Part shown: positions 1 through 45,644 of the stretch, piece by piece
How the letters are laid out: the number at the start of each line of letters is the position of its first letter
How positions within the stretch are numbered: position 1 is the stretch's first letter
Source of the DNA: an uncultured Pelagibacteraceae bacterium
Lineage (GTDB): Bacteria > Pseudomonadota > Alphaproteobacteria > Pelagibacterales > Pelagibacteraceae
Assembly (NCBI GenBank): GCA_902573065.1
Contig: CACGHX010000006.1
Span: 1 to 45,644, forward strand
DNA length: 45,644 bases
Direction: 5' to 3'
Notes under the pieces: generated by a model
Databases searched by the model: none
The model's input: the letters and a program-made list of their open reading frames with translations, nothing else
What the model was told of the DNA's origin: nothing
Made by a program: the position numbers and the translations under genes

Positions 1-1598
1 AAATTAAGATTATTGACGAATTTACTGGCAGAATATTAGAGGGAAGAAGATTTTCTGATGGTTTGCATCAAGCTATTGAAGCAAAAGAAAATGTTGAAAT
101 TCAAAAAGAAAATCAAACTCTTGCTTCGATAACTTATCAAAATTTTTTTAGATTATATCAAAAACTTGCAGGCATGACCGGAACTGCAATGACGGAAGCA
201 GAAGAACTTTTTGATATTTATAAACTTAAAGTCATAAGTGTACCAACTAATAAAGAGATGATAAGAAAAGATTATAATGATCAAATCTTTAGAACAGAAG
301 AGGAGAAAAATTTTGCAATTTTGAATAAAGTGAAAGAGTGTAATGCAAAAGGTCAGCCTGTGCTTGTGGGTACAACAAGTATTGAAAATTCTGAAAAAAT
401 GTCAAAAATTTTTAAAAAAAATAAATTAAATCATAATGTTTTAAATGCTAAACAACATGAAAAAGAGGCTAACATAATTGCAGAAGCAGGAAAAACTGGA
501 ATGATTACTATCGCAACAAACATGGCCGGTCGTGGAACAGATATTCAACTAGGAGGTAATAAAAACCTATTTGTAAATATGAATGATAATGAAGATAAAA
601 TTGAAAAAATAAAAATTGAAAAAGAAAAAGTTAAAAATCAAGGTGGTCTATTTATCATAGGTACAGAAAGGCATGAGAGCAGGCGGATAGACAATCAGCT
701 AAGAGGTAGATCTGGTAGACAAGGTGATCCAGGTTCGTCTGTATTTTACATAAGCCTTGAGGATGATTTAATGAGAATTTTCGGGGGTGGATCGATTGAT
801 GGAATGTTGAAAAAATTAGGTCTTAAAAAAAATGAGTCCATCAATCATCCATGGATAAATAAAGCCATGGAAAGAGCTCAACAGAAAGTAGAGGCAAGAA
901 ATTTTGAAATAAGAAAGACTCTTTTAAAATTTGACGACGTAATGAATGATCAAAGAAAAATTATATTTGGACAAAGAATAGAAGTTTTAAAAAATAGTGA
1001 TATTAAAAAAATGGTTTTATCTTTCCTTGATGAGTTGAACAAAAATTTAGAGACGGCGCATCAAAATTATACTAAAAGTAATGATTTTAAAGTATTTTCA
1101 AATGAGATTAAATCAAACTACGGTAATGCTTTTGATGACAAAAAAATTGAAGAGTTTTCTAAAATGGAAACAAAAGATATCAGTAAGAGTCTTATAAATT
1201 TTTTTCAAGAAAAACGAAATGAAAGAATAAAAACTTTAGGTGATGATCAAAATATTGAGATTGAGAAAAGAATTTTTTTACAAATAATGGATTTTCTTTG
1301 GAGATCTCATTTGCAGTATTTAGAGCAATTAAGACAAGTCATTGGCTTGAGAAGTTATGGACAAAAGGATCCTTTGGCAGAATTTAGAAGAGAGTCATTT
1401 GAACTGTTTGAAAATTTGTTATTTAAAATAAAGACAGAAACCATTAAATTTTTAATTAATACAAATGTTGTAATTCAAGAGAAACAAGATGAAACTCAAA
1501 AAAATAACTTTATTAAAAAGAAAAAAATTTCTAGAAATGAACCATGCTCATGTGGTTCAGGCAAAAAATACAAACATTGTCATGGAAAGGTAGCTTAA
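1..1598 (+). CDS. secA: Protein translocase ATPase SecA, C-terminal part (5' end cut by window edge)
   Basis: SecA is the ATP-driven motor that pushes preproteins through SecYEG at the inner membrane. The reading frame is already open at base 3 and codes for about 531 residues, so roughly the last 60% of the protein is present; the DEAD motor N-terminus lies outside the window. Visible landmarks are EFTGRILEGRRFSDGLHQA at the start, LAGMTGTAMTEAEE, the second nucleotide-binding fold with ATNMAGRGTDI and QLRGRSGRQGDPGSS (arginine-finger region), the helical scaffold and wing, and a C-terminal zinc-binding SEC-C tail (CSCGSGKKYKHCHG) that binds SecB or ribosomes in the family. The next gene starts directly after the stop codon, so the two are probably co-transcribed. 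No frameshift or missing motif is seen in the part present. Confidence 0.97.
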   Translation, partial: IKIIDEFTGRILEGRRFSDGLHQAIEAKENVEIQKENQTLASITYQNFFRLYQKLAGMTGTAMTEAEELFDIYKLKVISVPTNKEMIRKDYNDQIFRTEEEKNFAILNKVKECNAKGQPVLVGTTSIENSEKMSKIFKKNKLNHNVLNAKQHEKEANIIAEAGKTGMITIATNMAGRGTDIQLGGNKNLFVNMNDNEDKIEKIKIEKEKVKNQGGLFIIGTERHESRRIDNQLRGRSGRQGDPGSSVFYISLEDDLMRIFGGGSIDGMLKKLGLKKNESINHPWINKAMERAQQKVEARNFEIRKTLLKFDDVMNDQRKIIFGQRIEVLKNSDIKKMVLSFLDELNKNLETAHQNYTKSNDFKVFSNEIKSNYGNAFDDKKIEEFSKMETKDISKSLINFFQEKRNERIKTLGDDQNIEIEKRIFLQIMDFLWRSHLQYLEQLRQVIGLRSYGQKDPLAEFRRESFELFENLLFKIKTETIKFLINTNVVIQEKQDETQKNNFIKKKKISRNEPCSCGSGKKYKHCHGKVA

Positions 1599-2225
1599 AT
1601 GAATAATTTTCCTAAAAAAATTTCTGTGTTCCCATTAAGAGGGGCGATATTTTTTCCAAAAACAAATTTACCATTAAATATTTTTGAAAGAAGATATGTC
1701 AGCATGATAGAAGATGCTTTGAAAGGTGAAAAATATATTGGTATGGTACAAACGAAAAAGGTAGAAGGTGATGTTTTCAAAGTTGGTTGTTTAGGTAAAA
1801 TTGATAGGCATGAAAGAACTTCCGATGGAAGAATTTTAATTAATCTGAATGGTTTAACAAGATTTAAAATAGACGAAGAAATAAATAATGATAAACTTTA
1901 TCGTGAATTCATTGTTAATTATGATGATTTTAAAGAAGATATGAAATTAAAAGAGTATGCGGTTAAAAATGAAATACTTAAAAAATTAATCGATAATTCG
2001 AAAAAATATTTTAATCAACAAGGAGTATTGATTGATTGGAAAGAAATATTAAAACTAAAAGCTTTTGAACAAATTTATACATTAGCAATGATTTCCCCAT
2101 TTTCTGTGAGCGAAAAACAAAAAGTTTTAGAAATACCTGATTTAAATGAGGCAGCAAGTACATTAAATGAAATAACCAAGTTTGGATTTTACGAAGATCT
2201 AAATGATAAAGATACGCTTCAGTAA
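1599..2225 (+). CDS. Stand-alone Lon N-terminal (LON substrate-binding) domain protein
   Basis: The 208-aa protein carries only the Lon N-terminal domain. The diagnostic start FPLRGAIFFPKTNLPLNIFE lies near residues 11-30, followed by RRYVSMIEDAL and a conserved core reading GCLGKI, then DGRILINLNGLTRFKI. There is no AAA+ module and no Ser-Lys protease domain, so it cannot be a Lon protease. Such short LON-domain proteins are common in alphaproteobacteria and are often annotated as peptidase S16; their job is not settled, though substrate or partner binding is plausible. It begins immediately after the secA stop and ends one base before the convergent gene, leaving almost no intergenic DNA. 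Confidence 0.88.
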   Translation: MNNFPKKISVFPLRGAIFFPKTNLPLNIFERRYVSMIEDALKGEKYIGMVQTKKVEGDVFKVGCLGKIDRHERTSDGRILINLNGLTRFKIDEEINNDKLYREFIVNYDDFKEDMKLKEYAVKNEILKKLIDNSKKYFNQQGVLIDWKEILKLKAFEQIYTLAMISPFSVSEKQKVLEIPDLNEAASTLNEITKFGFYEDLNDKDTLQ

Positions 2226-2244
2226 ACTAAACGTATATCTTATC
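2205..2244. terminator. Possible bidirectional hairpin between convergent gene ends
   Basis: GATAAAGATACG (2205-2216) can pair with CGTATATCTTATC (2232-2244) through about 11 base pairs with two small bulges, across a 15-base loop. It spans both stop codons of the convergent LON-domain gene and the 4-TM gene. There is no clear T-tract and both arms are coding, so the call is weak. Confidence 0.28.
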
Positions 2245-2643
2245 TGCTAAACCGTAGCAAAGAACGGCACTAATAATAACAAGAACTATCGGAGCATAAA
2301 TCCCATCATTTCTAGTTTTTTTTGTTAATCCTGTTTTATCAATCTTCAATGTATAAAAATTTACGATTAGTATTGAAACGTTCATTATAAAAACTAGGTT
2401 AAAGAAAGCCCAAGTAGCAACTAAACCACCTGATCTAATAAAAGCAACATAGATTGCCATTAAAACAGTGGCGACCATGAATGAACCTGCAAATCTCGTG
2501 ATTAAAGTTGCGGTTTTATCAACACCTCTATTCTTAAGAAATTTTTTAGTATCAAAGACTAATTGATAAGCGTAGCTACCAACTATAATAAAGTGTGCCA
2601 GGTAGATTGTTAAATAAAATATGTTTCCAAATTTGTCTATCAT
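2227..2643 (-). CDS. Small integral membrane protein, four predicted TM segments
   Basis: I do not recognise a named family. The 138-aa protein has four hydrophobic stretches at roughly residues 8-26, 48-68, 73-95 and 115-135, joined by short polar loops (for example DTKKFLKNRGVDKTA and TLKIDKTGLTKKTRNDG). This points to an inner-membrane protein with no obvious soluble domain. It lies 25 bases downstream of the DmdA-like demethylase on the same strand and is probably the last gene of that transcript. That makes a role in uptake or membrane coupling of the same C1 pathway possible, but this is inference from position only. Its 3' end almost touches the convergent LON-domain gene. Confidence 0.75.
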   Translation of the reverse strand: MIDKFGNIFYLTIYLAHFIIVGSYAYQLVFDTKKFLKNRGVDKTATLITRFAGSFMVATVLMAIYVAFIRSGGLVATWAFFNLVFIMNVSILIVNFYTLKIDKTGLTKKTRNDGIYAPIVLVIISAVLCYGLADKIYV

Positions 2644-2668
2644 AAAAACTTAAATTAAGATTTATTAA

Positions 2669-4039
2669 CTAGTTTGTTTCTCTAGTATTCTTATTGTAAG
2701 ACTGAGTAAATGGTATTGGTACAACTGTCGCATTAACAGGCTTGTTTGAGTATTTTTTTGGCAAATGTACTTTGTATTTTTTTCCAAAATTTCCAATTGG
2801 AAAACCATTTGTATTTAAATTTCCTTCAAATGGAACATAACCCATGGCTATATTTGTACCTTTTTCTGGATGATACCATGGAGATGTTATAAATCCTACT
2901 GGCTTACCGCCTTTTTCATTTGATATTAACCAAAAGTCGTTTGCATAATCTTCGATAGCCTTACCACCCATTTCTAAACCTACAAGTTGAAGTTTATATG
3001 GTTTTTTTCCATTTTTGATTTGTTCTTTCATTTTTTCCAATGCATCTTTACCTACATAGTCTGTTTGTTTATCCCATGCTCCTTTACCTGATAATGAAAC
3101 TTGATAACCAAGGTTACATTGAAATGGGTTGTGCTCGTGATCTAAATCCTGCCCCCAAGATAGTATTCCAGCTTGTATTCTTCTGTGGTGTGCTGGTGCT
3201 ATGACCATCAATTTATGTTTTTTACCTGCCTTTAAAACAGTATTCCACATATCCTCTGCGTACAAAGTTGCATTTTTCAAATAAATTTCATATCCAGCTT
3301 CCCCTGAAAAACCAGATTGTGAAATTACACAATCTCTCCCACCTATTTTCGCTTTGGCCAGACCATAGAATGGAATATTATCCATATCTACTTGGTCTCC
3401 TACCAGATCTTTCATTAAAGCTTTAGACTTTGGTCCTTGTATTTGAACTGGACAAGCATCGATTTCGTCTATTTCGACATTAAATCTTTTGTCAGCATTA
3501 ACACCTTGAAGATATAAACCAATGTCAGAGTCTGATAAACTAAACCAAAATTCGTCGTCCTCAACTCTTAACAAAACAGGGTCGTTAAGAACACCGCCTT
3601 TATAATTACAAAGTATCACGTAACGGCCTCTCATAGTTGAAATTTTTGTTGCGTCTCTTGTGATTACATAGTCAACAAATTTTTCAGCGTCCGGGCCTTT
3701 AACACGAATTTGTCTTTCAACTGCTACGTTCCACATTGTAACGTGATTTTTTATAGCTTTGTATTCAACCATCGCGCCACCCTTTTCAGGTCTTACGTAT
3801 CCTCTTGGATGGTATATACGATTATAAACTGTAGCTCTCCAACACCCAGCTTTCATAGATAAATGCCAATAAGGGGATTTTCTTACTCGAGTTGAGATAA
3901 GCATTTCTACTTTGGTGGGGCCGCTCTGTCTTAAATTGTATGGAACCTGTCTATCTGATTGGTCAACTGAAGTTTCGTGTTTAACTTTATCGTAATTTAC
4001 TTTTTCAACTTTGTAAGAATTAGGAACCTTTTTAGGCAT
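2669..4039 (-). CDS. DmdA/GcvT-family tetrahydrofolate-dependent demethylase (DmdA-like, substrate unknown)
   Basis: This 456-aa GcvT-fold protein is expected to move a methyl group from a donor to tetrahydrofolate. The middle is clearly DmdA-like: ATVYNRI near residue 70, then MWNVAVERQIRVKGPDAEKF, TRDATKI, GGVLNDPVLL, FSLSDSDI and later HNPFQCNLGYQVSL. These match the layout of DMSP demethylase as I know it, including ND where glycine-cleavage T proteins have DD. The protein is about 85 residues longer than DmdA (about 370 aa), with a basic N-terminal extension, and its C-terminus (VVPIPFTQSY..TRE) recalls LigM-type O-demethylases. It overlaps the end of the MetF-like gene by 8 bases, so the two are translationally linked. 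A canonical DMSP role cannot be assumed; another methylated osmolyte or methoxy compound is equally possible. Confidence 0.82.
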   Translation of the reverse strand: MPKKVPNSYKVEKVNYDKVKHETSVDQSDRQVPYNLRQSGPTKVEMLISTRVRKSPYWHLSMKAGCWRATVYNRIYHPRGYVRPEKGGAMVEYKAIKNHVTMWNVAVERQIRVKGPDAEKFVDYVITRDATKISTMRGRYVILCNYKGGVLNDPVLLRVEDDEFWFSLSDSDIGLYLQGVNADKRFNVEIDEIDACPVQIQGPKSKALMKDLVGDQVDMDNIPFYGLAKAKIGGRDCVISQSGFSGEAGYEIYLKNATLYAEDMWNTVLKAGKKHKLMVIAPAHHRRIQAGILSWGQDLDHEHNPFQCNLGYQVSLSGKGAWDKQTDYVGKDALEKMKEQIKNGKKPYKLQLVGLEMGGKAIEDYANDFWLISNEKGGKPVGFITSPWYHPEKGTNIAMGYVPFEGNLNTNGFPIGNFGKKYKVHLPKKYSNKPVNATVVPIPFTQSYNKNTRETN

Positions 4040-4760
4040 AATTATTTTTTACTAACCACTTATTTGTTTCTTTTAATCCCCCAAAAGTATAAATATGGAA
4101 ATAATCTGTTGATTTATTGACTTGGTGAATTAATTCATTTGGATCTGATGGTTTGAGTAAATTTATTGCCTTCGCAGCATTAGATTTAATAAAGTTTAAG
4201 GAATTTTTTGCTCCAACAATGTTTGCAAATTTAATTAAACTTGTAAATTTTAATGGTCCAGTTATCCCAACATGAACTGGTAAACTTTGTTTCGATATAA
4301 ATTTGTTTATTGGTTCAGGATTTAAAAGCCACTGGGTGACAATGTAATCTGCGAATGGTTTTTTATCTTTCATCGCTTTCTCCAAATCGGATTCCGATAT
4401 ATCAGGGGACCCCTCAGGATGTCCAGCAATTCCTATCTTAAACCCCTCAAATAATCCTGTCTCTAAAATCTGCAACGAGCAGTGGTAATCACCTATTGGT
4501 TCAGCACTTCCACCTATTACCAGAGCTTGTTTTACGCCAAAATCTTTACACATAGAAACGTACTGTTTTAACTCATCTAAATTTTTAATTGATCTCGCAG
4601 GAAAGTGGGGTACTGGATTAAACCCGGATTGGACTAGCTCTTTTGCTTTTTTTGCTACCTCCCTAAAGTCATTTCCAGGCAGCATTGTTATATAAACATC
4701 TTTAACCTTTGGTAAATCAGAAAGGTCGGTTTTCATAGTTATCTCTAAAGAGAAGTTCAT
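4032..4760 (-). CDS. MetF-like methylenetetrahydrofolate reductase, short form
   Basis: A 242-aa TIM-barrel protein of the 5,10-methylenetetrahydrofolate reductase family; in the family FAD shuttles electrons between NAD(P)H and the C1-folate. The start FSLEITMK corresponds to the FSFEFFPPK strand of MetF. Later marks are PVPHFPARSI (MetF HLTC strand), VIGGSAEPIGDY (the nucleotide strand), IGIAGHPEGSPDIS and PVHVGITGPLKF. It is shorter than the usual roughly 290 aa. It sits directly upstream of, and overlaps, the DmdA-like demethylase. The likely job is therefore to run in the oxidative direction, turning the 5-methyl-THF made by the demethylase into methylene-THF, rather than supplying methionine synthase. 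That direction is inference from context. Confidence 0.8.
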   Translation of the reverse strand: MNFSLEITMKTDLSDLPKVKDVYITMLPGNDFREVAKKAKELVQSGFNPVPHFPARSIKNLDELKQYVSMCKDFGVKQALVIGGSAEPIGDYHCSLQILETGLFEGFKIGIAGHPEGSPDISESDLEKAMKDKKPFADYIVTQWLLNPEPINKFISKQSLPVHVGITGPLKFTSLIKFANIVGAKNSLNFIKSNAAKAINLLKPSDPNELIHQVNKSTDYFHIYTFGGLKETNKWLVKNNYA

Positions 4761-4769
4761 ATTTTTCCG

Positions 4770-4799
4770 GATATACCAGTCAAACCTATGTGATGTCCA
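4770..4799 (-). promoter_or_regulatory. Candidate promoter for the MetF-like/DmdA-like unit
   Basis: On the minus strand TGGACA (4799-4794) is followed after 18 bases by TATATC (4775-4770), then the ATG at 4760. The match to the sigma-70 consensus is moderate. The unit could also be read through from the upstream tRNA-Phe transcript. Confidence 0.3.
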
Positions 4800-4815
4800 G
4801 AATTATTGTTAGAGG

Positions 4816-4887
4816 TGGCCTTGGTTTGAATCGCACAAACGACACATACCTTTTCAGGGTACTGCTCTACTACTGAGCTACAAGGCC
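4816..4887 (-). tRNA. tRNA-Phe (anticodon GAA)
   Basis: On the minus strand a full cloverleaf can be drawn: acceptor GGCCTTG/CAAGGCC, D-stem GCTC/GAGC with loop AGTAGTA, anticodon stem GTACC/GGTAT with loop CTGAAAA (anticodon GAA), variable GTGTC, T-stem GTTTG/CAAAC with loop TGCGATT, and discriminator A. CCA is not encoded. Two invariant positions differ: G18 is A and T55 (pseudouridine 55) is G. Since G18 and pseudouridine 55 normally touch each other, this may be a paired change. It lies between infA and the MetF-like gene on the same strand. Confidence 0.93.
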
Positions 4888-4894
4888 AAATATC

Positions 4895-5110
4895 CTAAAA
4901 TCTAAAAGTAATCCTGCCTTTAGTCAAATCGTAAGGAGTCATTTCTACTAAGACCTGATCACCGGCTAAGACTCTTATTCTATTCTTTCTCAATTTTCCA
5001 GCCGTATGAGCCAAAACTTCATGATTATTTTCAAGCTTCACTCTAAACATAGCGTTTGGTAATAATTCTGTTACTTTTCCCTTAAATTCTATCTTTTCTT
5101 GTTTAGCCAA
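4895..5110 (-). CDS. infA: Translation initiation factor IF-1
   Basis: A 71-aa S1/OB-fold protein that occupies the ribosomal A site during initiation and assists IF-2 and IF-3. The whole protein matches the family: [39 protein letters not shown] and [16 protein letters not shown]. The length is the usual one for IF-1. It starts one base before the hisD stop region and is followed by tRNA-Phe seven bases beyond its own stop. All three probably share a transcript with the upstream murA-hisD genes, or are driven by a promoter inside hisD. Confidence 0.98.
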
Positions 5111-5111
5111 A

Positions 5112-6413
5112 TTACTGCCTTTCTTTAAGCCTAAGTTTTACAGAATTAGCGTGTCCGTAGAGATTTTCATATTTTGATAAGGTTACAACGGATGGACCTA
5201 ATTTTTCAATACCTCTTTTAGAAATTTTAATTACTGATTGTCTTTTAAGAAAATCTAAAACAGATAGCCCAGATGAAAATTTTGCAGTACCTGATGTTGG
5301 AAGCACATGATTAGGTCCTGCAATATAATCACCAACTGCTTCGGGTGAATACGCGCCTAAAAATATTGATCCAGCGTTTTCAATTGATTTTAAATATCTA
5401 TCTGGTTTTTTAGTATAAATTTGAAGATGTTCCGGAGCAATTATATTAGCAATTTCTGAAACTTCACGTGAATTTCTTGCTAAAATCGCTAAACCAAATT
5501 TACTTAAACTTATCGATGCAATCTTTTTTTTTGGTAAAAATTTAAGTTGCTTAATAAGATAATATTGGACCTTATGAATTAAATCTTTACTTTCGGATAC
5601 TAAAATAGATTGTGACATTTCATCGTGTTCGGACTGAGCAATTAAATCTGCGGAAATCCATTCTGGATTAGAGTTTTTATCTGCAATAATAGTAACTTCT
5701 GACGGCCCAGCAAATATATCAATACCAGATGCACCTGAAACTTCTTTTTTTGCCAGTGCAACATACTCATTTCCTGGACCAACAATTTTATCAACTTTAT
5801 TTATTGTTTTTGTACCAAATGCAAAAGCTGCAACAGCTTGTGCTCCCCCGAGTTTAAAAATCTTTTTAACTTTACATTTTTTTGCTGCATACAAAACTCC
5901 TGGATTTATTTTTCCATTAATAGAAGGCACTGTCATATAAATTTCTTTAACTCCAGCAATTAAAGCTGGTATACAATTCATCAAAACTGAACTTGGGTAG
6001 CTTGCCCTGCCGCCAGGAACGTATACCCCTATCTTATTAATTGGTTTTGATCTGTAGCTTAAAGAATTATTAAAATTATCTTTAATTTTGAAACCTTTAA
6101 ATTTTTGGTTTTTATGAAAATTAAAGATTCTTTTAAAGGCTATATCAATTGAATTTTTAATTTTTATATCTAATGTTTTAACACTTTTTTCAATCTCATT
6201 TTTTGAAAAAAATAATTTATTTGTATTTAAATTTTTAACATTGTTAAATTTTTTCTCATATTTTATTAATGATTTGTCTTTATTTTTCTTCACGTCATTA
6301 ACAATTTTTTTTACAACGCTTATCTTGCTTGAAGAATATTTCCTTCTTATATTTAAATAGTAATTAAATTTCTTTTTGAAATCTTGTGATTTTGTATTTA
6401 ATATTCTAATCAT
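5112..6413 (-). CDS. hisD: Histidinol dehydrogenase
   Basis: HisD carries out the last two steps of histidine biosynthesis, oxidising L-histidinol to histidine with NAD+ and a bound zinc. I place the start at the ATG at 6413 ([12 protein letters not shown]), giving 433 aa, the usual length; an upstream in-frame ATG at 6482 would add 23 residues without family similarity. Diagnostic blocks are [67 protein letters not shown] (zinc and substrate side), APEHLQIY (catalytic Glu-His pair) and [20 protein letters not shown]. The start overlaps the end of the DUF2948 gene by 8 bases, so coupling is likely. No other his genes are nearby, so the pathway is scattered in this genome. Confidence 0.95.
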
Positions 6414-6855
6414 TGATAAGGTCGTGTTTTGGTTTATTTTTGGTTTCCCATGGATCACTAATATCTTCAAGAAAACATTCAATTACTTCTGAATATAATT
6501 TAATCAATATTTCTCCTGCAAAATTTAATTTTATTTCGTAGTTTTTATCAGACAAAATTTTACTTTCAATTGCTAAAAAATCTAAAAAACGTTCTTTATT
6601 CTTTTGATTAAGGTTTTTTGAATAAACGTTAATTACATTCTCAAACTTTAAAACTGATAATACTCTTTTATTCTTTCTAAACACACCTTTTTCAACATCT
6701 TCCCACATAAACCTATTAAATTGAATTAGAAAAATTCTATTTTTTTTTAAATGAGCTATATTTTTTATTTGCGTAATAGAGTCCTGTAGATGAGCGGACA
6801 TTACCTGTAAATCATTTTGTGAAACTGCATTTAACTTTAAACTTTTTTTTTCCAT
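6406..6855 (-). CDS. DUF2948 family protein
   Basis: A 149-aa soluble protein that I recognise as the alphaproteobacterial DUF2948 family by LKLNAVSQNDLQVMSAHLQD near the start, FNRFMWED in the middle and a C-terminal block with LNFAGEILIKLYSEVIECFLEDISDPW. The function is unknown. Its position between murA and hisD is also the usual one for this family in alphaproteobacteria. It overlaps murA by one base and hisD by eight, so all three appear to be co-translated. No signal peptide, TM segment or catalytic motif is visible. Confidence 0.85.
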   Translation of the reverse strand: MEKKSLKLNAVSQNDLQVMSAHLQDSITQIKNIAHLKKNRIFLIQFNRFMWEDVEKGVFRKNKRVLSVLKFENVINVYSKNLNQKNKERFLDFLAIESKILSDKNYEIKLNFAGEILIKLYSEVIECFLEDISDPWETKNKPKHDLIND

Positions 6856-8120
6856 TAGTAATTCGTTCTAGAAATATTTGCACCACATTTTCGAAGTTTA
6901 TTTTCTAAATTTTCATAACCTCTGTCTAAATGATAAACTCTATTAATAATTGTTCTATTTTTTGCAATTAAACCTGCTAAAACCAAGCTCACAGAAGCCC
7001 TAAGATCAGTTGCCATTACTTCAGCGCCGTACAAACTATTTATACCGTCAATTTTAGATAGATTTCCAGAAACTTTTATCTTTGCACCCATTCTATTTAA
7101 TTCTGGAACGTGCATGAATCGATTTTCAAAAATATTTTCTTTTATTTTTGAAGTACCATTTGCTCTAGTCATCAATACCATAATTTGAGCTTGAAGATCA
7201 GTTGGAAAACCAGGATAGGGTTCGGTTTTAATTTTAACTGGTCTAATATTTTTTGAATTTAAAATTACTATTTCGTTTTTATTTATTTTCAATTTAACAC
7301 CCATTTTTCTTAAAATTTTAAGTTCTTTTTTAATTATTTTAGTTTCTAGTGAAACTATTTTAAGTTTTTTTCCTATTAATGCTCCAGCTATTACAAAAGT
7401 ACCAGCTTCAATTCTATCAAACATTACAGAGTGACTCGCTGGCTTGAATTTTTTACCACCTATAATTTTTATTTCCCTATTACTAATCCATTTTATATTA
7501 ACACCCATTTTTTTTAAAAAATTTGTTAAATCTAGTATTTCTGGTTCACATGCGCAGTTTTTAATAGTTGTTGTACCATTTGCATAACTAGCTGCGATTA
7601 TTAAATTTTCTGTTGCACCTACTGATATCTTAGGAAGTTTAATTTTTTTTCCAATTAAACCGTTTTTAGCCTCTGCTTCAATATAACCGTTTTTTATTTT
7701 TATCTTAGCTCCTAATTTTTTTAATCCATATAGATGAACATCAACTGGTCTTGTGCCAATTGCACACCCGCCTGGTAAAGATACTTTAGCTTTACCAAAT
7801 TTCGATAATAATGGACCTAAAACGATAACTCCTGCTCTCATTGTTTTTAGAAAACTATAAGGCGCTAAAGTTTTAAGAAATTTTTCTTTGTTATTTATTA
7901 TAATCTTCTTTTTTGCTAAATTTATTTTAATATTTGATCCAATATGCTTTAATAATTCTGTCATTGTAATGACATCCTTAACTAAAGGAATATTATTTAT
8001 TTCAATTTTTTTATCACTTAAGATTGTAGAAGCCAGGATTGGTAGTGTTGCATTTTTTGAACCTGAAATTTTAATAGTACCAGATAAAGTTTTATTACCT
8101 TTAATAATTAATTTTTGCAT
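6855..8120 (-). CDS. murA: UDP-N-acetylglucosamine 1-carboxyvinyltransferase
   Basis: MurA commits UDP-GlcNAc to peptidoglycan synthesis by adding enolpyruvate from PEP in the cytoplasm. The 421-aa length is typical. Seen directly are the N-terminal ISGSKNATLPILAS (conserved Lys-Asn pair), the loop LPGGCAIGTRPVDVHL that contains the catalytic cysteine and the fosfomycin target, FDRIEAGTF, and the C-terminal GFPTDLQAQ and ATDLRASVSLVLAGL blocks. The cysteine is present, so no natural fosfomycin resistance by Cys-to-Asp exchange is suggested. It lies three bases after dcd and overlaps the DUF2948 gene. Confidence 0.97.
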   Translation of the reverse strand: MQKLIIKGNKTLSGTIKISGSKNATLPILASTILSDKKIEINNIPLVKDVITMTELLKHIGSNIKINLAKKKIIINNKEKFLKTLAPYSFLKTMRAGVIVLGPLLSKFGKAKVSLPGGCAIGTRPVDVHLYGLKKLGAKIKIKNGYIEAEAKNGLIGKKIKLPKISVGATENLIIAASYANGTTTIKNCACEPEILDLTNFLKKMGVNIKWISNREIKIIGGKKFKPASHSVMFDRIEAGTFVIAGALIGKKLKIVSLETKIIKKELKILRKMGVKLKINKNEIVILNSKNIRPVKIKTEPYPGFPTDLQAQIMVLMTRANGTSKIKENIFENRFMHVPELNRMGAKIKVSGNLSKIDGINSLYGAEVMATDLRASVSLVLAGLIAKNRTIINRVYHLDRGYENLENKLRKCGANISRTNY

Positions 8121-8123
8121 TAA

Positions 8124-8678
8124 TTAAATTTTTGGAAGAGTAACACCTTTTTGTTTCATATATTTTCCTTTTCGTTTGGCATATGTTACCTCTGGTTTTT
8201 CATTACCTTTTATAAAAACAAATTGTGCTGCACCCTCATTTGCATAAATTTTTGCAGGAAGAGGTGTTGTGTTTGAAAATTCAAGTGTAACATGTCCTTC
8301 CCAGCCTGGTTCTAACGGTGTCACATTAACAATAATCCCACATCTAGCGTATGTAGATTTTCCTAAACAAATCACAAGCACATTTTCTGGTATTTTAAAA
8401 TATTCGACTGTTCTTGCTAAAGCGAAGGAATTTGGAGGTATCACACAAACTTTTGATTTTTTTGAAACAAATCCATCCTGATTAAAATTTTTAGGATCAA
8501 CTATTGTAGAATTTACATTTGTGAATATTTTAAAATCATCAGAAACTCTTGCATCGTATCCGTATGAGGATAAACCGTATGAAATTTTTCCTTTTCTTCT
8601 TTGTTTTGGAATAAATGGAGATATAATTTTATGGCTTTTAACCATTTTTTTTATCCATTTATCCGATAGAACGCTCAT
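8124..8678 (-). CDS. dcd: dCTP deaminase
   Basis: The 184-aa trimeric enzyme deaminates dCTP to dUTP for thymidylate synthesis. Family marks are [17 protein letters not shown] near residues 36-52, the active-site segment [26 protein letters not shown] (Ser-Arg and catalytic Glu), [18 protein letters not shown] and the closing QKGVTLPKI. The length fits the monofunctional enzyme rather than the bifunctional DCD-DUT form. Its ATG overlaps the stop of a 39-aa upstream gene (ATGA), so translation is probably coupled. Confidence 0.96.
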
Positions 8679-8794
8679 ACTTTTTTTCTCTTTTTATAAT
8701 ATTTATTTTTATATTCTTTTCTTTTTTTAAGATTTGACCTCAAGGCTAATTCTTTCCTGTCAAGAGATGACTCTTTTTTTAAAGCAGATTTCAT
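8675..8794 (-). CDS. Very small, strongly basic protein (39 aa), overlapping dcd
   Basis: An ATG at 8794 opens a 39-codon frame ending in TGA that overlaps the dcd ATG by four bases. The product starts [20 protein letters not shown] and continues [19 protein letters not shown]. An ALRxNLxxRK stretch of this kind recalls short basic proteins annotated as hypothetical in other alphaproteobacteria; I cannot verify this here. No domain is recognised. The exact ATGA overlap with dcd and the 5-base gap to the upstream 63-aa gene support a real gene. The lysine/arginine richness suggests nucleic-acid or ribosome association, which is only a guess. Confidence 0.6.
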
Positions 8795-8799
8795 TAAAA

Positions 8800-8991
8800 T
8801 TAATTTTTATTAGGATTTGTTAAATCTTCTAAAGTAATGGTTTTTTCAATATCGTGCATTTTTTCATTTTCGCTTTCAATAGGCTTAGATCCCTTTTTAG
8901 CTCTTCTTTGTTCTAAACGAGCTTTTCTTTTAGCCTCTTTTTTCATGGCCTTTTCGCCTCTAATTGATTTGTAAGTGTAATGAATTCCCAT
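8800..8991 (-). CDS. Small charged hypothetical protein (63 aa)
   Basis: First gene of the minus-strand run towards dcd and murA. It is a 63-aa hydrophilic protein: an N-terminal part MGIHYTYKSIRGEKAM, a lysine/arginine/alanine-rich helix (KKEAKRKARLEQRRAKKG) and an acidic tail (ENEKMHDIEKTITLEDLTN). It has no signal peptide or TM segment. I do not recognise a family. A shorter start at the internal Met (residue 16) is possible, but the upstream part looks protein-like and lies at the natural edge of the divergent intergenic region. Its role is unknown. Confidence 0.6.
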   Translation of the reverse strand: MGIHYTYKSIRGEKAMKKEAKRKARLEQRRAKKGSKPIESENEKMHDIEKTITLEDLTNPNKN

Positions 8992-9069
8992 TTTTGCACC
9001 ATAGTTTTTATATTGTTTTACTTTGTAGAGTTCAATTATGCAAGCTTCTACTATAAAAGTAACTAAATT

Positions 9070-10257
9070 ATGGTTAAAAAAAATTATTTTTTATTATTTT
9101 TCATCGTTTTTCTATCCACATTGTCACTTTTAAAGGTATTCAACAATGCAGTGAATTTAGACACTTATGAATACGGAGAATGGTTAATAAATTATCAGTC
9201 AGGATTTATTAGAAGGGGCTTAAGTGGTGAAATTATTTTTCAGCTATCAAAGATATTTAATGGTAATTTACAATTAACCTATTTTGTAATCTTATCCAGT
9301 ATCTGCTTAATGTTTTATAGATTAAATTATATTTTATTAAAAAATATTAAATTTAATTTTTTTACTATTTTAGTATTATTCTCACCACTTTTATATTTTT
9401 TCTTCATAATTATTAATGGTGTAGGTGTTAGAAAAGAAATATTACTATTTTTATTTTATCTTTGGTACTTGATAAGTATTTCTTCCAAAGGTTTCGACGA
9501 AAATAGCTTATGGAAATTTATTTTTATTTTTCCGATTCTATTATTTGTTCATGAAGGTTTATTTTTTTATTTACCTTATATTCTTATTCCTATTTTATTA
9601 GTCAAAAAAAAGGGAGAACATAAAAATTTTATTCCTCATTTTTTGGTATTAATTTTTGTTTCAACAATATCAATGGTAATTTTATTTTTTTTTAAGGGTT
9701 CAGAGAAAAGTGTTTATGAAATATGTCAAAGTTTAATAAATTATACTCCGATTGGATGTCTTGAACGTGGACCAATCTTTGCTCTGAAACATAATTTGTT
9801 AAAAGATCAGGCAAATAATTCAATGTCATTCTTTTATTTAAATGCAAGTTATGCAAGTTGGATAGGTTATTTGACTTATATTGTTTATAGTTTTATTCCA
9901 TTAATGTTGCTTTTTAAATTTGTAAGAATAAAAAATAAAATTTTTTACATCTCAATTTATTTCTTAATAATTTCTTTTAGCTTTCCACTGTTCCACGTAG
10001 CAGAAGATTGGTCACGTTGGTTTTCAATACATATTCACCTTACTGTATTTTTAATATTTTTTTTACAAAATAACAAAATGATTAAATATGAAATAAGTAA
10101 AAAGGCAAAAAAATTCAACAATTTTTTTATGAATAAAAAGATATTGCTTTTTTTACTACTTTTAACCTATTGTACCTTTTTACATCATGAGGAATATTTT
10201 TCTAGAGATACAAAACTCGAATTCACATATTATAAAATTTTTAAAGATCTAAATTAA
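9070..10257 (+). CDS. Polytopic membrane protein, possible surface-glycan gene
   Basis: A 395-aa, very hydrophobic protein with about nine to ten TM segments and almost no soluble domain. Near the N-terminus it has INYQSGFIRRGLSGEIIFQL; a GFxRRGLxG motif of this type occurs in uncharacterised bacterial membrane proteins found in polysaccharide loci. Further marks are VHEGLFFYLPYILIP and HVAEDWSRWFSIHIH, whose conserved-looking charged residues may face a lipid-linked substrate. It opens the accessory region and lies convergent to the DprE2-like gene. A GT-C-like transferase or glycan polymerase is plausible, but no motif proves it. Confidence 0.65.
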   Translation: MVKKNYFLLFFIVFLSTLSLLKVFNNAVNLDTYEYGEWLINYQSGFIRRGLSGEIIFQLSKIFNGNLQLTYFVILSSICLMFYRLNYILLKNIKFNFFTILVLFSPLLYFFFIIINGVGVRKEILLFLFYLWYLISISSKGFDENSLWKFIFIFPILLFVHEGLFFYLPYILIPILLVKKKGEHKNFIPHFLVLIFVSTISMVILFFFKGSEKSVYEICQSLINYTPIGCLERGPIFALKHNLLKDQANNSMSFFYLNASYASWIGYLTYIVYSFIPLMLLFKFVRIKNKIFYISIYFLIISFSFPLFHVAEDWSRWFSIHIHLTVFLIFFLQNNKMIKYEISKKAKKFNNFFMNKKILLFLLLLTYCTFLHHEEYFSRDTKLEFTYYKIFKDLN

Positions 10258-10261
10258 TATT

Positions 10262-10987
10262 TTAAAATTTTAATTTTTTAAATATTTTTTCTGGAATATT
10301 TTTGACAAAAAACATTATTATTCTCCAAAAAGAGTTTATGTATATTATTTCTTTTTTTGCTTTGATTGCTTTGGTTATAATAGTTGCAGCTTTTTTTGGT
10401 GATGTAATTAAAAAATTTGGAGCACTTTCCTTAAAGGAGTTTGTAGACATATAGCCGGGTATAATTGTTAGAATGTTTAACTTATTATGAAATTTTTGTC
10501 TTAGACCAGATAAAAATGTTATTAAACCTGATTTTGAGCTACCATAAAAAATATTTTTAGCTCTTCCCCTTAACCCTGCAACAGAGCACATCACGGCCAA
10601 AAAACCATCTCCATTATTGGTAATTTTTGGTAATAACTTATTTATAATTAGAACCGGGTTTAGAAAATTTATTTTAATATTATTTGATGCTAATTCTATA
10701 TCGTTCATTTCTTTTGCTGGGTCGCCTGTATAGCCAGAGATCCAGATAACTCCATCAATGTTGTCATCTAGTTTTGATATTAATTCTAGGTTTTTTTGAA
10801 GATCAATTAAGTCTGTCTCAAAAATTTCAAACTTGTTATTATCCAGTTTTAGGTTTGATAGATCACTTAGCACAGACTCTTTTTTTCTACAGAAAATTAT
10901 AAAATTATAATCTTCCCTAGAATAAATACTTATTAATTCCTTTGAAATTAAAGAACTTCCACCATATATCAAAATTTTTTTTGGCAT
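10262..10987 (-). CDS. SDR-family reductase, DprE2-like
   Basis: A 241-aa short-chain dehydrogenase with the nucleotide-binding motif IYGGSSLISKEL at the N-terminus, a DLID acidic stretch, catalytic Ser in CSVAGLRGR and YGSSK as the Tyr-x3-Lys pair, followed by IIPGYMST. The block GLRGRAKNIFYGSSKSGL resembles DprE2, which reduces decaprenylphosphoryl-2-keto-erythropentofuranose to the arabinofuranose donor. The gene lies one base after the DprE1-like oxidase gene on the same strand, so the two are almost certainly co-expressed, as in actinobacteria. The call depends strongly on this pairing; alone it would be a generic SDR. Confidence 0.75.
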   Translation of the reverse strand: MPKKILIYGGSSLISKELISIYSREDYNFIIFCRKKESVLSDLSNLKLDNNKFEIFETDLIDLQKNLELISKLDDNIDGVIWISGYTGDPAKEMNDIELASNNIKINFLNPVLIINKLLPKITNNGDGFLAVMCSVAGLRGRAKNIFYGSSKSGLITFLSGLRQKFHNKLNILTIIPGYMSTNSFKESAPNFLITSPKKAATIITKAIKAKKEIIYINSFWRIIMFFVKNIPEKIFKKLKF

Positions 10988-10988
10988 T

Positions 10989-12305
10989 TTACATTTCTAG
11001 TCTTTTAGAGAAAATAGAATTAAACTTCCTTTCTGGATTAATAAAATTTAGTTCTTTAACAAATTCTGAATATTCTTCTTTGTTTTTTATTACATCTTTG
11101 TTTGCAATAGAGTCTTTTGAAAAATTAATTTTTATATCATATTCTTGAAATACGCTATTTAAAAAATTCTTAGTTTTTTCAAACTTTGAATTTATCGGAA
11201 TATCCATTGAGATTGAAAAACCTTGTCCATAAAAATTCAAATATTTGCCTTTTTCATCAAATTTTTTAATTATAATAAAAGTACTAAAATTTTTTTCATC
11301 TTTAAAAAATTTAGCAATTTTATTCATTATATCTTTAAAATTATTTTCTTTTACTAAAAACTGAGCTTGAAAGAATCCATTTTTTCCATAAATTTTATTC
11401 CAATTTGTGAAGTAATCTTGGGGGTAAAAAAATTCATCGAAACCTGAGACTTTTTTATAAAATATTTTTTTAAACTTTCTAAATATAAATTTAGTAAATT
11501 TTATTAAGTAATAATTTTGAGTAAAAATTTTTAAAATAAAATAATTAAAAAAATTAATTTCCTTTTCTTTAAAATTAAATTTTTGTAAAGTATGTGAATT
11601 ATTGTTATTTTCATGTTTTCCGAAATAACATAGTCCTTTGATTGAACCATTGCCAAAACTTTCTATCCAATTTACGTTATATTCGTATAAATTTGATTTT
11701 TCTAATATTGAAAAAAAACTATTATAACTTGTGAATTCTAAAATTTCCTGGTTCATTAATATTGAGTTGATTTTTTTCAATCTAAACTTTGCTGATAAAA
11801 TACAACCAGTTAAACCAAATCCGCCTATTGTGCTTTCAAAATAATTTTTATTTTGTGTTGGAGTACAAGTTACAATTTCATTTTTCTCATTTAATACTTT
11901 AAGCTCAAGTATATAGTGCTTTATTTGGTTATTTGTAATGTTTTTGCCGTGAACATTATTGGCAACCATTCCACCAATTGAAACATATTTACTACCAGGT
12001 GTAACAGGCACAAACCATCCTGCTTCTACAATTAAACCTAGTACGTCTTTAAGTAATACACCACTTTGAGCTTCTATAATCCCTTTTGCCTTATCAAAAT
12101 TTAAAACTTGTTTAAAATTTTTCATGGATACAATCAAATTTGTATTTATAGAATTATCTCCGAATGATCTCTGATTTCCTGCAATTATAAAATTTTTTTC
12201 TGCCATAATTTTTTTTAATTCTTCAAGATTTTTTGGATAAATTATCCTTGGGGTCACCTTAGTATTACCACTCCAATTTAAAGAAAAATTTGATTGGGAT
12301 TTCAT
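10989..12305 (-). CDS. FAD-linked oxidase, DprE1-like
   Basis: A 438-aa protein of the VAO/PCMH flavoprotein type. The FAD loop reads IIAGNQRSFGDNSIN (residues 40-54), and the second FAD block VPVTPGSKYVSIGGMVANN leads into HGKN (119-122) and TIGGFGLTG. These line up with decaprenylphosphoryl-ribose 2-oxidase DprE1, whose matching parts read RSYGDNAQN, VPVLPGTRQVTVGG, HGKN and VGGNGLTG. In that pathway a polyprenyl-phospho-ribose is epimerised at C2 to give the D-arabinofuranose donor. The DprE2-like partner follows directly. No polyprenyltransferase for making the substrate is in the window. It could act on a related lipid-linked sugar. Confidence 0.82.
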   Translation of the reverse strand: MKSQSNFSLNWSGNTKVTPRIIYPKNLEELKKIMAEKNFIIAGNQRSFGDNSINTNLIVSMKNFKQVLNFDKAKGIIEAQSGVLLKDVLGLIVEAGWFVPVTPGSKYVSIGGMVANNVHGKNITNNQIKHYILELKVLNEKNEIVTCTPTQNKNYFESTIGGFGLTGCILSAKFRLKKINSILMNQEILEFTSYNSFFSILEKSNLYEYNVNWIESFGNGSIKGLCYFGKHENNNNSHTLQKFNFKEKEINFFNYFILKIFTQNYYLIKFTKFIFRKFKKIFYKKVSGFDEFFYPQDYFTNWNKIYGKNGFFQAQFLVKENNFKDIMNKIAKFFKDEKNFSTFIIIKKFDEKGKYLNFYGQGFSISMDIPINSKFEKTKNFLNSVFQEYDIKINFSKDSIANKDVIKNKEEYSEFVKELNFINPERKFNSIFSKRLEM

Positions 12306-12350
12306 AATAATTAAGTGTATATTTTAAAAATTAAATTACTTCTACCAAAA

Positions 12351-13928
12351 ATGCTTAAAAAAAAATTACAACTCAACGAAAAAATTCTTGTATTAATTAT
12401 TTTGGTATTTTCTCTAATTATAAACCAATACTATGCCAATAAGGGTGTTTTCCCAATAGAAAGTTTTGCTCATTTTGACATAGCTTTTAGAATTATTAAT
12501 GGTGATATTCCTTTTCAAGATTATTGGTTAGTTTCAGGATTATTAATTGATTATGTTCAAGCTTTTTTTTTCAAAGTATTTGGGCAAAATTTTCAAGTTT
12601 ATATTTTTCATGCATCTCTAATAAATTGCTTATTAACAATTACAACTTTTTATATTTTAAAAAATTTTAATTTAAATATTTATCAATGTGTTTTTTACTC
12701 TTTTTGTTTTGCAATTCTTGGGTATACAACTAGCGGGACTTTATATGTAGATCACCATTCATCTTTATTATGTTTATTGGCTGTTTATTGTTTAATAATG
12801 GCATTAAAAACCGATAAAAAAAAATTTTTAGTTTTATTACCAATTATTTTAGGACTTGCGTTTTTGACAAAATCAGCACCTTCGGTTTATGTTTTTTTTT
12901 CAGTCTCATTTATACTTATCTTGTATATTTTTATTAAAAAAAAATTTAATTGGCTTTTGTATTTAATTTTAAGTTCGTTATCTTTCATAATATTTATTCT
13001 ATTATTTTTTGATTTTGTGAATATTAAACTTGAAAATTTTTTTGAGCAGTACATACTTTTTCCTTCTTCAATCGGAAAAAATAGAATAGCGGAACTTAAT
13101 TTTTTGTCTGGTGATATAATTTTTGATTACAAGTTCATCTATATTTCTTTTATACCTATATTAATAATTACATTTCTTGATATAGTTAAATCTAAAAAAA
13201 ATATATTTAATAAGAATTTCTTTTTTTTCTTATCTTTTCTTTTATTAATACTTAGTTTAGTTATTCATCAGATAAATACCAGAAATCAAGAATTTATTTT
13301 TTTTCTAATTCCTGTTTTGTGTGCCTTTTCATCAATATTTATATACAATTTTGAAATAAAATATAAAAAATACTTTTCAGTTTTTTTATTATTATTTTGT
13401 TTGTTTGTTACTTCAAAATATCATTTGAGATTTAATGATGAAAGAAAATTTCATGAAATGTCTAAAATAAATTTTGATTTATCAGTAGATGCAAAAAAAA
13501 TTGACAAAAAACTTTCTGGTTTAAAATGGATAACACCAATATTCCCTAACTCTCCCGAAGAAGAAGTTAAGTTCTTGAGAGAAATTATAGGTGTCTTAAA
13601 TGCTGAAAATAGTAAAGCTATGGTAATGTCAAACTATTCTTTTCTTTCCCTTATTATTGATAAAAATCTTCATTCTCCAAGTCGATGGTACATTCCAAAT
13701 GGTGCAGCATACCCAATTGAAAACAACAAATATTTTGATGAATACAAAAATTTTTTAATTGATCTGATTACAAGAAAAAAGGTCTCGGTAATTTATATTA
13801 TTTCACCGGTGAAGGTTAATGAGCTTTATCGCTATGTTAGCAAAAATTGTTTTGAAGAAGATAAGACAATTGCAGGTGTAAAAAAATTATTAATTAAAGA
13901 TTGTTCATACTTTAAAAGGCCCATATAG
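12351..13928 (+). CDS. GT-C-type membrane glycosyltransferase candidate; 3' end runs into tRNA-Thr
   Basis: I choose the ATG at 12351 (525 aa); a GTG at 12315 would add 12 residues and leave only nine bases to the divergent gene. The protein has about ten TM segments in its first 350 residues and a C-terminal soluble part of about 150 residues. Near the N-terminus it has ESFAHFDIAFRIINGDIPFQDYW, the layout of GT-C enzymes such as ArnT/PMT-like proteins (acidic residue in the first loop, then a G-x-IP-x-x-D-x-W segment). It lies divergent from the DprE1-like gene, so it may use the lipid-linked pentose made there. The stop codon is TAG at 13926-13928, inside tRNA-Thr. The donor and acceptor are unknown. 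Confidence 0.7.
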   Translation: MLKKKLQLNEKILVLIILVFSLIINQYYANKGVFPIESFAHFDIAFRIINGDIPFQDYWLVSGLLIDYVQAFFFKVFGQNFQVYIFHASLINCLLTITTFYILKNFNLNIYQCVFYSFCFAILGYTTSGTLYVDHHSSLLCLLAVYCLIMALKTDKKKFLVLLPIILGLAFLTKSAPSVYVFFSVSFILILYIFIKKKFNWLLYLILSSLSFIIFILLFFDFVNIKLENFFEQYILFPSSIGKNRIAELNFLSGDIIFDYKFIYISFIPILIITFLDIVKSKKNIFNKNFFFFLSFLLLILSLVIHQINTRNQEFIFFLIPVLCAFSSIFIYNFEIKYKKYFSVFLLLFCLFVTSKYHLRFNDERKFHEMSKINFDLSVDAKKIDKKLSGLKWITPIFPNSPEEEVKFLREIIGVLNAENSKAMVMSNYSFLSLIIDKNLHSPSRWYIPNGAAYPIENNKYFDEYKNFLIDLITRKKVSVIYIISPVKVNELYRYVSKNCFEEDKTIAGVKKLLIKDCSYFKRPI

Positions 13929-13991
13929 CTCAGTTGGTAGAGCACTTCCATGGTAAGGAAGAGGTCGCAAGTTCAATTCTTGCTGTGGGCA
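13919..13991 (+). tRNA. tRNA-Thr (anticodon GGT)
   Basis: The cloverleaf is complete: acceptor GCCCATA/TGTGGGC, D-stem GCTC/GAGC with loop AGTTGGTA, anticodon stem CTTCC/GGAAG with loop ATGGTAA (anticodon GGT), variable AGGTC, T-stem GCAAG/CTTGC with loop TTCAATT, discriminator A. CCA is not encoded (ACCG follows). The first ten bases overlap the 3' end of the upstream membrane-protein gene. Confidence 0.97.
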
Positions 13992-13998
13992 CCGCTAA

Positions 13999-15168
13999 CT
14001 ATATATTTTTAACTATTGTTCTAAATTTTAAATTTTCGGGATTTAATTTTTTACTCGATCTTTCAAAACAGGTACTTGCAAAAAAATTCTTTACATCTTT
14101 TTGACTAATGGTGTCTGAGATTAAATCATCAACCTTAATTTTTCCTGACTTTAAAATTTCTATGGAGTTTTCTATGTCAGTTTTATACCTTTTTTCTTTT
14201 TCAAGATATTGAGATGAATATCCATGAATACCCTGAACTGAAATTTCATTTGAAATTAATTGATGATAATTTAAAGATAATTTTTCATCCTCAACTCCAA
14301 ACAAATAAATCTTTGATTTAGGTTTTAGTTTTAATAGGTAATCATTAATTTTTGACGAAGAACCAAAGAAATCTAAAATAGTATCAAATGTTTGGAACTC
14401 ATTATTTATTTTATCTTTATAAATTATATTCTTTATATTAAGTTTTTTACAAATATTTTTATCTTTTTCTGTCTCAACTAAAAAATAAAATTTCTCTAGT
14501 ATATCCTTATTAAGCGAACGGTAAAATAATATAGATATTGTAGAAATCCCTATTCCAAGAATTTTTTTATTTTTCCTTAAAAATCTTGCGCAGTTTATCC
14601 CTAAAGAAATTGGCTCTACAAAAATACCAATCTTTGAGTCAATCTCATCTGGTAATAAAAAAGTTTGATGTTTTGATCTTACAAAATATTCTGAAAAACC
14701 TCCGTAAGTATTATTTTTAAATTTTCTCTTTTTTTTATTTAAGCAAAAAACACCACGTTTTTTTTTACAATTCTCGCATTCTTCATTAATATTAAAAGAT
14801 TTACAAATATTTATATCTGCTACTATTACTCTTTTTCCAATATTTTTTTTAAATTCCTCGTCCTTTGTATCTACAATTTCAGCAACAACTTCGTGTCCTA
14901 AATAATCTTTGCCAATTCTTCTATTTAAATTTTGATTTCTTTTTAGAAGTTGATTTATATTCATAACTTTATCAACATCAGTACCACACACACCACAGTA
15001 AATTGGTTTGAGAAGTAATTCATGTCCTTCAAATGTTGGCATCTCTTCTTCATTGGAAATTAAATGACTAAACCAAAATTTAGAGAAGAATTTTCCAAAA
15101 AATCTATAGAAACTAAAGTTTATTCCCTTGGCTTTTTTTGGATCAATATAAAATGTTCTTATTGTCAT
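13999..15168 (-). CDS. Zinc-dependent MDR-family dehydrogenase
   Basis: A 389-aa medium-chain dehydrogenase/reductase. The catalytic zinc site shows CGVCGTD (Cys61) and LGHEVVAE; a structural-zinc region with CENCKKKRGVFC is also present. The region IFVEPISLGINCARF marks the hinge to the Rossmann domain, whose glycine motif is poorly conserved (ILGIGISTIS). It has an unusual N-terminal extension of about 45 residues. It is the last gene of the five-gene oxidative operon, one base after the aldo/keto reductase. An alcohol-aldehyde or sugar/polyol oxidoreduction is expected from the family, but the substrate cannot be named. Confidence 0.8.
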   Translation of the reverse strand: MTIRTFYIDPKKAKGINFSFYRFFGKFFSKFWFSHLISNEEEMPTFEGHELLLKPIYCGVCGTDVDKVMNINQLLKRNQNLNRRIGKDYLGHEVVAEIVDTKDEEFKKNIGKRVIVADINICKSFNINEECENCKKKRGVFCLNKKKRKFKNNTYGGFSEYFVRSKHQTFLLPDEIDSKIGIFVEPISLGINCARFLRKNKKILGIGISTISILFYRSLNKDILEKFYFLVETEKDKNICKKLNIKNIIYKDKINNEFQTFDTILDFFGSSSKINDYLLKLKPKSKIYLFGVEDEKLSLNYHQLISNEISVQGIHGYSSQYLEKEKRYKTDIENSIEILKSGKIKVDDLISDTISQKDVKNFFASTCFERSSKKLNPENLKFRTIVKNI

Positions 15169-15169
15169 G

Positions 15170-16144
15170 CTATATATTCATTATCTCCTTTATAAATTTT
15201 TTATCAATTGGCTTTTTTAAAATACCTTTAATCTCATTAAATTGCTCTTTGCTTGATAATCCAAAAATAATACCACTTACAAATTTTTGATAATAAAGAA
15301 AAGAAAAAGAAAGCTTGGAAATGCTTATAGAGTTTTTTTTACAGTATTGATATATTTTCTTTGATTTCTCTAATTTGCCCAAATAACCTCTTTTCCTTTT
15401 AAAATTTTTTATAGAATTAAAACGCCCTTCATATTTCTTATTTTCAAAGTATTTGCCTGTAAGCAATCCTCCTCCTAAAGGGGAATAAGCATTAAACTTT
15501 ATATTATCCCGCATAAAAATTTCTTTCATAGCTATCTCAACTTTTCGATTTATAAGTGAATATTCCTCTTGTGAGTATAGTTTAATTTTATTTTTTTTAG
15601 AGAGATTTTGAAACTTCGACAATCCCCAAGCTGACTCATTGCTTATGCCGAAATTTCTTATTTTTCCAGATTTCTTTAATTTAAGGATTGCATCAAATTG
15701 TACTTCCAAAGGAATAAACTTAGGGTCATTGCCTGGAGAGTAATAAAGTCTATCGAAGTTGTTAGTAAATCTATCTGGCCAATGTATATAAAATGTATCT
15801 ATATAATCGGTTTTTAATCTTTTTAAACTCTTTTCTGCTGCAGATATAATTCTTTTAGGAATTAATCTATTGCCACCTACTGATTTAATTTCTCCAAAAT
15901 TCCTTCCAGTAACTTTTGTATCAATTAAAATAGATTTTCTAACCTTATTCTTTTTTTGCCAATCACCAATAATTTTCTCAGTTAATCCGAATGTTTCATT
16001 TTTTTCAGGAAATGGATACCTTTCAGCACAATCAAATTTTTTGATACCAAAATCATAGACTTGATCTAATAATGAAAGCGAATCTTTTTCGTTTAAATAT
16101 GAGCCCAGGCACTGTGTACCAAAAATTAGTTTTTTTTTAATCAT
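15170..16144 (-). CDS. Aldo/keto reductase family protein
   Basis: A 324-aa (beta/alpha)8 NAD(P)H-dependent carbonyl reductase. The catalytic tetrad is visible as Asp38 and Tyr43 (FDCAERY), Lys77 (DTKV) and His121 (FYIHWPD). Typical later blocks are IRNFGISNE, NAYSPLGGGLLTGKYF and GIIFGLSS. The overall look, including the FGTQCLGS start and the way the pathway Asp is placed, resembles AKRs found in nucleotide-sugar and polysaccharide loci. It lies 12 bases after the 2OG-oxygenase-like gene and one base before the MDR dehydrogenase, so it belongs to the same transcript. The substrate is unknown. Confidence 0.88.
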   Translation of the reverse strand: MIKKKLIFGTQCLGSYLNEKDSLSLLDQVYDFGIKKFDCAERYPFPEKNETFGLTEKIIGDWQKKNKVRKSILIDTKVTGRNFGEIKSVGGNRLIPKRIISAAEKSLKRLKTDYIDTFYIHWPDRFTNNFDRLYYSPGNDPKFIPLEVQFDAILKLKKSGKIRNFGISNESAWGLSKFQNLSKKNKIKLYSQEEYSLINRKVEIAMKEIFMRDNIKFNAYSPLGGGLLTGKYFENKKYEGRFNSIKNFKRKRGYLGKLEKSKKIYQYCKKNSISISKLSFSFLYYQKFVSGIIFGLSSKEQFNEIKGILKKPIDKKFIKEIMNI

Positions 16145-16156
16145 CCTAAATGGATT

Positions 16157-17065
16157 TTATTTCTCTAATTTTATTGTTTTTAATACTTTTGATGTGTAGT
16201 GAGAATATACACTTTTTTTTTCTGCAGGTTTATCATCCTCGTATTGACCAGGGTCTATGAGGGTTGATATTCCAAAATCTGGAATTCCTGACTTACTGTA
16301 CTCTGCCATTCTATCAGCGTGGGGTTTGTGTTCCCCGATATACAATCCTGTATCAATAGAAATTCTAGTGTCACAATCGTTTGCTCTGTGAGTCTCATGT
16401 ATCATACAATAATCGCTAAAATAAACTTTTCCTTTTTGAGGTTTAAAATTAATTTTTTTATAATGTTTTAAAACCCACTGCATATCTTCATAAGAAGGTG
16501 AAGCTGCCATCATCTTTTCATCAAACTCATCTTTATTTGGCTCATAAAATAATAGATTGTTTTTATCACTGTCTCCTAGAAGCGGGAAGTAACAATTGTA
16601 ACCCCAGGGACCCTCAACCCATGCATCGGAATGGGCATAAGAAGTGCTCAATGCTCTTCCAACATTGTCTTCTAGTTCTTTAGCGTATTTAATTCTTACA
16701 TTTGGAGTAAATCTAAATATTGATAATAATTTCTCATCTCTTTTTACCATTCCTTTTATTATTTTGGCCCAATCTCTAAGAACCATATTGTATTCTAATT
16801 GAAATTCCCTTTTAGGAACTACTGCTCCATTTGGGGTAACGTTTTTTCTATTACTTCTTGCTTCATTAACTTTTTTCATAAATAAATCATCATTATTTTC
16901 GTATTCAAAATTTAAAGCCTTACTCACATATAGTTTGATTTTAACTTTAAATTCATCAAATGTATTTTTATTTAAAGGTAAGGATGCGATAAGATCATGA
17001 TCTCTATCAAGGCCCCATGATCTAACCATAGTATCAACTCTTTTAATTCTATAATCTAATGACAT
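16157..17065 (-). CDS. 2OG-Fe(II) oxygenase-like protein
   Basis: A 302-aa protein that I assign to the cupin-fold 2-oxoglutarate/Fe(II) oxygenases from a complete facial triad with correct spacing: His145-x-Asp147 in SYAHSDAWV and a distal His (His223 or His226) in MIHETHRAND, followed after about ten residues by Arg234 (DTRISID), which would bind 2-oxoglutarate. The N-terminal 120 residues are mostly helical and not recognised. It lies three bases after the end of the PhyH-type gene, so two oxygenases of this fold are encoded side by side. The substrate is unknown. The assignment is by motif only. Confidence 0.6.
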   Translation of the reverse strand: MSLDYRIKRVDTMVRSWGLDRDHDLIASLPLNKNTFDEFKVKIKLYVSKALNFEYENNDDLFMKKVNEARSNRKNVTPNGAVVPKREFQLEYNMVLRDWAKIIKGMVKRDEKLLSIFRFTPNVRIKYAKELEDNVGRALSTSYAHSDAWVEGPWGYNCYFPLLGDSDKNNLLFYEPNKDEFDEKMMAASPSYEDMQWVLKHYKKINFKPQKGKVYFSDYCMIHETHRANDCDTRISIDTGLYIGEHKPHADRMAEYSKSGIPDFGISTLIDPGQYEDDKPAEKKSVYSHYTSKVLKTIKLEK

Positions 17066-17068
17066 AAA

Positions 17069-17927
17069 TTAATTTCTTCTTAAGTATTTATCTTTAAAAA
17101 AAACTTTTTTACTTTTGTGCCAAGTAACAGGAAAAAATGTTTCGTCCATCTTAGATGAGTTTAAAATTTTATAATGATTAAAGTGAGGATTCTTTATTCG
17201 ATTATGAAATTTAGAGTTACCGTTCATAAAGTGTATGCTTAATGTAATTCTATCTTGTTTAGTTTTATTAAAACCAGAGCCATGCCACATATCACCGTGA
17301 TGGAATACCACAGAACCTTTTTTTGCTACAACATAATGTCGACCAAATTTATCTGCGTTTGATAGTAATTTTTTACTTATAGACCTATAACTTTGATTGG
17401 TAAAAAACTTGTTAAGTCTTTTTGTTGTTCCATTTTTTATGAGATCCTATTAAATATTCTAATGTTGCGCCCTCTTTGCTTGTGTCTTCTAATGGTATCC
17501 AAGCAGTTATAACTTTTCCAGGAGTATGCCAGTCTTGATAAGGATTATCTTGGTGAAAGGCAACTGAACCTGCGCCTGGAACAACCCATATTAGGCTATC
17601 CTGATTAAGTCTTGTGCTAGTCCAATTTTGTAAACTTGCAACTAATTCTCCTATTTTCTTTGATAAAACTACTCTCGCAACGTCATAATCTGACTTCCAT
17701 GCGTTACATACTGATCTAGGAATATTGTTTTTGTCTCTACCGTACACCCATTTTATTTTATCAGGCACTACTCCAGTTTCATACTGACCTTTGAATATTT
17801 TTTTGTATTTTTTTCTAACTTTGTTTAAATCGTTTTTATTAAGAACGTTTTCAAAAATTACGAAACCATTCTTATTAAAAAATTCTTTCTTTTCTTTAAG
17901 CTGACTTTTCGTAAAATTTTTGGTCAT
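17069..17927 (-). pseudogene. Phytanoyl-CoA dioxygenase (PhyH)-family gene with a +1 frameshift
   Basis: The first part (17927-17412) gives KNGFVIFENVL, then FHQDNPYQDWHTPGKVITAW (iron-binding His-x-Asp) and GATLEYLIGSHKKW, then a stop. The second part, in another frame, begins RLNKFFTNQSYRSISKKLL and runs through GRHYVVAKKGSVVFHHGDMWHGSG and QDRITLSIHF, supplying the distal His and the 2OG-binding Arg. Removing one base from the run of five T (17419-17423; A on the coding strand) joins both parts into a normal PhyH protein of about 285 aa. Both halves keep the family residues, so the break is recent, a sequence error, or bypassed by slippage. The ATG at 17927 (MTKNFTKS) is chosen. It lies inside the end of the HemN-like gene; an ATG at 17939 is also possible. 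Confidence 0.85.
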
Positions 17928-19314
17928 TATATGCGTCAAACACGTTTGCTACCTGAGGAGATAAATGCTCACCTAACTCGGATAGAATGATGTTGCTATT
18001 ATTAATTTTTAAAAGTTGATCATCTTGTAATGGTAATAAATTAATCAGTTCTTTTTTAAAATAATCTTTAAAATCCATTTTGTATTTTTTGTTAAAAAAA
18101 TCAAATTCTACATTAAAAAATGTTCTAATGTGTCTAATTACTTCCCTTCGGATCACATCGTCAGAGTTCATTTTAAGCCCCCTATATATAGGAAACTTAC
18201 CCTCATCAATCGCTCCTCTATATAAATTTAACTCATAAAAATTTTGAAAGTAATATTCATCATTTAGAACTCCATGTGCTGAACTTCCTACAGCAATAAA
18301 ATTTGTAGCCTCCCCTTTTTGTGTTCCTAAAGAATTATAAACAGCTTTTTTTTCATTAATTGATTTGGCTAATGGATCACTTGGAAGAGCATAACTTTCA
18401 AAACCTGCTCGAGTATAATTATTAGACATCAAAACTTTATTAGCTGCTTCAAAAACAGCCTTACGATCAAAAAAATCAAGCATCGGTTCATTTCTAACCA
18501 TTTTTGTCATATATTTTCTTGTGTTAGGTTTGTAATGCACATACATCGTTTGTAGTTGAGAAGGCTTTAATTGTGCAACAGTTTTCATTGTTTCTTCAAT
18601 TTTTTTAACATTTTGTCTTGGAAGACCTATTAAAAAATCAAAATTGATAACGGGAAAAAGTTTTCTTACTCTTGGGGTTAATAATTTATCTACAAGTTCA
18701 GGTGGTTGAACTCGATTAATTTCTTCTTGAACATCTCGATCAAAATCTTGAATACCAAAAGATAATCTAGTTACTCCTTGTTCATGATAGAACATTAATC
18801 TTTCTTCGTCTACTCTTCTAGGATCGACCTCAATAGTAAAATCTCCAATTTTTGAAAAATCTATGAGCGATCTCATTTTTTTTATTAAGTATTTGAATTC
18901 TTCTTCTTTATAATATGTCGGTGAACCTCCGCCTAAATAAATTTCTTTAAAATTGAAACTTACTTTGTTTTGGTTCAAAAAATTTTGAAGCATATCAAAC
19001 TCTTTTGATAAGTAATTGTACAAGTAATCTTTTACGTTTTCGTAGTTTTGAGTTATGGTTTTACTACACAAACAAAAATAACAAAGTTGTTCGCAAAAAG
19101 GAGTGTGTACATAAAATAAGACTGGTTTTTGTTTATTTTTTTCTTTACCGTACCAATCAGTTATAGCTGACTTATAGTCTTCTGATCCAAATTTCTCTGA
19201 CCAATTACCTTTGGTTGGGTACTCGGTATAATCATAAATTAAATTGGTATGATATTTTTTTAAAAGAAGAGCATTCTTTAATATACTTCCCTCTTTACTG
19301 GTTGTGTAACTCAT
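17896..19314 (-). CDS. HemN-family radical SAM enzyme (coproporphyrinogen III dehydrogenase-like)
   Basis: A 472-aa full-length HemN-type protein. The [4Fe-4S] site is Cys74-x3-Cys78-x2-Cys81, with the extra Cys83 that true HemN also has (CEQLCYFCLC). Other HemN landmarks are YTEYPT near residue 30, FYVHTPFC, LGGGSPTY, IEVDPRR, LSFGIQDFD, INRVQ and NFDFLIGLPRQ, followed by a HemN C-terminal domain (RGLKMNSDDVIRREVIRHI). Oxygen-independent conversion of coproporphyrinogen III to protoporphyrinogen IX is possible. However, the gene heads an operon with two oxygenases and two dehydrogenases and not with heme genes, so a recruited radical chemistry is also plausible. On the minus strand, TTGTAA followed after 17 bases by TACATT in the 42-base upstream gap may be its promoter. 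Confidence 0.85.
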   Translation of the reverse strand: MSYTTSKEGSILKNALLLKKYHTNLIYDYTEYPTKGNWSEKFGSEDYKSAITDWYGKEKNKQKPVLFYVHTPFCEQLCYFCLCSKTITQNYENVKDYLYNYLSKEFDMLQNFLNQNKVSFNFKEIYLGGGSPTYYKEEEFKYLIKKMRSLIDFSKIGDFTIEVDPRRVDEERLMFYHEQGVTRLSFGIQDFDRDVQEEINRVQPPELVDKLLTPRVRKLFPVINFDFLIGLPRQNVKKIEETMKTVAQLKPSQLQTMYVHYKPNTRKYMTKMVRNEPMLDFFDRKAVFEAANKVLMSNNYTRAGFESYALPSDPLAKSINEKKAVYNSLGTQKGEATNFIAVGSSAHGVLNDEYYFQNFYELNLYRGAIDEGKFPIYRGLKMNSDDVIRREVIRHIRTFFNVEFDFFNKKYKMDFKDYFKKELINLLPLQDDQLLKINNSNIILSELGEHLSPQVANVFDAYNDQKFYEKSA

Positions 19315-19356
19315 AGGTTCAATGTAATAAAATATATATATTTTTACAAGATGATT

Positions 19357-20811
19357 TTAAAAAAAGGCCTTTTTTAAATCTTTTTCGACACTTTTAAACG
19401 CAGTATCTAAGTTATCGATTTCTTCTGACCTAAAAAGTTTAACATTTTTATACCAGTTGCTTTCAGACTTTTTTAGAAACCATCTCCAATCACTTAGAAA
19501 GGGTAAAATTATCCAAGTTTTTTTTCCTAATGTAGCTGATAAATGAGCAGTTGAAGTATCCGCAGTTATAACAAGATCCATTTGCTTTATAATTTCAATA
19601 CTATCTAAAAATGGTTTTTCAGACTCATCAATATCTGGAAAGCATATAATATTTTTTCTGACTGAAATTTCTTTTAAATCATTATCACTGGGTTTTTTTT
19701 GTATAAGAAAAAAATTAGCTTTATAAATAGACGATAGTTTAACAAAGTAGCTAAATGGTATATTTTTTTTTTGTAAAGATGTGTACGCATTTATACCAAT
19801 TTTTAAACCTTTGTATTTCTCCAATTTATTTGTCCATTTTATCTCAATATTTTTATTATTTTTAAAAAAATTAACTGTCTTATAAAAAAGTTGATTTTTT
19901 TTATTAAATATACCTAATAAGCTAAGTAAATGATTATGAAAGTCATGATCTGGTATTTTATCTTCTTCAGATATAATTTTGAACTTTTCTGTTTCTAAAA
20001 AATGAGAAAATTTTTTGTTTTTGAGATACAAAATTATCTCAACATTGTAACTCTCTTTTATTTTATAAAGATATCTTACAAACTGTATTAGATCTCCAAT
20101 ACCTTGTTCTGTAATAACTAAAAGTTTTTTATTTTCAAGATTTTCACCCTGCCACACTTTACTCTTCAAATTTAGTTTTTGGTAATTAATATAATCTAAA
20201 AAAGTTTTACTTTTTTTTCTCCACTCATATTCTTTGAAGCCTTCCTCAAAATTTTCTAACATTAATAATTGTGTTGCATAATTAACGTGAACATCAGGAT
20301 TTTTATTATTTATTTTTATTGACTCACTGTAATATTTTTTAGCCTCATCAAAATTTCCAATATTTTTATATGAGTTTGCTAAATTATTAAATGCTAAAAA
20401 ATTTTTAGGGTTTGACTTTATTGAACTCTTGAAAGCTTTGATTGCCAAATCAAATTTTTTATTTATTAAATGAATATTTCCAATGTTGTACATCGAAAAA
20501 TTATTTTTTGGTTCAATTTCAAAAGAATCTTTATAAAATTTTATTGCTTTATCAAAAATTTTTTGATCATGATAAAACTTTGCATAATTATATAAAAGTA
20601 ATGGATCTTTAGGATTTAATTTTAGGCTTTTTTCAAAAACATTTTTTGCTAATGCAAACTCTTTCAACTGAGAAAGTAACGGACCATAATTTTGTAATAC
20701 TGAATAATTATTTGGATTTGTTTTTAATATATGTTCATAGATTTCTCTAGCTTTATTCCAATTACCTTTGCTGTGATGCAAAAGTGCACTTTTAAAATAG
20801 TCCACCTTCAT
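19357..20811 (-). CDS. TPR-repeat protein with C-terminal glycosyltransferase-like domain
   Basis: A 484-aa protein. The first half (about residues 1-190) holds five to six tetratricopeptide repeats, each of 34 residues with the A-x-x-x-Y/F and P-x-N/D spacing (NPNNYSVLQNYGPLL, NPKDPLLLYNYAKFY, NPKNFLAFNNLANSY and so on). The second half has WQGENLENKKLLVITEQGIGD (positions about 220-240), then LVITADTSTAHLSATLGKKTW and FLSDWRWF, the marks of TPR-linked transferases related to GT9 heptosyltransferases and GT41. It probably glycosylates a protein or surface polymer. It lies two bases after the 51-aa membrane gene and 42 bases before the HemN-like gene, so it is likely co-transcribed with the upstream TVP38 gene. 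Confidence 0.85.
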   Translation of the reverse strand: MKVDYFKSALLHHSKGNWNKAREIYEHILKTNPNNYSVLQNYGPLLSQLKEFALAKNVFEKSLKLNPKDPLLLYNYAKFYHDQKIFDKAIKFYKDSFEIEPKNNFSMYNIGNIHLINKKFDLAIKAFKSSIKSNPKNFLAFNNLANSYKNIGNFDEAKKYYSESIKINNKNPDVHVNYATQLLMLENFEEGFKEYEWRKKSKTFLDYINYQKLNLKSKVWQGENLENKKLLVITEQGIGDLIQFVRYLYKIKESYNVEIILYLKNKKFSHFLETEKFKIISEEDKIPDHDFHNHLLSLLGIFNKKNQLFYKTVNFFKNNKNIEIKWTNKLEKYKGLKIGINAYTSLQKKNIPFSYFVKLSSIYKANFFLIQKKPSDNDLKEISVRKNIICFPDIDESEKPFLDSIEIIKQMDLVITADTSTAHLSATLGKKTWIILPFLSDWRWFLKKSESNWYKNVKLFRSEEIDNLDTAFKSVEKDLKKAFF

Positions 20812-20813
20812 AA

Positions 20814-20969
20814 TTATTTTTTTATAGTTTTTATTAATAATAAATTTAATAAAGATAATATAATAGCAACAAGAACGTCAAGAAATGGGCTTGCTTCGGG
20901 ATATCCGTAGTTCCATATAATTACTAAAATTAACCAAATAGTCCAATTTATTATTTTTATTTTTCTCAT
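20814..20969 (-). CDS. Small membrane protein (51 aa)
   Basis: An ATG at 20969 directly follows the stop of the TVP38-family gene, and the frame ends in TAA two bases before the next ATG. The product has two hydrophobic stretches, WTIWLILVIIWNYG and FLDVLVAIILSLLNLLLI, separated by a short YPEASP turn, with basic ends. This is a helical hairpin membrane protein. I do not recognise a named family. The exact fit between two genes without wasted bases is the main support for it being real. Confidence 0.65.
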   Translation of the reverse strand: MRKIKIINWTIWLILVIIWNYGYPEASPFLDVLVAIILSLLNLLLIKTIKK

Positions 20970-21698
20970 TTAATTTTTGTTAAAAAATAATTTTTTAACA
21001 ACAAAGCCAATTAAAATCATTAATACGAATGCTAAAATTGGTAAATAAATGTCAGGAGATGATATTATTTTTAAAAAACTTAAATTTTCATTAGTATCAA
21101 TATATTTTTCTATTCCCGCACCTAAAGCAACGGTAATAAACATTGTTGGCCAACTTCCTAAAAAAGTTCCAATAAAGTAATTTTTTATAGAAATGTTAAA
21201 TAAAACAGGAAGGACATTTTGTATTCCATAAGGAATCCCCCCTCCTCCTGCAAATCTGTACAAGGTAAAATAAAAAAGTTCATTTTTTTGAAAATTAGTT
21301 TTGAGTTTTGAAAATTTTGGTTCCAGTTTTTCCTTAATTAAATCTGTAAAGAATAGTTTTGCCAATAAGTATAAGCATGTTGTTCCTACAGAAGCTGCTA
21401 AAACTGCGATTAAAATTCCATACCATTTACCGAAAATAAATCCTGAAAATAATAAAATAGGTCCAGCAAAGCCTAGTAGCAGATACCAAATTACAGAAAA
21501 TATAAAAAATCCTATCGTAAGAAAAATAAAATTATTATTTTTATAATCAATAATTATATCTTTATTAGATTTGATGAACCCATAACTGGTCAAATCTTTC
21601 AGATCTATAAATGAGAATAAATAATACAGACCAAAAAATAGGACTAGTAGATAAAATACTCCAATTAAAAGTTTAATATTTCTAGAACCTAATTTCAT
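20970..21698 (-). CDS. TVP38/TMEM64 (DedA-superfamily, VTT domain) membrane protein
   Basis: A 242-aa inner-membrane protein with about five TM segments. The VTT domain is visible as [21 protein letters not shown] (residues about 73-93), [13 protein letters not shown], the conserved Arg in [15 protein letters not shown] and [14 protein letters not shown]. Members of the superfamily are thought to move or flip lipids, including undecaprenyl phosphate for DedA proteins. That would suit its place upstream of glycosyltransferase genes, but the link is inference. It is divergent from rpmH. Confidence 0.85.
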
Positions 21699-21711
21699 AA
21701 ATTAATTTTTA

Positions 21712-21727
21712 ACTGTACTTATACAGT
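21712..21727. promoter_or_regulatory. Perfect inverted repeat between divergent TVP38 and rpmH genes
   Basis: ACTGTA, four bases, TACAGT lies 14 bases from the TVP38 start and 50 bases upstream of rpmH. It sits just ahead of a TATAAA (21737-21742) that could be the rpmH -10 box. The form is that of a dimeric repressor site or a small RNA hairpin. The inner spacing does not fit a known LexA site. Confidence 0.3.
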
Positions 21728-21776
21728 CTTATTACCTATAAATATCAAAAAATTTAACAGTAACCAAAGATATCTT

Positions 21777-21911
21777 ATGAAAAGAACCTATCAACCAAGT
21801 AAGCTTGTGAGAAAAAGAAGACATGGCTTTAGATCAAGAATGTCTACAAAGGCAGGTAGAAAGCTTATTGCGAGAAGAAGATCAAAAGGTCGAAAAAAAC
21901 TTTCTACTTAA
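21777..21911 (+). CDS. rpmH: 50S ribosomal protein L34
   Basis: A 44-codon gene starting ATG at 21777. The product begins [20 protein letters not shown] and continues [22 protein letters not shown], which is the L34 sequence pattern from end to end. L34 is a late-assembling large-subunit protein. It is five bases upstream of rnpA, the conserved rpmH-rnpA-yidD-yidC order of bacteria. It is the first gene of a plus-strand run reaching to 28633. Confidence 0.98.
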
Positions 21912-21916
21912 AGACA

Positions 21917-22279
21917 ATGACAAAGCTTGAAAGTTTAAAAAAAAATTATCATTTTCAAAAAGTTTTAAGAAATAGAGTAATAAGCAATGAGTGCTTTACT
22001 ATATATCGCTCAAAAAACTTTTTAGACAAAAAAAATAAGAGTAAAAAACTTTATATAAGTTTCGTTATGAGAAAAAAAATTGGAAATGCAGTTAAAAGGA
22101 ATAGAATTAAAAGAAAATTAAGATCTATTGTGCAAAAGTTGTTGCTGATGAACGGTACAATAAATTTAGATTATATATATGTAATTTTTGGGAAGGATAA
22201 AGCATATAAAGAATACAACAATTCGCTATATGAAAAAATGAAAAAAAGTTTTAAAAGGATGCAAAGTTTAGAAGTATGA
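21917..22279 (+). CDS. rnpA: Ribonuclease P protein component
   Basis: A 120-aa basic protein that helps RNase P RNA remove 5' leaders from pre-tRNAs. The family motif is seen in [20 protein letters not shown] (residues about 54-73), with the RNR core. The N-terminus has [14 protein letters not shown], as expected. It overlaps the following yidD by four bases (ATGA), giving translational coupling. The RNA subunit gene is not in the window. Confidence 0.95.
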
Positions 22280-22533
22280 AATTAATTAGTTTAACTGTAA
22301 TATTTTTCATTAAAATTTATAAATATTTAATATCACCTTTACTTGGACAAAATTGTAGATTTCTTCCCACTTGTTCGGAGTATGCTGAAGAGTCATTAAA
22401 GACTCATGGTCTAATAAAGGGTTTGTCTTTAACCTTTAAAAGAATATCAAAATGTCACCCTATAAAGTTATTAGGAGGAAGTTCAGGATTAGATTTGGTA
22501 CCAAAAAAGAAAAATTTAGGAAAGAAAATTTAA
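22276..22533 (+). CDS. yidD: Membrane protein insertion efficiency factor YidD
   Basis: An 85-aa protein with an N-terminal amphipathic/hydrophobic stretch and the diagnostic [21 protein letters not shown], then a His-rich basic half with ISKCHPI. YidD is a small membrane-bound protein that improves YidC-dependent insertion. The gene overlaps rnpA by four bases and ends one base before the yidC ATG, so it is embedded in one transcript. Confidence 0.96.
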
Positions 22534-24228
22534 ATGGATCTTAGAAATGTAGTTTTTGCTATAGCTTTATCATTCGCTGTTCTATTTGGTTGGTCTGTAA
22601 TTTTTGAAACACCTCAAATTGAAGAACAAAAAAAATTGGAGCAAACTCAGAATTTGAAAAAGAATGACAATAAAAATTCTGATGTACCAAGTGTTAATAT
22701 AGAAAAGGAAAGAGTTTTAAACATATCCAGAGATGATGCGATTAAATCTGTAAAAAGAGTAAATTTTGAAAATGAGAATGTTAAAGGTTCAATTTCACTT
22801 AAAGGATTTTTGATAGATGATATTCTTTTTAAAAAATACAATACAGAAGTTAATTCAAACGAAAAAGTAAAATATTTAAATCCTTCTGAGACAAATGATG
22901 GGTACTTTGTTGAAACTGGATGGGCAGCAAGTAATGCAACTAATACACCTCTTCCAACAAAAAATTCGATATGGAAAGTAGTTGGAAATAATAAGCTTTC
23001 AGTAGGTAATCCAGTTACAGCTGAATGGAATAATAAATCAGGTTTAATTTTTAGAAAGAAAATACAACTAGATGAAAAGTTTTTGTTCAAAGTAACGCAA
23101 GAAGTTCAAAATAATTCAAGTCAAAGAGTAGAACTCTATCCGTATGCGCAAATAACAAGAAACCAAGATCCAGATGTTGTAGACTTTTATATTTTACACG
23201 AGGGGTTCATTGGAGTTTTTGATGAAGACCTACAAGAAGAGGGTTACGATGATGTTAAAGAAAAGAAAAAAGAATACTCAGCTGGTGAAGGATGGTTGGG
23301 TATTACAGATAAATATTGGTTAACTGCATTAGTCCCTGAAAAAAATCAACCATTTAAAGGTGAATTTATTTACAAAAATGGTTTTAAAGCAAACTATATT
23401 CAAAATAAACCTGTTGTTGTTCAGCCTTCAGGTTCAGGAATATCTGAGTCAAAAGTATTTATTGCAGCAAAAGAAGTTAAGGTAATAGATGGGTATGCTG
23501 AAACAGAAGAAATTAATAAATTTGATTTAACAATTGATTGGGGTTGGTTCTACTTTTTCACAAAACCACTATTTTTTATAATGAATTATTTATTTGAACT
23601 TACAAAAAACTTTGGAATAGCAATTGTTTTAGTAACAGCAGCAGTAAGATTATTATTTTTCCCTCTTGCAAATTACTCATTTAGATCAATGGCAAAGATG
23701 AAGATATTACAACCTGAATTGCTCAGATTAAAAGAATTACATAAAGAAGATAAAGTTAAACTTCAGCAAGAAATGATGGCACTTTATAAAAGAGAGAAAG
23801 TAAACCCACTATCTGGATGTCTTCCAATTTTAATTCAGATACCTTTCTTTTTTGCAATTTACAAAATGCTTTTCATTTCGCTGGAAATGAGACATCAACC
23901 ATTTTTTGGTTGGATTAAAGATTTATCAGCACAAGACCCAACTTCAATTTTTAACTTTTTTGGTTTGATACCTTGGGATCCACCATCTTTTCTAATTATT
24001 GGAGCATGGCCAATTATGATGGGAGCAACGATGTATTTGCAACAGAAGCTAAACCCTACTCCTCCAGATCCTATACAAGCTAAAATATTTATGTTCTTCC
24101 CATTATTTTTAACTATAATTTTAGCACCTTTTCCATCAGGTCTTGTTGTTTATTGGACAATTAACAACATATTAACAATTGCACAACAATGGGTAATTTA
24201 CAGATCAACAACTGTTAAAACAAAATAA
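22534..24228 (+). CDS. yidC: Membrane protein insertase YidC
   Basis: A 564-aa insertase of the inner membrane (Oxa1 family, proteobacterial form). It begins with a first TM (VVFAIALSFAVLFGWSVIF), then a large periplasmic beta domain from about residue 50 to 335. The conserved C-terminal core has TM2 with AIVLVTAAVRLLFFPL, carrying the essential groove Arg, followed by RSMAKMKILQPELLRLKE (the cytoplasmic helical hairpin), the segment LSGCLPILIQIPFFFAIYK, and the last TMs up to GLVVYWTINNILTIAQQW. The length is typical. It is directly followed by argB. Confidence 0.97.
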   Translation: MDLRNVVFAIALSFAVLFGWSVIFETPQIEEQKKLEQTQNLKKNDNKNSDVPSVNIEKERVLNISRDDAIKSVKRVNFENENVKGSISLKGFLIDDILFKKYNTEVNSNEKVKYLNPSETNDGYFVETGWAASNATNTPLPTKNSIWKVVGNNKLSVGNPVTAEWNNKSGLIFRKKIQLDEKFLFKVTQEVQNNSSQRVELYPYAQITRNQDPDVVDFYILHEGFIGVFDEDLQEEGYDDVKEKKKEYSAGEGWLGITDKYWLTALVPEKNQPFKGEFIYKNGFKANYIQNKPVVVQPSGSGISESKVFIAAKEVKVIDGYAETEEINKFDLTIDWGWFYFFTKPLFFIMNYLFELTKNFGIAIVLVTAAVRLLFFPLANYSFRSMAKMKILQPELLRLKELHKEDKVKLQQEMMALYKREKVNPLSGCLPILIQIPFFFAIYKMLFISLEMRHQPFFGWIKDLSAQDPTSIFNFFGLIPWDPPSFLIIGAWPIMMGATMYLQQKLNPTPPDPIQAKIFMFFPLFLTIILAPFPSGLVVYWTINNILTIAQQWVIYRSTTVKTK

Positions 24229-25098
24229 ATGTCCGAGGAAAATAATTTAGAAGAAATTAAAAAGTTTTGGCCTAAAGATGCTCCGAATGTAAACAATGTC
24301 CCAAAATACGTAAAAAAATATAAAAAAGACCTAATAGTAATTAAATATGGTGGGAATGTTTTAATTGATAGAAATATTTTTAATAATTTTATCCAAGATA
24401 TAAGTATATTAAATAAATTAGGTCTTTCTATTATTATTGTACACGGGGGTGGTCCTAGAATTGAAAGAGAATTAAAAAAAAGTAATATCCAAACTAAATT
24501 TATAAATGGTTTGAGAGTAACAGATAAAAATGTAATTAATATCGTTGAAAAAGTCCTAATAGACTTTAACAATGATATTGTTGTTTCACTTAATAAAAAG
24601 GGATCTAAAGCAGTTTCTGTTAATACGAAAATTAACAATGTTATAAATGTAATTCCTGATAAACCTGAATTGGGCTTTGTAGGAGTTCCACAAGAAATAA
24701 ATGTCGAGATAATAAAAAATATAATTAGTCAAAAACAAATACCAATTGTTGCTCCCCTGGGTCTAGATAAAGACAAACAAACTTATAATATTAATGGTGA
24801 TACTGCTGCTAGTGCTATAGCTAAAAAATTGAAATCTAGAAGACTTTTATTAATGACAAATGTTGAAGGTGTTTATGATGATAGAAAAACTTTGATTTCA
24901 GAAATAAAGCCTTACGACATGGAAAATTTAGTTAATCTAAAGATTGTTCAGGGTGGAATGTTACCCAAAATAAAGAATTGTATTGAGGCTGTTGAGAATG
25001 GAGTTAGAGGTGTCGTTATTCTTGATGGTAGAAAACCAAGAGCTATATTGAAAGAAATTTTCTCTGATCAAGGTGCTGGTACTTTAATTAGAAAATGA
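24229..25098 (+). CDS. argB: Acetylglutamate kinase
   Basis: A 289-aa amino-acid-kinase-fold enzyme that phosphorylates N-acetyl-L-glutamate, the second step of arginine synthesis. Visible are the phosphate loop IKYGGNVLI, IVHGGGPRIE, substrate-binding GLRVTD, NGDTAASAIAKKL, LLMTNVEGVYDD and QGGMLPKIKNCIEAVENGV. The N-terminal helix is longer than in E. coli ArgB, typical of the arginine-inhibited hexameric forms. The usual alphaproteobacterial neighbour engB is absent between yidC and argB. It overlaps the following HAD gene by four bases. Confidence 0.96.
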   Translation: MSEENNLEEIKKFWPKDAPNVNNVPKYVKKYKKDLIVIKYGGNVLIDRNIFNNFIQDISILNKLGLSIIIVHGGGPRIERELKKSNIQTKFINGLRVTDKNVINIVEKVLIDFNNDIVVSLNKKGSKAVSVNTKINNVINVIPDKPELGFVGVPQEINVEIIKNIISQKQIPIVAPLGLDKDKQTYNINGDTAASAIAKKLKSRRLLLMTNVEGVYDDRKTLISEIKPYDMENLVNLKIVQGGMLPKIKNCIEAVENGVRGVVILDGRKPRAILKEIFSDQGAGTLIRK

Positions 25099-25766
25099 AA
25101 GAGCTTTTAAATATAAAGTATTGGCTATTTGATTTGGACAACACACTATATTCTGGTGATACAAAAGTTTTCGATCAGGTTGATAAAAGAATGTCGAAAT
25201 ACATTTCAAATAAACTAAAAGTAAGCATTGAGGAAGCTAGAAAAATACAGAAAAATTATTTCCACGAATACAATACGACCTTAAATGGTATGATCAAAAA
25301 TCATGAGATAGATGCAAAAGAGTTTCTTGATTTTGTTCACGATATTGATTTAGAATTTCTTAAAAAAGATAAGGGTTTGGAGCAAGAGCTCAGTAGAATA
25401 AAAGATAAAAAAATAATATTCACTAACGGCTCCCGTGCACATGCAGAGAATGTTACTAAAAGAATTGGAATTAACAGCCTTTTTGACGGAATTTTTGATA
25501 TTGAAGACTCAGATTTTATCCCTAAGCCTGCTATCGAAACCTACAAAAGATTAATTGATAAATACAAAATTGAGCCACAATATTGTATATTTATAGAGGA
25601 TATTGCTAGAAATTTGAAACCAGCCCATGAATTAGGTATGAAAACAGTTTGGATTAAAAATAATGAACCTTGGGCGGCAAAATATTCAGATGAAAAATTT
25701 GTAAATTATAAGACTTCTAATTTAACTAATTTTTTAAAGGAAATAAATGAACTTAGAAAAAATTGA
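25095..25766 (+). CDS. HAD-superfamily phosphatase, pyrimidine 5'-nucleotidase-like
   Basis: A 223-aa cytosolic HAD hydrolase with all four motifs: [12 protein letters not shown] (residues about 12-22, nucleophile Asp); [14 protein letters not shown], the Lys in [28 protein letters not shown]. The arrangement and the [20 protein letters not shown] cap are those of the SDT1/pyrimidine 5'-nucleotidase branch common in alphaproteobacteria. The gene overlaps argB by four bases and dapD by 20. The physiological substrate is not decided by sequence. Confidence 0.87.
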
Positions 25767-26571
25767 AAAAACTATAAACGAAGCTTTTGAGAATAAAGAA
25801 AAAATTGATACCTCAGATAAAGATCTTAACGATATTGTGCATGAAACTGTTGACTTATTAGATAATGGAAAAATTAGAGTTGCTGAAAAAAAAGGTGGTA
25901 AATGGCAAGTCAATCAATGGATTAAAAAAGCAATTCTTTTGAGTTTCCGAGTAAACAAAATGAAAGCCTCAAAAGGACCATACTCTACTTGGTACGATAA
26001 AATAGATGGAAAGACTCAAGGATGGAGTGAAGAGCAAGTTAAGAAAGCTGGATTTAGATATGTGCCAAATGGCGTGATTAGAAAAGGAGCTCATATAGCA
26101 AAAAATGTGGTTCTAATGCCATCATTTATTAATGTAGGTGCATATGTCGACGAAGGAACAATGATAGATACTTGGGCATCAGTTGGATCATGTGCTCAGG
26201 TTGGAAAAAATTGTCATATTTCTGGTGGTGCTGGTATCGGTGGTGTTCTAGAACCAATGCAGGCAAATCCAACTATTGTGGAGGATAACTGTTTTTTAGG
26301 TGCACGTGCTGAAATAGCAGAAGGTGTAATTGTTGAAAAAGGGTCAGTGTTATCTATGGGTGTTTATATTGGTGCATCAACAAGAATAGTTGATCGTTCA
26401 ACAGGTGAAATTCATTATGGTAAAGTTCCTGCCTATTCTGTTGTTGTTCCAGGATCAATGCCAAGCAAAAATAATCCAAAGGGTCCATCATTATATTGTG
26501 TGGTAATTGTAAAAAAAGTAGACGAAAAAACTCGAAGCAAAACGTCTATTAATGATTTATTAAGAGACTAA
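25747..26571 (+). CDS. dapD: 2,3,4,5-tetrahydropyridine-2,6-dicarboxylate N-succinyltransferase
   Basis: A 274-aa left-handed beta-helix acyltransferase that succinylates tetrahydrodipicolinate in the lysine/diaminopimelate pathway. The hexapeptide region is easy to see: [72 protein letters not shown] and the closing VPGSMPSKN. The length matches DapD. The start overlaps the HAD gene by 20 bases; [15 protein letters not shown] is the normal DapD start. dapE follows after five bases, so the two succinylase steps are made together. Confidence 0.97.
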
Positions 26572-26576
26572 AATTA

Positions 26577-27716
26577 ATGCAAATAAGTGAGTTAAAATTA
26601 GCAAAAGATTTGATTCGTAAACCTAGTATCACCCCAAAAGATGCTGGCGCAATTAACCTATTAGCTAAAAATTTAAGATCTTTAGGTTTTAGTTGTAAAA
26701 TAATTAATTTTAAAAATATAAAAAACCTTTACGCAAAACTTGGAAAATCTTCTCCAAATTTTTGTTATGCAGGACATACAGATGTAGTTCCTCCAGGTAA
26801 TGTAAAGAAATGGACCACTAATCCCTTTAAACCAATTGTAAGGAATAACAAATTAATTGGACGGGGTGCAAATGATATGAAGGCATCTATAGCATGTTTT
26901 GTAGCTGCAGTAAGTAGATTTAAAAATGAAAATAAAAATTTTAAAGGATCAATTAGTTTACTAATCACAGGAGATGAAGAGGGAATAGCTGTGAACGGAA
27001 CTAAAAGAATTATAAAATATTTAAAAAGAAAAAGAGAAAAAATTAATTTTTGTATAGTGGGCGAACCAACCAATCCAAATAAACTTGGTGAAATGATAAA
27101 AATTGGAAGAAGAGGAAGTTTGACAGGTAGGCTTACTATAATAGGCTCGCAAGGCCATGTTGCTTATCCACACAGAGCCAATAATCCCTCTAATACTTTA
27201 ATCAAAATTTTAAAAAAAATTAAGGATTTAAAACTTGATAAAGGTACAAAAAATTTTCAACCTTCTAATCTTGAGGTAACAAAAATTAACATTGATAATC
27301 ATGCGGATAATGTCATTCCTGGGTCTGCTGATGCCGTTTTTAATATTAGATTTAATGATAAACACTCATCTAGTTCTCTAAAAAGTAAACTTAATAAAAT
27401 ATTTAAGGCAGTTACTAAAGCTAATAAATCTAAATTTAAAATAACTTACGAGGTTTCAGGTGAAGCATTTCTAACTAAACCAAATAAAACTACTTATATG
27501 GTTCAAAATATCGTTAAAAAAGTCACAGGTCTTAAACCGAAACTATCTACCTCAGGCGGTACATCAGATGCAAGATTTATAAAAAATATAGCACCCTGTT
27601 TAGAATTTGGTTTAGTAGGTAAGACAATGCACAAAATAGATGAAAGTGTTTCTGTTTCTGATTTAAAAAAATTAACTAAAATATACGAAAATATTTTGGT
27701 AAGTTATTTTAAGTGA
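26577..27716 (+). CDS. dapE: Succinyl-diaminopimelate desuccinylase
   Basis: A 379-aa dinuclear zinc M20-family hydrolase that removes succinate from N-succinyl-LL-DAP. Metal ligands and the catalytic Glu are visible: His-x-Asp in AGHTDVVPPG, Asp in GRGANDMKAS, Glu-Glu in TGDEEGIAVN, Glu in VGEPTNP and the C-terminal His in GKTMHKIDES. The lid domain GRRGSLTGRL and the LSTSGGTSDARF block are typical. It follows dapD by five bases and ends in TGA overlapping the GTG start of the next gene. Confidence 0.96.
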   Translation: MQISELKLAKDLIRKPSITPKDAGAINLLAKNLRSLGFSCKIINFKNIKNLYAKLGKSSPNFCYAGHTDVVPPGNVKKWTTNPFKPIVRNNKLIGRGANDMKASIACFVAAVSRFKNENKNFKGSISLLITGDEEGIAVNGTKRIIKYLKRKREKINFCIVGEPTNPNKLGEMIKIGRRGSLTGRLTIIGSQGHVAYPHRANNPSNTLIKILKKIKDLKLDKGTKNFQPSNLEVTKINIDNHADNVIPGSADAVFNIRFNDKHSSSSLKSKLNKIFKAVTKANKSKFKITYEVSGEAFLTKPNKTTYMVQNIVKKVTGLKPKLSTSGGTSDARFIKNIAPCLEFGLVGKTMHKIDESVSVSDLKKLTKIYENILVSYFK

Positions 27717-28633
27717 AAACAGGAATTATTACTACAGACACTTATTTAAATCATGACACCGGTCAAGGTCATCCTGAAAGAGCAGATCGTGTTTCTGTCG
27801 TAATTGAAAACTTAAAAAAAAATAAAAAATTGATTTGGAAAAAACCATTAAAGTTTGACACTAAATATTTAAAAATTGCTCATGAATCTGATTATATTGA
27901 TGAGGTAGAAAATTCTTTTCCAAAAAAAGGGCTACATTTTTTAGATGGTGATACCATTGTGTCTCCAGGTAGTAGACAAGCTTCATCAGATGCAGTTGCA
28001 TCAATAATAACGGCTATTGATAGCGTACAAAATAATGAGTTTAAAAATGTTTTCTGTCCTGTAAGACCACCTGGACACCATGCAGAAAAAGATAAAGCCA
28101 TGGGATTTTGCATATACAATAATGTAGCGGTTGGCGCCCATTATCTTATAGAAAAATATAAATTTAATAAAATTGCTATAATAGATTTCGATGTTCATCA
28201 TGGAAATGGCACGCAAAATATTTTTTATGATAATGAAAAAGTTTTATATATTTCAACCCATCAATATCCCTTCTATCCTGGAACAGGTGCAAATAATGAA
28301 AAAGGTAAACATAGTAATATTTTAAATATTCCCTTACCAGCTGGAACAAACTCTGAGGAATACATGAATGCATATGAACATGTTTTAAAAAAACTAAAAG
28401 AATTTAAACCAGAATTTTTATTATTTTCTGCAGGATTTGATGCACACCAAGACGATCCTCTTGCTCAATTTAAATTAAAGTCAAAAGATTTTTACGATAT
28501 TACAAAAAGAACATTAAAAGTTATTAATAAAAGTATTAATAATAAAGTTGTTTCAATTTTAGAGGGTGGTTATGATTTAAATGCTCTTAAAGAGAGCTCC
28601 GAATACCACTTAAAAGCTTTGTTAGAAAATTAA
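27713..28633 (+). CDS. Histone-deacetylase-fold amidohydrolase (AcuC/HDAC-like)
   Basis: A 306-aa class II-type HDAC-fold protein. Zinc and catalytic residues are complete: GHPERADRV at the start, the catalytic His pair in RPPGHHAEK, MGFCIYNNVAVGA, the Asp-x-His zinc ligands in IIDFDVHHGNGTQ, the second Asp in SAGFDAHQDDPLA and EGGYD at the end. Bacterial members act on small acetylated compounds such as polyamines or on acetyl-CoA synthetase (AcuC); this one cannot be placed more closely. The start is GTG, overlapping the dapE stop by four bases, so it is read with the dap genes. Whether it supports that pathway is unknown. Confidence 0.88.
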   Translation: MKTGIITTDTYLNHDTGQGHPERADRVSVVIENLKKNKKLIWKKPLKFDTKYLKIAHESDYIDEVENSFPKKGLHFLDGDTIVSPGSRQASSDAVASIITAIDSVQNNEFKNVFCPVRPPGHHAEKDKAMGFCIYNNVAVGAHYLIEKYKFNKIAIIDFDVHHGNGTQNIFYDNEKVLYISTHQYPFYPGTGANNEKGKHSNILNIPLPAGTNSEEYMNAYEHVLKKLKEFKPEFLLFSAGFDAHQDDPLAQFKLKSKDFYDITKRTLKVINKSINNKVVSILEGGYDLNALKESSEYHLKALLEN

Positions 28634-28638
28634 AGATT

Positions 28639-28663
28639 ACTTGCGAAGACAAGCTCCGCAAGT
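28639..28663. terminator. Hairpin between convergent genes, likely bidirectional terminator
   Basis: ACTTGCG (28639-28645) and CGCAAGT (28657-28663) form a perfect 7-bp stem with an 11-base loop in the short gap between the HDAC-like gene and the heat-shock gene, which end towards each other. No long T-run follows on either side, so stop efficiency is uncertain. Confidence 0.55.
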
Positions 28664-28673
28664 AAGGCTACCT

Positions 28674-29117
28674 TTATTTAATAGGTATTAATTTTTTCTT
28701 TTTTATTTCTGGTACGATTTTTTCACAATCGATAGTCAAAAGACCGTCTTTTAACTCTGCGCCATTTACTTTCACATCATCTGCTACTGTAAATGATCTA
28801 GAGAATGATCTTTGAGATATTCCTCGATGAATAATCTCGTTACCATCTTTATTTCCAGATTTTTGAACTTTTTTAGTTCTCACTGTTAAAGTGTTGTCTT
28901 CATACTCAATTTCAACATCACTTTTGTTAAAGCCTGCAAGAGCTACTTCTATAGCATACTTATCTTTACCTGCTTTCCTGATGTTGTATGGGGGATAATT
29001 TGTTTGTACGCCTAATCCTCCATTTCCTAACATAGACTCAAACTGATCAAACATGTCGTCGAATCCAATGCTGAAAGGTCTTAATGAGTTAAAGACAGAA
29101 ATGTCCTTACTTGTCAT
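28674..29117 (-). CDS. Small heat-shock protein, Hsp20/IbpA family
   Basis: A 147-aa alpha-crystallin-domain chaperone that holds unfolding proteins during stress. The domain is seen in YPPYNIRKAGKDKYAIEVAL, AGFNKSDVEIEYEDNTLTVR, the IHRGISQRSFSRSFTV block and LKDGLLTIDCEK, with a C-terminal IPI anchor (KLIPIK). The ATG at 29117 is preferred over the one at 29138. It has a strong AAGGAGG ribosome site seven bases upstream, which is rare in this window, and the family start is there (MTSKDISVF). It has its own heat-shock-type promoter and a leader that can hide the ribosome site. Confidence 0.93.
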   Translation of the reverse strand: MTSKDISVFNSLRPFSIGFDDMFDQFESMLGNGGLGVQTNYPPYNIRKAGKDKYAIEVALAGFNKSDVEIEYEDNTLTVRTKKVQKSGNKDGNEIIHRGISQRSFSRSFTVADDVKVNGAELKDGLLTIDCEKIVPEIKKKKLIPIK

Positions 29118-29169
29118 ATTTTCCTCCTTTGTTAGCAAGGTTATTTGTAAGTCCCATTTGGCGACCTAC
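29118..29169 (-). promoter_or_regulatory. ROSE-like RNA thermometer in the hsp20 leader
   Basis: The 52-base leader can fold into two hairpins. The first (29169-29147) pairs GTAGGTCGCC with GGGACTTAC around an AAAT loop, with one bulged base. The second (29139-29123) pairs CTTGCT with the ribosome site AGGAGG across a five-base loop AACAA: T-A, C-G, G opposite G, T-A, T-G, C-G. TTGCT paired to AGGA with a G-G contact is the hallmark of ROSE thermometers, which melt on heating and free the ribosome site. The folding was done by eye. Confidence 0.62.
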
Positions 29170-29176
29170 AATTCTT

Positions 29177-29204
29177 ATATGGTAATTAAAAAAAATAATT
29201 CAAG
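29177..29204 (-). promoter_or_regulatory. RpoH (sigma-32) type promoter of the hsp20 gene
   Basis: On the minus strand CTTGAA (29204-29199) is followed after 16 bases by CCATAT (29182-29177), close to the heat-shock consensus CTTGAA/CCCATNT. The expected start of transcription, about 29170, falls at the foot of the first leader hairpin. The -35 box begins just six bases beyond the truA stop. Confidence 0.65.
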
Positions 29205-29209
29205 TACTT

Positions 29210-29950
29210 TTAATATTTTACTTTTACTAAATATAATCCATGCGCAGGAGCTGGGGGAGCACACATTGATCTTTTTTTTGATTGAAATGCTTTTTTAAAA
29301 TCTTTTAAATTCCATTTTCCTTCACCTAAATATTTTAAAGATCCTACCATTGACCTTACTTGTTGCTGGAGAAAAGACTTTGATTGAAAGGTAAATATAA
29401 TCTTATTTTTACTTTTACTTATTAATGGTTTTTTCAATGTTCTGATTGGCGATTTAGCCTGACAATTTGAGGCTCTAAAAGTTGTGAAATTATGTGTTCC
29501 TTTTAAAAATGTAGCGCCCTCTTTCATTAATTTTACATCTAGTTTTTTTTTAATATGCCAGGCCTTATTTTTATCTATAGCAAGAGATGAGGTTCGGTTA
29601 ATAATGAAATACTTATAAACTCTTTCTTTAGCGCTGTGCCTTGCATGAAAATTATTAGATCTTTTCTGAATATTCAAAATGGATACAGGGAATTTCTTTA
29701 AAAAAAAATTAACTGAATTTAAGAAAATTCCCTTATTATTTATCTTATTTTTTATTTTAAAATGCGCTGATTGTTCACTCGCATGAACACCAGAATCCGT
29801 TCTACCAGAACCTATTACTCTTATATTTTCTTTTAGATATTGTGATAAAGCTTTTTCTAATACTTCTTGAATTGAAAGACCATTTTTTTGAAATTGCCAT
29901 CCAACAAAATTTGTACCAAGATATTCAACTCTAATTTGATACGTTATCAT
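29210..29950 (-). CDS. truA: tRNA pseudouridine(38-40) synthase
   Basis: A 246-aa enzyme that makes pseudouridine in the anticodon stem-loop at positions 38-40. The catalytic Asp is in GSGRTDSGVHASEQ (residues about 47-60). Other family blocks are VEYLGTNFVGWQFQ at the start, FHARHSAKERVYKYFI, FTTFRASNCQAKSP and FLQQQVRSMVGSLKYLG. The start overlaps the fmt stop by one base, making a def-fmt-truA group. Confidence 0.95.
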   Translation of the reverse strand: MITYQIRVEYLGTNFVGWQFQKNGLSIQEVLEKALSQYLKENIRVIGSGRTDSGVHASEQSAHFKIKNKINNKGIFLNSVNFFLKKFPVSILNIQKRSNNFHARHSAKERVYKYFIINRTSSLAIDKNKAWHIKKKLDVKLMKEGATFLKGTHNFTTFRASNCQAKSPIRTLKKPLISKSKNKIIFTFQSKSFLQQQVRSMVGSLKYLGEGKWNLKDFKKAFQSKKRSMCAPPAPAHGLYLVKVKY

Positions 29951-30870
29951 TATGCAATTTTTTCACCTTTAGGAATTTTGCTACCAAGTAGAAATTGGTC
30001 AGTTACCTGTCTACTTTTGCCCTCCTTTTGTATTTCAAGGATACTGATTGATTTATCTTTGCATGCAATAGTTAGGTTATTATCAATTGTTGATCCCTGT
30101 AAACCACTTGTATTGGATATTTTTGCTTTCCACACTTTATATCTTTCGTTTTTATATTTAAACCAAGCACCTGGATTTGGATTTAATCCATTGATTTTTG
30201 CTAATATTATATTTGCATTTTGATCCCATTTTAATTCAGCTTCTTCTTTTGTAATTTTTTTTGCATATGTAGCTTCATTGTGATTTTGCTCGACAAAGTT
30301 AACTTCATTATTTTCTATTTTTTCAATTGCATTCATCAATGATTTTGCACCTAACTGGGAGAGTAACTTTGATAATATTGAGGTATCTATATTTTCATTT
30401 AAATTAATTTTATCCTGATGAATAATAGGCCCAGCATCAAGTTTTTCAACAATTTTCATAATACTTATGCCAGTTTCCTTATCTAAATTCATTATAGATC
30501 TTTGTATTGGAGCTGCACCTCTCCACTTCGGTAACAATGAAGCATGAACATTTATAAAACCAAATTTAGGTATATCTAAAAATCTCCTGGGAATTAATTG
30601 GCCATATGCAACAACTACGACGATATCTGGTTTTAATGAACTAAAAAATTTAAACTCCAGGTCACTATCTAAAGTTTTAGGTGTTCTTAAATTTAAAGAA
30701 AATTTTTTTGCTAAACTTCCAACTTTTGAGTCTATTAATTTTTGACCTCTATTTGCTTTACTAGCTGGTTGAGAATAAACGGCTAAAATTTCACTGTTCG
30801 AATTTTTTAAAGCTTCTAAAGTAGGAACTGCAAACTCTGGTGTTCCCATAAAAACAATTTTTTTTGACAT
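29950..30870 (-). CDS. fmt: Methionyl-tRNA formyltransferase
   Basis: A 306-aa enzyme that formylates initiator Met-tRNA with 10-formyl-THF. It shows the N-terminal IVFMGTPEFAVPTL, the folate-site block NVHASLLPKWRGAAPIQRSI (HxSLLP), the catalytic-domain stretch GISIMKIVEKLDAGP and a C-terminal OB-fold domain with GLNPNPGAWF. The length is standard. It follows def by 13 bases, the normal pairing of formylation and deformylation. Confidence 0.97.
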   Translation of the reverse strand: MSKKIVFMGTPEFAVPTLEALKNSNSEILAVYSQPASKANRGQKLIDSKVGSLAKKFSLNLRTPKTLDSDLEFKFFSSLKPDIVVVVAYGQLIPRRFLDIPKFGFINVHASLLPKWRGAAPIQRSIMNLDKETGISIMKIVEKLDAGPIIHQDKINLNENIDTSILSKLLSQLGAKSLMNAIEKIENNEVNFVEQNHNEATYAKKITKEEAELKWDQNANIILAKINGLNPNPGAWFKYKNERYKVWKAKISNTSGLQGSTIDNNLTIACKDKSISILEIQKEGKSRQVTDQFLLGSKIPKGEKIA

Positions 30871-30883
30871 TAAATTTTTTAAT

Positions 30884-31408
30884 TTAAACTACTACTCTTT
30901 CTGTATCTTTTTTATCTTTTGACACTTTCTTAATAATTATATCTTTTTTAAGTTTTGACAAATAATCAATGAATAACACTCCATTTAGATGATCAATTTC
31001 ATGTTGAATACAGGTTGATAGAAGTCCGTCAGCTTTTATTTCCTTCGAGTTTCCGTCATAATCTAGAAATTTTACATTACATTTTTCAGGTCTTTCAATT
31101 TTTGCGAATTGATTTGGAATAGACAGACATCCCTCTTCGTAAATTGATTTTAAATCAGACTTCCAGGTGATCTCGGGATTGACAAAATACATTGGATTTT
31201 TTTTTTCAGGATCTTTAGATAAGTCCATAACTACAATCCTTTTTGGAATACCAATTTGTATAGCGGCTAGACCAATTCCAGGTGCATCGTACATAGTGTT
31301 TAACATGTCATCCATAAGAGTTTTGATTTCTCTATTTACTTTATCTACTGGTAAAGATTTTTGTCTTAAAACAGAATCTGGTATCGTTAAAATTTTTCTT
31401 ATAGCCAT
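30884..31408 (-). CDS. def: Peptide deformylase
   Basis: A 174-aa Fe/Zn metallohydrolase that removes the formyl group from nascent proteins. All three family motifs are present: I, GIGLAAIQIG; II, EEGCLSIP with the metal Cys; III, QHEIDHLNG with the two metal His and catalytic Glu. The length is typical of type 1B enzymes. It lies 17 bases after the 591-aa secreted protein gene on the same strand. Confidence 0.97.
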   Translation of the reverse strand: MAIRKILTIPDSVLRQKSLPVDKVNREIKTLMDDMLNTMYDAPGIGLAAIQIGIPKRIVVMDLSKDPEKKNPMYFVNPEITWKSDLKSIYEEGCLSIPNQFAKIERPEKCNVKFLDYDGNSKEIKADGLLSTCIQHEIDHLNGVLFIDYLSKLKKDIIIKKVSKDKKDTERVVV

Positions 31409-31425
31409 GAGAGTTTATAATACAA

Positions 31426-33201
31426 TTATACTCTCAAAGGTAGAGCGAGATTTAAAATTTGATTTCTAACTTTTTTAATTTTTCCTTTATTTAATAGATT
31501 ATTAATAAAATATAAAGTTTCGGGATCTAAATTCTCTATATCGTCGCTTCCTATAATCTCAACAAGCTTCAACATGAATAGGCCTATTTGACCCTCATCT
31601 ATAAGTGATGCCATGCTATTTGGAACTGTTAAATCTTTAGAAAGACTTTTAACATCTAAATCAGATGGAACTGAAATGCCATCAGCAATTAGAGTTTCTA
31701 AAAGCATAATATCTTTTATAGAGTAAAAATATTTTTTGTTTCTTTTTATTTTTTTATAGACAGTCGCAAGGTCCTTATTAACTCTATCTGGTTTTACGTC
31801 GTCTTCAGTAAAAATTTTAATTACCTTAGATCTGTGTAAGACTTTGTCATCAAATTTAATTTTCCCTAGCTCAATATTTTCTTCAACAATTATATTTTTT
31901 TCAACTATATTTTGTAAATCTTCAGGTATATCGTTAGGATCGATTTCTTTTAGTATTTCACTCAATTTATCTTTGAAAATATTGTTGAGTTTATCTTTGT
32001 CGAAAGAATCTTTTAATAGAAAAAATAACTTTAATTTATTTTCTATATTGTCTGATAATAGTGCCCTTTGATAAACTAATGCTCTTGCCTCATAACCCTC
32101 AAGACCTTGATAAATTGTTGAAGCATTTAATAGTTGATTGATACTAAATGGTATCGACATATATATTTCAAATATTTTATTTTTATCGAATGAGCCATCA
32201 TTTGCAGCAACTTCATATTTTTTGATCGTTTCTGAGTCCTCAAGTTCATCAATTACTATAAGATTTGATGCTACTAAAAATTTCCAAATATTTTTATCAG
32301 TTTTTTTTTTGGTAGGTTCATATTTAAAACCCTCAATAGTAATTGAAGATAAATAAAAATTAAGCAAATTTTTATCAGAAATTTTATCGCCTGTTTTCTC
32401 TTGTAACCCAAGTAAATATGAAATTTTTTCGTTAAAGAATTTATCTGATCTTCCCTCCTCTCTTAATAAATCAAAGTTTAATATTGCCTCCTCTTTTTTA
32501 TTATTTAATATTAAGCAATAAATTCTAAATTTTTCCAAATAATTATCTTTTATTTCTTTATTTATAAATTCCGCCTTATTACATCCTTCTGAAATATTAG
32601 CTGACGAAATATAATGATCGACTAAGTATTTTATTAATTTTGATTTTCCGTCAAATTCTAAATTTTTGTTCAAGAAATTCTCAATTATTTCTATTTTATT
32701 ATTTTTAATTAACCAATCTATTTTTATTTTTAAAAATTCTTTTTGAGTTAGGTTTTTTTGTGGTGAATAAGAATAAGTTAAAATTGTATTTAAAAATATT
32801 TCTTCTGAAAACTTTGACAATTTTATTTTTTCTATTCTTTTTAATGACTGTTTTATTAATTCTCCATTTGTACGCATCCACATTTCCAAACTTAGATCAT
32901 TTTGTCCAGGGTCATACAGTCCAACTAATTTTACGTTGGTATCTTCACTTTGAGTCTCTGAAATTTTAATAGGTTCTTTTTGGTTTTGATTTAGTTTAGA
33001 AATATCAATTTTGGGTTCCTGGATTAATTTTTCCTGAATTTTATTATTTTCAGACTTTGGTTTGTTTTTATTATTCCAAATATCAATAGATTTTTCCTCT
33101 GCAAGAATATTTTGAAAAAAAAATAAACTTATAATAAGAAATTTAAGAAATTTTCTATTTGAGCTTAATAATTTGATTGGTAACATCTTCTTTTGTTTCA
33201 C
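31426..33201 (-). CDS. Secreted/periplasmic hypothetical protein (591 aa)
   Basis: I do not recognise a named family. The protein begins with a signal peptide: basic start, hydrophobic core FLKFLIISLFFFQNILA and likely cleavage before EEKS. The mature part is highly charged. After a Glu/Lys/Gln-rich linker up to about residue 85, a helical repeat-like region follows (SLEMWMRTNGELIKQSLKRI, then many Leu/Ile/Lys helices), which could be an alpha-solenoid. It contains no obvious catalytic motif. The start overlaps the 60-aa TM protein gene by 47 bases, and the next gene, def, follows after 17 bases. A start at the internal Met at 33186 would still keep the signal peptide. An envelope role is the only safe inference. 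Confidence 0.75.
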   Translation of the reverse strand: MKQKKMLPIKLLSSNRKFLKFLIISLFFFQNILAEEKSIDIWNNKNKPKSENNKIQEKLIQEPKIDISKLNQNQKEPIKISETQSEDTNVKLVGLYDPGQNDLSLEMWMRTNGELIKQSLKRIEKIKLSKFSEEIFLNTILTYSYSPQKNLTQKEFLKIKIDWLIKNNKIEIIENFLNKNLEFDGKSKLIKYLVDHYISSANISEGCNKAEFINKEIKDNYLEKFRIYCLILNNKKEEAILNFDLLREEGRSDKFFNEKISYLLGLQEKTGDKISDKNLLNFYLSSITIEGFKYEPTKKKTDKNIWKFLVASNLIVIDELEDSETIKKYEVAANDGSFDKNKIFEIYMSIPFSINQLLNASTIYQGLEGYEARALVYQRALLSDNIENKLKLFFLLKDSFDKDKLNNIFKDKLSEILKEIDPNDIPEDLQNIVEKNIIVEENIELGKIKFDDKVLHRSKVIKIFTEDDVKPDRVNKDLATVYKKIKRNKKYFYSIKDIMLLETLIADGISVPSDLDVKSLSKDLTVPNSMASLIDEGQIGLFMLKLVEIIGSDDIENLDPETLYFINNLLNKGKIKKVRNQILNLALPLRV

Positions 33202-33337
33202 TTTGTGGAGATGGAAAATCTATCTTATCAACTAAGTAGAACGCTAAACTTATAAAAACAATAATTACTAAACCTTTTATGGCTATACCAAAAAAGGATG
33301 AATTATTTTTTGATCTTAAATTTAATCTTGGTTGCAT
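33155..33337 (-). CDS. Small single-TM protein (60 aa)
   Basis: The ATG at 33337 gives MQPRLNLRSKNNSSFFGIAI and then KGLVIIVFISLAFYLVDKID, a single TM segment with a basic cytoplasmic N-terminus and a hydrophilic outer tail of about 20 residues. A longer frame from 33463 exists, but its first 42 residues would overlap the divergent aroK and look unnatural. It is coupled to the 591-aa secreted protein by a 47-base overlap and likely works with it at the inner membrane. No family is recognised. Confidence 0.6.
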   Translation of the reverse strand: MQPRLNLRSKNNSSFFGIAIKGLVIIVFISLAFYLVDKIDFPSPQSETKEDVTNQIIKLK

Positions 33338-33410
33338 AGTTGTTAAAATATATTTAAACTCGGAAATTAAGACAAATTTGTGATAAATCAAATTAAAATT
33401 TGGGTATAAA

Positions 33411-33920
33411 TTGAAAAAAAACCTTGTATTAACTGGAATGATGGGTGTTGGTAAATCTTCCATTGGTAAAGACTTGTCCTACAAGCTTAATATGGAATTT
33501 AAAGATATGGACTCCATAATAGAAAAAAAACTTTCACTATCTATAAGTGAAGTATTTAAGAAAAAAGGTGAAAAATTTTTTAGAGATATAGAGGAAAAAG
33601 AAACTATAAATCATTTGAATGAAAAAAAAGTTGTTATAGCTCTTGGTGGTGGAGCTTTTATGAATGAAAAAATTAGAGAAGAGACAAGCAAAAAAGGTAT
33701 TTCATTTTGGTTAGATCTAGAATCGAAGGCCATTTTTCAAAGAATTAAAGTTAACATGAAAAGGCCGCTATTGAATAATATTACTTCAGAAAGTGAAATT
33801 GAAAAAATTTGTAAGTCTAGAGAAACAATTTACTCACTTTCTGACTTCAGGATAGATTGTAATTCTAAAAATAGAAGTCAAATAATAGAGGAAATTTATA
33901 ATATTTATGAAAGTAAATAA
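33411..33920 (+). CDS. aroK: Shikimate kinase
   Basis: A 169-aa P-loop kinase that phosphorylates shikimate in aromatic amino-acid synthesis. Walker A is GMMGVGKSSIG (residues 9-19), followed by DMDSIIEKK (shikimate-binding Asp), FFRDIEEKE (Arg-Glu), ALGGGAF and the lid KRPLLNN. The start must be TTG at 33411 because the next Met lies within the P-loop. TATAAA ends at the base just before it, and there is no ribosome site. The end overlaps aroB by 14 bases. Confidence 0.94.
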   Translation: MKKNLVLTGMMGVGKSSIGKDLSYKLNMEFKDMDSIIEKKLSLSISEVFKKKGEKFFRDIEEKETINHLNEKKVVIALGGGAFMNEKIREETSKKGISFWLDLESKAIFQRIKVNMKRPLLNNITSESEIEKICKSRETIYSLSDFRIDCNSKNRSQIIEEIYNIYESK

Positions 33921-35023
33921 AATTTATGTGAAAAGTAAAAATACCCACTATACAATTATTATTGGTAAAGGATTATTAGGAATATTAAAAAAGCAATTAA
34001 ATAAATTATGCCCCCGAACAAAAAAAGTAGGATTAATTTTAGATAAAAATATTCCAAACCATTTTAAGATAAAAATTAAAAAGCAACTTAAGAAATACAA
34101 TCTTTATGTTTATGAATTTCTTCCAAATGAAAAATTAAAATCATTTAAAAAAGCAAATAGTCTGTTAGAAAGTCTAATCAAAAAATAATCTTAGTAGGAA
34201 TGATACAATCATAACTGTAGGTGGAGGAATAATAGGTGATTTTGGAAGCTTTGTTGCAAGTATTTACAAAAGAGGAATTAATTTAATAAGTATTCCTTCC
34301 ACACTTTTGGCACAAGTTGACTCATCAATTGGAGGTAAAACTGGTGTAAATTCAGCAGGTGGTAAAAATCTTATTGGGACATTTTATCAACCAAAATTAG
34401 TTTTAAGCGATTTAACACTTTTAAAAAGTTTATCAAAGAGAAATTTAGTCTGTGGTTTTGCTGAAATTTTAAAACATTCAATAATAAAAGATAGTAAATT
34501 TTTTAATAAATTAGACAGGGACAAAAATAAGATTTTTGAAAACTTTAATTTCAATATTTTGGCAGAGATAATATTTAAAAGTTGTAAGATCAAATTATCT
34601 TTTGTTAATAAAGATGAAAAGGAACAAAATGATAGAATGATACTAAATTTTGGTCATACTTTTGCTCACGGAATTGAAGCGGCAAATAAGTACTCTGGAA
34701 AAATTAATCATGGAGAAGCTGTTTTGATTGGAATGATTTTAGCTACCAGACTCTCCTTTATTAAAAAAGTTTGTTCTAAACAAACATTAGATAAAATAGA
34801 AAAACTTTATTTAAATCAAAAACTACTTAAAAAGTTTTTAAACTTTTTAGATAAAAACAACTTAAATAAAATAGTTAATTTTATGGAAGTTGATAAAAAA
34901 AATTATGATAAAAAAATTAATCTAATACTTCTTAAAAGAATAGGTAAAACAACAAAGCCAGGTCAATATAGATTTAGTCCCAAAGAGATGAAAAGCGTTT
35001 TAAGAAAAATTATAAGATTTTAA
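33907..35023 (+). pseudogene. aroB: 3-dehydroquinate synthase gene with a +1 frameshift
   Basis: AroB makes 3-dehydroquinate from DAHP. The N-terminal frame (33907-34188) gives YTIIIGKGLLG, VGLILDKN and LPNEKLKSFKKANSLLESLI and then hits TAA. The rest is in the next frame: NLSRNDTIITVGGGIIGDFG, RGINLISIPSTLLAQVDSSI, GGKTGVNS, GFAEILKHSIIKD, LNFGHTFAHGIE and INHGEAVLIGM, with all metal and NAD ligands. Taking one A from the run of six (34180-34185) restores a 371-aa protein reading LIKNNLSRND. Everything before and after is intact, so a sequence error or slippage during expression is more likely than true loss of an essential step. It is downstream of aroK, as usual. Confidence 0.92.
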
Positions 35024-35264
35024 TTTCTAGGGAGTGAATTTTTGTTTCGATCTCATCTTTAAGAATACCTGTTATTTTTTTGTGTGAATCTATTCGGTTC
35101 AACTTTTTAAGAACTTCAGACTGTATAATTATTTTCAAATGTGTTTTGCTTTTATTAAATGATTTATGGTGTTTATGTAAATGTGTATTATCAATAATAT
35201 CGATATTACAATCTGGTATATTTTTAATAATTTTTTCTTTGACTATTTCTATTAAACTTTTCAT
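35010..35264 (-). CDS. BolA family protein
   Basis: An 84-aa class II KH-like-fold protein. BolA features are DNTHLHKHHKSF with clustered His, KTHLKIIIQSEVLKKLNRID, SHKKITGILKDEI and a closing KIHSLEIKIL. BolA proteins bind monothiol glutaredoxins with [2Fe-2S] clusters and act in iron-sulfur trafficking. The gene overlaps the aroB 3' end by 14 bases tail to tail and is divergent from the J-domain gene, a common alphaproteobacterial layout. Confidence 0.85.
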   Translation of the reverse strand: MKSLIEIVKEKIIKNIPDCNIDIIDNTHLHKHHKSFNKSKTHLKIIIQSEVLKKLNRIDSHKKITGILKDEIETKIHSLEIKIL

Positions 35265-35299
35265 TAAAGCAACATTGTACTATATAATTAAAATTTATT

Positions 35300-35812
35300 A
35301 TGAAAAATATTTGTGACTGGAGTAAATGTAACAAAATAGGTATGTATAAAGCTCCGGTAGAAAAAGATAACAGTAAAAAATTTAGATTACTTTGTTTAGA
35401 ACATATCAAAGAGTTCAATAAAAGCTGGAACTATTTTGCTGATATGAATAATGAGGAAATTGAAAATTTCGTAAAGTCTGACCTTACATGGCATAAGCCT
35501 ACAAAAAGTTTTGGATCGTCTGAAAACTTTTTTAGAATATTGTGGCTTAATGCTTTGGATGACAAGACTGGAATTTTTAAAAATTCTGACTTTAGAAGGT
35601 TTGAAAAATCCAATTTGACAGTTAAAGATAAAGAAGCCTTTAAAATTTTAGGCCTGAAAAGTGATACAAATTGGTCTGATATTCAAAAAAAATTTAAAAT
35701 ACTTGTAAAGAAGTACCATCCTGATAAAAACCGTGGAAGTAAAAAATTTGAGGATATTTTAAAAAAAATTACTTTGGCATATAGCCAACTTAGAGCGAGC
35801 ATGAATAAATGA
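35300..35812 (+). CDS. J-domain (DnaJ-like) protein
   Basis: A 170-aa protein. The N-terminal half has a possible metal site, CDWSKC near residue 5 and [17 protein letters not shown] near residue 33. The C-terminal half is a J domain with [21 protein letters not shown] (HPD motif), which would stimulate a DnaK-type Hsp70. This domain pair is typical of an alphaproteobacterial DnaJ-like family next to cobS. The stop overlaps the cobS ATG by four bases, so its chaperone target may be the CobS/CobT complex or a partner of it. Confidence 0.88.
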
Positions 35813-36783
35813 ACTTAGAAAATAAAAAACCAGACATAAAAATTTCTGTAAGGCAAACCTTTGGGATAGATACTGAAATGGAAGTAGATAGTTTTTCAGA
35901 AAAAAATCCATATGTGCCTGAAATAGATGAAAACTATAAATTCGATAGAGATACAACTCTAGCAATACTATCAGGTTTTGCATTTAATAAACGAGTTTTG
36001 ATACAAGGTTACCATGGTACTGGAAAGTCTACACACATAGAGCAAGTAGCATCAAGATTAAATTGGCCATGCGTTAGAGTAAACCTTGATAGTCACATAA
36101 GCAGAATAGATTTGATTGGTAAAGATGCAATCGTAATTAAAGATGGAAAACAAATTACAGAATTTAAAGAGGGAGTTCTGCCTTGGTCTGTGCAAAATCC
36201 TGTTGCTTTAGTTTTTGATGAATACGATGCAGGCAGACCTGACGTAATGTTCGTCATACAGAGAATTTTGGAAAGCGATGGAAAACTTACGCTTTTAGAT
36301 AAAAATAAAGTTATTAATCAAAACAAATTTTTTAGAATGTTTGCAACAACAAATACAGTTGGTCTAGGGGATACTACGGGTCTTTATCATGGAACCCAAC
36401 AAATTAATCAAGGCCAAATGGATCGTTGGAATATTGTTACTACATTAAACTATCTTAAAACAGAAAAAGAATTAGAGATAATTTTAGCAAAAAATAAAGC
36501 TCTTAATAATTCAAAAGGTAAAGAAAAAGTTCTCAAAATGATAAAAGTAGCTGATCTAACTAGAAATGGTTTTGTTAATGGTGACATATCCACTGTAATG
36601 AGTCCCAGAACCGTCCTTCATTGGGCAGAAAATTCAGAAATATTTAAAGATATTGGATACGCATTCAGAGTAACTTTTTTAAATAAATGTGATGAGTTAG
36701 AAAGAAAAATTGTTGCCGAGTATTATCAAAGATGTTTCGGCGAGGACCTTCCAGAATCATCAGTTAACGTTAAAATTGTTTGA
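35809..36783 (+). CDS. cobS: CobS-like AAA+ ATPase (cobaltochelatase subunit family)
   Basis: A 324-aa MoxR/CobS-type AAA+ protein. Walker A is [15 protein letters not shown] (residues about 67-81), Walker B is [15 protein letters not shown] and the sensor block is [20 protein letters not shown], followed by MDRWNIV and [11 protein letters not shown]. In cobalamin producers CobS works with CobT and CobN to insert cobalt into hydrogenobyrinic acid diamide. No cobN or other cobalamin gene is in the window. The protein is highly family-like with no missing motif. cobT follows after one base. Confidence 0.92.
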
Positions 36784-36784
36784 A

Positions 36785-38554
36785 ATGCAAAAAAAAGAGA
36801 GTCGTTTAGAGTTTTTTAAAAGCGCAATAATTTCAACAGTTAAATCGATCTCCAAAAAGAAAAACTGTGAGATAAAATTTGGCAAATCTACAAATCAAAC
36901 AAGCAGTGAAAAATTTATAAATTTACCTGAAATAAATAAACTGGAAAGTTTAAATGACTTTTTATTATTTAGGGCAAAAGCGGACTCTGAGGCTCTAAGA
37001 CTAAAGTATAGTGATAAAGATATTTTTGAGCGTCACAAACCAAAAGGGGAAATGTCTCAAAAACTTTATCAAATTGCTGAAAAGATAAGATATGAGAAGA
37101 TTGGAAGTGAAGATTTTGAAGGGGTTAAAAAAAACTTATTTATTCAATACAGAGAAAATCAATTAAAATTAAAGTCAAGCAAAAACAAACTTGATGAGTC
37201 TTTTGACAGTTATCTTAAAAACTTATTTTTCAATATAAAAGAGCCAAAAAAATCTAGAGTAAATTTTGCTAAAAAATTTAAGCAGAATCTTAATTTTCTT
37301 AAAGATAATTTAAATGATCAAGGCAAATTTAATGAGAAGATTTCTGAAATAATATCAGAATTAAATATCGACGATAAAGAATTTAGTGAAGATAGAGAAG
37401 AAAGTGACAAAAATCTAAAAAATCCTGAAAACCAAGAAACCAAAGATAAGGCTGATGGACAAATTGCTGAAAAGGAGAATGAGCAAGAGCTCTCTATTGA
37501 CTCAAGACCTCCAGATACAAAAGATTTATTAGGTGAAGATGAAAAAAGTATTGAGGAAATTGATGAGACAGGAGAAAAGACAAATATTAGGCCAAAATCG
37601 ATATTTTCCGAAAAAGGAAGAAAATATAAAATTTATACTGATCAATTTGATGAAGTTATAAAAGCTGAGAATTTAGAAACTAAAGAGGAGTTAGAAAGAC
37701 TTCGATCGACTCTAGATCAACAACTTTTACAGCTGAAAAGTTTTGTATCAAAGTTGGCAAATAAACTACAAAGGAAGCTTTTAGCTAAACAAAATAGATC
37801 TTGGGATTTTGATTTAGAGGAAGGCTTGTTAGACTCATCAAAACTTACAAGATTGATTATAGATCCATTAAACTCTTTATCTTTTAAAAAGGAAAAAGAA
37901 ACCGACTTTAAAGATACACTTGTAACTATATTAATAGATAACTCTGGCTCAATGAGAGGAAAACCTATTTCAGTAGCAGCAGTATGTGCGGACATATTAT
38001 CAAGGACTTTAGAAAGGTGTTCAGTAAAGGTTGAGGTTTTAGGTTTTACAACAAAACATTGGAAAGGTGGTTCGAGCAGAGAAAAATGGATAAGTAATGA
38101 GAAACCAAAATTTCCAGGAAGATTAAATGATCTTAGACATATAATTTATAAATCTGCAGACACACCTTGGCGTCAATCAAAGAATAATATTGGTTTAATG
38201 CTCAAGGAGGGTTTGTTAAAAGAAAATATCGATGGTGAGGCTTTGAGGTGGACCTTAAATAAAATGAAGAAACGAAAAGAAGAGAGAAAAATATTAATGG
38301 TTATATCGGATGGAGCACCAGTTGACGACTCAACTTTATCAACTAATGCGAACGATTATCTTGAAATTGATTTAAAAAATACAGTTAATGCAATTGAAAA
38401 ACTTTCATCTATTGAGTTATTAGCAATCGGAATAGGTCATGATGTAACTCGTTACTATAACAAAGCTATAAAAATAACTGATGTTCATGATCTTGGTGAT
38501 GCAATGATAAATCAATTAACAGATTTGTTCTCTAGTAAAAAAATTATTCACTAA
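36785..38554 (+). CDS. cobT: CobT-like VWA protein (cobaltochelatase subunit family)
   Basis: A 589-aa partner of CobS; the ATG at 36785 is chosen because it follows the cobS stop directly. The N-terminal half is CobT-like ([20 protein letters not shown]). A long, acidic linker (about residues 190-270, rich in Glu, Asp and Lys) follows. The C-terminal half has a von Willebrand A domain with a metal-ion site: [12 protein letters not shown] (about residue 385) and [13 protein letters not shown]. The CobS/CobT complex assembles like the Mg-chelatase I/D subunits. Its client here is not known. It overlaps the convergent transporter gene by four bases. Confidence 0.92.
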
Positions 38555-39132
38555 AAAGGCTTTCCAGATAAGTGGATCTCATCTGGAATAGTTTTATTTA
38601 GTAGAAGTCTAAAAGGTATAAGCATTATTAAAGATATTAAAACTTTTACGATAAAATCTCCCATAGCTAAAGTTATCCATGGAACATCCGTATTATAAAA
38701 AGATATAGAAAAGAATAAAAATGTATCAATTAATGATCCCAATAAAGATGAAGATAAGGGAGCTATAAACCATATTTTTTTTCTTAATAAGTCAAAAACC
38801 CTTACATCCAATAATTGAGCGACTAGAAATGCAGCACCGGATCCTATTGCAATTCTAATTGAAATAAAGTCTTCAAAATTTGTGGAAAAATATAATGTTA
38901 ATATAATACCTATAAAAAAACCAAAGTAGACGACTCGTCTAGCAATTATTTTTCCATATTTTCTATTAGCAAGGTCTGTTATTAAAAATGTAATTGGATA
39001 TGTAAAAGCTGCGTAGGTTAAAATATTTTCTAGTCCAAGATAATTCACAGGAAATTGAACTAAAAAATTAGAAATAGCTACTATACCAGCCATACAAGTA
39101 GCTAAAGTATAAAAAAATTTAGATCTGAGCAT
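38551..39132 (-). CDS. YhhQ/VUT-family queuosine-precursor transporter
   Basis: A 193-aa inner-membrane protein with about six TM segments. The family signature is visible as [21 protein letters not shown] (residues about 41-61) and [20 protein letters not shown], with [18 protein letters not shown] and [19 protein letters not shown] at the end. YhhQ in E. coli takes up preQ0 and preQ1 for queuosine in tRNA; alphaproteobacterial relatives are expected to do likewise, or to carry vitamin-like molecules. It lies six bases after rpmB on the same strand. Confidence 0.85.
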
Positions 39133-39138
39133 AATTTA

Positions 39139-39420
39139 CTAAACTGCTTTTAATACAATTTTATTTCTCAGTTTTTTTGCTCTTTTTGAGAGTTTATAAG
39201 CCTTTGCAGATGTAAGAAATTTGTCAATTCCACCTTTGAAATCTACTGTTCTAAGTGCAGCATTTGAAACCTTAAGAGTAACATTCTTTTTTAAAATATC
39301 ACTTTTAAATCTTATTTTTTTTACACTAGGATTAAATTTCCTTTTAGTTTTATTGTTAGCATGGCTAACGTTATGCCCTTTAAGAGGTCCTTTTCCAGTG
39401 AGTTCACATTTATTACTCAT
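39139..39420 (-). CDS. rpmB: 50S ribosomal protein L28
   Basis: A 93-aa L28 protein: MSNKCELTGKGPLKGHNVSH at the N-terminus, ANNKTKRKFNPSVKKIRF and VSNAALRTVDFKGGIDKFL. Only one of the usual zinc-type cysteines is present, so this is a C-minus-like form. It is the first gene of a two-gene minus-strand unit with the YhhQ transporter and has a clear promoter just upstream. Confidence 0.97.
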   Translation of the reverse strand: MSNKCELTGKGPLKGHNVSHANNKTKRKFNPSVKKIRFKSDILKKNVTLKVSNAALRTVDFKGGIDKFLTSAKAYKLSKRAKKLRNKIVLKAV

Positions 39421-39435
39421 AAATTATACATTTGG

Positions 39436-39464
39436 TATATAATTCGACATGAACATTTTATCAA
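39436..39464 (-). promoter_or_regulatory. Sigma-70 promoter for rpmB
   Basis: On the minus strand TTGATA (39464-39459) is followed after exactly 17 bases by TATATA (39441-39436), 15 bases upstream of the rpmB ATG. That would leave a leader of fewer than ten bases. Confidence 0.6.
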
Positions 39465-39479
39465 GTAAATATATGTCTA

Positions 39480-39508
39480 TTGACAATGTTTGTACCAAAG
39501 AATAATAA
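39480..39508 (+). promoter_or_regulatory. Sigma-70 promoter for the TauE/SafE gene
   Basis: TTGACA (39480-39485, perfect -35) is followed after 17 bases by TAATAA (39503-39508). The expected start of transcription is at or next to the ATG at 39514, which suggests a leaderless mRNA. Confidence 0.6.
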
Positions 39509-39513
39509 ACTTA

Positions 39514-40611
39514 ATGGATTTTTTCCTACCAGTAGCACAAGTTCAAGTAAGTATACTAGTAATTCTATTGCTTAGCTTTTTAGTCGGTATTATATCTGGT
39601 CTTTTTGGTATCGGGGGTGGTTTTCTCATGACACCAGTTTTAATTTTTTTAGGAATTCCTCCAACTTATGCTGTGGCTAATGAAGCTAATAATATACTAG
39701 GCACGTCAGTATCTGGAGCCCTTCACCATTGGTTTAGAAAAACCCTTGATTATAAAATGGGAATAACAATTGTTGCTGGTGGAGTAGTTGGTACTGGTGT
39801 TGGAATGTTAATCTTTGCTTACCTAAGAGAAAAAGGAGTTATTAATGTTAGTATTACTTTGGCTTATATTTATGTTTTGGTTGTCATTGGCACACTAATG
39901 TTTGCGAAAGGTTATAAAGAATTAACAGATCTAAGAAAAAAGACTGTTGTTAAAAGGAAAGCTCACGATCACTATTGGATACATGGTCTCCCATTTAGAA
40001 TGAAGTTTCATAAATCCAGACTTTATGAAAGTGCGATAGTTCCAATAATGTTAGGATTTATTGTTGGGATATTTGCATCAATTATGGGTGTAGGAGGAGC
40101 TTTTTTAATGGTTCCAGCGATGATTTATATTATTGGGGTTCCAACTAAATTAGTTCCGGGTACATCTTTATTTGTAACAATTTTTATTACAGGTTTAGTA
40201 GTTATTGTTCACGCTCTTAAATTTCAGACTATAGACTTCATATTAGTTTTTATTTTACTTACTGGTTCTATAGTTGGCTTACATATTGGTCTTAAAATTT
40301 CTCAAAAATTAAATGCCTCAGAGTATAAAACTTTATTAGCAATTTTACTTCTTGCTGTTGGTGTTATTATGGGAATAGAAACTTTTGTAATTGAAAAAGG
40401 ATCAAGTTTGTTTGCTTCTAATAAAACTGGTGCAATAGATAACAAACTTTCTGAAGTAATTTTATCTCTTTCAACAAATAATCCTATAGCTTATGGTTTT
40501 TTATCTATTATAATTGTTGTGCTAGTGGGAATTTCATTTTCTTATGCAAGGGAACTCTTCCACTATATTAAATTCGATCTCGATAAAAAAAAATATAATT
40601 TTTTTAAATAA
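39514..40611 (+). CDS. TauE/SafE-family sulfite/organic-anion exporter
   Basis: A 365-aa membrane protein with about eight TM segments in two related halves. The first half has GIISGLFGIGGGFLMTPVLIF (residues about 27-47) and the second has GIFASIMGVGGAFLMVPAMIY; these G-x-x-x-G-x-GGGF/A repeats define the family. A cytoplasmic loop of about 50 residues (KELTDLRKKTVVKRKAHD) separates the halves. Family members export sulfite, sulfoacetate or related anions made when sulfonates are broken down. The cargo here is unknown. The ATG at 39514 is preferred over a TTG at 39490 because it sits just after the promoter. It ends next to the pyrD stop, tail to tail. Confidence 0.88.
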   Translation: MDFFLPVAQVQVSILVILLLSFLVGIISGLFGIGGGFLMTPVLIFLGIPPTYAVANEANNILGTSVSGALHHWFRKTLDYKMGITIVAGGVVGTGVGMLIFAYLREKGVINVSITLAYIYVLVVIGTLMFAKGYKELTDLRKKTVVKRKAHDHYWIHGLPFRMKFHKSRLYESAIVPIMLGFIVGIFASIMGVGGAFLMVPAMIYIIGVPTKLVPGTSLFVTIFITGLVVIVHALKFQTIDFILVFILLTGSIVGLHIGLKISQKLNASEYKTLLAILLLAVGVIMGIETFVIEKGSSLFASNKTGAIDNKLSEVILSLSTNNPIAYGFLSIIIVVLVGISFSYARELFHYIKFDLDKKKYNFFK

Positions 40612-41661
40612 TTAATTCAAAGAGGAACCTACAGCCTCGTTTATATTAGCGAAACCTTTACTTTTCAAAATTTGAATTAAATCTTTTTTGATCTCTTTTA
40701 CAATATTAGGGCCTTTATAAATTAGACCTGTATATAATTGAACCGCTGATGCACCTGCAGCAATCTTTTCAAAGGCAGATTGTCCTGAGTCAACCCCTCC
40801 AACACCGATAATTGGTATTTTTCCATTTAGCTCTTTATAAAATTTTTTTACAAATTCAGTTGATAGTTCCTTAATAGGCTTTCCGGATAATCCGCCAATC
40901 TCCTTACTATTCACATCAATCAAACTTTCTCTATTTTTATTGCTGGTATTTGTTAAAATAATACCATCAATTTTGTACTCTAAAATTAAATTTACTATTC
41001 CTGAGATTTGAGAATCTTCCAAATCAGGTGATATTTTTAATAAAAAAGACTTTTTAAAATTACTTTTTTCTCTTATTTCATTAATTTTTGAGAGTAGATT
41101 TTTTAAATCGTTTTCATTATGAAAATCTCTGAGACCTTTGGTATTAGGTGAAGAAATATTTATTGTTATGTAATCGCCAATTGGAAAAAAAATTTCAGCA
41201 CATTTCAAAAAATCATTGGTCATATTGTCTGTGTCTTTATTAGGTCCTATGTTAACTCCTAAAAGGCTTGACGGAATATTAGCTTCTATTCTCTTTCTAA
41301 TCACATCAGATCCATCATTGTTAAACCCAAGTCTATTTATTAGTGCCTGATCTTTTTCTAATCTAAAAACACGTGGTTTTTCATTTCCAAACTGTTGTTT
41401 TGGAGTTACAGTTCCAATCTCAACAAATCCAAAACCGATTTTAAATATTTCATTATAAACCTCTGCGCTTTTATCAAAACCTGCTGCTAGCCCGATTGGA
41501 TTACTGATTTCTTTTCCGAAAAGGCTAGTATTTAAAATTTCTTCACCTTGAACTGAAAATAAATTGCTTGGTAAGAAATTGAATTTAAGTGATTTAATTG
41601 CTAAATCATGTGCTTTTTCTGGATCTAAGTTAAATATAAAAGGTCTTATAAAAGAAAACAT
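40612..41661 (-). CDS. pyrD: Dihydroorotate dehydrogenase (quinone), class 2
   Basis: A 349-aa FMN enzyme that oxidises dihydroorotate to orotate and passes electrons to membrane quinones. The N-terminal helix FIRPFIFNLDPEKAHDLAI is the class 2 membrane/quinone part. FMN and substrate blocks are PIGLAAGFDKSAEV, FVEIGTVTPKQQFGN, INRLGFNNDG, the catalytic Ser in INISSPNTKGLR, LTNTSNKN, GGLSGKPIKE and IIGVGGVDSGQ. It lies five bases after the lysyl-tRNA synthetase gene. Confidence 0.96.
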   Translation of the reverse strand: MFSFIRPFIFNLDPEKAHDLAIKSLKFNFLPSNLFSVQGEEILNTSLFGKEISNPIGLAAGFDKSAEVYNEIFKIGFGFVEIGTVTPKQQFGNEKPRVFRLEKDQALINRLGFNNDGSDVIRKRIEANIPSSLLGVNIGPNKDTDNMTNDFLKCAEIFFPIGDYITINISSPNTKGLRDFHNENDLKNLLSKINEIREKSNFKKSFLLKISPDLEDSQISGIVNLILEYKIDGIILTNTSNKNRESLIDVNSKEIGGLSGKPIKELSTEFVKKFYKELNGKIPIIGVGGVDSGQSAFEKIAAGASAVQLYTGLIYKGPNIVKEIKKDLIQILKSKGFANINEAVGSSLN

Positions 41662-41666
41662 TAAAA

Positions 41667-43232
41667 TTATATTTTCAACTTTTTTTCCATTAAATCAATT
41701 GTCTCTTTGACCCCAAAAAAGCTGATAAAAAAACCCATTCTTGGACCGTTTTCCTCTCCAAAACAGACCTGATATATTAATTTAAACCAGTCTCTTAAAT
41801 TTTTACTATAACCATTTTCTTTTCCTGCAGTGTAAATCTTTGTTTGTATTTCCTCTGCTGGGGTATCTTGAGATACTTGCTTTAAAACAGATATTAAATT
41901 TTTTAAAGCTTTTTGTTCAGAGTCGTTTGGCTTTTTATATTTTTTCTTTGGTTCAACCTCATCTGTAAAGTAATTAATAGCATAATTTGTGAGTTCGTCT
42001 AAAATTTTATGATTTTTTGGATCTAGTTCACTATGGAATTTTTTTATAAATTTCCATAATACTTCTTTGGTTTTTGCATTACTTGATCCAACAATATTCA
42101 ATAACATTGAAAATGGCATAACTATTTTTTCATTAGGGGGAGAACCGTTATGAATATGCCATACAGGATTTAAAAGTTTTTCTTTTTCTTTTTGGTTTTC
42201 ATATTTTTCAATCAACGAAAGATATTCGTCGACAGCTTTAGGAACTACATCTGGGTAAAGTTTTTTAGCTCTTTTTGGATTTTGGTACATGTAAAGTGAT
42301 AAGCTTTCAGGAGAAGCATACCTTAACCACTGTTCGATAGTTATTCCATTTCCTTTTGATTTCGAAATTTTTTCTCCTTTTTCATCTAAAAATAACTCAT
42401 AAGCAAAACCATTAGGTGGTTGTTTTCCCATTACCTTACAAATTTTACTAGATATTATTGCACTCTCTATAAGATCTTTACCGTACATTTCAAAATCTAC
42501 ATCAAATGCAAACCATCTCATAGCCCAATCTACCTTCCATTGTAATTTACATTTGCCATTCAATATTTCTGTTTTAATTTTTTTTCCATTATTATCAAAG
42601 ACTAATGTGTTTTTTTTCTTATCCATTTCGATTACTGGTATTTCTAATACTTTTCCTGTTTCTGGACATATTGGTAAAAATGGGCAATATGTTTTTCTTC
42701 TTTCACTTCTTAAAGTAGGCAAAATAATATTCATGATATCATCAAATTTTTCTAAAACTCTTATAATTGAGTTATTGAAAGTACCATTTTTATAATTTTG
42801 TGTTGAACTTTTAAAAGTAAAAGTGAAATTAAATTTTTTAAGAAATTCTATTAGCATTTTATTGTTGTGTTCACCAAAACTTTCAAATTTCTTAAAAGGG
42901 TCAGGAATTTCGGTCAAAGGTTTTCCTAAATTTGCATGTAAAATTTTATCATTTGGTATGTTCTCAGGAACTTTTCTTAAACCGTCCATGTCATCCGAGA
43001 AAGTTATTAATTCTGTTTCAATTTTTTTAATATGCTTTAGGGCATTAATCATCATTGAAGTTCGTGATACTTCCCCGAAAGTCCCTATATGTGGAAGACC
43101 ACTTGGTCCATATCCTGTTTGAAAAATAATTTTATTTTTTTTCTTTATTATACCGTTTCTATCTTTTAAAAGTTTTCGAATTTCAACAAATGGCCAAGAA
43201 GATGTTGATTTTAATAGTTCAGATTCAAGCAT
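41667..43232 (-). CDS. lysS: Lysyl-tRNA synthetase, class I
   Basis: A 521-aa class I enzyme, the form otherwise typical of archaea and many alphaproteobacteria, unlike the class II LysRS of E. coli. HIGH appears as GLPHIGTFGEVSRTSMM (residues about 44-60) and KMSKS as KISKSKGNG. The segments ISSKICKVMGKQPPNGFAYE and WRSERRKTYCPF-like Cys-rich part (CPFLPICPETG) are also those of LysK. The C-terminal helical half ends with FISFFGVKETI. It is divergent from trkH with a gap of 56 bases. Confidence 0.95.
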   Translation of the reverse strand: MLESELLKSTSSWPFVEIRKLLKDRNGIIKKKNKIIFQTGYGPSGLPHIGTFGEVSRTSMMINALKHIKKIETELITFSDDMDGLRKVPENIPNDKILHANLGKPLTEIPDPFKKFESFGEHNNKMLIEFLKKFNFTFTFKSSTQNYKNGTFNNSIIRVLEKFDDIMNIILPTLRSERRKTYCPFLPICPETGKVLEIPVIEMDKKKNTLVFDNNGKKIKTEILNGKCKLQWKVDWAMRWFAFDVDFEMYGKDLIESAIISSKICKVMGKQPPNGFAYELFLDEKGEKISKSKGNGITIEQWLRYASPESLSLYMYQNPKRAKKLYPDVVPKAVDEYLSLIEKYENQKEKEKLLNPVWHIHNGSPPNEKIVMPFSMLLNIVGSSNAKTKEVLWKFIKKFHSELDPKNHKILDELTNYAINYFTDEVEPKKKYKKPNDSEQKALKNLISVLKQVSQDTPAEEIQTKIYTAGKENGYSKNLRDWFKLIYQVCFGEENGPRMGFFISFFGVKETIDLMEKKLKI

Positions 43233-43288
43233 TACTTAGGTTTATAATAAGTTGAATTTTATTGCTATTTAAATATTGTCCAGATTTT

Positions 43289-44734
43289 ATGGCTTCTAAT
43301 AAAACTGTTTTTTTTATTATTGGTATTCTGTTGATCATACTAGGCATATTTATGCTGGCGCCTTATGCTATACAACTTATATACAACGAAAAGAGTAGTA
43401 GTTTTTTTTCATCTGCAATAATCACTATTGTAATTGGAATTTTGACTGTGCTAACTAGTTTAACAAAAGACAAACAGCTTAACCTAAAGCAAGCATTTCT
43501 TTTCTCATCTCTGGCGTGGATTAGTATTGCTCTTTTTGGAAGTGTCCCTTTTATGCTTTCAAGTTTAAATCTTTCTTTTAGTGAGTCCTTTTTTGAGAGT
43601 ATGTCAGGTATAACTACTACAGGTTCAACTGTAATACTTGATTTAGATACATCACCTAAAAGTATTTTGCTTTGGAGAGCTATAATGCAATGGCTTGGAG
43701 GTATAGGTATCATAGTTATGGCTACTACAGTTCTGCCTCTTTTAAAAGTTGGTGGTATGCAACTATTTCAATTAGATACATCTGGAACTGAAAAAATTTT
43801 ACCGAAAACAGTTGAGATCTCAACTTTGATAATTACAATTTATTTATCACTGACCATTGCTTGTGCATTTTTTTATTGGGCACAAGGAATGAGTATATTT
43901 GATAGTATTGCCCATTCATTTACGACTTTGGCTACTGGAGGTTTTTCGACTCACAATGATTCAATCGGTTACTTTAATAGCCCGGGCATTGAGATAACGG
44001 CAACAGTTTTTATAATTTTAGGTAGTATACCATTTATTGCCTACCTTAAATTTATTAAGGGTAATAAAAAAATTTTTTTTCAAGATATTCAGGTTAAAGG
44101 TTTTATTTATTTATTGATAGGATCTGTTTTTGTAATGTTTTTATATTTATTTTTAAATAATAGTGAATTATCTTTTTTAGATAATTTGAGGATTTCCTCT
44201 TTTAATGTTTTGTCTATTTTATCTGGGACTGGATATGTCACCGATGATTTTGGTTTGTGGGGTAAATTTCCATTAATATTTTTTTTATTTTTAATGTTTA
44301 TTGGTGGTTGTGCTGGTTCTACCACATGTGGGATAAAAATATTTAGATTACAGATACTTTTTATATTTTTAAAAACTCAAATTAAAAAACTGATTTATCC
44401 TAATAGTATTTTTTTGGTTAATTATAATAAGCAAAAAATAGAGGATGGTTTTATAAACTCTGTTTTGGTTTTTATTTTTTCATATCTATTTATATTTTTA
44501 ATAATTTCAATTTTACTATCAATTTCAGGATTAGATTTTTTATCAGCTATATCAGGAGCTGCTACTGCAATATCAAATGTTGGTCCTGGTTTAGGTGAAA
44601 TGATTGGTCCAAACGGTAACTTTAGTCAAGTTTCTGAAATTTCAAAATGGATATTATCTTTTGCGATGTTGTTAGGAAGATTAGAAATTTTTGCAGTTTT
44701 AGTGTTGTTTTTACCGTCTTTCTGGAGAACATAA
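43289..44734 (+). CDS. trkH: TrkH-family potassium uptake protein
   Basis: A 481-aa polytopic K+ transporter subunit that usually needs the peripheral TrkA. Four pore-loop filter segments are visible: MSGITTTGSTV, TTLATGGFSTHN, SILSGTGYVTDD and AISNVGPGLGE, and a typical ending GRLEIFAVLVLFLPSFWR. The ATG at 43289 (MASNKTVFFIIG) starts just before the first TM, as in known TrkH. A TTG at 43262 would add nine residues. No trkA is in the window. Confidence 0.93.
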   Translation: MASNKTVFFIIGILLIILGIFMLAPYAIQLIYNEKSSSFFSSAIITIVIGILTVLTSLTKDKQLNLKQAFLFSSLAWISIALFGSVPFMLSSLNLSFSESFFESMSGITTTGSTVILDLDTSPKSILLWRAIMQWLGGIGIIVMATTVLPLLKVGGMQLFQLDTSGTEKILPKTVEISTLIITIYLSLTIACAFFYWAQGMSIFDSIAHSFTTLATGGFSTHNDSIGYFNSPGIEITATVFIILGSIPFIAYLKFIKGNKKIFFQDIQVKGFIYLLIGSVFVMFLYLFLNNSELSFLDNLRISSFNVLSILSGTGYVTDDFGLWGKFPLIFFLFLMFIGGCAGSTTCGIKIFRLQILFIFLKTQIKKLIYPNSIFLVNYNKQKIEDGFINSVLVFIFSYLFIFLIISILLSISGLDFLSAISGAATAISNVGPGLGEMIGPNGNFSQVSEISKWILSFAMLLGRLEIFAVLVLFLPSFWRT

Positions 44735-44754
44735 ATTAATCTATAATCAAATTG

Positions 44755-45644
44755 ATGGAGATTTATCAAAAACAGTCATTTAAAGATTCTTTTAAAATTT
44801 ATTTTGATAAAAGAATGCTTCGTATTCTTTTATTAGGTTCGATAAGTGGTTTTCCGTGGGTAATTATAGGAAGTAGTTTAAGTCTATGGTTAAAAGAGGA
44901 AGGACTTAGCAGAAGTACTATTGGATGGGCTGGATTAATATTTGCGGTTTATGCATTTAATTATTTGTGGGCTCCATTAATTGATCGAATAAAAATACCT
45001 TGGTTAACAAATAAAGTTGGTCATCGTCGAAGTTGGATAATTATTATGCAATTAGTTATTCTTCTAAGTTTGATTTTTTGGAATTTTGTTGACCCAACTA
45101 AAAACTTAGCATTGGTCATCACTGTAGGTTTAATTATTGCTGTAGCTTCTGCAACTCAAGATATAACTGTGGATGCTCTAAGAATTGAACAGATTGGAGA
45201 AAATGAAGGTAAGTCGATGCAGGCTGGGGCTGCTATTGCAGTAGTTGGTTGGTGGACTGGATACAAACTTGGTGGAGTAGTTGCATTAAATTCAGCTGAG
45301 TACTTTCAAAAACTAGGTTTTGAAAATTATTGGCAAATTACTTTTTTAATTCTTGGCATTATCATTATTGCTTGCAACATAGCTTTAATGTTTGTTCACG
45401 AAAAACAAAAAAATGAAAGATTCGAAACACAAAAAAAAACAGACGAAAATATAGAAAACAAATTAGGTAGATCAAATATTCTAACAAAAATTATATCTTG
45501 GATAGGTGGAACAGTTGCTGGACCAATTGTAAGCTTTTTCAAGAAAAATGGTTTTAAAATTGCTTTAGGAATACTTTGCTTTGTATTTCTTTTTAAAATT
45601 GGTGAAGCTTTTCTTGGGCGTATGTCTATTATATTTTATAAAGA
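44755..45644 (+). CDS. AmpG-like MFS permease, N-terminal part (3' end cut by window edge)
   Basis: The ATG at 44755 opens a frame of at least 296 codons reaching the window edge without stop. The N-terminus has ILLLGSISGFPWVIIGSSLS and LWLKEEGLSRSTIGWAGL, then YLWAPLIDRI and GHRRSWIIIMQL, with ASATQDITVDALRIE further on. These are the marks of the AmpG/SLC33 MFS group, which in enterobacteria imports anhydro-muropeptides for wall recycling. At least seven TM segments are present here. Acetyl-CoA transporter-like members share the same motifs, so the cargo is not certain. It lies 20 bases after trkH. Confidence 0.85.
   Translation, partial: MEIYQKQSFKDSFKIYFDKRMLRILLLGSISGFPWVIIGSSLSLWLKEEGLSRSTIGWAGLIFAVYAFNYLWAPLIDRIKIPWLTNKVGHRRSWIIIMQLVILLSLIFWNFVDPTKNLALVITVGLIIAVASATQDITVDALRIEQIGENEGKSMQAGAAIAVVGWWTGYKLGGVVALNSAEYFQKLGFENYWQITFLILGIIIIACNIALMFVHEKQKNERFETQKKTDENIENKLGRSNILTKIISWIGGTVAGPIVSFFKKNGFKIALGILCFVFLFKIGEAFLGRMSIIFYK

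Follow-up and report, generated by a model that had tools for sequence, protein, structure and literature searches.

A probable SAR11 surface-glycan cassette centred on an undescribed HemN-derived clade

Introduction

What does a relative of the coproporphyrinogen oxidase HemN make when it is encoded together with two predicted Fe(II)/2OG oxygenases, an aldo/keto reductase (AKR) and a zinc MDR dehydrogenase? The question is raised by five adjoining genes in a 45,644-nucleotide stretch of DNA from an uncultured Pelagibacteraceae bacterium, the whole of which was analyzed and is called the window here. A literature search on combinations of these enzyme classes found nothing relevant, and the first-pass annotation was right to see a coherent accessory system whose combination of enzymes is undescribed. 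The locus is probably a SAR11 surface-glycan cassette centred on an undescribed HemN-derived clade, a description that draws on sequence for the composition, order and accessory distribution of the genes, for the clade and its residue changes, and for the glycan-island context of its relatives. To our knowledge, the chemistry of SAR11 surface glycans is largely unknown. The glycans, encoded in hypervariable islands, are considered important for phage defence (PMC2217521).

The Cassette and Its Insertion Slot

The first gene of the cassette, HEMN (17896–19314, minus strand), encodes a HemN-fold radical SAM enzyme of 472 aa and overlaps by 32 nt the start of a gene for a PhyH-type Fe(II)/2OG oxygenase (17069–17927, minus strand; ATG at 17927). 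On the same strand follow, after 3 nt, P302 (16157–17065), a predicted Fe(II)/2OG oxygenase outside any Pfam family; after 12 nt, the AKR (15170–16144; PF00248, E 9.3e-53); and, after 1 nt, the MDR dehydrogenase (13999–15168; PF08240 (ADH_N), E 5.7e-13). The first-pass annotation had described five minus-strand genes with gaps of 1–12 nt or overlap, which is accurate for strand and spacing but not for PhyH, which is not one open frame. The AKR had been credited with an intact tetrad, and the Asp/Tyr/Lys/His residues are indeed seen in an alignment with relatives adjoining other HEMN genes. The ADH_N domain bears out the assignment of the last gene as a zinc dehydrogenase; in an NCBIfam profile search it resembles L-threonine 3-dehydrogenase, with a score below the cut-off.

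The cassette appears to have been inserted between a conserved gene for a TPR protein with a glycosyltransferase-like C-terminal part (19357–20811, minus strand), which forms its upstream edge and occupies this position in each of the 11 congeners examined, and a tRNA-Thr(GGT) gene (13919–13993, plus strand; ARAGORN and sequence). The tRNA gene, absent from the first-pass annotation, is the boundary of two insertion modules, and its 3' end adjoins the cassette, with 5 nt between it and the stop codon of MDR. The slot lies at this gene, between dcd and a DedA-family gene, and is adjoined by tRNA-Thr in 8 of the 11 congeners; no integrase was found among its listed ORFs. Empty-site comparison shows the cassette to be missing at the slot in 10 of the 11, while the eleventh, G033, carries P302 alone (70% identical). 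The adjacent DprE and glycosyltransferase genes had been thought to allow a surface-glycan role, but they make up a module of their own, one that is present in congeners lacking the cassette. Because of this they are no evidence for such a role, and that argument was dropped; the glycan link is drawn instead from the neighbourhoods of HEMN relatives.

HEMN Relatives in Surface-Glycan Islands

The 13 other HEMN loci lie mostly within surface-glycan islands, where the neighbours include genes for NeuB, CMP-sugar synthetase, DegT, epimerase, SIS, HldE and GT2 proteins. A parallel set consisting of MDR, 2OG oxygenase, HEMN, AKR, AKR, SpoChoClust_2 and SpoChoClust_1 is found in four subclade II islands (L029, L032, L033 and L034), with the same enzyme classes drawn from other gene families. 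Conversely, L024, L025 and L027 have HEMN without AKR and MDR. A related AKR is present at 6 of 12 HEMN loci versus 0 of 20 HEMN-free glycan islands, and a related MDR at 7 of 12 versus 0 of 20, comparisons in which the probe proteins were taken from HEMN loci, a choice that favours association. With the subclade II loci collapsed to one lineage, the MDR association is still significant (p 0.003), but those of the AKR and the full set are not (p 0.07). The genome-neighbourhood check proposed in the first-pass annotation has a divided outcome: comparable sets of enzymes appear in further glycan islands of SAR11, but there is no fixed block, since all five gene classes occur together at only one of the 13 loci (L023) and one congener has P302 alone.

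Two known carbohydrate systems invite comparison. The genes that come after HEMN-AKR-AKR in the subclade II islands match TIGR04323 (SpoChoClust_1) and TIGR04324 (SpoChoClust_2) of the NCBIfam "sporadic carbohydrate cluster," on which a literature search found nothing relevant, and the PhyH protein of L023 is weakly related to TIGR04324. TIGR04323, present in subclade II loci such as L034, has no match in the window's genome, and most SAR11 islands that have it differ in being without HEMN, AKR or MDR nearby. The second system is HVR2, the SAR11 hypervariable region with LPS genes between the 23S and 5S rRNA genes (PMC2217521). Subclade II loci share with it acetolactate synthase-like, methyltransferase, alcohol dehydrogenase and epimerase genes, and the HEMN locus L031 lies beside rRNA genes, where HVR2 is situated, whereas the window's slot at tRNA-Thr is elsewhere.

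This patchwork raises the alternative that HEMN-PhyH, P302 and AKR-MDR are separate units, acting on different sugars or lipids and gathered one by one beside tRNA-Thr. Such a piecemeal origin would fit the lone P302 of G033, the HEMN-PhyH pair without AKR-MDR at L025, the position of the adjacent AKR and MDR genes of L023 at 4.3 kb from PhyH, and the frequent reshuffling of glycan islands (PMC2217521). It is a serious alternative but an unlikely one, as the genes share one strand with minimal gaps and an overlap, the whole block is absent from ten congeners, and subclade II islands bring these enzyme classes together again, encoded by other gene families.

The Two Predicted 2OG Oxygenases

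The PhyH-type dioxygenase had been taken for a single gene, but as sequenced it is split by a frameshift, with PF05721 recognized on both halves. The HxD lies in the half at 17412–17939, and the distal His and Arg lie in a different frame, in the half at 17069–17311. Orthologues adjoining HEMN are unbroken in L023 (11352–12248) and L025 (11387–12217). A sequencing or assembly error is the likely cause because aroB, a core gene in the same window, is broken in the same way. That the frameshift is genuine and belongs to a decaying cassette whose pathway is inactive in this strain would agree with the division of the triad between two frames, but it is improbable in view of the aroB fault and of the other four genes, which are open with their motifs intact.

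P302 has no Pfam match, no NCBIfam match above chance and no PDB match by sequence. It is predicted to be an Fe(II)/2OG oxygenase from its model (pLDDT 76.7), which has a PhyH-like double-stranded beta-helix fold and matches 2OG oxygenases at Z 10–11, with SnoK, SnoN, EctD and PHYHD1 as the top structural matches at 8–12% identity. The HxD...H...R triad noticed earlier is well founded: H144, D146, H222 and R233 (alignment numbering, first Met omitted) are invariant in all seven relatives. A profile search across the order recovered a single congener, one remote relative within SAR11 and some weak fragments, and none was found in phages and viral contigs.

A HemN Scaffold with Altered Pocket Residues

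HEMN is full length and has Cys74, 78, 81 and 83, just as first described. It resembles HemN (TIGR00538; 1olt) in its full-length fold, including the C-terminal domain, in its CxxxCxxCxC motif and SAM-site residues, and in part of the N-terminal trip-wire (YxxYPT). It can be aligned to E. coli HemN over residues 17–466, and its model matches the E. coli structure 1olt with a Z of 39.8 over 426 residues at 2.5 A. It differs in its 27–34% identity to the HemN proteins compared, in its score of 317.2 bits against TIGR00538, which is ~8 below the curated equivalog cut-off of 324.95, and in being found beside HemF and in glycan islands. A residue map of 13 HEMN members (E. coli numbering) shows Y56, C62, C66, C69, C71, G112, G113, E145, Q172, R184 and D209 kept in all 13, with R22, H244, R308, F310, Q311 and I329 altered. 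Of the altered positions, R22, R308, F310, Q311 and I329 are invariant in the 10 HemN proteins compared and replaced in every member. The trip-wire motif PRYTSYPT and the pocket motif RNFQGY (F310/Q311) are both absent from the 13 proteins, whereas both occur in the strongest matches outside SAR11 that were recovered as loci.

In the tree, HEMN forms a clade on a long branch with support of 100/100, a value that applies to the clade and not to its place among the HemN rows. Within the searches run, the clade was met in SAR11 only, in about 1% of the genomes sampled. Viral contigs gave pattern matches and no relative, and plasmids and phages gave only HemN/HemW-type proteins at ≤34% identity among the matches listed. 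Two candidates were set aside. A true HemN in G118 (L016) was not counted because it is probably contamination, its contig being unlike SAR11, and the match in G048 (L008/L017) is likely contamination on the same grounds. HemW, whose hallmark is an HNxxYW heme motif (PMC11834973), is also distinct: TIGR00539 proteins have this motif and no fourth Cys, while HEMN has the fourth Cys in 13 of 13 and QNxY at the HemW motif position.

The class C HemN-like methylases (NosN, NocN, TbtI and C10P) belong to the same family and offer a precedent for use of the HemN scaffold on a non-heme substrate, as proposed for HEMN. HEMN keeps the Tyr at the position of HemN Tyr56, a residue that in NocN stacks on SAM II. 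However, sequence alignment with NocN is restricted to the radical SAM half, HEMN has an N-terminal extension with the partial trip-wire motif that NocN is without, and HEMN is without the natural-product cluster context of these methylases. PhyH and AKR families are common in natural-product pathways. The characterized HemN-like enzymes of new function (NosN, TbtI and C10P) act in such pathways (PMC12871812, PMC6050322). A cassette that likewise made a small secreted metabolite, or that modified a membrane lipid, instead of a surface sugar is quite improbable, given that no peptide, polyketide or NRPS genes are nearby in the window or its relatives and that the relatives are flanked by nucleotide-sugar and LPS genes.

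HEMN probably does not act as a coproporphyrinogen oxidase. It is not the only candidate in its genome, which encodes HemF; its score is under the HemN cut-off, it makes up a clade of its own, and pocket residues specific to HemN are gone from all 13 members. The idea that HEMN is an oxygen-independent backup to HemF at low oxygen, with neighbours carried in a variable island as unrelated passengers, has in its favour the narrow shortfall against TIGR00538, a model that covers nearly all of E. coli HemN, and the retained Cys71 and SAM-site residues, but it is very hard to sustain against five replaced invariant residues, a separate long-branched clade and a rare distribution sited in glycan islands.

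Proposed Function

The reading we favour, and hold to be probable, is that the five genes form an accessory cassette for making or modifying a single unusual sugar residue of the SAR11 cell surface, with HEMN derived from HemN and its pocket rebuilt. The cassette probably helps to build such a sugar because its relatives lie in surface-sugar islands and the HEMN substrate pocket is changed. We infer the sugar substrate, a two-SAM mechanism and the order of steps as follows. HEMN would have arisen from HemN, retaining the [4Fe-4S] and SAM machinery while the coproporphyrinogen pocket was rebuilt for another substrate. It may bind two SAMs, because the SAM-contact residues are retained; in the residue map, Tyr56 and the SAM I residues of the two-SAM site are kept and F310, Q311 and I329 are altered. 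HEMN would start radical C–H chemistry, whether oxidation, decarboxylation or transfer of one carbon. Both Fe(II)/2OG oxygenases would act on the same molecule, by hydroxylation or oxidation, and its carbonyl/alcohol oxidation states would be set by the AKR and MDR. The cassette could in this way be a full set for the stepwise oxidation of one small molecule, and its product, a single unusual sugar residue of the SAR11 surface, would be linked to a nucleotide or a lipid.

More tentatively, HEMN might be the founder of a carbohydrate-substrate branch of HemN, a two-SAM radical enzyme that builds an undescribed type of surface sugar residue with the 2OG oxygenases, AKR and MDR; we regard this as possible, without expecting it.

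Outlook

Annotation would name HEMN proteins HemN and credit SAR11 with anaerobic heme synthesis on their account. If our reading is true, HEMN is a concrete example of how a radical SAM scaffold was recruited to surface-sugar biosynthesis, with the coproporphyrinogen pocket lost and the SAM sites kept. If the carbohydrate-substrate reading is also true, there would be an undescribed sugar type on the surface of SAR11, the most abundant bacteria of the ocean.

A separable insertion beside tRNA-Thr

The cassette lies on contig C6 of a SAR11 genome (G000; 770 kb, 74% complete, 40 contigs). As the first-pass annotation had it, five genes occupy the minus strand: the HemN-like radical SAM enzyme HEMN (17896-19314, 472 aa), the PhyH-type Fe(II)/2OG oxygenase PhyH (17069-17927), P302 (16157-17065, 302 aa), the aldo/keto reductase AKR (15170-16144) and the zinc dehydrogenase MDR (13999-15168). 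HEMN overlaps the PhyH ATG by 32 nt, and the gaps PhyH-P302, P302-AKR and AKR-MDR are 3, 12 and 1 nt. PhyH calls for a correction: its HxD is encoded in one frame (17412-17939), and its distal His and Arg are encoded in a different one (17069-17311). Its orthologues at two related loci (L023 and L025) are unbroken. Because the core gene aroB (3-dehydroquinate synthase, window 33883-35023) is likewise split between two frames, a sequence error is a likelier cause than decay; together the two breaks suggest that the contig contains sequencing or assembly errors.

On the plus strand, a tRNA-Thr(GGT) gene (13919-13993) is separated from the stop codon of MDR by 5 nt. Eleven congeners were compared at the slot bounded by the DedA-family gene and dcd, and in all of them a TPR gene adjoins DedA. 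In eight (G091, G125, G145, G072, G115, G056, G095 and G049), the slot contains nothing large. Two (G081 and G061) lack the cassette and carry, beyond the tRNA, a GT-DprE1-DprE2-GT module 81-95% identical to the window's, and G033 has P302 alone (69-70% identical). Since slots hold nothing large, one module only or P302 alone, sequence comparison shows that the five genes, which sit between the TPR gene and the tRNA-Thr 3' end, are a separable insertion, and that the DprE/GT genes are a second, independent module. The glycan role previously argued from these neighbors therefore loses that basis, the module being found in congeners without the cassette; such a role is supported by another route.

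The module itself (GT-C/DprE1-like/DprE2-like/GT-C, window 9070-13928) is located 5' of tRNA-Thr. Its matches to the DprE1 and DprE2 models score well below the cut-offs, and the module may possibly serve polyprenyl-phosphate-pentose epimerization. Its GT gene at 12315-13928 ends within tRNA-Thr, the last codons and stop being the tRNA's first bases (window 13906-13930).

The HemN-like enzyme

Against the hemN equivalog, HEMN reaches 317.2 bits, slightly under the cut-off of 324.95. Its AlphaFold2 model (pLDDT 82.6) aligns with E. coli HemN (1olt) over 426 residues at Z 39.8; the next structure has Z 13.6. HemF is encoded on contig C26, in a gene cut by the contig end, so HEMN is not the genome's sole coproporphyrinogen oxidase candidate, a possibility raised at first pass. 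In a tree, all 13 full-length members group into a single clade, borne on a long branch (2.89); the 100/100 support is for the clade itself and not for its attachment among the HemN rows.

Outside SAR11, searched with SAR11-derived patterns within the genome collections at hand, the best matches (398 genomes of the phylum) are 30-34% identical to HEMN. Every strongest match whose protein was read has PRYTSYPT and RNFQGY, both absent from all 13 HEMN proteins. In E. coli HemN numbering, all 13 keep Y56, C62, C66, C69, C71, G112, G113, E145, Q172, R184 and D209, and all 13 replace R22, H244, R308, F310, Q311 and I329; we take F310, Q311 and I329 to line the HemN SAM II/substrate site. Because the SAM and cluster residues are kept and these six replaced, we read HEMN as having probably retained radical SAM chemistry with a changed substrate. 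HemN Tyr56 stacks on SAM II, and NocN is without the trip-wire (PMC12871812). HEMN may use a two-SAM mechanism.

P302 as a predicted oxygenase

Pfam assigns P302 to no family, NCBIfam gives it no match better than chance, and its sequence matches nothing in the PDB. H144, D146, H222 and R233 (numbered without the first Met) are invariant across seven relatives, and all the structures listed as matches to its model (pLDDT 76.7) are Fe(II)/2OG oxygenases, including SnoK (Z 11.3), SnoN (10.7), EctD (10.7) and PHYHD1 (10.2). Given the invariant triad and Arg and these matches, the earlier call of a second oxygenase stands as a prediction.

Distribution and gene linkage

A genome-collection scan with a profile built from three sequences found 13 further HEMN loci, all in SAR11 or unassigned alphaproteobacterial single cells and MAGs. 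HEMN is rare in the SAR11 family: the clade occurs in 3 of 247 genomes (G000, G050 and G025), a lower bound because islands assemble poorly. Clear relatives of P302 were recovered by profile search from 3/327 genomes of the order. Two HemN-type genes (L016, G118:C21; L017, G048:C12) lie on contigs with gene content unlike SAR11, which are probably contamination of bins.

At L023, one island holds P302, HEMN-PhyH and AKR-MDR; the accompanying genes are DJ-1, cupin, Nudix, B12 radical SAM, E1-type ThDP, SIS, DegT, NeuB-like, CMP-sugar synthetase and epimerase genes. L025 has P302 and HEMN-PhyH; L024 and L027 have P302 and HEMN. In a second HEMN subclade, L029 and L032 carry a parallel operon, MDR-methyltransferase-2OG(C7)-HEMN-AKR-AKR-SpoChoClust_2-SpoChoClust_1, whose genes are more dispersed at L033 and L034; C7 has the HxD...H...R pattern in 7/7. 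Both subclades thus combine AKR, MDR and two 2OG-type oxygenases with a HemN-like enzyme, the genes being partly non-orthologous.

The same probe proteins were applied to 20 SAR11 islands picked by SpoChoClust_1 and without HEMN. AKR occurred at 6/12 HEMN loci versus 0/20 control islands (Fisher p 0.001), MDR at 7/12 versus 0/20 (p 0.0002), and AKR, MDR and at least two 2OG genes at 5/12 versus 0/20 (p 0.004), with probes taken from HEMN loci and hence biased toward the association. With five similar second-subclade loci collapsed to one lineage, p is 0.003 for MDR and 0.07 for AKR and for the full set. Linkage of AKR and MDR to HEMN is likely, not proven.

In several islands, B12-binding radical SAM proteins recur at no more than a few kb from HEMN (L023:12252-13763, L025:12217-14154, L026:15110-16666, L027:16546-18063). 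In an island adjoining rRNA genes, an AdoCbl-II riboswitch (L022:10503-10595) immediately follows a distant P302 relative (9582-10460) and precedes a 624-aa ORF.

A proposed surface-sugar tailoring cassette

HVR2, the LPS region of SAR11, is situated between 23S and 5S rRNA and has acetolactate synthase, methyltransferase, alcohol dehydrogenase and epimerases consecutively (PMC2217521), a gene list resembling the neighbors of second-subclade HEMN loci. L031 adjoins 16S and 23S rRNA, and L032 has a MarR_EPS regulator scoring above cut-off. The cassette enzymes would act on a sugar substrate, and we infer this, the two-SAM mechanism and the order of steps. On the sequence evidence of composition, gene order, separability, clade, residue changes and island context, the five genes are best read as a removable surface-sugar tailoring cassette whose HemN-derived enzyme would have a changed substrate.
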